Source: Aphrocallistes beatrix (taxonomy: Eukaryota; Porifera; Hexactinellida; Sceptrulophora; Aphrocallistidae). From it: a DNA stretch of 64,000 nucleotides. Under the pieces are notes generated by a model. The model was not told where the DNA came from. It did not search any database and worked only from the letters and a program-made list of their open reading frames with translations. A program made the translations under genes and the position numbers. The stretch lies in the NCBI GenBank assembly GCA_963281255.1, contig OY725492.1, positions 2,341,696 through 2,405,695 on the forward strand. Direction: 5' to 3'. Every line of letters starts with the position of its first letter. Positions within the stretch are counted from its first letter, which is position 1. Below, piece by piece: positions 1 through 64,000 of this stretch.

Positions 1-28
1 TTGGACAGAACTTTTGCCGCACCCTGTA
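1..28. mobile_element. Right terminus of a CAGGGTG-class TIR element
   Basis: The window opens inside an element. The first 26 bases end in CACCCTG followed by TA, and closely resemble the right end of the element at 40661-43614 (cagaactt, then a cacc-CTG-TA ending). Only this stump is in view. Confidence 0.5.
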
Positions 29-106
29 TGTCTCTCAAATCCTGTTAAAAGATCTTTCTTAACCTGCAAGATATGATTTTTCTAAAATGAACTATTTTGA
101 CATAAT

Positions 107-576
107 TACTACAAGCGCACTTCGCTTGCTTGCGCACCGCGGCAGGCGGACACTTTGTATCCGCCGGAGGCGCCCTAAGAGCGCTTGGGGTCACATTGAT
201 AAATTATAAGAGAGATAGCATCTATAAATACTTCTGCCCTACTGTTAAAATCAATATCGAACGAAAAATCATCAAATTTGTCAATTTTTAAAATTTTGAT
301 GTGTAATGATGACGTCATAACAAAGTGATGAGTCATTATTTTTTGAGGATAGTTGCATCATATGTGAGGTATATTAATATACACATTCCATTAAAATTTT
401 AGCCTTCTATCACTTAAAATGGCTGAGTTATGATCAAAAATTTCTAAATATAAGGTGGCAATGACGTCATAAATCCGTGATGAGTCGACATTTTGGTCTC
501 TGCTCAGAACTTAGTTGAGCCATTGCCAAAATCAGCTTTCTATGACCGGCAGTTTCTTCAATCAATTCGCTACAGA
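107..576 (-). repeat. Repeat family A, copy 1 (Helitron-like, non-autonomous)
   Basis: I define family A forward as starting near GTAACGAATTGATTGAAG and ending in a GC-rich block with the hairpin GGCGGACAC-aaa-GTGTCCGCC, then GCGCGCTTGT. This copy is reversed: GC end at 107-190, gtaacg-type end at about 570. The interior carries two TGACGTCA palindromes (near 310 and 465) and an AP-1-like TGAGTCA. The GC end and hairpin are as in other copies of the window. Confidence 0.8.
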
Positions 577-613
577 TATATCCTTACTATTAAAACTCAA
601 TTAATATTTATTT

Positions 614-948
614 ATTCAAGCGCGCTTCGCTTGCTTGCGCTGCGCAGCTGGCGGATATTTTGTGTCCGCTGGAGGCGCCTGGAGTCACATTGATTAATTA
701 TAAGGGAGATACCCGCTCTAAATACGTCTGTCCTACTGGTCTAATCGATATCACACGAAAAATGACCAAATTTGTCAATTTTTAAATTTTTGATACGTAA
801 TGATGACGTCATGACAGATCGATGAGTCATCATTTTTAGATGATAGTTGTAGCATAAGTGAGCTATATTAATCTACCTATTCTATTAAATCTCAGCCTTC
901 TATCACTCAAAACGGCTAAGTTATGGCTGATAGATTAGAATGGCTGAG
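614..948 (-). repeat. Repeat family A, copy 2, head-to-tail with copy 1
   Basis: Reversed family A copy beginning with the GC-rich block at 615 and truncated before its gtaacg end. It follows copy 1 in the same orientation after about 40 bp containing the terminal motif TCCTTACTATTAAAACTC. One TGACGTCA lies near 804. Such head-to-tail pairs are typical of rolling-circle elements. Confidence 0.75.
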
Positions 949-1075
949 TTATGGTTGATAGATAGAGCTTTGGAATGCATCACCAGTTATATAAATATAG
1001 TGTCAATGTACCCATCTCCGTTGTTAAAATTTAGATTGGTCATCATACGATTGCGTTCCCATAAAGTTGGATCTA
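949..1075 (+). repeat. Repeat family C, copy 1 (fragment)
   Basis: This segment aligns by eye with 25741-26045 and 47315-47560 through shared blocks: an AGAGCTT-GGAATGCAT stretch, an atataaatat run, a GCCAAAGTA-like stretch and TCATCATACGATTGCG. There is no coding capacity and the class is unknown. Confidence 0.5.
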
Positions 1076-1501
1076 CGATCCAATATAATAATATTGTTGC
1101 ACAGTACTCATTTGAAGGTGTAGTGCCGGCCGGCCGTAAGTGGTGCACAGACCAGAGTTTAAAAGATATCGCCCTGAAATCTTTTGTGAAGCTGCAGACA
1201 TGTATGTAGATGTGCACCAACTGATACGATTTTCAATATATGCTAAATCATCATCATTAAGTAGCATTTTGTGATTTCATTATTTTGCTTATTGCACAAA
1301 AACTAGAAGAGCTAGAAGTTGAGATTGATAAAACTGGCGAAGTATGAGGCCGTCTAAAACCTATTTCATTCCTAGATCCATCGGACATAGGACCTCTGAG
1401 CAATTTGCGGTTAAAAACTTTGTAGCGTCATCATCGCCTAATTTTAATGATAAATGCCTATTAGAGCTCAAATTTAAAAAGGTTGAGATAAACTATTGTT
1501 C
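1076..1501. other. No recognisable gene
   Basis: Short overlapping open frames occur on both strands here but none resembles a protein I know. I see no repeat ends. Confidence 0.5.
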
Positions 1502-1713
1502 AATATAGTGTTCAATATAGATGTCTCAACAAAATTATCTTAATTAATTATGCTTACGTCATCATGATGACACAACAATAATTATTAATGACTAAGAGTT
1601 AAAATGATAAGAAATAGAAATAAACATATGTTGTAGAAAGTGTTCAGCGTAGATGACTATACAAAACTATGCTAATTAAATATGCTGACGTCATCATGAT
1701 GGCACAGCCAAAT
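1502..1713. repeat. Two diverged tandem units with ACGTCATCATGATG
   Basis: The segments at about 1502-1576 and 1640-1713 are related. Both run AGTGTTCA, TAGATG, CAAAA, AATTAA, then ACGTCATCATGATG. A similar block lies inverted near 9205-9240. This is probably a decayed interspersed repeat. Confidence 0.4.
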
Positions 1714-1751
1714 TAACATCCACGATTTTAATCATACAAACTTTAATTGGT

Positions 1752-1870
1752 AAGAAATCCCCTCACAGACGGGCGTGGTGTGCTTCCAAATTCCTTGGAT
1801 GACATGTATTGTGTCATCATCCAAGGAATGTGGAACCACACTTCTGGCCCGTCTGTGAGGGGCTTTTTCT
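1752..1870. repeat. 119-bp near-perfect hairpin
   Basis: The left arm (1752-1804) and right arm (1812-1870) are inverted copies with few mismatches. The outer arm reads CCCCTCACAGACGGGC and the inner arm ATTCCTTGGATGA. The loop is under 10 bp. It could be a very small foldback MITE or a transcribed hairpin. I see no second copy in the window. Confidence 0.85.
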
Positions 1871-2017
1871 GATTTAGATGGCAGGCTTTGTATCCAGAGG
1901 GCTATGCTTAGTTATTGAGGTATTTTGATTTATATAAAGTAGATAGAACTATTGCTTAGTCCTGATGCATGATATCTTGAGATCCTAGTATTAAGTAACC
2001 ATGGATGATTTAGAACC

Positions 2018-2388
2018 GTGATATCTTGAGATCGTAATATTTTGAGATATCGTAGCATTCTGAGATTTTGTTTGGCTTACTCAAATGGCCTTGTGGTTCA
2101 AACGGTTTCATTGTGGCACAAATTGTGGCACATGACAATATTTGATGGCACGCGACACAATTTACTATGGTTGAACCCCATATAGACCATGGATCAATTA
2201 TATTCTAATAATTTATGGTTCATATGGGGTTCAACCATAGTAAATTGTGTCGCGTGCCATCAAATTTTGTCATGTGCACAATTTAGTGCCACAATGAAAC
2301 CGATTGAACCACAAGACCATTTGAGCAAGCCAAACAAAATCTCAGAATGCTACGATATCTCAAAATATTACGATCTCAAGATATCACA
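2018..2388. repeat. 371-bp foldback inverted repeat
   Basis: The arms of about 170 bp pair from GTGATATCTTGAGATC at 2018 to its complement ending at 2388, around a loop of about 25 bp near 2190-2215. Arm identity is high. The open frame across the right arm is an artefact of the palindrome. The structure fits a MITE or foldback element of unknown superfamily. Confidence 0.85.
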
Positions 2389-2743
2389 CAACAGTCCTCT
2401 ATATCTTTTATAATCCAATGGAATTCAAATGTCTGAATAATTAATTGGTCCTCTTTAACACATTAAGTGACGACCACAAGTCTAGAACTAGATTTTAATA
2501 CACTTTATATACAGTGAAGATTGGATATAACGACAAATCGCAAATAGCGACCATTTTTCCTTGCCCAGAGTGAAATCCTACTTGACTGCATACAAAAAAC
2601 ATCGAAAATAACGACAATCCGAATAACGATAAATCGAAAATAACGACACATTTATTGTGCCCGGTGGCCTAAAAATGAATCGACCTCACGGAGGGTTAAA
2701 CGAGCTTTAGCTCCAAACGAAAGTAGAAGTTAATGTTTTAATC

Positions 2744-2986
2744 TCCGCTGACTTTCTTCTATGGGGCATTGCTCAACGTGCAGAAATTGCTGGTGCAGAC
2801 GTCACATTTGACGACTTTGTGGCAATATATGATGAAGTCCTAACCGGTGCTGCAGCTGCAGGTCAAGTTGTAGATAATTTACTAGATACTGTTCTGCCTT
2901 CTAATGAAGCAGCTGACGAGGAGAGTTGTAATGAGGAATGTGTAGTTCAACGTGTACCAAAGTTCAGGGAGGCAGTGGAGGATTAG
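2744..2986 (+). pseudogene. C-terminal fragment of Tigger-type transposase (probable)
   Basis: An 80-codon open stretch without an ATG reads an acidic, helical sequence (SADFLLWGIAQRAEIAG, then a run rich in D and E, ending REAVED-stop). Acidic tails of this kind follow the DDE domain in Tigger transposases. Its place inside Tigger-like TIRs supports this. The DDE domain itself is gone, so the call rests on context and style. Confidence 0.45.
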
Positions 2987-3048
2987 AGACAGCTCTGTTG
3001 TACCTGCGTTCCACCAAAAACTCAGACGTCCACTGTCAAGCTGTATTA

Positions 3049-3768
3049 CAGGGTGTGGAATAAGTTCTGCCACAAGCTTCATTAGGTATAAAATTTCTTA
3101 TACTCAAACAATCTTAGTTATTATGGTTCTTAGAGATTGTAATTCGAATATTTTCAATGATTTTAAAAGATTTTTCAATTCTATGACTTAGAAATGTGTT
3201 TTGTATGGTGAGTTTTGAGAAAAAAAAATGTGTCCTGCCACGCAGCGAAAATCGCGAATCAGGGCCCACTGCTTCTGTAAAAAATGTCTTCATAATCGAT
3301 GTCCCATGACGATTTAGCACCTGGTAGCTTTCATTCGCCATAGAAATATTTCATGAATCCACTGAATTCGTTATCAGAAACGAGAAAAAGTTATTCAGTC
3401 GCAGTTCAAATTGAAATCTGATCCAATTGGTCTTCAAAATGCACTGATCTGAACATCTTATATCTACAAATTTAGAGTGTTCGAGGAAAGTGTGTGAGCT
3501 AATTTTTCCTAGAATTTGAAGACTCTGGGAAGATAACTTGAAAAGCAGTGGGCCCTGATTCACGATTTTCGGTGCGGACCAGGACACATTTTTTTTTTCT
3601 CAAAATTCACCATACAAAACACATTTCTAAGTCATAGAATCGAAAAACTTTTAAAATCATTGAGGATATTCGAATTACAATCTCTAAGGACCATAATAAC
3701 TAAGATCGTTTGAGTATAAGAAATTTTATACCTAATGAAGCTTGTGGCAGAACTTATTCCCCACCCTG
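3049..3768. mobile_element. Non-autonomous derivative of the 40661-43614 element
   Basis: A 720-bp element flanked by TA, with long TIRs beginning CAGGGTG, then aagttctgccacaagctt and a TTAGGTATAAAATTT block. The same TIRs, with subterminal blocks around TCAGGGCCCACTGCTT, bound the 2.95-kb gene-bearing element at 40661-43614. There is no gene inside. It sits within the Tigger remnant. Confidence 0.85.
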
Positions 3769-4045
3769 TAAATGCTCAGGAATACTGCATAGATACACAG
3801 CTTAGTCTCCTGTAAAAGAGAACAATTACCAGCTATTTCAAGCCCACATAAAGTACATTAAAATAATTATTCAAATCATATACATCACCATATCATATAT
3901 CATATACTATTGTGTTTGTTACATTTTGGCGGGTATACTAAGCGTATATTGTGTGTGTGACCCTAAGATCGGATATAGTGACAGATCGCAAATAACGACA
4001 TTTTTCTCTTGCCCGATGGGACGTCGTTATATCCAATCTTCACTG

Positions 4046-4780
4046 TATATCATAATTAATGAAAAACATAGAACAAAGGTATGAAAATAAAATCTTGTTC
4101 TAAAATGTGTAGAAATAAATTCTCAACTCGATCATTCAAGCCAATGCAATAATCAATGTAAAAGCATATCCTCTTTGAGCATTTCATTGTATGCCTATAA
4201 AATGTCCGGTTTGGGAATTTAATCAGCCATCTTGTGCAATTATATTTCAGACCGAAAAATAAACATATAATTATCCCATAATCCGTTAAACTCCAATCAG
4301 AGGGAAGTTAATCCTTCCATCAATTAAATGATTGAATATTCTATGTTTGAATAGGAAATTCATCAAAACTCATCAGAATAATTAATGACCCACGCTTGGC
4401 ATTTCATTTTCGAAAGCAACAAAAAATGTACAAGGCGGATATGACTGTGGGAAATACTGTAGTTGTATAAATTATGAAATTTTCAGGATACTGTCATTAT
4501 AATAACAAGTGCAATCATCAGACGGGTCATATATACATATAATAATGGAGAATAATGGTTATCCTGCAATCGGAGATAAATTCCTTCTTTAGAAGGTGAT
4601 TCATAAGCATTCGACAAATCAAATCCCAACTTTATAAATAATTGCAATTTGGCAAAAAGGTAACCCAAATATGCACGGATATCAGCGTTAAATAATATTG
4701 CAGGAGCAAAATCTCTAAATCGGTATCCATATCCCTGACGCTGCCATCTACCAAGCATTAAAAAAATTTAACATATTGAT
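4046..4780. other. Unrecognised stretch with one open frame
   Basis: The minus strand is open for 91 codons at 4483-4758. The frame contains YGYRFRDFAPA and an AYLGYLFAKLQLF segment, with a hydrophobic C-terminus. I do not recognise it, and no splice sites or TE ends mark it out. It may be a decayed TE fragment or chance. Confidence 0.3.
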
Positions 4781-4940
4781 CTGAAAATATAATATTCGAA
4801 ATCTGCAACCCTAAAACCCCATGTCAACCATTGGAAGTAAGTCTCTAGCGTATTTAAGAGATTTGTTCACTTTCTCAGTACAAACTATTTGTTTACTATT
4901 TTTACATAACAATTGTAAACAAAAGTAATCAAATAATTTA

Positions 4941-5165
4941 AAAATGTCGACTCATAATGGAATTATGACGTCATTGTCACCATTTAAATATTTAAAATTC
5001 CAGTTTTCCCGAATATAACTCAGTCATTTTAGCTGATTGAAGGCTGAAATTTTATAGAATGTGTATATCAATATACTCAATATGATTCAACTCTCATCAA
5101 AAAATGATGACCCATCATCCCGTTAAGACGTCATCATGCATCAAAAATTGACAATTTGAAAAATC
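4941..5165 (+). repeat. Repeat family A, copy 3 (partial)
   Basis: Interior portion of family A without either end. It begins at AATGTCGACTCAT with TGACGTCA near 4967 and extends past a mutated second CRE (aGACGTCA). It is joined directly to the family B minisatellite. Confidence 0.7.
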
Positions 5166-5650
5166 TTTCTGTATTAAAAGAAGGTCATCACAACTATCAT
5201 CAGACTCTCACTTTATAAATATTCTAGTTTAGCTTTAGCTGAAGATTGAAAAATTTCAGATCATCGCACAAAATGTCACACTCGTGATCAAGAATTATGA
5301 TAAAATCAGTACCGTTGTATTCCAAAATAAAGTGCTGGGCAGATAGAGACAAGTTTAGGTACACTTATGTGCCTGGTGAAGCTGATACCCAGACAATCGA
5401 CAGATTATCGTCAACAATCTCAGACATACACTGTTCTGGAAACAGGGAACTAGTCCCCAAGCACGAATTAGTACAATGGGAGGAATGAGAAACAAATTCT
5501 CTAACGCAACTCAGAGAAAAAGTGGTCGCATCAATAGTAATGGGAAGGGCGGTTTGTAGCACTGGTGGCTTTTCAACGGGTAAAGCAATAACAGATACTT
5601 GACTAGATGGTAATTGAGTCTTAACGGCTTGAATATTTCGACATTTCTTA
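5166..5650. other. Unidentified insert with overlapping open frames
   Basis: The plus strand is open at 5297-5488 and the minus strand at 5365-5703 (112 codons, Ser/Thr-rich). They overlap antisense, so at most one can be real. Neither matches a family I know. The stretch is absent from the paralogous B copy at 29914-30838, so it arrived with or after the family A piece. Confidence 0.3.
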
Positions 5651-6044
5651 ACTAAACACTTTTTGAAACTATTGTAAACAAAAGGAAACGAATAATTTAA
5701 CATATCTATCTGAAAATATAATATTCGAAATATACACCACTAAAACCCCAAATCTACCGTAGGAAGCTAGTCTCTAGCTCATTTTTCTAATTTTATTACT
5801 TTATGTAACTATTGCAAAAAAAGTAAACAAAGTTCATCATATCGATCCGAAAATATAATATTCGAAATCAGCACGCCTAAAAACCCCATTTCACCTGTTG
5901 GAAGCTAGTCTCTAGCATTTTTCAAAATTCGTCAAATGGTGTGAAAATATGTATATAAAGGTGTCAAAATATGCACAAAATCGTTTTGATGCTAAATACT
6001 ATAATACATTTAAGATATCGAACATAAGTTGTGGCTTTGAAGTA

Positions 6045-6987
6045 CAGTGTGTTTCATAATTATTGGCACTAGACTATAACTTAATGTAGTATCAAACTTG
6101 TAATTAGAAAGAGTATTATAATTTCAGTATAACTTTATGTATGTATGTTCTTACTATATATAAATTGTTTTGAGTCACACTATCATACCATGTGATTACC
6201 CAGCATCTTTTCTAGAATGCAAACTCATTCTTTGCCTCTGTTTTTGTCAAAATTCCAACAACATTTTGCTATGGTATAGCAATGTTTTCTTCTATACCGC
6301 TTAATTTAGTTATAGAGATATCTAAGCATGTATATATCTTGTAGTTATGCAATTCTTAAGGATTTGTTCAAAGTATTCAGCAAGATATAGGTTGTGAAAG
6401 TCAGAATTAGGAGTGTCCAAGTGATTACCCTACAAAAATCAAATTTCTCGAGAAAAAAAATTAATTTGAGAAAAATAATTGTATTTATGGTCAATACCCA
6501 CAAATAGCACTAATTATTAGTTAAACCATTACTTTAAACAAGTTAAGTTTAAAATTGTGAATTTTATGGGCTAAATTCCACTTTTTACATTGTTAATCTC
6601 TGCGAGCCTCAATCACACTCCTAATTCTGACTTTCAGAACATATATCTTGCTGAATACTTTGAACAAATTCTTAAGAAATGCATAACTACAAGATATATA
6701 CATGCTTAGATATCTCTATAACTAAATTAAGCAGTATAGAAGAAAACATTGCTATACTATAGCAAAATGTTGTTGGAATTTTGTCAAAAAACTGAGACAA
6801 AGAATGAGTTTGCATTCTAGAAAAGATGCTGGGTAATCACATGGTATGATAGTGTGACTCAAAACAATGTATATATAGTAAGAAAATACATACATGAAGT
6901 TATCCTGAAATTATAATGCTCTTTCTAATTACAAGTTTGATACTACATTAAGTTAAAGTCTAGTGCCAAAAATTATTAAACACACTG
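6045..6987. mobile_element. 943-bp foldback element with TA target site
   Basis: Arms of about 375 bp (6045-6415 and 6610-6987) are inverted copies. Outer ends read CAGTGTGTTTCATAATTA and its near-complement, each next to TA. Family B at 30559-30562 shows the empty site (GAAGTATTAAT), so the insertion added exactly one element and one TA. It is a Tc1/mariner-type MITE by target site. Confidence 0.9.
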
Positions 6988-7398
6988 TATTAATAACAAT
7001 GACAATTTAATGTAGTACTGTACAATGATTTCTATTGTGATAGTGTAGTCATATATATTGTATATAAAAGGAGTGAAAAATTGATTCCCATTTTTGGAAG
7101 AGGTTTGAAAATTTCGCTTAGATCTTAGAACTTAACCATAGTCATATCATTTGACACCTACATGCCAATTTTCATATCTCTACGACTTGCCAATTCTTCA
7201 ACCAATTCGGACAAACACACACAAAAAATCCTAGCATTTTAATATATAACAAGCGCGCTAAAATAATTACAAGTACATTTTCGGTTCATAGTGACCCATA
7301 ATCGACAGAAAAATCTTTATAATACAAAACCTCGTTTGCCAGCAGTATCTCTTGGATCTATTTATAAAGTAATATTGAGTCACTTCTCTATATATCTA

Positions 7399-7808
7399 CA
7401 CTGACTGAACAAAAGTATTCGTACACCACATAATTCCCCATACAAATACTTATAATACTGATTTATTTAGCGAGTCAATGTATTTAATTGGTAAGAGATA
7501 CACTTAATTTGACTACAAATTCGAATTCTCCACATTCAAATTACCCACTTTATAAGATTTCAACTTATGTCGCGAGTGATCACCATTGTATAAGATTGCA
7601 CTGGTGGTATGAGGTGGCACAGTCTGAAAAATTTTAACCTTGTGTGAGTGTAAACAATTTGAAAGATTAAAAAGTGAGTAATTCGAATTTGAAGTTAAAT
7701 TAAGCGTATCTCTTACCAATTAAATACCTTGACTCGCTAAATAAATCAGTATTATAACTATTTGTATGGGGAATTATGGGGTGTACGAATACTTTTGTTC
7801 AGGCAGTG
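7399..7808. mobile_element. TA-flanked MITE, subfamily D1, copy 1
   Basis: The ends CACTGACTGAACAAAAGTAT and its complement, next to TA, bound 410 bp. Interior inverted blocks (AATACTGATTTATTTAGCG and GGTAAGAGATA) recur in copies at 22297, 23443 and 26262. TIR style (CACTG-x-CTGAACAAAAGTATTCG) fits Tc1-like transposons. It is non-coding. Confidence 0.85.
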
Positions 7809-8100
7809 TATATATTTAGTTACACTACACATTGGAACTTAAGATAAATGACTTGTAGAATAAAACAAATACTACAGGTGTGACTTGAAAAAGTGATTAT
7901 CTTTGAATGTGCCGCAATGAGAAAAGGGTTGAGAAACACTGATCTAGTGAGTGACACCAAGAAACGCAAGACATTGTCCAAATATAGGATGTTGAACAAA
8001 TTAATCTTATTATGGATCAAGAAGGCACGAGACTTGAATTGCATTGTCACTGGACCCATTATTCAGGTTGTTGCGAACAAACTATCCAGACGCAGCAACA

Positions 8101-8126
8101 TTAATCGAGTTTTAATAGTAAGGATA
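8101..8126 (-). repeat. Isolated family A/B 5' terminal motif
   Basis: A 26-bp match to the motif found beyond the gtaacg end of family A (reverse complement of TCCTTACTATTAAAACTC). Other copies lie near 577, 18855, 30843, 49816 and 63826. Here no body sequence follows, so this is probably a truncated end. Confidence 0.45.
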
Positions 8127-8365
8127 TTTGAAGTGAGGTGGCAGTAAATTTTGGAACATGTATTAAATATTATCAATTACAAGCTAGTCGAAGCCTGCAT
8201 ACTTTTGAATAAAAGGCTCGCAACCAGTACTTTCATATTTTTAGTACAAAAACCTCAATGTGAACATGTATTTCTCTCGAAATAGGAGCCTTTAGACAAT
8301 TTGAAATGATCACCATTTTGCCGTAATGTATCTTAATAAATTGCATCCAAACAATTAAAACTTAC

Positions 8366-8621
8366 GTTGAACTTCATTATCAATATGGATATATTCTATT
8401 CCGATATTATTACAGTACACATTCTTCAACCTCGAAATAATCTGAGAAAGTTTTAGCGAACTTTCAACTCCACCAATGCAAGTATTACCAGGGAGATAGA
8501 AAGTACGATCAAGATCACCTTCGTTAAATCCATAATAAGAAAGTTCAAGTTCTGGGACATTTGGTTGACTAGGCTGTTGGAGACGAAGAGGATCCAATTT
8601 AGATACATAATGGCCGGAACT
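8366..8621 (-). CDS. OGDH: 2-oxoglutarate dehydrogenase E1, internal exon
   Basis: The E1 subunit of the mitochondrial 2-oxoglutarate dehydrogenase complex decarboxylates 2-oxoglutarate with thiamine diphosphate in the TCA cycle. The exon opens after a TTTTAG acceptor (8622-8623) and reads SSGHYVSKLDPL, then LSYYGFNEGDLDRTFYLP, IGGVESSLKLSQIISRL, and YCNNIGIEYIHI. These match the family's RGHHxAKLDPLG, GFYGLDExDLDKxFxLP, FIGGxExxLPLREIIxRLE and YCxxIGxEYMxI blocks. It ends before GTAAGT in phase 1 (256 nt). It is more like OGDH than DHTKD1, which lacks the DLDxxFxLP pattern. Two family positions differ: the Arg of RGH is Ser, and TTFIGG reads NTCIGG. The next exon downstream was not found. 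The 28 codons on the minus strand above 8621 that look open are intron. Confidence 0.9.
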
Positions 8622-8629
8622 CTAAAATG

Positions 8630-9180
8630 CATATACATAATAGGTAAGATAAATATTGAAAATCCATTAAATATAACAAATGTTGGAATTGTAAGTAAAT
8701 ATTGATTAATATTTAAAGAAGGGTTCAATATAAGTATAAAACCATCAAGACAACATATTTTTGCTGAATAAGGAATTTGGGAATATTTTCGAGACAGTGA
8801 GAACATCAAATCTCTAAATCTGTAGTTTATAGTAGCAGTAGTTAATTCTATATGATATTCTAGTATTAACTTTTACTTAAAACTTTGATTCAACACTCCT
8901 TAATTAATTAGAAAATACATTTACAAGGAGATCACTAATATTTGGAATATGCAATAATATTCATATTTATGGAAGATATTCAAACAATCATCATGACGTT
9001 AAAGTTAAGACATTGCCATAATATTATTGAGACATCCATAATAAATATTTTATCAAACATTTCACTTCAATATCATCTTATTCGTGAGCTATCGCTCTTA
9101 CTAGGAAAACTTCCGATTTTTTTATAAATATATTGTGGTCATCAAGGTAATGTAAACATCATATTATGGAAACATATCCA
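8630..9180. other. Intronic stretch, nothing recognised
   Basis: AT-rich, with open frames on the minus strand at 8453-8809 and the plus strand at 8942-9127 that are composition artefacts. Between 9205 and 9250 lies a TGACGTCATCATCATGATG block related to the 1502-1713 units. Confidence 0.45.
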
Positions 9181-9265
9181 CCTAATTGTAAAACGTGGAT
9201 TTAGATTTTTTGCTGTGCCATTATGACGTCATCATCATGATGTCATTTTAATTTTGTAGAGACCC

Positions 9266-10039
9266 TCATGGTATATCATTGATAATAACAAGTAACCGAT
9301 ATGTTGGTTAGTTTCCGAGTTACAATCAAAAGGAGAAAATTACATCATGCTAGTAATCATGATCATCATACATTTTTTGAAAATCGAAAGGGTTAAGTGC
9401 AACAGGGCTGGGGTTGTTAAACGATTTTAAGACTCAGTTATTTTGTTTTCCTCCACGGCTGTTAACCAGGCAACCGAATGGATTGGTTGAAATATATATT
9501 TTTGGACTGATCTTTAACTGAATTTGAATTTTTAGTGTCTTGAAATACAATTTGATTATAAATTATATTATATTATCAAACTTTTAGAAGCAATATTCAT
9601 GAATCTCCGTCAAAAACAATGAAATTAGTGCAAATATTTATAAATTAGAGTAGATGGGCTATCTAATATTTTCTTAACCGTTAACTGAGATTGACGGCGG
9701 TTAGTCGACAAACCAAATAAAATCTTGGGTGCAAATATACATATCCCATATAATAACATTCTAACAGTGGCATAAATTCCATGCCCTGTTATACAATATT
9801 TGTTCGGGTTAAATAGGTTCTACCCAGAACCAATTTGTTATAAAAATAGTCTATTTACAAATTTGTTTGGGGAAAAAATAAGACTGTAGTAAAATATTCT
9901 ACATATATCATTATTACAATGATAATCATATATTACTTCAAGGTTAATTTTAACCTGTAATAATTGTACGGTTTCCTCATTCATTGCTGTATTTATTTTG
10001 CTAATTAAGTTTAAAAAAGTGAACGGAAGCCATTATCGC
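9266..10039. other. Intronic stretch, nothing recognised
   Basis: AT-rich DNA without convincing frames or element ends. A GGTTAAATAGGTTCT-like block at about 9807 recurs loosely at 24682-24700. Confidence 0.4.
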
Positions 10040-10150
10040 ATAGTACAGTAGAGCATACAAAAACAGGGGAGCACGGGAAGGTGAAAATGTACTTACTTCC
10101 CCATCCCTCAATAATGATTGTGTAGAAATATTTAGAATATATTCCTTACA
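10040..10150. repeat. Repeat family F, copy 1
   Basis: Shares AGTACAGTAGA, AAAACAG-GGAGC, AAAATGTAC-TACT-CCCCAT and ATGATTGTGTA blocks with 21998-22105, in the same orientation. The class is unknown. Confidence 0.5.
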
Positions 10151-10329
10151 ATTAATACTCGATTGATGTTTATATAGGGTGTCTATTAAGTTCTGTTACA
10201 AAATACATGGAAAAATCTTGTTATCACGTACTGTTCTATATTATCCAACCATCAATTATTTATTTAGTCTTATGATTAGCATATAATTTTCGAATTCTAT
10301 TGGCTTCTATTTGAGACATTTTTTCGAAA

Positions 10330-11987
10330 TCTATATTGGAACGGCTAAGGTCACAAGTTGTTTCCTTATTTCAGACTGGGTTTTCAGCGAGTGATATTTT
10401 GAAAAGGATGAAAAACGAAAATATCAATAGGATGTTCGTTTATAGAAAAATTTAGCGGTTCAAGGAGACGCAAAGTATCATTGATATCAAAAGCCCTTCT
10501 TCGGCGTGTCGGACCTGAAATCCAAGAAAATATTATTTTACCAGATGAGAAAATATTCACTATTGAAGAGGTTATATATTCACAAAATGATAGGATCCTA
10601 GCCAAAACATCCCACACTATCCCGGAAAAGGATAAATTCATTGATAGAGTCCAAAAACCATTATCTGTGATGGTATGGGGGGGAATTTCAGCAAATTCAC
10701 GTACGAATTTGGTGTTCGTGCCACAGGGTGGAAAAATTAATGGGAAAATTTATTTAGATTTGATTTTTGAAGAGGAAATTAAGTGTGCTGGACGTAAGCT
10801 GTTCAAAAACTATCCTTGGATATTTCAACAGGATTCTGCCCCAGCTCACGGAGCTAATCTAACGCAGGAATGGTTACGGGGTCAAAAAGATTTCAATAGT
10901 AAAAACGAATGGCCACCATCAAGTCCTCATTTTAACCCGTTGGGCTATTCCATATGGGCGAATTTAGAAGCAAGGGCATGTTCATTTCCTCACAAGAGTA
11001 TTCGGTCTTTAAGGTGACAGGCCTTCAAATTTTGAAAAAAATTGCCAAATCCAAATATATTGTAATCTAGTTTTGATTGCATTCTAGGAGCTCTAAATAA
11101 ACCGATATTGAGATATTTTGTCAATCGGATTATTATTTTTGTACTTATAGCCAAATCTAGTCTTTTTCATTCATAATCTATTAATTAAAATTTTTAAAAC
11201 TATCAATTGGCGGACATCCGTTCGATCACCCTCAGTGGCGGTGACAGGGTATGGCGCGGTAGGGTGACCGCCCCACCAGCCAAACATCTCGCCCCACCTC
11301 CGGTGCGGCGAGATTTATTTATTTTTTATTTAATTTTTTATTTTTAGTCAAAAATTCTGATATTATGTATGTATACACCGGTACGATGCTGTTATGCCCA
11401 TGATTAATTGCTACAGCTACTCACATGACAGAAATGTCGGGATGTAATTGCGAAACTGACTGTATGTTCATCTCTTTGAAAATACTGCGCAATATTTCAT
11501 GTCTTGCATGTTCATGCAGACGAACATGCCTGATGAACATGCAATCAGATCCGCATGTCGCATATGCCACGAGGTATCTTTATCCGTACACGGCGCTTAC
11601 TGTTTTCTATGCACACACCATTGTAATTTGCATTCTAAGTAACTTGTAAGGATAACTTATAAAATTTATGTGGGTATGAGCGTATGACTAAAATTTATAT
11701 AAAAAATGTTGAATAACTACGGGAATTTCAAGTGTCTCAGCGATTTTGATAAACAAAGGGAAATTGATTCGCCCCATCGGAAATCGGCCGCCCACGCTTC
11801 GCCCCACCAGGGTTTTGAGGCTGGCGCTGCCCCTGATCACCCTAACTCAAAAAATATTCACATTTTAAAGGAAGCATTAAAGATAGAGTGGGATAGAATG
11901 CCGCAAGAGGAGCTACGAAATTCAGCAATGTCCTTTAGAAAGAGAATGCAGTGGGTTGTTGACAAGAAGGGTGGGTATATCGAATGA
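10330..11987 (+). pseudogene. Mariner DD37D-type transposase, dead
   Basis: Before 10480 the frame reads SQVVSLFQTGFSASDILKRM, an N-terminal helix-turn-helix. The main open frame (10481-11017) has the first catalytic Asp in PDEKIFTIEE, VMVWGGISA, the second Asp in FQQDSAPAHGA, and WPPSSP. The last block reads SPHFNPLGYS where the family has SPDLNPxDYS, so the expected third Asp of the DD37D set is Gly and the upstream Asp is His. The C-terminus (LKEALKIEWDRMPQEELR to GGYIE-stop, to 11987) follows the hAT MITE at 11233-11835. The linker between the DNA-binding and catalytic parts is shorter than usual, and the reading frame changes near 10470. The copy cannot be active. Confidence 0.85.
11233..11835. 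mobile_element. hAT-type MITE with 8-bp target duplication
   Basis: It starts CAGTGGCGG and ends GCCCCTG. The flanks are identical 8-bp copies of ATCACCCT (11225-11232, 11836-11843). Ends and 8-bp duplication indicate a non-autonomous hAT. GC-rich subterminal blocks (CGCCCCACC) are repeated in inverse orientation. It is inserted in the mariner transposase region. Confidence 0.9.
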
Positions 11988-12130
11988 CAGCAATTTTTCT
12001 ATTATTATTATGATTAATTCGATCTAGGTATGAAGTTATTTGACACTCGTAAATTAATTATATAATTTATGAATAATTTTTTTTATAACAGAACTTAATA
12101 GACACTCTATTACTTGTGTGTATATATATG

Positions 12131-12269
12131 TAACGAATTGATTGAAAGAACGGCCAGTCACAGAAAGCTGATTTTTTGCATGTGAGACTCTTTTGGATAT
12201 GGCTCCACTAAGTTCTGAGCTCAGACGAAAATGTCGACTCATCATGGAATTATGACGTCATTGTCACCT
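12131..12269 (+). repeat. Repeat family A, copy 4 (5' part)
   Basis: Starts GTAACGAATTGATTGAA after a TA run and includes one TGACGTCA near 12253. It stops at CATTGTCACC, where the gypsy-derived sequence begins. Confidence 0.75.
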
Positions 12270-14506
12270 ATCCTGTTTCACTGAGCTGTGCTCTCACGAA
12301 GCCGAGTGCGCCATCTGCGTTTTACGTATTCTTCACCTTCTCTGTCCAACCCCTTGCGCTTACAACTACGTATATCAAATCCTCGAAAGAACATTCGTCG
12401 TTAACTCCATTGTCAATATCCGTTCCGGATGCTAGGATAGAGGGGGCGGCTCAGACAGTCTGCTACACAGTTGTCTCGGTCCCTGAATATCTAATTTGAC
12501 AGTCGAGATCCTCTAATTCCATAATCCACCTAGCAAATGTATGCCGGGGGTTAGGTTGTCGCTTGAGCCATGCCAGCGGATTGTGATCTGTCAGTACTAT
12601 TTTTCTTGTAGCACCCTTAAGGTAGTTGTGCCACTTTCGCGTTGTAGCCACTATAGCCCATGCCTCTCTTTGTCCAGCGCTATACTTCATCTGCGTCTCG
12701 TTAAGAGCAGATGAAAAATAACTAATTAGCTGGAGTAGCCCCGTGGTTGGGTCGTGCTTAAAGAAGACCGCTGCGATAGCGACATTGCTTGCGTCTGCCT
12801 CCACTATTAATGAATGGTTGCTCCCACCTAGGATAGCGCAATACGACCGGCTCGGGAGCCAAAGTCTCTCGGAGCGTATCGAATGCAAGTTGGCACTCTT
12901 CGGTCCAATTCCACGTGTCCTTGCGCGTCAAATTATTTAAAGGTTCGGCCGTCGCGGCCATGATGCGTATATACGACCTATAGTAATTAACTGTTCCTAA
13001 AATCGCTGAAGTCCCTTGATGGCAATGCGGATCTTGGCTACAAGAACAGGGTTTGGTTGGTGCTCGTCTCGTGATAATAAGTGTCCAAGGAACTTTCCTT
13101 CCCAATACCCGAAGCTGCACTTCTCTAAGTAGAGCTGTATGTTGGCTAACTTGAATCCCTGAAGGGCTGTGCGTAGATCGCTGAGGTGTTCCCTAAAGTT
13201 CTTTGAGTACACCAGGCAGTCATTAATATAAGACTGTATATTTGAGGCCTTCGCAAGAGCTGATCCATGATACGTTGATAAGTGGTCGGCGCATTACAAA
13301 GCCCAAAAGGCATGACTAACATTTCGAATTGCCCGCGATAAGTGCTGAAGACTATATTTTCAACATCTTCTTTAGCACCGGAACGTACCAGTAAGCCGAT
13401 GCAACGTCTATTAACGAGTAGTAGTTACTCCCTTCTAACTTATCTAGAATTGAGTGTATGTCGGGAATTGGGTATGCGTCCTTCTTGGGGATGTCGTTGA
13501 GCAGTCTACGTATAATCAATGGCGAAACGCATACTTCCATCTTTCTTCTTCACGAGGATTACATTACTGCTCCAAGGCGAGTTTGAGGGACGGCAAACGC
13601 CGTTTCCTAGAATTTCATCGATTTGCTTATTTATTTCCTCTTCCTACATCGGTGATACCCTACGCGGCCTTTGTTTTATTGGTTGAGCACCCCCGACATT
13701 AATTGCGTGCTCGCCTATATTTGTGCGGGACGGTTTCTTTGGGTTTTCTGTAAATACTTCGCGGAACTCCTGTAACAAATTACGTAATTCGTTCCTTCCT
13801 TCGGGCTGAAGGTCCGGGTTTATTCTTCCTTCTAATGCACTCTCCATGTCAAACGAGAAAACTGCATCCTCCTCTTTGTCTAGAGAAATTTGAGATCGAC
13901 TGGCGCGGTACCAACGCTGAAAAATGCCCTTGCTCGCTTCCACTAGTCTCTCAGGTGTATTTCAATTTGGTTGACCCCCTTGATCCCTCCTGCCATCTTC
14001 TCGCTCCTGTTTGTCCGCACCCGCGCCCGAACCGCATGAACGCCCGAACCCATAGGTCTTGACCTGTTCCTCGTTGTTTTCTTCCTTTGTCTCAAAACTG
14101 AGAATTACGCGCTCTTTTTTTTCTGTTGCAGACGTCATCGAATCATTTATTAACGTCACCTTATCAAAGTAGCGATATCCCAAGTCTGTAGTTATTCCCT
14201 GCTCCGTCAACCACTCTCTGACTTTGACCAGGAATTCTCTGCCCGCTACCTCCGTTACTTCCTCTCTGTCGGCGATCCATGATTTGGCCTTGCCCTTGAA
14301 TTCCTTTGGGAGTTGTGCAGTAGCGGTCACGCATGCCGTTCTGATGGGGTACCTCGCTCTCTTTGCTTGTTTATACAGTGCAGCCAGGAAGTCGTCGACT
14401 TGTTTTCCCGGCCGCCATGACATCGCGTGGAGTCGTTTAGTTGCCTCATATTCATCCACAGGAGGGTCGAGCGTTTCTTTGAGCAACTTGAATGCTCTAT
14501 CAAGAC

Positions 14507-14848
14507 CAGTGTTTCTCAAACTAATTTAGCACACCGCCCCCTAATCAGGATTTGAGTGTCGACACCGCCTCCTCCCCTTACTCATGATCCGTAAGCCATC
14601 AACCGTGTAATTATTGTATTAATTAGTCACGGGAAACCGTTGACAGTGTGATTATTGTACTTTCTAGCTCTCCCAACTACAGTGAATGTTGAAATTTGTT
14701 TCAAAGATTGACCATCAATATTCTGGAAATACACATTTTTTTTGAGGTTCAAATATCGTAGATGTATTGCTAACAAAACACATTAGCGCCCCCCAACAAC
14801 CTTTCAGCGCCCCCTGGGGGGCTCTACGGCCCACTTTGAGAATCACTG
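14507..14848. mobile_element. hAT-type MITE in the gypsy fossil
   Basis: Starts CAGTGTTTCTCAAA and ends TTTGAGAATCACTG, a TIR typical of hAT elements. Flanks ATCAAGAC and ATCTAGAC agree at 7 of 8 positions, which fits an old 8-bp duplication. It is non-coding. Confidence 0.85.
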
Positions 14849-14880
14849 ATCTAGACTGTCGCACTTCACAGCCTCACTTG

Positions 14881-15528
14881 CAGTGGCGGCGTTAGAGGGG
14901 GCGCAGGGGGCGCAGCTGCGCCCCCTGATTAAAATCCTTAGGGTGCGCAGGATTTATAGGTATATATTTACGAAATTTGTGATTTTAGTACTATGTTATA
15001 TGAGATTAAGTGAAATTTTGTGAAAGAAACAGGAACAATATATTACTAAAGTCACATAACTAAAATAAAAAAAATAAAAAACGGAAGTGATGAGATTTTG
15101 CGAAAAAATGATGATGGTGCACATCTACACCATAAAGAGATCATACGTGCGAAATTTTGTAAAATTCGGACTGTTAGATTTCGCAGTGGCGCGCGTATGG
15201 ACATACATACATACATAGATAGGCGCCGAACCCGGGAGGACTGGGGGGGGCTCGATCCCCCATGTATTCGAAGATGGCCCATAGACGCAATACAAAATTT
15301 AGGGTTGAGCCCCCTTGGAACCCCGAATTTGTCCTTTTATTTCGAAAGTTCGGCGCCCCTGCATACATACATACATACATACATACATACATACATACGG
15401 ACGGACGAGATACTCCATCCATGCCATAAGGGCATCTCTCTATAGGAGCTGCACTAAAAATCTAAAAATTTTTGAGTTTCCTTCCTTTATTCTGTGACCC
15501 CTGATGAAAACAACTGGCGCAGCCCCTG
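14881..15528. mobile_element. hAT-type MITE in the gypsy fossil, with nested parts
   Basis: Starts CAGTGGCGGCG and ends GCGCAGCCCCTG, flanked by perfect 8-bp copies of CTCACTTG (14873-14880, 15529-15536). It is the same family as 11233-11835. Inside lie a CATA microsatellite and a small unit bounded by GGCGCCGAAC and GTTCGGCGCC (15221-15357). That unit recurs alone at 44466-44607. Open frames here are microsatellite shadows. Confidence 0.9.
15362..15398. repeat. CATA microsatellite
   Basis: About nine tandem CATA units, with a further short run near 15203-15218. They flank the GGCGCCGAAC unit on both sides, suggesting that the unit inserted into a tetranucleotide array. Confidence 0.9.
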
Positions 15529-15693
15529 CTCACTTGACACTTCTCTCTCGACTAGCCTTCGGCACACAATCGCAGGTAACATACTTACTACAGTCTTAAC
15601 CCCTGCGTCGCCGCTCTGAAGAGGGGCTCCAGTCCTCGATTCTGTCTGTCTCGCATAGTGGTGAGATCGGAATCCTCGAAGATCCTGACGCCA

Positions 15694-16016
15694 TGTAAGA
15701 TTTAGTTTGTATTTATGTTAGCGTGGACAGTAAATCAAGAAGGACAAGATTATATCTCACTATTGAATACAGAAATGCAAACTAAATGTTAGGCTAACTA
15801 ATACGATACAATAACTACGTAACTAGTTGATTAAGTGAGTATCTTGCGGCTGTCTAATAACAGTTTTAGTTTTAGAGATTTCCATGACAAAGGCTCCACC
15901 ATCTCCTTACTGATCATTCTCCAATTCCAACTCTATCAACAGTTTGTTTTTGCGTCAGGCCTCCTTCAACCAATCCAATTGCTTTAGGATGGAGTTCAAT
16001 CCCATGAACGCCGACA
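15694..16016 (-). repeat. Single LTR of the gypsy fossil
   Basis: On the minus strand it begins TGTCGGCGTTCATGGG (16016) and ends AATCTTACA (15694), so it has the TG...CA termini of LTRs. The sequence just inside reads TGGCGTCAGG, the place of a primer-binding site. No partner LTR is present. Confidence 0.6.
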
Positions 16017-16627
16017 TTTATTTGTAGTAAAAAGTAATGTTAAGAAAAATGAGGTAAATCGCAAAGAAGTGTGATAAACAGACAAGATGCCTACAGTATA
16101 AATAACGTATCTAAATGGTAACTAACTATGGCGTAGTAGTTACATTGGATACAATAGTTACTAGTAAATACGAAATATTAATAAGAATCGTAACCGGCCA
16201 AGGCTTTTAAAAGTTACACCATGTAGTATTAAAATGGATTTATTTATAGAGGAATATGCACTCAAAATGTTAGAAACATTTTATTTCTGATATAAAATTC
16301 GTAAACTACACATCCGAACTACTCATTTTTGAAGCTTACATAACAAATACTCATTCACATATATAAAATTATCAACCTGTGCCACTGTGTGTCAATAAAG
16401 GCCAATTTCGTTATCATATTTAATAGCCGTGATAAGGAGCAAGTAGCATGCGGTATGAGTAGATTTTTCATAAACTTGCAAGTTAGTAATTGATTTGAAA
16501 TAATCAATTATGAGTAATTAGAATGTTTACATTATGAATTTAAAATATAATATTTAAGTATTTCTTACAGTTTAAGTACTCTTTTCCAATTTTATCCCTA
16601 ACCCGGAAAAAATCTCAATTTAATATA
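16017..16627. repeat. Degenerate D2-like MITE body (about 16200-16600)
   Basis: The interior resembles the MITE at 17104-17579, with a TTATTTATAGAGGAATATG-like stretch, ATTCGTAAACTACAC and AATTATGAGTAATTAGAATG. Neither terminus is preserved. The first 180 bp hold nothing recognisable. Confidence 0.5.
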
Positions 16628-17095
16628 CAGGTAAACCTCCCAAAGCGGCACCCATCGGGAGAATGAATTTGTGCCGCTACAAGGAGGTTGCTCGTATACA
16701 CCCTTAATTATTATTCAAAAGCTAAAATAGCATATATTGATACTAATACAGTAGCAATCGGTTATATGAATCTAAATTAATATAGATGATATGTTATAAA
16801 TATGTATATATTTTAACTTCTCATTTGAAACGTTCTTAAAGAATGGCATGTATATGAGTGATTGTTACATATACATATGATTGGTGCTGTATCTCGGAGG
16901 TAAATTTGTATTAAAAATTTCAATCGGGAGTTCACTTAACTACCGTATGTCAGAGGTTGCCGTTACTCGGAGGTGCCGTTACTCAGAGGTTGAAAAAGTA
17001 ATATTAGTATAGGAAATTCAATCGGTGGAATGGGATGATGTCGCTTCTTGGAGAGTAGCCGCTACTCGGAGGTGCCGCTTTGGGAGGTTTACCTG
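16628..17095. mobile_element. TA-flanked MITE, ends CAGGTAAACCTCCC
   Basis: 468 bp with TIRs CAGGTAAACCTCCCAAAGCG and its complement next to TA. Copies of GGAGGT and GCCGCT are scattered through the subterminal parts. The ends fit a pogo/Tigger or mariner-type non-autonomous element. It is non-coding. Confidence 0.85.
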
Positions 17096-17103
17096 TATAT
17101 ATA

Positions 17104-17579
17104 CAGTACCCGGACAAAAGTATTCGACCACCACAGAAACCTCCATACAAATAGTATTAATGTGGGTATATTCATAAAAGAATATGTACTCAAATCGTAA
17201 GGAATACTCTATTTTTTATTTCAAATTCGTAAACTACACTTTCTAATTACTCATAATTGATAGCCTCAACTCAATTACTAACTCCCAAGGTAATTAATAT
17301 CAATATTTGATACTAGATACTACTTGTCTCAAGTCACAGCAATTATATATGATGGCGATTAGTGACACAAAGTGGCAGAGGTTGATAATTTTCAACATAA
17401 GAATAGGTAAGAGTTGAGACTCTGAATTACGAGTAATTAGAATGTGTAGATTACGAATTTGGAAAAAAAAAAAGAGTTTTTCTACTGTTTGAGGACATGT
17501 TCCTTTCTTGAATAGTTCCAATTTAATACTATTTGGATGGAAGTTTTCGTGGTGGTTGAATACTTTTGTCCGGGTAGTG
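17104..17579. mobile_element. TA-flanked MITE, subfamily D2, copy 1
   Basis: 476 bp with ends CAGTACCCGGACAAAAGTAT and complement, next to TA. It starts 9 bp after the previous MITE, and the next starts 11 bp after it. It is closely related to 18890-19367 and more distantly to subfamily D1. Confidence 0.85.
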
Positions 17580-17589
17580 TATATACATA

Positions 17590-18756
17590 CAGGGTGATCC
17601 AAAAGTTATGCAACTATAAATTCTACTTCATTGATTTGACTAAGATAATTTAGTCTAACTTTAAATCGGTTTGCAAATATGAAATCTACCACCCTTCTAG
17701 TTTAGAAATGAACACTATTCATTGCACAAAATATTTTTTATACAAATTTTTGAAATATTATATACCCGTGACTCCAATAATCTGATCTCAAAAATGTCAA
17801 GTTCGAAAAAAACTTTTTTCTCCTGTTTAAATATATTTATATCTTCCTAAAGTCAGTTATTAATTCAAAATACTAATATATGACTATTTCTTTTGGTTTA
17901 TTGACCGAGAATCACCAATAAGAACAACAATTGTTAAAGTATAATCATACTTAGGGCGGTCAGAAAGTTCTAATCAGTGTTATCATACACTCTTATTGTA
18001 CCTTATTAGATTGATATTGAAGCTTGAATTTACTTCTTAACACATTCACAAGTGATACCAATTTACAAAATCAAAATCTAGAGAAAACTCTTTGTATACC
18101 ACTTCCTATATATTGTGTCGCTTGAGCCACCGTGTAAAATTATGGCCACAAAGCACCCGACCTTCCCTCAAGAGTAACGACATTACAAGGGCATTACTAA
18201 GCGATATGAATGCTCAAATACAAATCAATCTTAGGAAGTTGACGGGAATGATACTCTCTCAGATTCAAATATCTGATAATGGAGCCTACTTTTTAGGGAA
18301 GGACGAGTGGTGAACGGGTGATTTGTGGCCATAATTTTACACGGTGGCTCAAGCGACACAATATATAGGACGTGGTATACAAAGAGTTTTCTCTAGATTT
18401 TGATTCTGTAAATTGGTATCACTTGTGAATGTGTTAAGAAGTAAATTCAAGCTTCAATATCGATCCAATAAGGTACAATAAGAGTATATGATAGCACTGA
18501 TTAGAATTTTCTGACCGCCCTAAGTAGAATGTACCAAGCATTCGATATTTTTTTCTTTTAATTTCTCTCTTTTTTCTAAATACACAAACATTTATGATCC
18601 ACCTTAGCAGATATATTAGGAAAGAGAGGCAATTGGATTGCAAAATAATTAAATAATCCTTATAATTTTCAGTAAAACGAAATATCGGATGTTATATCCT
18701 CATGTGTAAGTATAATACTTCAGCAAAATTTGTTGCAGAACTTTTGGATCACCCTG
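17590..18756. mobile_element. CAGGGTGATCC element carrying a foldback insertion
   Basis: The TIRs CAGGGTGATCCAAAAGTTAT and near-complement (ending 18756), next to TA, resemble those of the mariner at 53240-55760. There is no transposase. A separate 567-bp foldback element lies inside at 17954-18520; without it the element is about 0.6 kb. Confidence 0.8.
17954..18520. mobile_element. Foldback element, ends GGGCGGTCAG, TA target
   Basis: Arms of about 225-235 bp are near-perfect inverted copies around a loop of about 115 bp (18176-18290). Both ends are next to TA. The frame at 18092-18313 runs from arm into loop and is not a gene. Confidence 0.9.
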
Positions 18757-18758
18757 TA

Positions 18759-18882
18759 ATTGATTAAAGAAACTGCCGGGCAGAGAAAGCTAATTTGAGC
18801 TTATGGGAGTCTGTGGAATAGAAGGCTGAAATTACAATAGACTGTGTATATTAATATCCTCACTATTAAACCCGATTAATGT
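18759..18882 (+). repeat. Repeat family A, copy 5 (internally deleted), plus terminal motif
   Basis: Begins ATTGATTAAAGAAACTGCC immediately after the TA of the previous element and jumps to the GAAGGCTGAAAT region. It then meets the motif ATCCTCACTATTAAA at 18857, where another copy seems to start. Confidence 0.6.
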
Positions 18883-18889
18883 ATATATA

Positions 18890-19367
18890 CACTATCCGGA
18901 CAAAAGTATTTGCACACTTCATTATCTTACGGGCATTTAATACTAAAATGGGTCTATTCATGAAGATTAAAACTCCGAAACGGTAAGTGATACAACTAAT
19001 CGGGTTTCAAATTCGAAATCTTTGAATTCGAATTAGTTATTGTAGGATATTTCTAATCAATTACTAATTCCCAATTATTTCAAATTATCAATCACTGCCA
19101 CCTTATGCCACATATGTCCCTTTTTATCACTATACATGATGGTGATGTACTACCCCTTGGGCCACAAGTTGATAATTTTACTCATTGGGTTGAGCCATTT
19201 GTTAGAAATCTTCAACTATTACTAATTTGAATGTGTAGATTTCGAATCTTAAATCAGACACTTAATAGCTCTTAGAGTTTGAATACTTCTCCCTTCATGA
19301 AAAGATCAATTTAGTACTATTCGTATGGGGAAGAATATAGTGTACAAATACTTTTGTCCGGTTAGTG
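18890..19367. mobile_element. TA-flanked MITE, subfamily D2, copy 2
   Basis: 478 bp, ends CACTATCCGGACAAAAGTAT and complement (GTCCGGTTAGTG), next to TA on both sides. Interior blocks match 17104-17579 and the pieces at 63123-63820. Confidence 0.85.
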
Positions 19368-19384
19368 TATATATAAATATATAT

Positions 19385-19785
19385 GTAACGAATTGATTAA
19401 AGAAACTGCAAGGCAATTGATCATTGTGAGCCTAAGCACCCAAAGGGCTCCTCCGACGGATTCAAAGTGCCCACCAGCCGCGCTTAGCATTATATCAGCT
19501 AATAATATATTTTAATGGGCTAAAATCTTTGGTTCGGAGATATTGGTAGAAACAGTTGGGATCAGCCTCCGTATTGAGATTTTTACTTGTCTAACAGTTT
19601 TCACCAATATCTCAAAACCAGTTTATTTTAAAGCATTTAAATTTATTATTTGCTGATTTAAAACCACTCCCAAATACCTCAAAATAAAGTCACTTGTTTC
19701 TTTGCTTAGTGATTAGTGATATGTCTTTTGTAACTTTAAGCCCCAGAAAGAACAAACCTCAATATATATCCTTATTTTAGCAAAT
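19385..19785 (+). repeat. Family A ends plus a foldback-loop relative
   Basis: 19385-19482 is a minimal family A unit: GTAACGAATTGATTAAAG fused to a degraded GC-rich block. It is followed by 19483-19780, which contains CAGCTAATAATATATTTTAATGG and GGTTCGGAGATATTGGT. These blocks resemble the central part (34890-35085) of the foldback element at 34654-35289. Confidence 0.6.
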
Positions 19786-20234
19786 TTTGGCATGTGGGAG
19801 TTTTTTGGCTATGGTTCCACTAAATTCTGACCAAAGAAAAATGTCGATACATCATGGAATTATGAAGTCATTGTCACCTTTTTAAAAATTAGAAATTTCA
19901 GTTTTTCGACCATAACTCAGCCATTTTAGTGATAGAAGGCTGAAATTTTAATAGAAATTGTATATTAATCTACTTCACATATGATGCAATTAACGTCAAA
20001 AAATGATGGCTCATCACTCTGCTATTACGTCATCATTAAGCATCAAAATTTTGAAAATTGTCAAGTTTGGTGATTTTTCGCGCGATATCGATTATAGCAA
20101 TAGGACAGACGTATTTATGGATGTTACTTATATCCCTTGTAATTAATTAATATGACCCAGGCGCCCACAGGGCGTCTCGGGCAGACACTTTGTGTCTGCC
20201 CGCCGCGCAGCGCAAGCAAGCGAAGCGCGCTTGT
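19786..20234 (+). repeat. Repeat family A, copy 7
   Basis: Runs from TTTGGCATGTGGGAG to the GC-rich end. Its hairpin here is GGCAGACAC-ttt-GTGTCTGCC, a compensated pair of substitutions, and it closes with GAAGCGCGCTTGTT. Its first CRE is mutated (GAAGTCA). Confidence 0.8.
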
Positions 20235-20262
20235 TAATTAATAATATTATATCCCTTAAATT

Positions 20263-20395
20263 ACCTTGGGTCATTTCTATTTATAGCAAATACCCCACAC
20301 TTCTAAGGATTCTCCGCCCAAAATGACTTAATCGGAAATGAGTTAGCAAAAATCTAGCGCCATTTAAGAGTTAAGGTACTTTTGCGAGTAATATT
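20263..20395. repeat. Repeat family E, copy 1
   Basis: About 130 bp matching 50449-50572 in the same orientation (CTTAAATTACC, GGGTCATTTCTATTTATAGC, CAAAATGACTTAA, ATTTAAGAGTTAA). It is roughly 85-90% identical by eye and of unknown class. Confidence 0.7.
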
Positions 20396-20699
20396 AATTT
20401 AACCAAGGTGCAACATATGTAATATAATCGTTGAGGGATTTAGTTCGGTGTCAAGTTCTTTTTCATGGACTGATTATAACGTAGGTCAAGCTGCAGCATA
20501 AAATTCAAATCATTTCATATGAATTTTTAGTCATTAATTTGTTTGATTTCCAATTCGCTCCAATATCTTGTCTTATCTGAGATATCCTTCTAGCAATCTT
20601 GCACACATGTGCACATTTAACTCCACAATGCAACATTTGAGATATTTCGTAACCTTCTCTTTAGTAAGTCATCAGAATGTTCATTTTATATTCAGTACA

Positions 20700-21152
20700 T
20701 TTATCTCTCGCAGTTTGCGGGGGTTACGTTCCTGAGAATAGTCGCGAATGGCAAAATCGCGAACGGAAAGACGTTAGTTCAATGAGAATAGTAGGGTTAC
20801 GTTCCTAGATTAAAAAAACGACGCTAGATAGAGTTTGTTAAATACGTTATTAATTCAATAGTTTAGCTGTAATACTGATACAAACACTGGCACAAGTGAA
20901 ATAGTAGTAATAAATGAAGTGATAAATGAAAGATATAGATCCCCTAGTAGCAAACCAAAGTAGCTGCAAGTACCAGGAAATGATATTGCCAGGAGAATAT
21001 GTAGATACCTTAAGGTTATGGACATATGGTAGCCCATGAAACTACCGAAGAGAGTAACGAAAACCACGAATAGCAAAACAAGACTCAAAAATTTTCCGAA
21101 AATAGTCGAAACTGTGAATGGCAAACTCGCGAACAGTGAGGGTTGCCTGTAT
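20700..21152. mobile_element. pogo/Tigger-type MITE, decayed left end
   Basis: The right end, ending near 21150, reads in complement CAGGCAACCCTCACTGTTCGCG. The left end has the degenerate partner with GCGGGGGTTACGTTCC and TCGCGAATGGCAAAATCGCG. Interior inverted blocks (ATAGTCG, CGAATGGCAAA) support this. The hydrophobic 89-codon minus frame across it (20855-21124) is probably a shadow. Confidence 0.6.
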
Positions 21153-21500
21153 TAGAGATACGAGATAAGTTTGAAATATCGCTTGTTTTTGCATGTAGTA
21201 AACTTGAAATGATATTTATTATCTCCTCATCTATTACATTGTCTTGATTAATGTGTCTAAGAGCATAATATTTACTAGAAAATATCTCGAATGAGAACGT
21301 ATTTGGATTTATAGTGAGTTCACTTGTATTACTAAGTATTAAGTCCCATGAATATGCTCCTAGTCTCAAATCGATATTTTTTAATGTCTTATCCAGATAC
21401 AGGGTTATATTTAAGTTTTTAAGGCTTCTAAATACTTTCGAACTTGAAATCCAATATTCGGGTAAAGGATTCTCCCCAGGACTTTTTAAAGGGGTATCGG
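21153..21500 (-). CDS. Open frame of unknown origin
   Basis: The minus strand is open from 21540 to 21085 (151 codons), unusual in such AT-rich DNA. The central part reads like protein (PEYWISSSKVFRSLKNLNI, LRLGAYSWDLIL, FSSKYYALRHINQDN, DEEIINIISSLLHAKT). The ends run into a hAT-type terminus and a pogo MITE, so only about 21153-21500 is original. I do not recognise it. It lies in the sense direction of OGDH but has no OGDH similarity. It could be a fragment of an unlisted TE protein. Confidence 0.3.
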
Positions 21501-21600
21501 CCGTGACGTAGCCAGAATTTCTGACGGGGGGGCATGGCATCCAGCTGGGGGCCTGTAAGATTCCTAATGGGATCGAGGGGTTTAACCCCTGGAAATTGAC
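21499..21600. mobile_element. hAT-like terminus fragment (GACGTAGCCAGAATTT)
   Basis: GTGACGTAGCCAGAATTTCTG followed by GGGGGGGCAT resembles the common CAGTGGCGTAGCCAG end of hAT-type MITEs. No second end or duplication is clear. Confidence 0.35.
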
Positions 21601-21997
21601 AACATATATTTTAGAATAACTTCGAATAATCGAAGTTATTATATACTACAAGGTAAATTTCTCACAAAATGTTGTACATTAAATCCACACGTTCCGGGCA
21701 CATGACTTCCCAGGGAAGGCCTCTGCGTATTACTATTTTATATTCTAGAGTTGCACTTGGTGGCAATCACTCATGTTGGGGTCGTGGACCTTCAGCTGCA
21801 TATCAAAATTATTTTTTTATATTTGATCGATTGCTATAGTATTCGGAACAGTTTGAAATTTAATTTTGATTCAGTTATATTTTGAAATATTTCAAGATTA
21901 TTTAGTGCAGTGAATATTTAATTAAAATATTTAATTTGTGATCATTGTTCAAATGATCATGGCGCGCTTATTTGTATTCTAAAGTCCCAGGAATATG
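21601..21997. other. Intronic stretch, nothing recognised
   Basis: AT-rich DNA with no element ends or convincing frames. Confidence 0.4.
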
Positions 21998-22105
21998 CAC
22001 AGTACAGTAGAATTTCCAAAAACAGAGGAGCTCGAGATGGCAAAAATGTACCTACTGCCCCATTCCCCACTTATGATTGTGTGAAAAGAAATCACAATAT
22101 ATTTG
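21998..22105. repeat. Repeat family F, copy 2
   Basis: Matches 10040-10150 (CAGTACAGTAGA, AAAAACAGAGGAGC, AAAAATGTACCTACT, CCCCATTCCCC, ATGATTGTGTG). Confidence 0.5.
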
Positions 22106-22296
22106 GCGAAAATGATTTGAATAAAGCTAAACATAATAAATTCACACTCATCTTTTGTCATTTTTAATTCTATAATACATTTATTTCGCCCATTTTATTA
22201 CCCTTTGGAGGATAAAAATATTGTCAACCTCGATGATCTGAAAACAATTTTCCAGTTCAATTCAGGTCAAGTTAAGATCTAACTTATATCATTCTA

Positions 22297-22773
22297 CACT
22301 GCCTGAACAAAAGTATTCGTACACCCCATAATTCCCCATACAAATAGTTATAATACTGATTTATTTAGCTTTTCAAGGTATTTAATTGGTAAGAGATACG
22401 CTTAATTTAACTTCAAATTCTAATTCTCCATATTCGAATTACTCACTTATTAATCTTTCAACTTGTTTACACTCCCACAAGGTTAAAATTTTTCAAACTG
22501 CGCAACCTCATTCCACCAATGCCATCATATATAATGGTGATTCCTCGCGACATGTGGTATAGGAAAGCAAATGCTGAAAATACTTAATCTTGAAGAAGAG
22601 TAACTAAGTTAAAAACTTATAAAGTGGGTAATTTGAATGTGGAGAATTCGAATTTGAAGTCAAATTAAGTGTATCTCTTACCAATTAAATACATTGACCC
22701 GCTAAATAAATCAGTATTATAACTATTTATATGGGGAATTATGGGGTGTACGAATACTTTTGTTCAGGCAGTG
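22297..22773. mobile_element. TA-flanked MITE, subfamily D1, copy 2
   Basis: 477 bp, ends CACTGCCTGAACAAAAGTAT and complement, next to TA. It is a longer version of 7399-7808 with the same inverted interior blocks. Confidence 0.9.
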
Positions 22774-23442
22774 TATATACTAAGTCAATGGTAGTCAATA
22801 AGGATTTAGTGCAATGGATTTATTAGGAGATGATGGCTATAATTATAGTTGTTTTGGTTGATTTATCATTAAGTGATAATGATAAAGTCAAAATATTGTA
22901 GAGAGATCAATTTTGAAGATTTTATCATTCAGATGTTTTATCCAAACAACAAAAATTCGTAAGATTGGCACTTTACATAAAAAAACAGATTAATTTAGTT
23001 CTTTTGGATGTGGAATCATGATGTTATCATGATGATTGTAGCTTACTATTGGGGAGACAACTTAGCACACTATAAATCTGTAATGGATATGTGAAATAGT
23101 TTTCAAGTTATACTAAACAACAACAAATTGCTGTGTAATCATGATGATTTAGCATATAAGAAAATTGATTGTTTGACTGCAAATCTATATAAATATCCCA
23201 AAAGTCAATAATATCAAGCAATTATCTTTTAGATTACTATCAGGGAAGGTATTACAGCCGGCCGGGCACCAGCACTCATCTATTATCGTAATATCTATAT
23301 TTTTAAATAAGATAATACCGCAGATTTAAAATGAAATAACTATATTTCACGAAAACAAACCCCAGATGAACATATATACAATGAATTAACGGCGATGACC
23401 AATTGGGGGTCCTTTTAGACCACAGTCAAAAATAATGATATA
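22774..23442. other. Intronic stretch, nothing recognised
   Basis: A TGTGGAATCATGATGTTATC block near 23009 loosely resembles the CATCATGATG units elsewhere. I see no frames or element ends. Confidence 0.4.
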
Positions 23443-23867
23443 CACTGCCTGAACAAAAGTATTCGTACACCCCATATTTCCATACAAATAGTTATAATAC
23501 TGATTTATTTAGCGAGTCAAGGTATTTAATTGGTAAGAGATACACTTAATTTGACTTCAAATTCGAATTACCCACTTTATAAGCTTTTAACTTGATTACT
23601 CTCCTTCAAAATCAAGTATTTTCGGCATTTGCGACCCTATAGCACACATCACGAGTTATTACCATAGTAGATGATGGCATAAGTGGTACGAGGGGGCACA
23701 GTCTGAGAATATTTACCTTGTGGGAGATTAATCGAGTGGAAAGAACATAAAATGAGTAATTCGAATATGAAGTTAAAGTAAGTGTATCTCTTACCAATTA
23801 AATACCTTTACTCGCTAAATAAATCAGTATTATAACTATTTACATGGGAAATTATGGGGTGTACGAG
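23443..23867. mobile_element. TA-flanked MITE, subfamily D1, copy 3 (right end lost)
   Basis: The left end CACTGCCTGAACAAAAGTAT is intact. The right end stops at GGGGTGTACGAG, where a family A copy begins (TAATGATTGAAGAAACTGCC), so the A copy probably replaced the last 20 or so bases. Confidence 0.85.
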
Positions 23868-23868
23868 T

Positions 23869-24343
23869 AATGATTGAAGAAACTGCCGGGCGCAGAAAGC
23901 TGATTTTTTTGCATGTGGGAGTATTTTGGCTATGGCTCCAGTAAGTTCTGAGTTCAGAGCAAAATGTCGACTCATCATGGAATTATGACGTCATTGTCAC
24001 ATTTTTAAAAGTTAAGCAACACAGTTATTCGGGCATAACTCAGCCATTATAGGAGATAGAAGGCTGACATTTTAAGAGAATCTGTATACTAACACGCCTC
24101 ACATATGATGCAACTATCATCAAAAAATGATGACTCATCACTCTGTTATGACGTCATCCAAAATTTTAATATTGAAAAATTTGGCGATTTTTCGAGCGAT
24201 ATCGATTTTAAAACTAAGATGGACATATTTATAGATGATATCTCCCTTGTAATTAACCAATGTCACCTCCAGGCGCCCGAAGGGAGCCTCCTGCGGACAC
24301 AAAGTGTCGGCCAGCCGCTCAGGGCAAGCAAGCGAAGCGCGTT
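23869..24343 (+). repeat. Repeat family A, copy 8 (nearly full length)
   Basis: From ATGATTGAAGAAACTGCCGG to GCGAAGCGCGTTTGT. It holds TGACGTCA near 23987 and 24149 and TGACTCA near 24129. The frame at 24105-24473 is a shadow. Confidence 0.85.
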
Positions 24344-25740
24344 TGTATCTACTAAAGAGAGAGAAACAACAAACAGTATGTCAACAATCCTAACGATAAG
24401 AAGACTTGTTGATATCCTATCAAATAGCCTATTGTCTACTAGCCGCCTGGGTGGGTTTCTATGTAAATACTGAAACTCATAATCACTACTCCACACTGCC
24501 TCACCTCTTGTAGATTATCGCAAGTGTTTCATGCCCTTCCCGCTTCTATAAAGAAGTTGTAATCAACTTCACTAAGCGTTAAATTGGATTTTCTCCAATT
24601 TTCGATTGAAATACTAAGTGTATTTGTCCAAATGAGTCTATCTAGGGTGGCAGGGGGAAAAAAATAAGTATGCCTGTCGGGGTAAATAGGTCCGGGAAAA
24701 ACTTGGTCCTGAGAACCAATTTGGACGCCAATCTTGGTCCGGTGGAACAATTCTTGTCGCCAAACTCCGAGGGGAACAACTTATATCTCTTACACGTTAT
24801 ATAGAATATACCTTCGCTTAATTGCATCCACCTTTATCAAGTCAGAGATCCAACAAAACCGCTGGATATCAAATTAGTATAGTCAGGCCCAGGTATTCTC
24901 TAATAATCTTCACTGTGACGGATGACACTCACTTGGTATCCGCGCTTTTGTGGGATCTCTAGCTGACGACTGCTTGATAAAGGTGGAGGCTTGATAAAGA
25001 TGAAAATATATTTTGTCAAGCCATTAAATAAGGAAATTTTTTGGGGAAAGTTTTTACACTTTGCTTTTATTCGAAAATCGGCCTCAGCTACTAGCATAAA
25101 CAGAGTACATTATGAATCCTTTACGACAGGAAACAATCATGTTTGAGTTTAAAAAAAACAAAAACGCAAACATTATTATTTTCTGAGTTTTAATAATGCA
25201 AGCCAATTAACAATCTTAAAAAAGCAAATAAATTTAAATGCATAATCTCATATTTTGAACAAAACTAGCAAAAATGTCTAGATTCTTTAAATGTCCAAAG
25301 TCACGAAAAGATATCAATAGCAATCCTGCTAAACGATGTTGAGTATATGCCGATCTCGACACATATGAATCTGATGAAGAAATAAAATTGAAGCAGTAGT
25401 GAAGTAGAATAACTGCTGAAATGGAATCCTATGGGTGCCAATAAATATGAAACAGACTATAAATATATTCATTAAATTGTGTCAAGCTATAATAATATCA
25501 CTCATTCTTACAACATTCTGCTATTGATATATGCATTCGGAATTATAAGTCTGTTGTATATTTGACCACAGACAGACTAAACATAAACAGTGCAATGCTG
25601 TTGTTAATATGTAATAGGAATGCAATAAATGTCACTAATGAGTTGAAAAGTGAATTTTAGAGGACTAATATTTGCTAAACAATCCGATATTTAGTCCGAC
25701 CATAGCACTCTGTATATAAGGCCTTCAATCTAAATCTCAA
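24344..25740. other. Intronic stretch; one inverted-repeat unit
   Basis: An inverted pair TCCACCTTTATCAAG (24827) and CTTGATAAAGGTGGA (24974) bounds about 165 bp and may be a small MITE. Near 25274 the plus strand has a short frame MSRFFKCPKSRKDINS, unrecognised. Nothing else stands out. Confidence 0.4.
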
Positions 25741-26045
25741 AAATGGACCAGGGATGCGGTCGAAGATGGTTGATCAAATACATGATCTGCCAAAAATCAT
25801 GAACGACGCAGAATAGAGCTTCGAAATGTATTCCCAGCATATATAAATATGACGCCAAAGTAGCCATATCCGTTATTAAAATTTCGATTAGTCATCATAT
25901 GATTGCACAATAGGTTATATTTAGGACAATTTTAGTGATTTTCAGAGGTTGTTTAATATGGGTACTTCTAAGTGTTTTTATTATAGTTTTTTGTATAGAA
26001 CTGAGCTGTGAATGGGTTGATACGAAAAGTGAATATTTTTCATGG
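25741..26045 (+). repeat. Repeat family C, copy 2
   Basis: Shares with 47315-47560 the blocks GGGATGCGGT, AGATGG, CAGAATAGAGCTT, GAAATG-ATTC, ATATATAAATATG, TCATATGATTGC and GAGCTG-GAATGG-TTGAT. The class is unknown. Confidence 0.6.
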
Positions 26046-26261
26046 AATGTTGCTACATTCCAGCGTTGCTATGGAAACGCATTTTGATCAGTTGAGGTCA
26101 TATCTTGAAAATCGCAATAACTATGCGTTTTAATTTGATCTTATTTGATAGCCAATAGACTATTTCCTATAAAGCCATAACAAAATTTCCACGTCTAGAT
26201 TCGATTTACGAGTTATTAGACAAATGATCAATTTGGTTACAATTGGTAATTTTTCTATTTC

Positions 26262-26522
26262 CTATGCCACATATCACGTGTGATCACCATTGTATATGAT
26301 GGCATTGGTGGTATAAGGTGGCACAGAAAATTTTTAACATTGTGGGAGTGTAAACAAGTTGAAAATTAAAAAGTGAGTAATTCGAATATGGAGAATTCGA
26401 ATTTGAAGTTAAATTAAGCGTATCTCTTACCAATTAAATACCTTGACTCGCTAAATAAATCAGTATTATAACTATTTGTATGGGAAATTATGGGGTGTAC
26501 GAATACTTTTGTTTAGGCAGTG
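26262..26522. mobile_element. MITE subfamily D1, copy 4 (right part)
   Basis: Begins within the element (TGCCACATATCACG) and ends GAATACTTTTGTTTAGGCAGTG next to TA. The left half is missing. Just upstream (26200-26255), a TCTAGATTCGATTTACGAG block resembles 55830-55855. Confidence 0.8.
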
Positions 26523-27037
26523 TATATAGAAAGCGTTTACAGGTACAAAAATGTGAATAACTCAAAGAGAACATATGGAAACCAAAAGAATTTTTTTATA
26601 CAATGAAATATGAATATAAACAGTAAATACCCAAAAATAAACAGTTTCCAAAATATACAATTTCTTTGTATAATTATTACATATATATATTGCCACCACG
26701 CAACTAACACTGATTCAAGCTATTTTAGGGAACAAAATACAATGAGACTTACTGACTAGAGATATTCTAAATAATAGTTTTGAGCCCTTTGGGCTCGGTC
26801 GCATTGCGACAGGAAATCCCTCAAAAACGCGCTACGTGGTCTTTGTTTGCAAAGTTTTCAGCATGATTCTATAATGAAAACGGATTTGGTGCCAAATAGA
26901 ACGTTAAGTACATAACCTTGGAACCTGCCCATCCTAGTAGCATTGTCAATGACAGAACCTCGAATGGCAAAATGTTAATAAAAGCTACTTAGGCACAAGA
27001 TATAATTTTATGCCTAGTTTAACGTCATAATTATGTA
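26523..27037. other. Intronic stretch, nothing recognised
   Basis: AT-rich DNA with no frame or element end that I can support. Confidence 0.4.
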
Positions 27038-27190
27038 CAGTGGAATTCGCTCATTAGAAACTCGAGATTTGCTCATAAATGGTTGATAATACTACGCGCG
27101 AAGTTGCTAATAAGGGAACAGAATTAACACAAAATTATTCACCTAGGACCTGTAAATTGGTTGCAAATAGAGCAATATTATTGCTACTTA

Positions 27191-28513
27191 GGTCATTTCA
27201 AAAGTACTGATCACTATTGATTTTTGACAGCTAGTGTATATCGAATGTACCAATTAATATAATCCAGATAGCATTACCCATTCTCTCCTAATATCTAAAA
27301 GAATTTTTAAGATAGCATAAGTATTTTTCTTATAATCATCATTTCAATCTTGTCAGTTTTGGCTACTTATACATTATGGCTTCAAAATCGTCAATTATTG
27401 AGCAAGAGCAAAGGGCGTATATCAAGTTTCGTTCACTGCTAAAAGATTCGAACAGGAACATCCACAATGATCTCGTGGAAGTTTGTGGAGATCAAGTACT
27501 TGCTTATTCCACGGTTAGAAGATGGGCTCGACTATTTCGAGAGTGAAGAGACAGCATTGAAGATGAGCCTCGGACTGGTAGGCCTAAATCTGCAACCTGT
27601 GAACCCTCAATTGAGTTGGTTGGTGAATTTCTTCGAAATGACCCTTGCTGCTCTATTGGAGAGATTTCTTAGTATACGGATATCTCAACGGGAAGTATTT
27701 ACCGCATTCTGAAGGAAGATCTCGGAGTAAGGAAGGTTTGCGCTCGGCGGGTGCCGTATTTGCTGTCAGAGGCCCGGATGAAACAGAGGGTAGAATGTTG
27801 TGAAAATCTTCTACATTACGAAAAATTTGATGCAAGGCGACTCTATGAGAAAGTAACCATAGATTAAACTTGGATTTACTATTCACAACCTAAATCCAAG
27901 GAAAAATCTAAGTGTTGGCTGCATCCGGGCGAACCCCGACCTAAAAGACCGCGTCCAGATTTCCGTGCCAAGAAGGTAATGTACGCAATTGCATTTGACG
28001 CCTACGGCCCAGTTGCTCAAGTTTGCGTTCCGAAGGGCCAGGATGTTACTGGAGACTTTTATTGCACTAATGTGCTCGCAGAAATCAGTAAACACTACAT
28101 AGAGCGTCGGCCGAGAACTGGTCCTCGTGGAATACAACTTCTACATGATAATGCCAGTAGCCATAAAACTAAACAAGTCGCCGCATACATCAAGGATATA
28201 GGGATGAAAACACTGAATCACCCTCCCTATTCCCCTGACCTAAGTCCTTGTGACTTCTGGTTGTTTTCAAAGCTGAAAAGTCATCTCTCTGATAAGGAGT
28301 TCACTAGCCGAATGGAGATCGGAATCGCCGTTCATAAGTACCTGAAATCGATCCCACAGACGGAGTATAAAAAGTCATTTCGCTGCTGGGTAGACCGTAT
28401 AAAGGAGTGTATTCGCGTCAAGGGGGACTATTTCGAGAATATGTAATTAAATAACACATCAGTCGTTGCTTAATATCAAATTGGCGGGGGTGATCAGTAC
28501 TTTTGAAATGACC
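27191..28513 (+). mobile_element. Full-length mariner element
   Basis: TIRs GGTCATTTCAAAAGTACTGA and complement, next to TA, bound 1323 bp, the normal size of a mariner. One transposase frame lies on the plus strand. Confidence 0.92.
27376..28446 (+). pseudogene. Mariner (DD34D) transposase, three in-frame stops
   Basis: A single reading frame of 357 codons including stop spans the whole gene with no frameshift. The N-terminus (MASKSSIIEQEQRAYIKFR to RRWARLFRE, DEPRTGRPKS) is the paired helix-turn-helix region. The catalytic part has the first Asp in VTID-stop-TWIYY, the second in LLHDNASSH, and PPYSPDLSPCDFWLF. The last Asp (CDF) is 34 residues after the second, the DD34D spacing. All three Asp are kept. 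Stops are TGA at 27544, TAG at 27670 and TAA at 27865, each one base from a sense codon usual at that site. This is the youngest-looking transposase in the window. It runs antisense to OGDH. Confidence 0.92.
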
Positions 28514-28993
28514 TAAGTAATAAGGGAGTTGCAAATAAGCAAATTCCACTGTAATTATTTTAAATCACCAACACATATCTCGAAATTACCTACAATAGAA
28601 AGTTGATTGCTGGTAAACATATGGAAATAAAGGTCTGCAGAATACCAACAATCTTTTCTTGTTGAGTTGGTAATAAAAAGAGGTTGTAGAAATGCTGTTG
28701 TTGTTGCAAAGTAAGAAACAACATTGGAAAGGCTTAGAAAAGGTGTTAGGGAAGTTTTGTAAAAACAACAATACATATAGGGCTTTGTTTAGTGTGTCTT
28801 CAACTCATCATGTGATTTATACTCACTAGTATTACTATTCCAGGGATATTCTACTACTGTGTGATTTTAACTCACCTGTATAATTCGAACTCATATTAAC
28901 GTAACAGAGATATCTGCTACTGTGTGATTTTAACTCACTGAATTAGTATCTACTAGTAATAACACTAAACTGATTCTGCGAGAACTAGATTAG

Positions 28994-29164
28994 CAACCAG
29001 TTGAGAAAGGCATCCTGTTGAAATTATTACTATTGATCTACAAGTCTCTAAACGGATTTGCACCGGCATCTATAGAAGATTTACTAAACCCTTACATCTC
29101 AAGAAGAACTTTGAGGTCAAGCACACTCGGGTTACTTAAAATTCCCAAAACATCAAAAACATAA
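28994..29164 (+). pseudogene. LINE ORF2 C-terminal fragment (CR1/Jockey-like)
   Basis: 57 codons read QPVEKGILLKLLLLIYKSLN, GFAPASIEDLLNPY, RRTLRSSTLGLLKIPKT-stop. This matches the tail of many LINE reverse transcriptases (LHWLPVxxRIxFKxLLLxYKxLxGxAPxYLxDLLxPY then LRSSxxxLLxVPR). Everything upstream of WLPV is missing, typical of 5'-truncated LINE copies. I see no poly(A) or tail repeat. Confidence 0.8.
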
Positions 29165-29271
29165 TCAAATTGAAGGGTAGAAGTAATTAATATCGCTTGA
29201 CCTGGTCTAGTTGGTCATCGAACGAGAAGTAGTCATTTAGTGAGAGACATCATTAGAAAGTAATCTTGATT

Positions 29272-29750
29272 CTACCATATGATCCAAATTAAATCCAATT
29301 CAGTGAAAGAAAAGGATAGATCGGTTGGTTGAGCATTAATCTTTTTGAAGCCTGCATGGTGAAAACAAATAGCAATATGTGAAGATGGTATCTGATACAA
29401 AGCGGTATGTATGAAGTTTATCGCATCTAGTAAATTTCCCGAAAATTCAGTCAAAAGAATGGATTCTTTTTCTGGTGAGGAGACGACTATAATTTCTTTT
29501 GAATTGCTTAATCACATCTGCATTCATTGCCTCTGTTTTAGAAGTAGTATTCCTTGATAATCGTAACAATTCAATGGATTTTAAATTAGGCGAGACAGGG
29601 TGCACGGGACAATTGTCAATCACAATTGCAACTTTATCTTTTTTGAGAAAATTTCAAAACCAAATTATAGATATATTCATCAAAAAGGTTTTCATTACCA
29701 GACATACTACTTTCAATCAGAATAGTTATTCTTTCCTTGAAATTTCTAAT
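29272..29750 (-). pseudogene. Tigger/pogo transposase fragment
   Basis: In transcription order the minus strand reads TFLMNISIIWF, then KVAIVIDNCPVHPVSPNLKS, IELLRLSRNTTSKTEAMNAD, VIKQFKRNYSRLL, and later FSGNLLDAINFIHTALYQIP, CFHHAGF. These match the Tigger DDE domain: LLxDNCPAHP holds the second Asp, followed by FLPPNTTSxLQPMDQGVIxxFK and NCFxKAGF. The usual MDQG Asp reads Asn here (NAD follows), and stops interrupt the frame. The N-terminal CENP-B-like part is absent. It lies directly after the LINE piece in opposite orientation. Confidence 0.8.
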
Positions 29751-29767
29751 TATAAAAAAGGTGAAAA

Positions 29768-29908
29768 TGACGTCATAATTCCATGATGAATCGACATTTT
29801 CGTCTGAGCTCAGAACTTGGTGGAGCCATAGTCAAAAGATTCCAACATGCCAAAAATCAGCTTTCTGTACCTGGCAGTTTATTCAATCAATTCGTTACAG
29901 ATATAATA
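29768..29908 (-). repeat. Repeat family A, copy 9 (5' part)
   Basis: Reversed copy from TGACGTCATAATTCC to CAATCAATTCGTTACAG, lacking the GC-rich end. Confidence 0.75.
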
Positions 29909-29913
29909 TATAC

Positions 29914-30838
29914 AAGCGCGCTTCGCTTGCTTGCGCTGCGCGGCTTGCGGACACTGCGTGTCCGCAGAGTCTCCCTGCGGGAGCCTGAAGTTGCTCAATC
30001 TAACCTATTTTGGGAATTTTTTACTTTATATGAATATTGTAAACAAAAGTATACGATTAATTTATCATTTCGATCTGAAAATATGATATTCGAAATCTAC
30101 ACCACTAAAAACCCCATGTCAACCGTTGGAAGCTAGTCTCTAGCCTATTTTTGTAATTTGTTTACTTTATGTATCTATTGAAAACAAAAGTAAACAAATA
30201 ATTTATCATATCGATCTGAAAATATGATATTCGAAATCTACACCCCTGAAAACCCCATGTCAACCGTTTAAAGCAAGTTTCTAGCATATTTTTGACATTT
30301 GTTTACTTTATGTATCTAATGTAAACAAAAGTAAACAAATAATTTATCATATACATCTGAAAATATGATATTCGAAATCTACACCCCTGAAAACCCCAAG
30401 TCACCCGTTGGAAGCTAGTCTCTAGCATTATTTTCAAAATTCATCAAATGGTGTGAAAATATGTATATAAAGGTGTGAAAATATGCAGATAATCTTTTTT
30501 ATAGCCATACACTATAATACATTTAAGATATCAAAAATAAGTTGTGGCTTTGAAGTATTAATAACAATGACGATCTATTTATTGTAGTGTCGTACTTGTA
30601 CAATGATTTCTATTGTAATAGTGTAGTCATTTATTTTGTATAGAAAAGGTGCGAAAAATTGTTTTCCATTTTTTTTGCAGAGGTGTGAAAATTTCGCTTA
30701 GATCTTAGAACTTAATCGTAGGTATATCATTTGAGACCTACATGCAAATTTTCACACCTCTACGACTTCCCAATTCTTCAATCAATTCGGACAAACACAC
30801 AAAAAAAAAAAAATCCTAGCATTTTAATATATAAGATA
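29914..30838 (-). repeat. Repeat family B, full-length copy (DINE-1-like)
   Basis: In element direction it starts at 30838 with ATATATTAAAATGCTAGGAT, then a T run and GTGTGTTTGTCCGAATTGATTGAAG. It continues through a unique part and about three tandem units of about 140 bp (30022-30420, marked by GAAGCTAGTCTCTAGC). It ends in the same GC-rich hairpin block as family A, with the last bases GCGCGCTTGT at 29914. Short ends, central tandem repeats and a palindromic 3' end are the layout of DINE-1/Helentron-associated elements. Confidence 0.75.
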
Positions 30839-30869
30839 TAAACATTAATTGAATTTTAATAGTAAGGAT

Positions 30870-33225
30870 ACATATCCTGAAATCTATGCAGCAATAAGGT
30901 CAACGGACTCGGTTGACAAGAGTGGGAATGTCATGGAGTTGTTCCAGATTATGTAGGATCTCCTACAATTGAGTATCTAGATTCAAAGACTGAATTCTTA
31001 GACATAATCGAGGAATTCCTTGATCTATTCGCAGCTACACCTGGAGGTGGCAAAAGTCGAACCATTTCCGAAACGAACAGGAGATGCAGTTCTTGTTGAA
31101 TTACCACCAATAATGGTGCTGCTAGCATATCAGCATGAAATGCAATTGCAAATTGAGGATATTATTAGGAAAACATCATTAAAATTTCAAATAGTCTATG
31201 GCTTGCTCGCCCGGTACTAGTTGGCAAGAAAAACCCACTACCGCTTTCTGATCAGTTCCAAGACAAACTCAGTGGAATTAAATATTTTACGAAGTTGGAC
31301 CTAAACTCAGGTTACTGGCAAATACCAGTGAGGGATTCAGATCGAGAGAAAATAGCATTCTCTTCAGGACCCGGAATGGGACTCTATGAATTTAATGTTC
31401 TACCGTTGGACTCACAGGGGGACTTAGCTATTTCCAGAGAGTAATGGGTCAGGTTTTACGTGGATTTGAAAACTGTAAAGACAATTTTATTGATGACATC
31501 TTAGTTTTCTTCCGTGATTTGGAATTGCATAGGACAGCGCTACGCAAGAGTCAAATTAACACTAAAAAGTCAAATTAACACTACGTGGAAGAAAATGTAA
31601 AATTGGAAAGCGATATATTACCCATTTAGGACTTACAGTTTCGGAGATGGGTATGTCACCTCAAACATCGAAAGTGGAAGCTGTCGTGAATTGGTCGGAA
31701 CCGGGAACCCAAAAGGAGCTGAAACAATTCTTGGGGTTGGCGAATTATTATCGGTGATATATTGAATAGTTTGCATCTATTGCGGAGCCATTTAACTCGT
31801 CGCTAGCTAAGGATATCACATATTTGTGGAATTAAGAATCTATGTTGTAATTAATAAGCTCGAAGGCTTGTTATCTTCCAAGCATGTTCTAAATGTCCAA
31901 ATTTCACAAAGAAGTTTATATTGTGCAAAGATGCCAGTGGTATAGGTTTGGGATGATACTGGAACAAGAGTGACATGTTGTAGTCTATTACAGTCGAAGT
32001 TTAAATAATGCAGAAAAGCATTAAAGTACATCGAATTAGAGTGTCTTGCAATTGTAGAATCCCTAAAGCGTTTCAGACATTACTTATTAGGGAATAAATT
32101 TGAGATTCTTACCGGCCACAATTAGAATGGTTAGCAAAGCAGAAAAGCATGGGTCGGTTATGGCGTTGGGCAGCGATACTACAAGATTATGACTTTGAAA
32201 TATGATATCGACAGGGGCCAGACAATGAGAATTCAGATGCACTATCTCGATCCCTACAATTTATAGAAACTGATTATAGACAATGTTTATTAAGCGATGA
32301 ACTCTGCGCACTAACAGAGCTAAAATATTTGCTTTTTTGAGTAGGGATGCCTTCTGATGTCCACGATTATGTGATATCATGCGAAGTGTGTCAAAGAGCT
32401 AAACTCGCACTACTTAACTAAGGGACCACTATTGAATACTGCTATTGGAAGAACCATGCAATTAATGGAAACAGATATCTTCTGGTCGTGGAAGACGCTT
32501 TCAGAAAATGGTCAGAATGCTACCAGATACCCAACCAGAAGACAGAGATAATCACAGATAAATTGGTCGAACTATTTTCGAGGTTTGGCATCCCTGAATT
32601 TCTGCATTCGGAAAAGTGGGAGAAATTTGAATCACGTCTATTGAAGAAAACGTGTAGGAGTCTAGGAATTCACAAAACTCACACTGCGCCATACCACCCA
32701 TAGGGTAATGCATTAGTCGAAAGAAGCAACCGAACCGTTCTTCAAATGTTGCGGTGTTATGTCGACAGTAGTGATGATTGGGAAACATATCTGTATTTTG
32801 TTATATTTGCATACCGCACTTCAAAACACACTAGTGCTGGGATCGCACCGTTTCAGTTAATGTTTGGACGTGATTCTCCAAGAATTTCTCAAGTATCGGC
32901 TTCTTCGGAATATGATCCATCTTCGTATGAGCGGTATCTGGGCAGGAAAATACTCTAGATTCAGGAATTTGTGGAGGAAAATTAGCATTAGCTCAGAAGC
33001 GACAAAAGGAGTACTATGACATCCACTCGAATCAGAGTGAATCATTGAGATTCAAGGTAGGAGATACAGTATGGCTCTATGTGGCTTATTCGGGGGTTGC
33101 CAGACAAAAGATGGGAAGGGGATGGGAAGTGACCGAGATAAAAGGCCAAGCGAATGTTTTTATTAAAAACACTGATGGGAGTGTAAAGGTAGTCCATGTT
33201 AATCGGATACAAAGGCGTATTAGAA
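30870..33225 (+). mobile_element. Second Ty3/gypsy fossil (broken, no LTRs)
   Basis: An old plus-strand pol fragment. The parts in order are reverse transcriptase (about 31020-31800, with KYFTKLDLNSGYWQIPV and a FIDDILVF block), RNase H (about 31820-32270), integrase (about 32450-32960, with ALVERSNRTVLQML) and an integrase C-terminal segment (33045-33220, VGDTVWLY). Gag, protease and both LTRs are missing. Several breaks are present. It abuts a B-type terminus on the left and the middle of a family A copy on the right. It is a different lineage from the 12-16 kb fossil, judging by the linker and RT sequence. Confidence 0.85.
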
Positions 33226-33227
33226 GG

Positions 33228-33480
33228 ACTAATGATGACGTTATGACAGAGTGATGAGTCATCATTTTTTGACAGTTGCATCATAAGTGAGGCATATCAA
33301 TATACACATTCTATTAAAATTTCAGTCTTCTATCACTTAAAATGGCTGAGTTATGGTCGATAAACTGAAATTTCTAATTATAGAAATGACAATGACGTCA
33401 TAATTCGATGATGAGTCGACATTTTCGTCTGAGCTCAGAACTTAGTGGAGCCATAGCCGAAAGACCCCGACATGCTAAAT
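33228..33480 (-). repeat. Repeat family A, copy 11 (5' part)
   Basis: Reversed. It begins mid-element at a mutated CRE (TGACGTTA, 33235), keeps an intact TGACGTCA near 33393 and TGAGTCA near 33256, and stops before the gtaacg end. Its join to gypsy sequence is abrupt. Confidence 0.75.
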
Positions 33481-34080
33481 GTCAACCGTGTTCAGCTTGG
33501 TATGGTGGCAAAAATGACCCCATATCAAACGTTTCATATTTGGCAAGGGGTCAAGACCTTCTACTTTTTGTCCCATCAAAAAATTAAGCATTAAAAATGC
33601 AGATAACACTGTTTAAAATGAGCTACAATAGTAGCATTTTTCGCTCTAAAAAGAGCCCTATTCCGCGAACACATGATGACATATCATCATTTTGACAGCT
33701 GAATCACATACCTAGATATGATTTTGTATTTGGTGATGAAAAAATTCAAAGGTCTACCGTATACAGTTTTTGATTTATCGGCCTAATTAATATTTAACTG
33801 TTTTAAACTGGCCTTCTATTTTTCAGGCCCTCTCGGTGACATACACTGCCGTGTATTAAGTAGGCCATGTATCAAGTTATGCAAACATATGATATAAATA
33901 TTGGAGAAAAGGGTGTGCAATTCTATATGCAAAATTGGAAAGAAAACGGACAAAAGTAATCTACCAATACAATATATTCGCAATAAATAGTAGGTAGGAA
34001 GCAATATTTAATAACTACTACTATTATAATATTACTAGATGGAATAGATTAACCATTTTCGGAGGGAAAAGTATTTGATC
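33481..34080. other. Intronic stretch, nothing recognised
   Basis: AT-rich, no supported frames or element ends. Confidence 0.4.
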
Positions 34081-34096
34081 TTTAAACTGTGAATTT

Positions 34097-35640
34097 TTAC
34101 AGCATTTCAAACTGTTCAAACTTAGCTTGCATGCAAATTTTCATCCTTTCAAACCACAGTTCAATGAGATTACCACTGTAACCTGGTGAAGGTCTCAATG
34201 TGGTATTTGCAGGTAACAACTGCTGCTTGAGGAGACTAAAAATGATTCCAAGCATGAGATATTTCACTTTAGGGAACACAAAGTAGTCGCAGAGTGATAG
34301 GTCTGGAGGATATAACGCCTTATCGGATATAAATTCTCGAGTTACTCCTACAGTCTAAGCACTTGCATTATCGTGGTGTCAAAATAATCCACAGAGTCTC
34401 GACTTCTGGTGTTGTTCACAAAGTTTTATTCAAACCGGAAGGAGACAAATTGTACAATATCGTTCAGCATTAACTGTTCTTCGATATTTTAACAGTCCGA
34501 TACCACACGTCACAATTTGTCAACAAATATAGTGACTCTCTGCATTTCGGTCATATGTCTAAGCACCACTTTTATTGGAGCACTCTCACATAGAAACACT
34601 TGTACTTACGATTGAGCCATATATTTTCAAGTACATAAGAGTATACAGTGCTAGAGTGTGTCAAAAATTAAAATGTTTGGATCTTTAGATGATTATCCTT
34701 CAAATAGTTTACTTTGATCACCAAATGTTTACTATGAAAGATTCAAGCATTTTGCGCAAGGTAGGCTTGTCCAAGTGCAGATTTATAACAGGAAATTTCC
34801 GGTTTAGGGATAAAAATGCAAAAAGAGTACTTCTGATATAAGCAATGGATCTAACAACCTTGTATTGAGATATTTGGGTATGTTTTATACCAGCCAATAA
34901 TATATTTTGATGGGCAAAAAATCTCCCGGTTTGGAGATATTGGTGAAACCAGTTAGGGCCATTAATAATTGGAAGTACGAAGGCTGGTCCCAACTTATTT
35001 CACCAATATCTCCGAACCGGTAGATTTTAGCCCATTAAAATGTATTATTGGCTGATATAAAACCTACTCAAATATATCAATACAATGTTGTTAGATCCAT
35101 TGCTTATATCAGAAGTACTCTTTTTGCAATTTTATCCCTAAACCGGAAAAATCCCATTATAAATCTGCACTTGGAGAAGCTACCTTGCGGAAATTGCTTG
35201 AATCGTTCATGGTAAACATTTGGCGATCAAAGTAAACTATGAAGGGTAATAATCTAAAGATTCAAAATATTTAATTTTTTGACACACTCTAGCTATACAA
35301 TTTCATCACCAGTAATGATTTGAGGAAAGCGATTAGAAGTCTCCATATCAAATTTTACGAGCATTAGCGTACACCAGTCGACCCGGGCCTCTTTTGTATC
35401 TTCAGTTAAGAGACGTGGGATCCAGAGACAACTCAACTCGTGGAGTCCAAATTGATTCTTCGGGGTTAACTAGCAGACTCCGTGCACGCTCCGTCATTTT
35501 CCCGTGGCTACCAACTCGTGAATCGTCTCCAATCGAATACCTCTCAAGCGAAAATTCTCGAAAACAATTGGTAACGGATGAAAATTAGGGAGCATGTTGA
35601 CCAAAAGGAAATATCAACATTCATAGCACTGCCGATGCTA
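34097..35640 (-). pseudogene. Mariner (DD34D) transposase, decayed and split
   Basis: Reading the minus strand from about 35640: RGIRLETIHELVATGK, RLLTEDTKEARVDWCTLMLV, then FPQIITGDEI with the first catalytic Asp. Here a 636-bp foldback element (34654-35289) interrupts. Downstream come VREFISDKALYPPDLSLCDYFVF-like sequence, in which CDY carries the third Asp, and PKVKYLMLG. The C-terminus is WFERMKICMQAKFEQFE. The region of the second Asp is frameshifted, and stops are numerous. It is much older than the 27-kb mariner and of a different subfamily. Confidence 0.75.
34654..35289. mobile_element. 636-bp foldback element, ends GAGTGTGTC, TA target
   Basis: Arms of nearly 300 bp are inverted copies (GAGTGTGTCAAAAATTAAA outward; CAAGCATTTTGCGCAAGGT inward), around a small centre near 34960-34990. 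TA lies at both outer ends. It sits just after the first catalytic Asp codon of the mariner. The central blocks recur at 19483-19780. Confidence 0.9.
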
Positions 35641-35721
35641 CAAAACAGATTTAAAGTCTGCAAATCATGGCTCGAAAAAGATCACGATTGAGATCTATAT
35701 AGTGAAAATAATTGAATACAA

Positions 35722-36168
35722 GTCATTTCGCATCTAAACCATTTCGTACTTAATTGCAATTTCGTACCTGACACAATTTCGTACCTAATACAATTTCGTA
35801 CTCATTACAATTTCGTTCCTAACACAATTTCGTATTTATAAAAACACAATTTCGTATTTATAAAAACACAATTTCGTATTTCAACTTTGGCGACGCTATC
35901 AGGACAAAGAGATCTCCGCGTCCCAGTTACTAAGAGCAGTTTAGCCACCTGAACGGACCTATTTCAGAAGAGATAGTTTTTTGTTTTAGTATAAAATGAA
36001 TACTTTTTTGGACCTATTTCATATTGAATACCTTAATCTGAAAGAGTATGGGTACGAAAGAGTATTGGGTACGAAAGTGTATTGGGTACGAAAGTGTATT
36101 GGGTACGAAAGTGTATTGGGTACGAAGATGTCATAATTAAGGTACGAAAGAGTGTTGGGTACGAAGTG
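35722..36168. mobile_element. Foldback-type element with iterated TTTCGTAC ends
   Basis: The left 160 bp hold about nine copies of CAATTTCGTACCTAA-like units. The right 130 bp (36040-36168) hold about six copies of the complement (GGGTACGAAAGTGTATT). About 150 bp of unique sequence lie between, including GGCGACGCTATCAGGAC. Outer ends are near GTCATTTCG and CGAAGTGAC. No clear target duplication was found. Confidence 0.75.
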
Positions 36169-37211
36169 ACCGATACCCAATTAATTAACAACCCAAACAC
36201 TGTTTACCCAAGTCAACATAAGACTTGAAAGGATCATTGTGCTGACTTGAAAAGTGGTCTATTAATATATCACATACAGATAATCAAATCAAATCAATTT
36301 AAACCTATTATGGCAACTAATACAAATACAATCTGGGAAAAACTTTCCGAGTGCCCTTGGTATTCTTAGCATAGAACATTCGTAGCTTGCATTAAGCTTA
36401 TTAAAATAACTTGCGTGCAGGTTAATTAAGTTAATTAACATATGTAAAATAAAAAATATTGTTATAACGTATATGTCAGTTCATGGTCATTAAGCCCGCA
36501 AGTGGTTGCTTACTTGACAAGATGGACTGCTTATAAACAGCGATGGTAGAAATTATGTTACTAGCATATATTCCAATTAATTGCTATTAGCATGTAAATA
36601 TATAATAGTTAACGAATTGTTAACACAAAACTCTTTCGATCAAAAAGTAGCCATATTGCAAAAACAGAAAGCAACTAAAGGGAGATGTTGTGCTTTTAGA
36701 TAGTAAATAGAAAAGTTTAGTCAGTACTTTTACCAAAATATTTTTTTGAAATTTTCAAATTCAACACTAGTATTGACTGAACATCAACCTTTTCTCAGTA
36801 ATCTAGAATAATTAGTAATTTTTAATAAAGTTATACAATAATAGACATTTGTATTCAGTCAAATTAGAAAATTTCAAAAATTGTATGAGCAAAATGTAAA
36901 CATTGCCTGTTTTAAATCCCAAATTACATACTCCAAACGAACTATCAAAATTGTTGTCAGCATGTAGTGCTCTAAATTGCTGTTAAAACATGACTGTTTC
37001 CATTCCTGCTTATATATTTAGTTTCATCCAGTGTGGTAGGGGGGGAGATTAGGGGACTTATCCTTCTGCATCACCCTCCATTTGATTCAGCTAGCTAGTG
37101 ATCAGCTGTCATCAAATTGAGAGCATGAATTTTTCTAGTAATATTGATTCACATTTATCTGAGTATGGTCAGCTTTTCTATAATGGAATCTTAAAGGATA
37201 CGTATGTAATA
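36169..37211. other. Intronic stretch, nothing recognised
   Basis: AT-rich DNA. The frame at 37098-37394 begins here and runs into the TIR of the next element, so it is a chimera and not a gene. Confidence 0.4.
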
Positions 37212-40200
37212 GGGTGGATCGATTTTACAACTTCTGGTCCTACTCACTTGGCGATCTCAGAAATGAACCGGCTTGACCTAAAAAATAATTATTTGATCAT
37301 TAAACCACCTTATTTACTCTTTAACATCACCCTACAGGCTTCAGAAGAGGAGGAAATCGAAATTTGTTGGGAATTTTGTCCACATTTGTGTTAATTTATC
37401 CCTTTAATGATGAAAGAGAGTGTTTTAGAATAGAAAAATGTCACGTAGGACTCAGTGTGATTATTTGAAAGATAGAACTTTCCAATTTATAGCATCCGTT
37501 CAAAAGTTATGGTCCAATATGGAAAGAAATCGGACAAAACCCCCCTTTTCACCCCTTTAGACGCATTAAATCAATAACTATAAATCTATTAAAGCTTGAG
37601 CTTAACTGTAGAATGCCCAGGATTTATATGGCTTCGCACTTTTATGGCTTCGGGGCATTCTACGGTTAACTTTTTCCGTCAGATACTCAGAATGTTCATT
37701 TGCATTACAAATACATTCTTAACCTCTAAACCTTTAGGATTACGATCAAACCTTAGCCATAGTCAATAAATATTCTACCTTCATAGTATCACACACAATT
37801 TGCATTGGTTTATCTAGACTTTAAAATTAGATTTAGTCGTGAAACATGGATTTATATCTCTACCAGCAATTGTATTCAGTATCCATCCATTACGATTTCA
37901 CTTCCATATACGGCTTCAGACGCTTCAGTAACTAATTTTACATGTCTCTCAACACCTTGTGTATTGCAAGGATAATCTGGTATTTTCAAAATGCCATTCA
38001 CACACTTTTCTAATTCAACATCTGATAGATCTGACAACATAGGAAGTTCGGTTAGTAGTATTTCATCATCATCCCAGTCGATCAATTCTGAATAATGTTG
38101 AGCATTGATGTGTATAATTGGTATTTGAAATCCACGAATCGTGTCCGTTAAATCTTCTGATTTTTTAGCTCTTGCCATGAGGATTAATGAAATAGCGTTT
38201 TCCCTTATTGCAAAACTGTCATCAATTATCATGGATAATAGGATATTTTCTGGGTTTGCAAAGTAAGCGTTTCGTTGAAAAACAGGAATAATCACATCTT
38301 TAACACTTGGAGGTAATAAACATATAAGAGAAGCAATGTAGTGTAGATTTTTGGGCCCATCATTTCCAATGTTGTTTTAAGAAAAACCATGCAGGTGCAT
38401 AAAGATTTAATATAAAATATACAATATCACAAAGTTCTTTACTTGCGTTAACTGTCGAAACATATAATCGAAGAAGTCTGTTTGCTAATGTAAGCCACCT
38501 CGCGTTATGCAACTTACCCGGTTTCATATTCGCAAGCGATATTGGGAAATGACCTGATTGGACAGCTAGTGAAGCTTCAAACATATATTTTTTATCAGTG
38601 TTCATCGTTTCTAATATTGCATTGTGAATAGGATTGATTTTACCAGATATTGCTTTGAATTATACTAATGGCAGACAAGAAAGATCATTGTTTTGAATTT
38701 GCACCAATGGGTCCGCTAAAACTTGATGGTCCTGACGTTTTTACATCAATAAACCTGAAATAATGTCTTAGAAGTAATTCTATCCCATGAAACATGCAAA
38801 CAAACCAATGAATTGGTTTGCCAACCTCAACTTCGATTCTCCGAAAGACTCCTCCTAATCTTCCAGTATTTACAGATGTGCCATCACCTCCCAATGTAAT
38901 TATATTTCCTTAACTTTCAGTTATCACATCGACAATTCCATTAGCAATATCAATCGCCTTTCCAGAGTCAGGGGAGATATGATCAACAAAAATATCACCA
39001 GGCTCGGAAATTAATATGATGTGTTCTTAGGGATGTATCTCATAATGAACTTGTCCTTCACTTTGTAATTCAACCTTTGTATGTTTGTCAATCCTACCAT
39101 CAAAGTATAAACTAGAAATGTTCTGGAAATTTTCATTTTTTGTATATCTTATAGATAGTTGGCGTTCTTTATGACGGTGTATTCTAATCTTATTCCTGTC
39201 GATTATCATTGATTGATCGGTTTCATTTACTATATCCAAATCAATTAGAAAATTGTTCAGAATATCAGCAAGAGCACGATCAGAGATTCCATATCTAGTA
39301 TCTGCAGCTTGAATAGTGTTCCTCATGTTTCTGGGAAAATGTGAATTTCCTAGGTTGGAACTTTCCAATTCATTATTGAGACTAATTGTAGGATCATTGC
39401 TTTCTACAATTTCCTCGGATAACTCAGTATCAGAATACTCGACTACTTCATGTGCAACTTGAATTAATTTTAATCTCTTCCCCTCATTTTCAACACGAAT
39501 AGAAGTTTCTGTATTTGCCTTTCTTACATTTCTCATGAGCTTTGTGACAATTGGATCGATATTGCCTATAACCATTAACCGAGCTCCTCGCTGATCGATT
39601 AGGAATGGCCATTCTCTCAAGTTTACCTTGAATTCTCTAGGACAGTTACATAAATCAAGAGTTAAACAATGACATGAAGGAATATCAAATAACTCACTGA
39701 GCCAATTTGCATTTCTCTCCTTAAGTGCCTCACTTCGTTTAGAGACTGGGATTTCTCCGATCTTCATTCCACTGAGGTAACATGAATTTACTCGTTCCCT
39801 TACCGTTTTATTCAGAATTGTTGGAATTGAAGCTTTTTCCAAATATTAATAATATCTTGGGTTGCTTGTGCAATGTACGATGCCTCTATGAGGGTTGCAC
39901 TCACCGCTTTCTATGAGTTGAGTTCGAATACATCGGGCATGATTTATAACATCAAGATTTGTAGGAAGTTGAATAGCTGGAAAGGTTTTAGGATGTCCCA
40001 ACAAAAATTTCGATGATTTATACTGCAATGTAATAATAATAATAATACATAGTTTAGTGCATTATAGTTAATACCTATATGATTAAATTCACGAACAAAG
40101 CCACATAAGATAAAATAATATGATAGATTGTGAGGAAACACATTTATGCATTTAAAGCAGTAAGCCAACTATAAAATAACAATATGCTTGAAATAATAGT

Positions 40201-40648
40201 CAATTGATTATTTCAACCTTGTAATCAATGCTTTGGGTTTCTAAAGTTAAGCTATGCTAAGCTCAAGCTTCAATAGATTTATAGTTATTGAGTTAATGCG
40301 TCTAAAGGGGTGAAAAGGGGGTTTTGTCCGATTTATTTGCATATTAGACCATAACTTTTGAACGGATGCTATAAATTGGAAAGTTCTATCTTTCTAATAA
40401 TCACCCTGAGTCCTACGTGACATTTTATTATTCTAAACACTCTCTTTCATCATTAAAGGGATAAATTAACACAAATGTGGACAAAATTTTCAACAAATTT
40501 CGAATTCCTCCTCTTCTGAAGCCTGTAGGGTGATGTTAAAGAGTAAATAAGGTGGTTTAATGATCAAATAATTATTTTTTAGGTCAAGCCGGTTCATTTC
40601 TGAGATCGCCAAGTGAGTAGGACCAAAAGTTGAAAAATCGATCCACCC
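37212..40648 (-). mobile_element. Long-TIR DNA element carrying orphan gene family 2
   Basis: TIRs of about 400 bp (37212-37620 and 40240-40648) begin GGGTGGATCGATTTT next to TA and stay alignable through ATGAACCGGCTTGACCTAAA and TTGAACGGATGCTATAAATT. Total length is 3437 bp. A decayed minus-strand gene fills the space between. Arms, TA flanks and one internal gene are what a cut-and-paste transposon should have. The superfamily is not known to me. Confidence 0.85.
37876..40028 (-). pseudogene. Orphan family 2 protein, putative DDE-type transposase, decayed
   Basis: Four minus-strand open pieces follow each other (40028-39027, 38894-38685, 38605-38360, 38295-37876). The order is an N-terminal HCLTLDLCNCPREFKV Cys/His cluster, LREWPFLIDQRGARLMVIG, LADILNNFLIDLDIV, then HYEIHP. 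Next come LGGDGTSVNTGRLGGV, IHWFVCMFHGIELLLRHYF, KTSGPSSFSGPIG, NARWLTLANRLLRLYVS, YAPAWFFLKQHW, FANPENILLSMI and TQGVERHVKLVTEAS. I remember very similar multi-copy proteins from arthropod genomes (CDGTxVNTG ... HSRWLTTANRILRLYV ... VERxVKLVTEAS) but no assigned domain name. The Asp of GDGT and Glu of VERHVKLVTEAS are candidate catalytic residues (inference). There are in-frame stops near 39028 and 38928 and about three frame changes (near 39845, 38685 and 38360). Confidence 0.7.
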
Positions 40649-40660
40649 TAGTACTATGTA

Positions 40661-43614
40661 TAGGGTGGCCCATAAGTTCTGTCCCAAGCTTTATTAGGTA
40701 TAAAATTTCTTATACTCAAACAATATTAGTTATTATTTTCTTTAGAGATTGTAATTCGAATATTCTCAATGACTTCAAAAGATTTTTCGAGTCTAAGACC
40801 AGGAACTATGTTTTGTATTGTGAGTTTTGTCGAGAAAAAATGTGTCCTGACTCGCAGTGAAAAACGAGAATCAGGGCCCACTGCTTTTCAAATTATCTTT
40901 CTAGTCTCTAAATTCTAGGACAAATTAGCTCTCACATTTTCCTCGAACACTCTAAATTTGTAGAAATATAGGACGTTTAGATCAGTGTATATTGAGAACC
41001 ATTTGGATCAGATTTTTAGTGATGTGAAAAAAAGTGCCATTTTTGGTGATTTTGCAAAATGTACCTAATTTGAACTCGTTAAATAATAACTTTATCTCGT
41101 TTCTGATAAAGCATTCAATGGATTTGTGAAATATTTCCATGATGAATGAAAGGTATCTGGTGCCAAATCGACATGGAACATCGATTACACTGGCCAACAA
41201 CATTTTCTGCAATTGCTGATAAGTTGAGACTATTTCTAGGGTATATACTGAGTTCGAAAATGGCACTAGTTCTGGTCAATTGGCTCTACTTTTTGTGATA
41301 TTGTAAAATTATGTGTTTTTCAGTATCCGTGAATCGTGTTCACTGATAGTATATAGTATGTATGTATTACCTTATAACTAGAATTGAACGTACGTAATAA
41401 GCAGATAATTTGAGATATAATATGATCTGAATACTTATCAATCATGAACGAACGTTCTCTTATACGATTTCCTCTTGTGAGGTTCCTGGGCGCAATCACG
41501 CATAAGGCTCCAGCAGTAATCTGACAACATGTGAGCGTCCCATCGTCCTTGGTACCGTTCCTCCATAGTCCTGATGTCTTGGTGGAATCGCTCGCCCTGT
41601 TCTTCGCTTAAATCACCAAGATTTTCAGGGAATCTCTCTAAATGGCTATAGAGGTAGTGAAGCTTTATGCTCATTCTGGTTCCCAGACTGTGGAAGTTCT
41701 TGAGCATGCCTTCGACCAGATTCTGGTAGTTAGCTACTTTGGAGTTGCCTAGAAATCCCTTTACAACATCGACAAAGGAATACCACGCGGCAGCCTCTAC
41801 CCCAGTCATGTGTGAGGCGAAATCTTCATCTTTTATCAGTTTTCTGATTTGTGGCCCATCAAAAATTCCTGCCTCAAGTTTTTCGCTACTCAGACCAGGA
41901 TATACTGAGCAGAGGTAGCTGAAACAGGTACCATCTTTGTTCAATGCCTTTACGAATTGTTTCATCAGTCCCAACTTGATATGTAGTGGGGGTAGGATGA
42001 TACGGTCACGGCTAACTAGTGGCTCGTTAACGATATTCTTTTCCCCCACGGGAAGCTCTTGACGAACGGACCAGTTCTTCTTTTCCCAGTGCACCTCATC
42101 CGCTCTGCTGTCCCACAAAGAAAGCATGGGTATTTAGTGTAACCACTTTGCTGTCCTAACAGAATGTTGACCATTTTCAAGTCTACACACGCGATCCAGT
42201 TATGTTCATCATAACACAGCTTTTGTAGGACCATCTATACAGTTGCGTAGTGCTCTTTCAAGATTACTGAATGGCCGATCGGAACACAGGCAAACTTGTT
42301 ACCATTATGCAGCAACACACACTTTAAACTCCGTTTAGAGCTGTCGATAAATAAACGCCACTCATTCGGATTGTATTGGGACAGTCCCATCGCTGAGAGA
42401 AGTCCTGGGATGTTATTACAAAACACGAAATCGCCTTCTTTACTGAAATAGCGGATAAGTTCTTCGTCTCTGCGTCGGTAATAAGTTATCATAGCTTCAC
42501 TGTGGAGAACATGGTGTTCACTGAGACGGGAAGCCAGGATCTCTGAAGCATCTTTTGACAAGCCTAAGACTCTCACTAAGTCGTTGAGCTGCCCCTGTGT
42601 GAAAGGCTCCGCTTTACTTATCTGTAACGACTCAATACAGCTATTGCTGCTGTAAGTGCTGTCCGACGATTCATCAATAGCCTGAGTAAACGCAGTATCA
42701 GGAACTAGATCAGGTAAGGAAGTAAAAACAGGCACCTGAATTTCGCTGCAGTGTGGAATTGGCCGTCTTGCAGAATCTATGTCAGGATATTGCCACGAAT
42801 TCTTTTTCGTTCGGTTCCATCCAGACATGTTAACCATGCAGAAGTAACAGTCATCGTGATGGTTCTTGGGCTCTCGCCAAACCATTGGTATCCCAAACTT
42901 CATGGATTTGGCTTTTCCTTGTGTCCATAAGCGGAGGGTTTCTGTGCAATACTTGCACACTTTGTGAGTGCTCCATGACTTATCCTTATCGCCTAACTTC
43001 ATACCAAAGTAAGCCTGATAAGCTTTTTTGGTGACATCTCTAACGATGTTCCTTTGCCATATATTCACCACAAATATATCAAAAGACATCAGGACCATTG
43101 AGGCAACAACGTCTAATGCGCTTTGAATCCATGAAAGGTTCTAATATGCTGGAAATAGAGTGAACAAATAGATGTAAATGTTGTAATAAACCTACAAATC
43201 GCATATATTTGTATATATTATCTCAAAATTTAAGGTTGTGTAATATCTAGAAAACTAGAGCCAATTCAGCAAAACTAAAAGTATTTTCGGATTCAGCAAC
43301 CCCGATATATCCCAAAAACGCTCCAACAATCTGAGCCAAGAGACAAAAATATTTTTTGTTGGCCTGTGTTACTATAGAGACATTTTTACAGAAGCAGTGA
43401 CCCTGATTCTCGAATTTCGCTGCGAGCCAGGACACATATTCTTTCCACAAACTCACCATACAAAACACAGTTCCAGTTCTTAAACTCGAAAAATCTTATA
43501 AAATCATTGAGAATATTTGAATTACAATCTCTAAAGACCATAATAACTAAGACTGTTTGAGTATAAAAATTTTATACCTAATGAAGCTTGGGACAGAACT
43601 TATGGGCCACCCTG
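40661..43614 (-). mobile_element. Long-TIR DNA element carrying orphan gene family 1
   Basis: The left end AGGGTGGCCCATAAGTTCTG and right end (its complement, closing ACCCTG at 43614) lie next to TA. Arms continue for about 240 bp (TCCCAAGCTT-ATTAGGTATAAA, then TCAGGG-CC-ACTGCTT region). Length is 2954 bp. Internal blocks at 40980-41190 recur in the gene-less derivatives at 3049-3768 and 48206-48926. It starts 12 bp after the previous element ends, and both genes point the same way. Confidence 0.88.
41438..43132 (-). pseudogene. Orphan family 1 protein, putative transposase, nearly full length
   Basis: From ATG at 43132 the minus strand reads MDSKRIRRCCLNGPDVF, then YICGEYMAKE in that frame. 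It then shifts to the long frame 43098-42235: KAYQAYFGMKLGDKDKSWST, CKYCTETL, FGIPMVWREPKNHHDDCYFC, a Ser-rich linker, FTQGQLNDLVRVLGLSKDA, NPNEWRLFIDSSKRSLK. One in-frame TAG (42235) precedes YDEHNWIACVDLKMVNILLG and YTKYPCFLC, and one frame change near 42130 precedes DEVHWEKKNW. The long C-terminal frame has LPPLHIKLGLMKQFVKAL, AWYSFVDVVKGFLGN, LHYLYSHLERFPENLG and GERFHQDIRTMEERYQGRWD. Length (about 565 codons) and order match a multi-copy family I remember from arthropods and cnidarians, without a named domain. Asp (FIDSS), Asp (VDLK), CxxC, then Glu (GERFH) is an order seen in DDE transposases with a Cys insert; this role is inferred. Confidence 0.75.
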
Positions 43615-43624
43615 TATATAGATA

Positions 43625-44760
43625 ATCCAATATTTAGACGACCCTCTAACCTGCCAAACAATCTCTTTACAACAGTAGGAGATGTACTGAGAACAGTTTG
43701 GATATAGAAAAGTGACACAGAGGAGGAAAATAACTGCTCTGTATTTTTAAATTTGCTGAGAAAATCAAGCTATACACCAAATCTGCAGAAGTTGCCAGTA
43801 GGATCTGGATAGCAAATATTGGTGATAGATGTACATTATCACTAATTATTATCCAGAGAGCTAACCAGAATCGGATTAAGAGGATCAGGCTGTATAATCA
43901 AAGACTGAAACTCAAACGCCGATAAATGTATAAAAGTACCCCACAGATCCTCAAGTTTAAACACGAAATGAAGGAGCAGTTTGATGTTTGTTCCTGTACC
44001 TGTAAATCTATATCCTGTGCTGACTATATATGTAGGTGTCAAATCAAAGCATGTGTAGGCTCCAATTTATACTGCAAGTGTGATGTAAAGATCCAAAGAG
44101 AGCTAATATTTCTTATTGAAAGGAGAGTATCTAGGGAAATGGTTAATGACACTGTATACTATCAGATGACAAACCAGTGGCAGAGGTTTGAGTTGCGGAA
44201 TTTTGCTGAAAGGCAAAACATGGCGAGATATGAATAATAAAAAAAGCACAAGAGGAGGTGAATATGACAAAAGCCCATACAGATTTTTCGAATTTTGATG
44301 AAGTTGTTGATAGCTAAGAGCATGGAACCGGGATCTACTCCGTGATGTATTGATGACATGAAGATAGTACGAGTGATTGTATTAAACATCTCATGGAAAA
44401 AGAGATAGAAGCAACACCCAAAATGCCCAAAGGAGACAGAAAGTTCACGGAGGTACCACTTGCCATAGGGGCCGAACCTGGGGGGGCTGGGGGCTCAAGC
44501 CCACCCTGGAATCGAAGATGGCCCATAGACGCAATACAAAATTTAGGGCTGACCCCCCCTAGAACGCCAAAATTAACCTTTGATTTCGAAAAGTTCGGCG
44601 CCTTTGCTCTTGCCAGGCCAAAGTTGAAAGAAGGTGCTGTCCGATGTGTGCTTTCTGGATGTCCATCTTATTATTTCGACAACATCAAAATGAAGCGGCC
44701 TCGCTTGTCATATGACTCAAGAGAAGGAGTTGCCGAATAAACTATAAATATGACCTTTAT
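43625..44760 (+). pseudogene. Second, plus-strand relative of orphan family 2 (N-terminal half)
   Basis: After the 40661-43614 element the plus strand reads DNPIFRRPSNLPNNLF and later the 43926-44237 frame: FDVCSCTCKSIS, ICRCQIKACVGSNLYCKCDV, IQRELIFLIERRVSREM. The Cys spacing and the following ERRV-x-REM block parallel the LFDIPSCHC-CNCPREF-LIDQRGAR segment of the gene at 37876-40028. A small MITE (44466-44607) splits a later segment (EATPKMPKGDRKF ... RPKLKEGAVRCVLSGC). Near 46361-46470 the plus strand has YVILDEPGSQHLTHIIPESG, resembling the LISEPG-HISPDSG part, so the copy may continue past MITE insertions. It has many stops. Confidence 0.45.
44466..44607. mobile_element. Small MITE with GGCGCCGAAC ends
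   Basis: Bounded by GGGGCCGAAC and GTTCGGCGCC, and near-identical over most of its length to the unit at 15221-15357 (ATGGCCCATAGACGCAATAC). Possible 7-8 bp flanking repeat CTTGCCA. It explains the odd Gly/Pro-rich part of the frame at 44393-44740. Confidence 0.75.
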
Positions 44761-44879
44761 TTCTTAGAGGAAACAGACAAATGCAAGATCAAGACGCTAC
44801 AGAATCTAAAAGATAAGGTGATTCTCATTTCTTTAACTAATAATTGGTTAGCATGGACTGTGATCATCATACCACGTAT

Positions 44880-45165
44880 ATTTACTCCATTTTGAGAGAG
44901 AGGAATATTTCTGTTAACCTCTATCTTAAAAGTAACTGCTTTCTATCCGCAAGTGCTTTTGCGAATGGACAATATTGGCAATTAGCAATTGATTTGAAAC
45001 TTCGAAAATAGGTAATTCAAATGCGTAGAATACGAATCTGAAATCAAATATACTACTATATCTCTTATATTTTAACGGCATGATCATTCTTTAATATAAC
45101 CATTTTAGTACATACTATATTAATGGGAAATATTGAGGTGTACGAATACTTTTGGTAGGGCAGTG
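44880..45165. mobile_element. D-type MITE, right part
   Basis: Ends GGTGTACGAATACTTTTGGT-aGGGCAGTG next to a TA run. The interior block AATACGAATCTGAAATCAA fits the D family. No left end is visible. Confidence 0.6.
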
Positions 45166-45179
45166 TATATATATATATA

Positions 45180-45578
45180 TGGCTCCAGTAAGTTCTGAGC
45201 TCAGACGAAAATGTCTACTCATCATGGAATAATGACTTCATTGTCACATTTTTAAAAGTTAAGCAATACAGTTATTCGAGCATAACTCAGCCATTATAGG
45301 AGTTGAAGGCTGAAATTTTAATAGAATATGTATACTAACATACCTCACATATGATGCAACTATCATCAAAAAATGATGACTCATCACAATTTTAAAAATT
45401 GATAAATTTGGTGATTTTTCGTGCGATTTCGATTATGCCAGTAGGACAGACGTATTTAGAGATGTTTTTTCCCTTATAATTAATCAATGTGACCCCAGGC
45501 GCCCAAAGGGCGCCTCCGGTAGACACAAAGTGTCTGTCAGCCGCGCAGCACAAGCAAGCGAAGCGCGTTTGTATCTAT
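45180..45578 (+). repeat. Repeat family A, copy 12
   Basis: From GGCTCCAGTAAGTTCTGAGC to GCGAAGCGCGTTTGT. CRE sites are mutated (TGACTTCA near 45234; the second is deleted), while TGACTCA remains near 45379. Confidence 0.8.
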
Positions 45579-45732
45579 TATCCGACAAATCGAGTTACAA
45601 AACACTCTTAGTGGGGATGCGGACGGGCGTATTTCCCCATGATCTCATCATGATCTCATTATTTGATATAGCAATAAAATCTGCATATTTGAGCTACAAA
45701 CATTCATGTAGTGAATTCTCATAAACAATCAG

Positions 45733-46091
45733 GATACAGTCGATCATGCTTTAGCCCATCTCTATATAGCAGTCATCTGAACATAGTGGCTACCTAAAAC
45801 ATGTGAAAAGTCCCGTCCGATTTCAAATAATATTGACCTGTGTATAACGGCCACCTGCACAACGCAGCGAGCCCCCCTTCCCGGTCTCTTGGGGACTCTA
45901 AAACTGTCAATAGTGGCCCGTTAATGTTTAGAACGAGTACAAAGTGTTTATTATGATCCATATCCGAACGATGATCTAGTTTAATGTACATCAGTGATAT
46001 CCAAAGTACATTTATAGATTGCCACTGCATCACATCGTCACAACCTGGCACTCTATATTCTGGACCCCACGAAGATGGGTTAGACTGTATA
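45733..46091. mobile_element. Possible pogo/Tigger-type MITE, degenerate
   Basis: The left end ACAGTCGATCATGCTTTAG and the right end GGGTTAGACTGTATAC could be TIR remnants, with TGTATAACGGCCACC inside in the Tigger style. Identity between the ends is weak. Confidence 0.35.
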
Positions 46092-47310
46092 CTGAAATGT
46101 TAGTCATATCCACTGTCTAACTCAATCAATAGTAATGAAGTCCCGCACCTAAATACTAGTATACAATGAGATGCTAATCGCAATATTGACAATATACGTA
46201 GTGGGCTAAATATTAATGCGGGCGGTGGAGCTGAAGCATGTTTGCAATTAACAGTGGCCTAAATTAAAGAAATTTTCATAGATTTCATACTTATCTATCT
46301 TTATGGTTTATTGTTTTAGATAGTGATGTTCACAGTGATACCATTATGAAGTCAAGCAAATGCCAATGAGGATCATTATGTGATTTTGGATGAACCTGGA
46401 TCACAACATCTGACACACATCATCCCAGAGTCTGGACAAGGAATAGAACTTGATAGGTATTTAGAACTTTAGCTTTCAAATAGCACCAAATGCAATGATC
46501 AATTTAGACACATCAGAGAAGCACTTGATTAAGAAATTCTCATTTTGATTTTATTTTTGGAATGCAAATGGTATTGCAGAAACTGCTTGAAGTCCTGTAT
46601 CCGCAAATCATCATTAATAGAAACGGTTATACAAACTATAAATAAATATAATGACCACTGTGAACAGAAATACAAAACCATATCTATCACCGCATCCCAA
46701 TAACATCAGATGAAAGTATTTCCAGAATTTAAGACGATCAACTTAAGTACAGTCGAAACCGGGTTTTTCCTACTTAATGTTTTTTCTTATTATTACTTAC
46801 TATTTCTGGTCTTATAAATTCAAAATAATATTAATTTCCATTGGGTTTTTCACCATTTGAATCGTAGAGAAATTGTAAGAAAAAATTGTTTCCGATTGTA
46901 TGGACCTCAATTACCTATTGAAATTAAATAAAAAGTACGAACTCTTGGATATCCATCCATTTTATGATCATAAATCAGTACTATGTTCAACAAAGAGAAT
47001 AATCATATATACAGAAAGTAATGTGATCATTTTTATCAGGGCATCAATTTATGCATATAGTACATTTTATTAAATAAAACTTTTCATTCAGTCACAATAC
47101 AAGGGTCTATTAAATTTATTACTGATATTCTTGCACTCACAATGCAATTTAGACAGGCCCATGCAGCTGTAGCAAATATGATGGTTCCTTGGGCTTGCTT
47201 CTGAATCTAAACGATCACTATTTAATAAACTACTTTAAACTCGATGGATACAGTAAATTAAGGTCACCATAGTCTACTATGCATAAGGTCAAACAGTAAC
47301 TAACGAAATT
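46092..47310. other. Intronic stretch, mostly unrecognised
   Basis: Contains the possible family 2 piece at 46361-46470. A lone ACAGTCGAAACCGGGTTTTT (46750) resembles a pogo-type end, without partner. Otherwise I see nothing. Confidence 0.4.
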
Positions 47311-47314
47311 TGGA

Positions 47315-47560
47315 TTAGGGATGCGGTAAAAGATGGCTGAACTAACCACACAGAATAGAGCTTAGAAATGCATTCACAGGATATATAAATATGGTGCCAA
47401 AGTACCCCTATGTGTTGAAACAACTTTTATTAGTTATCATATGATTGCGCAATAGGTATATTTCTTAAAAATTTAATAATTTTCAGACACTAAGTGTTTA
47501 TAATATAAGGTCTTGAGCACCGATCTGAGCTGAGAATGGATTGATGCGAAAAATTTCGGA
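47315..47560 (+). repeat. Repeat family C, copy 3
   Basis: See 25741-26045. It is followed by B-type 5' sequence (TTTCACTTAGATCTT-GAACTTAA, 47564; CAATTCTTCAATCA, 47641), into which the 47655-48010 element inserted. Confidence 0.6.
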
Positions 47561-47654
47561 AATTTCACTTAGATCTTCGAACTTAATTATAGACTCACCA
47601 TTTGAAAGCGACATACTGATTTCATTTCTTTATCACTTAACAATTCTTCAATCA

Positions 47655-48010
47655 GAATGGCGGACACTTCTTCGCACGGACTTTTCGTCGCGGACATTTC
47701 GTCACGGACATTTCGTCACATGGACATTTCGTCGCATGGACACTTCGTCGCACGGACAATTCGTCGCGGACATTTCGTCACGCGGAATTTTGTCCCCAAA
47801 TGCCCAATTTGCACCTACTTATTTCTCAATAAAAAGTCCTCATTTTCACCTTTTTTTTCAAATATACTCCAAAAGCCTCAATTTCCGTTCCTTAAAAAAA
47901 AAAAAAGTTCCGGTAACTTATGTTCAGGAGACAAAATGTCCATGTGACGAAATGTCCGCGACGAAATATCCATGCGACGAAATGTCCGTGCGACGAAATG
48001 TCCGTTTACC
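47655..48010. mobile_element. MULE-like MITE with iterated ends and 9-bp duplication
   Basis: It is flanked by perfect 9-bp copies of CTTCAATCA (47646-47654, 48011-48019). The B-type sequence CTTCAATCAATTCG gives the expected empty site. Both ends are arrays of GGACATTTCGTCGCA-like units, about seven on the left and five inverted on the right, around a unique centre. The 9-bp duplication suggests the Mutator superfamily (inference). The Ser/Arg/Phe-repeat frames at 47541-48245 are artefacts of the arrays. Confidence 0.85.
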
Positions 48011-48205
48011 CTTCAATCAATTCGAACAAACACAAAAAAACAGCTTTTCAATGTATATGATAGCTGGTAAATGGGTATCACGATTGTCAGCAGCAGGGGT
48101 AAAGGGAGAGAAAATTCTGCATCGATTCCCGTCAGAGAATGATGATAGCATGAAAGCTGCTAGCACAAAGAAGTTTGGTTTGGAATTTTGCACAAAATCT
48201 AATTC

Positions 48206-48926
48206 AAGGTGTTGTATAAAATTTCTTATACTCAAACGATCTTAGTTATTATGATCCTTCCTTAGAGATTGTAATTCGAATATTTTCAATTATTTTAAAA
48301 GATTTTTCGATTCTAAGACTTAGAAAGGTGCTTTATTTGGCGAGTATTGAGAAAAAAATTGTGTCCTGCCACGCAGCGAAAATCGTGAATCAGGGCCCAC
48401 CCAAGTTATCTTCTCAGAGTCTTCAAATTCTCGGAAAAATTAGCACACACATTTTCCTCGAACACTCTAAATTTGTAGAAATATAGGATGTTCAGATCAG
48501 TGCATTTTGAAGACCAATTGGATCAGATTTTTTTGTGATGTGAAATTGCCATTTTGGGGGATTTTGCAAAATCTACCTAATTTGAACTACGAATGAACAA
48601 CTTTTTCTCGTTTCTGATAATGTATTCAGTGGATTTATGAAATATTTCTATGGTGAATGAAAGGTATCTGGTGCTAAATCGTCATGAGACATCGATTATG
48701 CATACATTTTTTACAGAAGCAGTGGGCCCTGATTCGCGATTTTCGCTGCGTGCAGGATACATTTTTTTCTCAAAACTCGCCATACGAAACATATTTCTAA
48801 GTCTTAGAATCGAAAAATCTTTTAAAATCATTGAAAATATTCGAATTAGAATATCTAAGGATCATAATAACTAAATCGTTTGAATATAAGAAATTTTATA
48901 CCTAACGAAGCTTGTAACAGAACTTA
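48206..48926. mobile_element. Second gene-less derivative of the 40661-43614 element
   Basis: Starts GTATAAAATTTCTTATACTC and ends with the complement plus ACGAAGCTTGTAACAGAACTT. The internal block ATTGGATCAGATTTTT and those around it (48480-48700) match 40980-41190. The outermost CAGGGTG bases are lost at both ends. Confidence 0.85.
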
Positions 48927-49295
48927 AGAGGTACTTTAAACCTTTTTCCATTGTAATCAATCAAATTCAGGTTTGGTGAGTCATTATGAGTTGTTAATAT
49001 GCATTGAGTCATATCTAATTCATGAATATTGTTTTGATTCACAGGTTCTCTACAGGTTCTCTCCAAATAAGTATTAGTGTCTAGAAGAAAACAGGCTAGT
49101 ATAGTTTAATTTCTAATTAAAGAAATAAGCATCAGACATATTTGTGGAGAAAAGACAAAATAAGACAAATTTTTACAGATGAATGCATACAAGAAAAGGA
49201 AGGACTATAATTAAGATAATAATTATGAAACTGAACAACTAGTATTTGTGTGTGTGTGTGTGATAAGCAGTATCTTATCATCTCAGATGATATAT
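48927..49295. other. Intronic stretch with a GT run
   Basis: Nothing recognised except a short GT microsatellite at about 49247-49262. Confidence 0.5.
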
Positions 49296-49843
49296 ATAAC
49301 AAGCGCGCTTCGCTTGCTTGCGCTGCGGGGCTGGCGGACACTTTGTGTCCGCCGGAGGCTCCCTTCGGTCGCCTGGGTTCACATTGGTTAATTATAAGGG
49401 AAATAACATATCTAAATATGTCCATCTTAGTGTAAATTAAAATCGATTTCACTCGAAAAATCACCAAATTTGTCAATTTTAAATTTTTTGATGCGGAATG
49501 ATGACGTCATAACAAAGTGATGAGTCATCATTTTTTGATGAAAGTCGCATCATATGTGAGGTATGTTAGTATACAGATTCTATTAAAATTTCAGCCTTCT
49601 ATCTCCAATAATGGCTGAGTTATGCCCGAATAACTGTGTTGCTTAACTTTTAAAAATGTGACAATGACGTCATAATTCCATGATGAGTCGACATTTTGCT
49701 ATGAACTCTGAACTTACTGGAGCCATAGCCAAAAGACTCCCACATGCCAAAAATCAACCTTCTGCGCCCGGCAGTTTCTTCAATCAATTCGTAACAGAGA
49801 TATATATATACAAATATTAATCGAGTTTTAATAGTAAGGATAT
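49296..49843 (-). repeat. Repeat family A, full-length reference copy
   Basis: In element direction it starts ATCCTTACTATTAAAACTCG (49843 downward), then a TA run, GTTACGAATTGATTGAAGAA, the body with two TGACGTCA sites (near 49662 and 49501) and TGACTCA, and the GC-rich end. That end has the perfect hairpin GGCGGACAC-aaa-GTGTCCGCC and closes GAAGCGCGCTTGT at 49296. This copy defines both ends of the family. Confidence 0.85.
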
Positions 49844-50448
49844 AATACTATAGCTAAAAAGAACTGAAAAAGCATTGCTGTTCAATTAGCCGGATGGCCA
49901 TAATTTCAAACTTAATTATTTAAAATTATCATGTTTACGTGGAATCTGTGATTTCGTTTTTGCTTGATAACTTGAAAACGATTCAACACACAAGTATTTT
50001 TGTTTGTAGTAAAGCAGATAGAGAGTGACCCAATCTAAAACATATTCCATTTACAGTTCAATCGGAACTTCTTAAGCTAATATTTTTGTCTGCTATTCGA
50101 TAAAATAAAGGTGCATATTGCTTTCAAATTTTACAAACTCTAAGAGAACTCTATCTTTTAATTCATTTTCCAATTCATCATTTTGTAAGATTTTAACCCT
50201 AATACTCTATACTATGCACTAAATTAGTGCAACCAAGTGTCACTAATCACTACCATGTATAGCATTTCACATTCGTTTCCCGAAATAGATTTTCCAATAA
50301 TTTTTGAATTCTTTAATTTCAAGAATTTTGGATTGATTCTTTTGGTTGATTTCAACCAATAACTATTCCATTTACATATTAAGTGCACAGTGCAGCCAGG
50401 TGTCACCCTTTACCATTATATTTACCCAACCGCGAAATCTCCTATTTC
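49844..50448. other. Intronic stretch, nothing recognised
   Basis: AT-rich DNA. GTGTCAC at 50237 and 50401 and nearby GTGCA-AGTG blocks hint at a weak local duplication only. Confidence 0.4.
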
Positions 50449-50572
50449 AACCCTTAAATTACCGGGGTCATTTCTATTTATAGCAAAGACCGCACACTTC
50501 TAAGGTTTCCCCGCACAAAATGACTTAACCTGAAATGTGTTAGCAAAAATCCAGCGCTATTTAAGAGTTAAC
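50449..50572. repeat. Repeat family E, copy 2
   Basis: Partner of 20263-20395, same orientation, with only scattered substitutions. Confidence 0.7.
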
Positions 50573-50855
50573 AAAACCTAAATTAAAGTAAAATAAAAGA
50601 CAAGTACAAACACTAAAGCTAATTTTTGTTTAGTTATTTAGCTTGAAAGGTATTGGTTCATCAAGTATCACTTCATACTTATAGATATGTCTACACTTTA
50701 ATAATAAATCAAAGACATGCTAGCTGATAAGCAAAGAGCAACTAAGAAATCACATACAAAGATCATAGTTACGTATCTAAAATACATAACATACGATAAA
50801 ATTAATTGTATTCAAATTTCAAGAAATGCAGCATTACACGAAAAGTAAGCATTAC

Positions 50856-50999
50856 CTGATAAGCTTTAATTAATCCTTGAACCCGAAGATGGTCATGAAT
50901 CTCTTTAGAATCCATAGTTGAAAATGATTTTGTATTAGAATTAAAAAGGGGTAAATAATTATTTTCATTTGTTTGAGAGATAAAGTAGTCTTGCCAAGT
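50856..50999 (-). CDS. OGDH: 2-oxoglutarate dehydrogenase E1, internal exon (upstream of 8366-8621)
   Basis: A 144-nt, 48-codon exon with CCTAG acceptor (51000-51001) and CAG|GTAATG donor, phase 0 at both ends. It reads TWQDYFISQTNENNYLPLFN, then DSKEIHDHLRVQGLIKAYQ. This matches the N-terminal region of OGDH, where SWDxFF is followed by a variable linker and xxDHLAVQSLIRAYQ. The linker is shorter than in vertebrate OGDH. The next exon in the mRNA is 8366-8621. Preceding exons (targeting peptide, NYVEExYxxWLxDP) were not found between 51000 and 64000 and may lie beyond the window. The frame is open and splice sites are good, so the gene is probably functional though divergent. Confidence 0.85.
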
Positions 51000-51001
51000 C
51001 T

Positions 51002-52023
51002 AGGACGAAAATAAATTAAAAAATAATGAAAGAGAGGAGATAAAAGGGAATATACGTAAATATAAATAATTTAAACAGATCATCTATTAAATTGATTGTG
51101 AAGGATCATAGTATAGTACGCTGGGTAAAAATTCGTGAAAGAGAATACTTATAACGGGAAGGAATAAAGTTAAATGGGTTTCAGATTCGAATTAGTACTG
51201 TCGTATGCTAGTTTTATTCTCACCATGAATTATTCAGAGCTATGCTTATTTACTATGTGAAACGTTTTTATAAGGGTAAACTCAATTATATGTATTCAGT
51301 TCGGATTCTTTCTTTTATATAATAGTTTTTTTCACTCCTACCAAACTACTTATGACCATTAAGCTCAATTAAATTCAGTTTTAAGATTCAAACTCTTTAT
51401 CAGAAATAACACTAAGTTAAATCTCAAAATCATTTTCTTCATATATAGACAGATCGTTGATTTTCAACTTGATAAGAACACCAAAGGAATCCATTTCAAT
51501 TGGAAGTACGTACCTACAATGCAAGCTGTAAAATGAAAGGAAATTATGCGATTCCTGAGTGAGGAAGAATTGCCACCATCTTTACTAACGCCAAGAATGT
51601 AATCTTCTCTAAGAAAAATTTTGTACGAAAAATGAAGAACTTATATAAAGACAACACTATCTTCAAAGTGACATTTTTATTCTTATGATATTTATAGTAC
51701 ATCATTTGGACATGTAGCAGCAAGGATTTCACCAAATTGTGCGATATTCCTATGAGTGTGCGAAATTGATGCAAAATGTATACATACTGGAATAGAAATA
51801 TACTAGCTATTAGTATATCACAAGCTGAGCAGAGGAAATAGTTGCTAGGTTTAGACAGTAATATTAGTTTAGTGAATTCTTATTTATTTGGTTATTTCTT
51901 CTATTATATTTATTATAGATTGTAATGTTATTTAGTGGGTCACAATTCCATAGCTATTATTCTACAATGTTGTTTGGTACGGGTCAAAATCCCCAGCTAA
52001 TATTTCCAAATATGGTCAATATA
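51002..52023. other. Upstream OGDH intron or flank, nothing recognised
   Basis: AT-rich. The minus frame at 51544-51774 has no family resemblance. A minus-strand TTACAG acceptor-like site near 51525 is followed by about 37 open codons that do not resemble OGDH. Confidence 0.4.
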
Positions 52024-52210
52024 CAGTCGACTCCGCTTAATAGGGCGACTGTTTAAATGGGTCAGCCGCTTAATTGGGTCACTTTTGGCAGGACTGGAAT
52101 AGCTCTCACACATAGAAGCTAATACAAAATATTTTCGGTTAATAGGTTCTCCGCTTAATCGGGTCAAAATGTCCTCTGACCGATGTGGCCCTATTAAGCG
52201 GAGTCGACTG
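52024..52210. mobile_element. 187-bp pogo/Tigger-type MITE
   Basis: TIRs CAGTCGACTCCGCTTAATA and perfect complement, next to TA. Subterminal repeats are CCGCTTAAT-GGGTC. The end sequence is of the Tigger style. Confidence 0.9.
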
Positions 52211-52974
52211 TATATATTAAATTGCATGAAATCTAGCGATGAGCAGAATTCAGCTTAAAACAATGATATATATACAGAGGACACTTCGCTGTAAACATAT
52301 ACTATATATACTATTTTCTTTTATACAATTCATTGGACATTCTGTAACACAAACTTTCCGCCTATGGATTGCTATTAAATGAGTGAGATTATGGATCAAT
52401 GCGAAATAGAAGGATCATGGGTGTTACTAGGTGAATAAAAGGTGTTGTAGTACATTAACTATTCTTGCAGCATTTTAGTACCATAATACTAAGTATTCTA
52501 TAATAAATAATCTGTAAACAGATTATAAACTGTCTAGAAATAAATGAATAGTAAAGAATATAATTTAACTTAACTGTTGCTAGTAATAACTTTCAAAGAT
52601 TTATATACATAATATGATCGTAAATTGTAACTACAAAATACAAACTTTTTTATATTTGGGGGCGCCTGAATAATTCGGACAATTCAGCATTCAGGAAAAC
52701 TAAATGATCATGTAGTATTGATTTATGTTTATTTGAACTCATGGAATATAGGGGAGCAAAACAAGGGGTCACTCTATGGGGTTGCTAGGAGGTTTGAGAT
52801 TGGAAAATTGCACATTCCTGCGTCGTCAAGGAAAAATTTCAGCTTGAATATGGTCATCACCTCCCCCTCAAATCTCTCTAAATTTCACAATGAATACGAA
52901 TATCAACAATTAAAACCTAATTGAGTATGTTATGGCTGGTCCAACCGAGATTGGCAGGCATGGCCATTTACATT
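52211..52974. other. Nothing recognised
   Basis: AT-rich. The plus frame at 52718-52924 has no family resemblance. Confidence 0.4.
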
Positions 52975-53139
52975 CAGGGGGCGGTCACATGAATTTTCCA
53001 AACCGGGGCGAGGCGAAATATATAATCCGGGGCCCTTCGTATGATTTTGGCTTAGGTGTTGGAGTGAATTCCGGGACGGCAGGGTCAAACTCGGGGCGGT
53101 GCACTGGATGCCCCCCCCCCCTCCCCGGGACCGCCCCTG
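52975..53139. mobile_element. 165-bp hAT-type MITE, GC-rich
   Basis: Starts CAGGGGGCGGTC and ends GACCGCCCCTG. Flanks TTTACATT and TTTACAAT agree at 7 of 8 positions. It includes a run of 12 C. The frame at 52932-53168 is a shadow. Confidence 0.75.
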
Positions 53140-53365
53140 TTTACAATTTGTTCCAAAATTATTGGTAGTGAACTTATAGTAAAAATATGGTTAGGAAGAG
53201 CATTATAATTTCAGGATTACTTCATTTACGCGTTTCCTACCGGGTGATTCAAAAAAAATGCAACCCAAATATAATTGACTTCTGTGACCACAATTCTTAA
53301 CTTAACTAAGCAAAACACGAAATATATGGAGAATACAGTCAAAATTACAATCTACCAACAAATCA

Positions 53366-54136
53366 GGGCCCTTATTCACTAAACTTCTTAACTTAAGTTT
53401 TGCTTAACTTTAAGCAAAAACTAAGTATTTGCTTAAACTTTAGGCAAAAACTAGGTATTTGCTTAAACTTAAGCAAATATTTAGTTTTTAACTTAAGTCA
53501 TGTCTGGGGTTGACTTAACTCTTAAAATATTTTGTAAATCGTGTTTCGTCGGTCTATAAATTAGTATAAAAGCTTGTAGGCAGTTTGATTTATTTCTGTT
53601 GTATGAATCATTGACGCGCTAGGAGTGTTTTGTCAGTTCTATCATTGTGGTATTAAAATTAAAGTTGGCGAATAACTGCTAGAATATTATTAGAATGATA
53701 AAATCGAAGTCAGAATATGCCTCCATTGGGTTAAGTCGATCCCTAAAAACTCGGCGACGTAAACTGTTTTCAATAATTTCAATTTCAATCTCAAATTAAC
53801 TTAGTGCAGAAGCCATGAAATCTAACTAAACTAGAATATTTCTTCAGAAATTTATAACTATTTAATAGGACTATTGTTCATATAATTTAACCATGGAACT
53901 TGATAGTGATTACAGTATTTGGATAATTCAAAAGTATTAAATTCTTGACATTTTTGTAAAGCAAGCAAATTCTTAGCTATTTCTCAAGTTAAGTAAATAC
54001 ATACGTACTTAGATTTTGCTTAAAGTTACTCAAATACTTAGTTTTTGCTTGAAGTTAAGCAAATACTTAGTTTTGCTTAAGTTATACTTAAGTGTTAAGT
54101 TAAGCAAAACTTAAGTTTTGTTAGTGAATAAGGCCC
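53366..54136. mobile_element. MITE with TTAAGTTTTGCTTAAC-iterated ends
   Basis: The ends AGGGCCCTTATTCACTAAAC and AGTGAATAAGGCCCT are inverted. Inside each end, units of AAGTTTTGCTTAA and GCAAATACTTAG are repeated several times. The centre (53500-53980) is unique. It is inserted near the 3' end of the mariner, beyond the transposase stop. Confidence 0.85.
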
Positions 54137-54164
54137 TAGGATTCTAAAGTCAATAATTGGGTAA

Positions 54165-55672
54165 TTAGAGCAAATATTCAAAGTGTCCTCCTTTTAATTC
54201 TGTACATTTCTTGAGTCGTGCCACCAAGTTATTAACATTTTTGCATACCGAGCATGGAATAGTCCTAATTGTTTCCCTGATGTTTTCTTTTAACTAGTTG
54301 ATGATTTTAGGCTTAGTAGAATATACTCGGCCCTTAAGATATCCCCATAAGTAGAATCAGAGGGATTTAAGTCGGGACTATAGGGGACTCACTCAAAATC
54401 CGTCTTAAGACTGATTATTCTTGTCCCAAAGTGTCCTTTGAGTCAAACTCTTGAGAGATTGGAGGTATGTGAGCTCGCTCCATCTTGTTGAAACCAAAAG
54501 TGAGTCAGAAATGATGGATAGAGCACTCTCAGTTCCTCAAAGAAGAGATCAAGAACCTGGACATACCTTTCTTTTGTAACGGTACTATCATCTTTGAGTT
54601 TCCTAGAACACGTTTGTCTTCGAGTTGACTTTTCCATTTAGGTGAAAGTGAGTTTCATCAGACATCCACAACAGTGAAAGAAAGCAACCCTGACTTTCAA
54701 TTTTCTCCAGAAGTTTCAACGCCATTTGGGGCCTTTTCGATATATCCACAGTTGTTAACATTTGTTTGGTCTGTATTCGAAATGGAAATCTCTTGAGAAC
54801 ATCAATTAGGACCCTCCTGACCGTGCTAGCAGATTTCTCAACCCAAAACAAAGATTGTTTCCTCTGCTTGATTGATCATTTGGCGCTAAAATCTACCGAA
54901 ATTTGGACCGTCTCAATAACCTCGGCTGTTCGCTTCTTTGGTCAGTCAGAATGCGTTGGCCTGTCATCAGACTTGCAATTGAGGTTTTGAACTGCCCCAT
55001 ATTTCCTAAACTTCTCCACCAACGATAGATCATTGATTTATCGGGAGAAACCTCCGTCTGGAATGATGTACGAAATTGCGTTTTTACAGCTTCGTATGAA
55101 GAGGTTCTAAAGCAGTGTTTCTTAACCTTTTAGCCTTCCGCACCACTACAGCTTTCGAAATCAAATCTCGCACCCCTTTTTAATATACGTAAAGGTAACG
55201 CCATTACGCCTATTCAATAAAATGCATTGACTTACACATTAAATGATTTGGGCATGCCTAATTTTCGGGACGGGACGAGTCAAGATGCCTAATCTCCGGG
55301 GCGGGACAGAAAAGGTACATAATTTCCGGGACGGGTTAAGAAGCCTAATTTTCGGGACGGGACGGGTTAAGATACCTAATTCCCGGGACGGAACCCGTCC
55401 CGGAAATTAGACATGCCCATATGATTTCGAAAAAGCACTTTCAAGAATTCAATAAAATGTGCTAAAGCTAAACAATGCACTTCATTGAGTAGGCAAAATG
55501 GAACAAATGTGTTATTACTTAGTAAGTATTAATCAAGGGCTATACTTTCTCGCACCCCCCAGAATCGTCTCTCGCACCCCCGGTTGAGAACCACTGTTCT
55601 AAAGTAATGTTCCACACAAAGATTTTGGAGCTGCAGCAGCCAATTTGGCACTTTCTGATTGTCGAGACTCAT
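54165..55672 (-). pseudogene. Mariner-type transposase, interrupted by a hAT MITE
   Basis: Minus strand from about 55672: MSLDNQKVPNWLLQLQNLCV, EHYF, then the hAT MITE (55113-55596). It resumes with RTSSYEAVKTQFRTSFQTEV, WWRSLGNMG, STVRRVLIDVLKRFPFRIQT, MSDETHFHLNGKVN (first catalytic Asp), STVTKERYVQVLDLFFEELR, FWFQQDGASSHTS (second Asp) and VPYSPDLNPSD. It ends KCTELKGGHFEYLL-stop at 54165. Order and spacing follow the IS630/Tc1/mariner transposases with SDExHFxLNG and WFQQDGAPAHT. There are several stops and frame changes between the pieces, so it is inactive. Excluding the MITE it is about 340 codons, full length. Confidence 0.85.
55113..55596. mobile_element. hAT-type MITE with internal GGGACGGG tandem repeats
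   Basis: Starts CAGTGTTTCTTAACC and ends GGTTGAGAACCACTG, with perfect 8-bp flanks TTCTAAAG (55105-55112, 55597-55604). At 55258-55415 a unit of about 30 bp (CCTAATTTTCGGGACGGGAC) repeats about five times, the last partly inverted. Confidence 0.92.
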
Positions 55673-55819
55673 AACAACTTTGAAATCTAATAAAAATTGA
55701 TTAAGAGATAAAAACAATATGACCCCAAAAGAATTTGGGCATTTTTTTTGAATCGCCCTGTATATATACTCTATCTTGAATCACACTACCATTGAACCAT
55801 AATAATATGATTTCCACTT

Positions 55820-57120
55820 CTAGATTCAATGGTTTACGCGTTATTAGACAATTTATCACTTTGGTAATTTGTCTGATAACTCGTAAACCATTGAATCTTA
55901 AGCAAGCGACCCAAACTTTTTCTGTAGAGCAAAAAAATGTCATCGTTCAAATGGATGAGATTCATATAAAATTAGGTATAGCCTACAAAGGAGGCAAATT
56001 ATTGGGTTCTAGTGTAAATTCAGATGATCCTACTAAAACAGTATTTGCTATCATGTTTCTAGTCTACATAAAAAAATGGTCATGTGTTGTACTTTTATTG
56101 CCATTCGCATCTAATTCTGGTATTAAATCTTGCATTCGCGACATTGAGTTATGTAGATTGCTTGTTCAGGTAATCACAACAGACAACTATCCCCTTAATG
56201 TCAAACTTTTGAAACTATTTTCTCCTTTTGGTAAGCCTCGAGTGTGTCACTATTGTGAAATTACGAGTAATATACCTCTTTTTCCTACATTTGATTTGTA
56301 CATATTCTATCAACTATTAGAAATAAATTACTAAACCAAAAATCTGATAATAAAGCCTTCGTTTACCCTTGCTTAGAAAATTTTGTATCAATTCGTGTTC
56401 TTATCTCTTAAAGCAATGTTCTGCCTGTTTTCGAGACGTCCAAATTCTTCATAATTCTGAAAAACAAGTTTCGCCCGCGTTTAACATTTAAATAATGTAA
56501 TCCTTCAATTCTCGAGCGTCAAAATGTCAAACTTGTCTTAAAAGTATTTCATGAATCAACAATAGCTGCTTTAACTATTCAAAATTGTCAACGTTGTGCC
56601 GATTTAAAGACTGATACTTCTGATTTTATCCAAATCTTTATATGTTTATGGAAAATGTTTAATATAAATATGCTATTCAAACATATTCGTCTAAATGATC
56701 CTCTATCCACCCCTTTAATATCAATTTTGCGAAATTTGAAGCTTTTCATATTTGAAACGAGTTGCCTATTGGTTAGATGCTTGGCAATCACTCCCTGGAA
56801 AAGTTGGCAAATTAAGTAACTAGACATTAACAAGTTTTAGACATGCTTGCCTTGCCTTGCCCCAAATTACCAATCATTTCACAAAAATTGTGGGGTTTCC
56901 TACCACATAACTTCTTTCCTTCAGACAGACACCACTTTGGTCTATATCGCATGATGTCAGGTGCTAATTATCATGTTTCCTATCTTCAAAACTTAGAAAC
57001 AGAGCGCAGTCTAAAGTTTTCAAATAATTTAAAAATTTTCTCCAGTCATTCAGATTCTAGTGTTAGCTTGCAAGATTTTATTCTGTCTTTTTCATCTTTA
57101 CGGCAATGGCTACAATTTAC
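55820..57120 (+). pseudogene. P-element-like (THAP9-type) transposase, decayed
   Basis: The first open piece (to 56334) reads FSVEQKNVIVQMDEIHIKLG, IAYKGGKLLGSSVNSDDPTK, TVFAIMFLVYIKKWSCV and VQVITTDNYPLNVKLLKLFS. Later pieces read TSDFIQIFICLWKMFNIN, KHIRLNDPLSTPLI, and GLYRMMSGANYHVSYLQNLE. These follow P-type transposases: DExxIKxxxxYxxGKxxG with the first Asp, TDNxxxNxxLFxxF with the second, then RLNDPL and GRYRQLSGGNYHVS. The N-terminal THAP finger is not seen. An inverted pair at 55834-55896 (ATTCAATGGTTTACG) overlaps its start. Multiple stops are present. Confidence 0.65.
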
Positions 57121-57850
57121 GTCAATGGCTACCACCAGATCTGTAAAGAGGATAATAGATTCCGGAGCGAATCAGCCTTCTATAATAGTGAGCTTCGGCG
57201 CGAAAAATTCAAGGCTCGATAACGCAGAGTATTCTAGTGATACTTCTGGTGTGGTCGGATTGAAATCGGGTCCTGCTGTATATTTCCCAAAGGAGCAAGA
57301 TAGTCTATGCTTACCATCGGTGATGCACAAGTCTTTAAGTGGTCACTCTATTCAAAAGCAGTGGTTTGAAGATTATTCGTGACTTAAGATGTGTGACGAC
57401 AGGAAATCATTATATTACATAATCTGTCACTGAGCACTTGAGAATCGCAGTATATAACATTCGGATATAACCTGTTGCTCTAACAATCCTTGGAAGAACA
57501 AGGTCTCTGGGTTTTCCAAATTCAAAAAGGGGGAAGCTGGGCTGGACAAGCATGTGAATAGTGGAATTCAAAAGATGGTAGTGTATGCTATGACAGCGCG
57601 AAGCATGCCGCCCAACAAAAGGTTAAGTTAGATGAGTGGGTAAATGCGAAATTTGAGTTTTCAAGGACTGGTCTGAAGGCTATCTTTGAAGCCGTGAGGT
57701 TGTGTGGGCACCAGTGTTTCCCGATGCAGGATTACAGAGACGAAGATGTTTCAGCCAATTTCAACAGCATTGTGAATGTGATAGCATGGAGATATCGAGC
57801 TCAGTCAATTATTGTTTAGAGAAATAACTGGTTCGCTCGATGCAAGGGTA
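57121..57850 (+). pseudogene. hAT-type (ZMYM1/DUF4371-like) transposase N-terminal part
   Basis: Open pieces read a basic start (TTRSVKRIIDSGANQPS), PAVYFPKEQDSLCLPS and SIQKQWFEDYS-stop-LKMCDDRKSLYYIICH. Next come GFSKFKKGEAGLDKHVNSG, then FEFSRTGLKAIFEAVRLCGH, FPMQDYRDEDVSANFNSIVN. This is the order of the TTF-type zinc finger (W-x-x-WL, CFxC, GFSxWKxA, HExS) and the start of the RNase H domain (FLxRQGLALRGHxDE-x-x-NFxxLL) in ZMYM1-like hAT proteins. The Cys positions of the finger are mostly lost and there are several breaks. The catalytic C-terminus is not seen. Confidence 0.6.
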
Positions 57851-59291
57851 TGGGTAAATAGGCAAACATTTCGACTCATATGTATGCCTACCTGTGACGA
57901 CATGATAAGCTGAGAGAGCATTTAGTATTTTGCGCAGAATACACACATACCTCAGGAACTCAGAGACACAACAGAGGTTGAACTACTCCTCTGTACTGGT
58001 ACCACATAGGGGTGTAGCGAGGATGCTGGATATGTGCCCTATTATGAACGGGTTCATCGACAGCACGACTCAAAGGATTAACATATTAGGGCATAATTAC
58101 GAGTGTAAAGTTGGCGCAGTATTCGACTGAGCACAGTTTGAGTAAACATTTAACAAACTTCCCATTATCATATTTAAATAAATCTGGTACCATTCGAAAG
58201 AGGAGGATTAGTGCTCTCTTTCAACATGATAAAGTTTTTAAAATATTTCTTAATCGATGACTTATAATATAATATGTCCGAGCACAGCTTGACCAATTAT
58301 TTGGTCTGCTTTCTATAAGAATTTTATTATCAAACTTTGTAGGCAGGCTACTTGATGATAAGCCCTACTGAGTTTAAATTTCAAGAAAAAAATTCTGATT
58401 TTTTTTTAGAATTGAAAGTTCGGGCAAATCCCCCGCTAACGTACTGAATGAGCATGTATCGATTCTAGAATTCACATCCTATATGTGTTAGTTCGATCCC
58501 TATTTGGCATAATTCTATAATAGAAACACAGTGCTCTCCTCCGATCTGATTTTATTTGCAATAGCCTTCGAAATCAGCTTCGATGGACTCATTGAAATTC
58601 CGAGTTTTATTAAATTCTGGTCACGGTGTTTCTATCTAAAGTTGTTTCTACCACTAATCTCTAGAAATAGCACACCATTTATTTGTGGTAGTTCCATATA
58701 ATATAGCTATATTAGCTGATAATTTATCATATTTAGATCGTTATATTTTACTCATTTTTCGAATTGTTAAAAAACAAGTTGATTTTGATTCAATGTATAT
58801 GCATACGTTTTGGAAGCTAGACATTACATTCTTTAGTTTGACGTTTTGTATTCTCTTGTGTGATGATATCCAAATCAATCCAACACAATCAAACTTTCTA
58901 AAATAAGCCACTTCAAGTAAGGATCTTCTCATCACCCTATCTATCTATTTTCGTCATCCCGAATTCCTATATGGTTTAGAAATTGAAGAAATTGGTTTAT
59001 TTCTACAAACTTACATTATATCGTTATCATTCAATTCTAAACTAGTTGGTTCATTATTTTTCTAATCTATTCATCTACTCATAGCAAATCATTGTTTAAT
59101 TTCAATTCAACTTTGAACAAGACACGTGTCCCAATGAAAATCTCTTCTACTAGTAGGTTCCTAAATTAACAATTGCAAATATTAGTACAGCTGCATCAAC
59201 TATTTTTAGGTTCCAAAACCACACTTTATATGTATATATTTATTAGATTCATTCTATAGATTTACCTTTAGATCTACAAAGATTTAGCGAT
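57851..59291. other. Mostly unrecognised; possible LINE scrap
   Basis: The plus frame 58685-58906 ends ILLCDDIQINPTQSNFL, which resembles the GDIxxNPGP 2A-like motif found near the N-terminus of some LINE proteins, after a hydrophobic stretch. Two motif residues differ, so this is weak. The frame at 57930-58130 is not recognised. Confidence 0.3.
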
Positions 59292-60861
59292 TTGAATTTT
59301 GGAAGATTTCTGTTATTCTCCGCTCTAAATGATAAACTCTCCACTAGTCCTAGAGACTCAAATTCAATATGGGGCGCACTTTCTAAAGACATTTATGGTC
59401 GTAACAGGATTTCTCAAAGGAGCAAGTTATACCTGAAGTGGACAAAGAATAATTTTGGCATTCAGCCAGTACTCAAACAAAGGTTTGCCGATATTCAATC
59501 TGAAGATCTTCGTGTATGTTATTGTAGCTTAGATTTGCTCTCAATGAAAATTCGAACAACTTTGGTTAACTCAGCCATACTGAGGATTAATTGTGATGGG
59601 GGAAAATGAGAAGAATTCCACCATAATGGACTCTTCTGAGTTGGTTTGGGAGAAGGTAGAGTTTGATTTACAAGTGATAATTTACTAATAGTTTGCTCCT
59701 CCGCTGCATCTGATATTGATACATAATGAACTAAAAAATAGATATCAAAATGTTAGTCTAGATTCTGAAAATAATAGTGGGGAAAGTGTCTATCACACGT
59801 TTATTTATTGTGAATCAATATTATGGGTTGATGGTTACAGGTATTTTGATTATATAATTCCAGGTTTTCTGCAATTTGTAGATTTAAAGCAGCTTCATAG
59901 TTGTGAAGAATTCATATCTAAACTAATGACTAAACTAAGTGGCAGTTTAATAGAGAGAAGTCCACCGGTTATCTTGTGGATTTTATCAACATCTGAACTT
60001 TTGAATTTTGATCATAAACTAATAAATGGTCTATTCAATAAAAATGATGTATTGTTAAGTGGTAGTTCAATGAAGAAACTTACATCTTGGAAAAAAGATT
60101 TGGAAATTAAAGTAAAAAATAATGGGATTGAAGAGTAAGAGCACTGTATACAGATTGTTTAGTTAAACTACAAGGTTCTCTAAATAATGTTTCATTATAT
60201 GTGTCGAATTCAAACTCCTCATCCTCAGCGGGTAGAGGATCAACGACGAGCCCTGCCTTTACGATCTTCTATTAAAGTAATAGACGTCCAGGAACAATTT
60301 AGTGATTTAGGCTCAGATTCAGATGTTTCCTGTTCTAATAATCAGGGATCTGGCGAGTTTTTCCTTGAATTAGATGATTGGAATAATACATGTTATAAGG
60401 ATGTTGCTGATATATATAGGTTAGATAGAAATTGTCCAATATATTCGCTAGATATATTGGATAAAGAAAAGTAGTACTGTAGTAGAAAAACAAATAGCCC
60501 ATTTTTTTCAAGCATGGGCCGTATGCAAATTTAATAATTGTTTATCTTTTTATTTTTCTATTGAAGATATTAACAAGTTAATAGATAATAATATAATCCC
60601 AGTTAAATACGAGTTTAAAGGAGTTTTATCATTAACACACTCAGATTGTAGGACTGCCCATTCTCGACATCTGTCAAGTGTTGAAAGAGAAAAGATTGGT
60701 GAGATTTTGAATAATAATCCTGCTAGTAATACTTTTTATAAACAGTTTACTGATAAGGATAATGTAGAAGGATTCCTTCATGGTAATTTTATCTAAAATC
60801 AAAAGAATGTTTAAGGCGTGTTAAATCTGAATTTAAATCCTCGTATAGATTTAACAATGAT

Positions 60862-61215
60862 ATGACAGATATTATAGCGACACAGGAATATTTTCGTTCA
60901 TTCCTAACAGAAGTTCCTGTTTCAGGGTACATTCAGTATATAGTCCAGGAACCATTTGTAGTCCATCTTTATTCTCAAAACCAGATGGAACTATTTAAAC
61001 TATTCCAAAAGAAAGACATTGTATTGAAATTAGATCCAACTGGCTCTCTTATAAGTAAGCCATCTAAAGTTACTAATAAAATTTATTACTATGCCCTTAC
61101 TTTACAGCATCCAGAATTTTGTACAAGCCCTAAACCAGTTGCAGAAATGATCAGCAGTTATCATGGGACTGCTGAAATATCTCAATTTTTTAATAATTGG
61201 GGTTTAACTTCTTAG
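60862..61215 (+). pseudogene. Transposase core fragment (MULE-like/unassigned DDE)
   Basis: 118 open codons. VLKLDPTGSLISKPSK is followed by KIYYYALTLQHPE, PKPVAEMISSYHGTAEISQF. I remember a family in cnidarians and arthropods with LDATGxVxxKP, YYYALxL and PVAEMxSxxH, annotated only as hypothetical or transposase-like. In it the Asp is the first catalytic residue. Just downstream (61240-61420) VEMDYSWAMMHSTCIAFNK supplies the second Asp, and SNAIVENWFKIVKYNI (about 61920-61970) a plausible Glu. A His/Cys block is expected near 61400 (VLRHYASG here). Assignment to the Mutator-like group is inference. Confidence 0.6.
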
Positions 61216-62472
61216 TTAATATTACACAAGGCGTTAAGTATTACACAAGTTGAAATGGATTATAGTTGGGCGATGATGCATAGTACATGTATAGCCTTTA
61301 ATAAGATCAACATCATGAGTTATTTGAATAAATGTTGGGAGTTTGTTGATAATCTAAAGTCAAAATTGGATATCACAACAGTCTCCATCTTTGTTCTGCG
61401 CCATTATGCATCGGGTTAGTTATAATTTAGATAAGCGCTATAAGATTGACAAAAGGTTGAAGCACGTGATATTGCATGTATTAAGTACAATGGTACAGAG
61501 CACTAAAATTAATGAAATATATACTCTATTTTAGTCGTTGTGTTATTTATTGGGTAGTGAGTTTATGTTACTAATCGTATCTAGTAGTATGTTAGATCTT
61601 GAGGCGTAATAGTATGTTAGATATTGAGGCGCTAGTAAGAGGAAATATAGAAATTAATGATAAAGTTCCTGAATTAATTGATGAATAATCTGTTGTAAAA
61701 GAGAATAGTGAGACTTATAGGCAAAGATCTCCTTTTGGGAGACATTTTGACAAAATATATTTAAATGCTTATATCAATTTAGAGCCGATAAAGGCTGTCA
61801 GTATTAAAAATGTACCATATTATCCTAATTCACTTGAATATCTATTAACCAATTATCTCCCTATACTTCCGTTTTGGACAGGTATAATAATAAGTAAATC
61901 AGGCAAGATAGAATTCATACTGGCAGCAATGCCATTGTTGAGAATTGGTTTAAAATAGTTAAATATAACATATTTAAATCGGAAATAAATATTAGACCAT
62001 GTGATTTTATTCGTACTATATATCCACATATAGAAGATAGAATGGCATCTTTTAAGTTTGCGCTTCAATCATTGGCTCATAAATTTTCAAGGTTAAAAAA
62101 AGAAAGCAGGAATTAGTATCTAATGAAGAAGAATGCAAAGAGGATTGAGAAAAAAGGAAAAAAGCGAAATTAAGTTATATTTTTCCTGCGGCTAGTAAGA
62201 TCGATAAAATTTTTAGATTTAAGATTATGAATAAAATAAATGGTTCATTTAAGATTATGAATAAAATAAATGGTTCAAATTAAAAGAAAACTACTTAAAG
62301 AAGATGAGTCTATAGCTCCTAAATTGAAATGTTATAAAACAACTTTAGAATCAGATGTGTTAGCACCAGATCAAATTGAAATTCTGAATGATTTAGATGT
62401 ATTAGCATTAGGTAGTATCGAGTTGATATTACCAGATTTTAAACCACCTTCATTAATGGGTCAAACGAAAAT

Positions 62473-62980
62473 TTGAAAAGACTTATAGGTTTAAATATTG
62501 TAAACCCAGTTATTTGTAGGAATGATAGTAACTGTAGAACTAATTTGAATGATTTAATTCCATCATTAATGTTTCCGGTTCCAATGGATGGGAATTGTTT
62601 ATTTTCGTCCCTTTCTTATTTAATTACAGGAAGCATTGATAACCATCATCAAATGCATTTAGATAATTACTGATAACATGAGTGGTAAATTTAAAGTTAT
62701 ATGTGATAAATTCATAAGTAAATATCCTCGATCAGGGATCAACTATCGAAATACAAAAGACTATATAACAAAGTCAAATATGAAGGGAGCGAAAAAATGG
62801 GATATTGATTTTGAACTGTTGCCGCAGCCCTAATTTTTAAGACTGATATTTGGGTTTATAGTACAAATGATATGGGAAATAAATGAATGATTTATTCAGG
62901 AAAAGGTGCCAGTCTAGATCAAATAATTAAGGCCCCGCCTGCTAATGAAGAATGATCTTTGTAGTATATACGTCATGCGA
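62473..62980 (+). pseudogene. OTU-family cysteine protease domain
   Basis: PSLMFPVPMDGNCLFSSLSY carries the catalytic Asp-Gly-Asn-Cys of OTU deubiquitinases at about 62574-62615. Next come a helical stretch and KVICDKFISKYPRSG, YITKSNMKGAKKWDID. The end of the domain (about 62960-63010) has RHASNH and TEPIIALNG in neighbouring frames, where OTU proteins have the catalytic His (xHYxxI). The domain follows the transposase core in the same orientation, after a basic linker (62160-62290), and is presumably part of the same element. It is broken at several points. Confidence 0.7.
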
Positions 62981-63122
62981 GTAATCACTGAACCTATAAT
63001 AGCTTTAAATGGGCGTTAATTCATTTTATAACATTCGTTTTAGAGGGATTTCTTATGTTAAATATTTTATGATAGACACATTTAATTTAGGGCTGTTCAA
63101 ATACATTTACAAAGCAGTATAC

Positions 63123-63590
63123 CTGTACCCGGACTAAAATATTTGAAAACTTCATTACTATTGATTCACATAGAAATATAGTACTGCTAAATTTGGAATA
63201 TTTTTAAGGATTCCTTACTACGGTAAGGGATACAATTAATAAGATTTCAGATTCAAAATATACAAGATACATCGAATTAATCAAAGTAGAGTATTTCTAA
63301 TCAACTAATCATTGCCAACGTTTCAAATTATCAATCAGTACCACAGTGTGCAACATTTCAATTTTGGTGATGAATTATGGCAGGTGGCACAGGTTCATAG
63401 ATTTTGTATTGATGGTGATCAATTTATTTGAAATTTTCAACTATGACTAATTCGAATGTGTACATTTCGAATGAGATAGACTCTTTGTTTCTCTTAGAGT
63501 TAGAATTCATTTTCGTTCATGAAAAGATCCAAATTAGTGCTGGTTGTATGAGGAAGAATGAAGTGTTCAAATTCTGTCCCGCTAGTGGGT
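63123..63590. mobile_element. MITE subfamily D2, copy 3
   Basis: Left end CTGTACCCGGACTAAAATAT, right end near GTCCCGCTAGTG. The interior matches 18890-19367 (AAGGGATACAATTAATA, TTTCAGATTC). It is more diverged than the others. Confidence 0.7.
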
Positions 63591-63597
63591 GTATTAC

Positions 63598-63820
63598 ATT
63601 AACCAGACAAAAGTGTTTGAACACCTCATTTTTCCCATACAACCAGTACTAAAATAGGGTATTTTCATTGAGGGAAACGCATCCAGTCCCTATGAGATTC
63701 CAAGAGTGATTTCAAATTCGAAATCTACACATTCGAATACACCACAGTTGAAGATATCTAACAAATTTATTATCCCAATGGATATAAATATCAACCTGTG
63801 CCACCAGAGGTAATTCATCA
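63598..63820. mobile_element. MITE subfamily D2, copy 4 (left half)
   Basis: Starts CATTAACCAGACAAAAGTGT and runs to CAGAGGTAATTCATCACC, where the family A 5' motif begins. The right half is missing, apparently replaced by the A copy. Confidence 0.7.
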
Positions 63821-63825
63821 CCATC

Positions 63826-64000
63826 ATATCCTCACTGTTAAAACTCGATTAATGTGCATGTGTGTATGTGTGCGTATATATCATATCTATCTATCTGCAA
63901 CGAATTTTTTAAAGAAACACTACCAGGCACATAAAGCTGATTTTTGGCATGTGGGAGTCTTTGGCGATGGCTTCACTAAGTTCTGACCTCAGGCCAAAAT
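63826..64000 (+). repeat. Repeat family A, copy 14 (cut by window end)
   Basis: Starts with the terminal motif ATATCCTCACTGTTAAAACT, then a TG/TA-rich run and GCAACGAATTTTTTAAAGAA, and continues as family A to the edge. It confirms the 5' end deduced from 49843. Confidence 0.75.

Follow-up and report, generated by a model that had tools for sequence, protein, structure and literature searches.

A putative CACTA-like transposon duplicating TTA/TAA, nested in a long-TIR MITE of Aphrocallistes beatrix

At positions 40661-43614 of the 64,000-nt stretch of the Aphrocallistes beatrix contig OY725492.1 analysed here (the window), a gene of a multi-copy, uncharacterised protein family, family 1, lies between long inverted arms, and the question arises whether gene and arms form one mobile element. 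The initial annotation assumed that they do. It described a single 2.95-kb transposon, with TIRs of about 240 bp and TA flanks, and a gene belonging to a candidate new transposase family. The outer anatomy on which this reading was built could be reproduced. The outer borders are at 40661 and 43614, each with an adjoining TA (40659-40660 on the left and 43615-43616 on the right), and the inverted arms (about 40661-40886 and about 43392-43614) are 88% alike over 233 bp. The only recognisable gene between them is indeed that of family 1, located on the minus strand.

The gene is contained in an inner element at 41188-43368 (2181 bp, minus strand), which has its own termini and is flanked by TTA on both sides (41185-41187 and 43369-43371, placed by empty sites and by comparison of ends). 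What lies outside is a left part (40661-41187), the last letters of which are the target TTA, and a right part (43369-43614), the first letters of which are the second TTA. A virtual empty site was built from the window flanks and searched in all sequences at hand. In the sequences examined, 13 distinct places have the outer portions joined directly, with no gene in between; two of them are inside the window, and the sequence runs uninterrupted through the insertion point (with respect to this count, L020 and L023 are repeats of L049 and L052, and L006 matched on one side only). As far as the insertion point, 12 of the 13 read CATCGATTA, and six continue with TAGAGACA. When compared to the empty MITE copies, the right flank in the window (43369-43374) is longer by up to three letters next to the TTA, for which we have no explanation beyond local variation. 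One MITE copy without family 1 is found at 3049-3768 of the window (720 bp); it has both ends and the TA flanks, and its inside is shorter by about 50 bp than that of the nested copy. Another one, at 48214-48926, is degenerate, and its outermost ends are not recognisable. A second case of an empty site was detected by eye: the target of the copy in L048 is uninterrupted in the flank of L046.

It is near certain from these data that two elements are nested, a MITE of about 770 bp being interrupted by a transposon of 2.2 kb, and the long TIRs and the TA at 40661-43614 are the ends of the MITE, not of the family-1 gene. The reading as one transposon of 2.95 kb, in which family 1 would act on the 240-bp TIRs and the TA, is in line with the exact outer borders, the TA and the one recognisable gene between the arms. 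However, it is refuted because empty sites exist, and the gene has other ends and another duplication; we give it practically no credence.

The other copies of the gene point in the same direction. We inspected the 8-kb surroundings of 20 other family-1 matches (loci L039-L058) with an element query which starts at 40653 and in which the outer portions correspond to 1-535 and 2721-2972. The inner part (about 530 to 2720 of the query) is shared by 18 of these loci, while L053 and L057 are diverged. The check proposed in the initial annotation, whether family-1 genes are bounded by the outer TIRs and TA, had a negative outcome: the gene is inside the outer TIRs in none of the 20 loci (L049 is interrupted and visible on one side only). 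In four loci (L042, L045, L049 and L052) a MITE copy is present as a neighbour, its outer portions being joined to each other beside the gene and not around it. In the genome search (100.5 Mb, 28 contigs) the outer TIR is very common, since all 40 scored places, taken from 1552 first-look candidates, match. Only four of these 40 have a listed match at a distance of 4 kb or less, namely the window itself, two further family-1 places and L062, a locus of a distant sister family, which also speaks against a single transposon.

With respect to its type, the outer element resembles Tc1/mariner-type MITEs in its TA flanks, its CAGGGTG...-type ends and the lack of a recognised gene; unlike them, it has long TIRs (about 235 bp of about 770 bp). 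Judged by eye, the open frames at 27868-28446 and 10412-11017 of the window resemble pieces of mariner and Tc1-like transposases, and the open frames at 55780-57382 resemble a P-element transposase.

The ends of the inner element are CACTGGCCAACA.../...GGCCTGTG, next to the TTA target duplication. In the orientation of the gene, the element starts with CACAGGCCAACAAA and finishes with ...GTTGGCCAGTG, so that the 3' end read inward is CACTGGCCAACAAC. The two ends pair imperfectly over about 100 bp. In the window the 5' terminal inverted repeat (gene orientation) is located at 43241-43368 on the minus strand and the 3' terminal inverted repeat at 41188-41306 on the plus strand, with the inner limits being approximate; in the copy L040, about 100 bp of the 5' terminal inverted repeat pairs with the other end.

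Both inner ends were found in 16 copies, namely in the window and in 15 of the 20 loci, and all of them have CAC...GTG termini. A perfect 3-bp duplication is present in 15 of these 16 copies; it is TTA/TAA in 14 copies and CTA in L048, and the sole exception is L055, where the duplication does not match. The match in L047 says little, since a TAA/TTA repeat surrounds this copy and would produce a match in any event. The TA duplication of Tc1/mariner elements is absent from the gene's own ends, which have TTA/TAA instead. A single inner end was found in L043, L044 and L049, and none of the main-type ends in L053 and L057. In the diverged subfamilies (about 40-65% protein identity), ends were located by eye from the inverted repeats. 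In this way, CAC...GTG ends were found in L032 and L034 (each with TAA/TAA) and in L053 (TTA/TTA), while two of three duplication letters agree in L030, no match is seen in L031, and one end only was found in L037 and L038. Altogether, four subfamilies have the family-1 gene and the CAC...GTG type of ends in common (three by eye). The connection of family 1 to mobility, which the initial annotation had based on the exact outer borders, is thus upheld on other grounds: the gene is bounded not by the outer TIRs, but by ends of another kind, as a rule with a TTA/TAA duplication.

Genome-wide, these ends and the gene occur together. When only strong matches are considered (90% or more for the 3' end, 92% or more for the 5' end), a family-1 match is present within 4 kb of all 19 3' ends and of 20 of the 22 5' ends. 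One of the two remaining 5' ends belongs to an interrupted copy, 6 kb off, and the other is a lone end (C3:6649478). In addition, there are three weak 5'-end matches (73-77%; C20:1649115, C2:1420192 and C10:3208935) with no listed family-1 match nearby, which are possibly gene-free or older relatives. The lone end and the weak matches could be taken as a hint that family 1 is a passenger gene and that the element is moved by another enzyme, the more so as the transposase role of family 1 is deduced from sequence. Against this stand the nearly constant company of strong ends and gene, its conservation together with CAC...GTG ends in four subfamilies, and the conserved DDE-like order of residues. 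We therefore regard a passenger gene as very unlikely.

In the window, the reading frame of the gene is not intact: it changes near residue 30 and again near residue 340, and it contains an in-frame TAG. Of the 568 residues, 1-30 are encoded in their own frame at 43043-43132 (detected by tblastn), 33-342, with the TAG, at 42115-43044, and 340-568, with the stop codon, at 41438-42127, all on the minus strand. An uninterrupted frame of 568 aa with 99-100% identity exists in three copies (L039, L040 and L043). The elements in L039 and L040, which are located on different contigs, are 99.91% identical over 2195 bp. Such near-identical copies at different sites mean that the family moved recently, and they suggest that the activity of the element is recent, perhaps even current. 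Between the subfamilies, pS is saturated (0.91-0.94) and pN is 0.22-0.37, which shows that the family-1 protein is under purifying selection.

The characteristic residues of family 1 follow each other in the order Asp266, Asp320, CxxC, His, HxxxxH and Glu518. In the window, the codons of the three candidate catalytic residues are at 42343-42345 (Asp266, in WRLFIDSS), 42181-42183 (Asp320, in CVDLK) and 41591-41593 (Glu518, in QGERFHQD), the CxxC (Cys339, Cys342) is at 42115-42126 and the HxxxxH (His496, His501) at 41642-41659, all on the minus strand. We scored these seven residues and His388 in 29 loci. All eight are kept in 22 loci, and one site differs in four (L031, L032, L035 and L056); the remaining three (L038, L062 and L053) are covered in part, L053 having one change as well. 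A distant family, represented by L061 (25% identity; BLASTP E 3e-17, hhalign probability 98.9), also keeps all eight, and down to this relative the order Asp-Asp-CxxC-Glu read in the initial annotation holds. The L061 gene (586-2199, minus strand) and L062 constitute a second family, 25% identical to family 1. Judging from these residues, family 1 is likely to be a DDE transposase, and presumably it has an RNase H fold. Two pieces from the window, folded as single sequences, had a mean pLDDT of 49.4 and 43.0, too poor to speak for or against such a fold. Cys pairs are abundant in the N-terminal third of the protein, which may serve for DNA binding.

Database searches yielded little. A Pfam search with the intact 568-aa protein yielded no match at E 10, the search of PDB sequences gave only a chance-level match (E 1.2), and the best in PHROGs was at E 0.17. 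A zf-AD match in L030, with an E of 6.7, counts for nothing. Among viral contigs, the protein search resulted in two candidate stretches and the alignment in 29, none of which was confirmed, and the DNA pattern in 0; none of 100 candidate stretches in bacterial and archaeal contigs was confirmed, and the searches of plasmids and phages gave no relatives. The motifs of the protein and the terminus had no match in the literature texts searched. Because family 1 escapes the Pfam models, it might be mistaken for an uncharacterised gene of the host; the present analysis assigns this multi-copy protein a likely function and describes the anatomy of its element.

To which group of DDE transposases could family 1 belong? 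The choice of TTA/TAA as a target is typical of PIF/Harbinger, and the 3-bp TTA/TAA duplications, found in 14 of the 16 copies, would suit a divergent transposase of this type. However, family 1 has no match to DDE_Tnp_4 (PF13359), the PIF/Harbinger profile, and this profile works here, as is evident from 122 matches elsewhere in the genome. Further, the CAC...GTG ends and the CxxC and HxxxxH before the Glu speak against Harbinger, the termini and motifs of which we take to be different. A PIF/Harbinger origin of family 1 is thus quite improbable in our opinion.

These ends and motifs correspond to those of another group, the CACTA/EnSpm-Mirage-Chapaev-Transib (CMCT) clade. In the sections of Kojima 2025 (PMC12730594) that we rely on, the clade is characterised by CAC...GTG ends, a 3-bp duplication, and CxxC and H(3-4)H before the Glu; for EnSpm/CACTA, sections of the same paper and of PMC4158355 describe an Asp-Asp-Glu triad in which a C(2)C and an H(3-4)H follow the second Asp and precede the Glu. 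Family 1 has 5'-CAC..GTG-3' termini, a 3-bp target duplication (15 of 16 copies, and the empty sites), and C339/C342 and H496/H501 between Asp320 and Glu518. Anatomy and motifs thus fit the known CACTA/EnSpm-Transib clade and do not establish the candidate new transposase family of the initial annotation. We infer that family 1 is kin to the CMCT clade and most like CACTA/EnSpm, and its element is likely to be a CACTA-like transposon duplicating TTA/TAA. With EnSpm/CACTA (Transposase_21, PF02992) it shares the CAC...GTG ends, the 3-bp duplication and the Asp-Asp-Glu order together with the C(2)C and H(3-4)H motifs. Unlike EnSpm/CACTA, its ends go on as CACTGG/CACAGG and not as CACTA, its duplications are almost all TTA/TAA, a 568-aa gene is contained in 2.2 kb, and there is no Pfam match. 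We rate family 1 as a probable divergent CACTA-like lineage.

The Pfam models of clade members (Transposase_21, DUF1258, DUF1280 and RAG1) do not match family 1 at E 10. In general, a Pfam match detects members of the clade, it does not define them. When the genome was searched with PF02992 (CACTA) and PF06869 (Mirage), nothing was found, and these are weak tests, with no positive control matching either. The search with PF06918 (Chapaev) gave one weak match (E 0.0043, below the cut-off) and that with PF12940 (RAG1) gave 19 weak matches at E <=1, all away from family 1. One of the latter, a 284-aa piece in L063 (448-1299, minus strand), is a Transib (6pqn, E 1.2e-11) and was used as a yardstick. 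In an alignment of family 1 and L061, the 65 columns at the end align weakly with Transib/RAG1-like segments (hhalign E 0.0089, probability 4.5%), whereby both His and the Glu are matched. The score of 17.6 was reached by none of 200 column shuffles (maximum 17.3, mean 9.7). Since this region was picked after the resemblance had been noticed, and since the family-1 profile has no match to the whole L063 piece (284 aa; hhalign probability 0.6%), the alignment is support and not proof. The weak likeness to Transib/RAG1 (6pqn; RAG1L 6b40) consists in the HxxxxH followed by LSEExxE. It does not extend over the longer L063 piece, and the duplication of family 1 is 3 bp long. The target duplication of Transib is 5 bp, and this length, which we take to be a criterion for Transib/RAG1, separates family 1 from them.

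The failure of Pfam to match, the empty searches with PF02992 and PF06869, and the location of the PF06918 and PF12940 matches elsewhere could also be explained if family 1 formed a new superfamily of its own among the DDE transposases, separate from the CACTA/Transib clade. This we consider unlikely, because family 1 bears the published signature of the clade, along with CAC...GTG ends and a duplication of 3 bp, and because its last block shows a weak alignment to Transib/RAG1-like segments. Returning to the placement inside the clade, we tentatively raise the idea, which is possible but not our main expectation, that family 1 and its relatives are a separate CMCT lineage, compact, targeting TTA/TAA and invisible to Pfam, with several subfamilies and the 25%-identical sister family. 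If true, CACTA-type ends and a Harbinger-like target choice would be linked in one lineage. The target preference joins features that are as a rule ascribed to different superfamilies.

Nested elements, with family 1 as a CMCT-type DDE transposase of the inner one, are in our view a highly probable explanation of the locus as a whole. A Tc1/mariner-type MITE (about 770 bp, TIRs of about 235 bp, TA) was hit by a DNA transposon of the autonomous type, 2.2 kb in length. Family 1 is the gene of this transposon, very probably its DDE transposase as already supposed in the initial annotation, and not the transposase of the 240-bp TIRs, which belong to the MITE. According to this model, the family-1 protein would attach to the CAC[A/T]GGCCAACA ends, excise the element and insert it where TTA/TAA has been cut in a staggered manner, and 3-bp duplications would result. 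Such a catalytic role and such a cut-and-paste route are what the residues and the duplications lead us to expect.

The locus also calls for caution, since long TIRs surrounding a gene may belong to another element. A comparable arrangement is seen in L053, where a second diverged family-1 copy (2408-4797) is enclosed by another TA-flanked TIR pair, which is very common (40 places scored out of 907 first-look candidates). As an example of a family-1 gene having a TA-flanked TIR pair, L053 was rejected, since this TIR, too, is a frequent repeat and the gene has ends of its own with TTA further inside (by eye). Since a diverged copy lies within this common TIR pair, such repeats seem to be landing sites.
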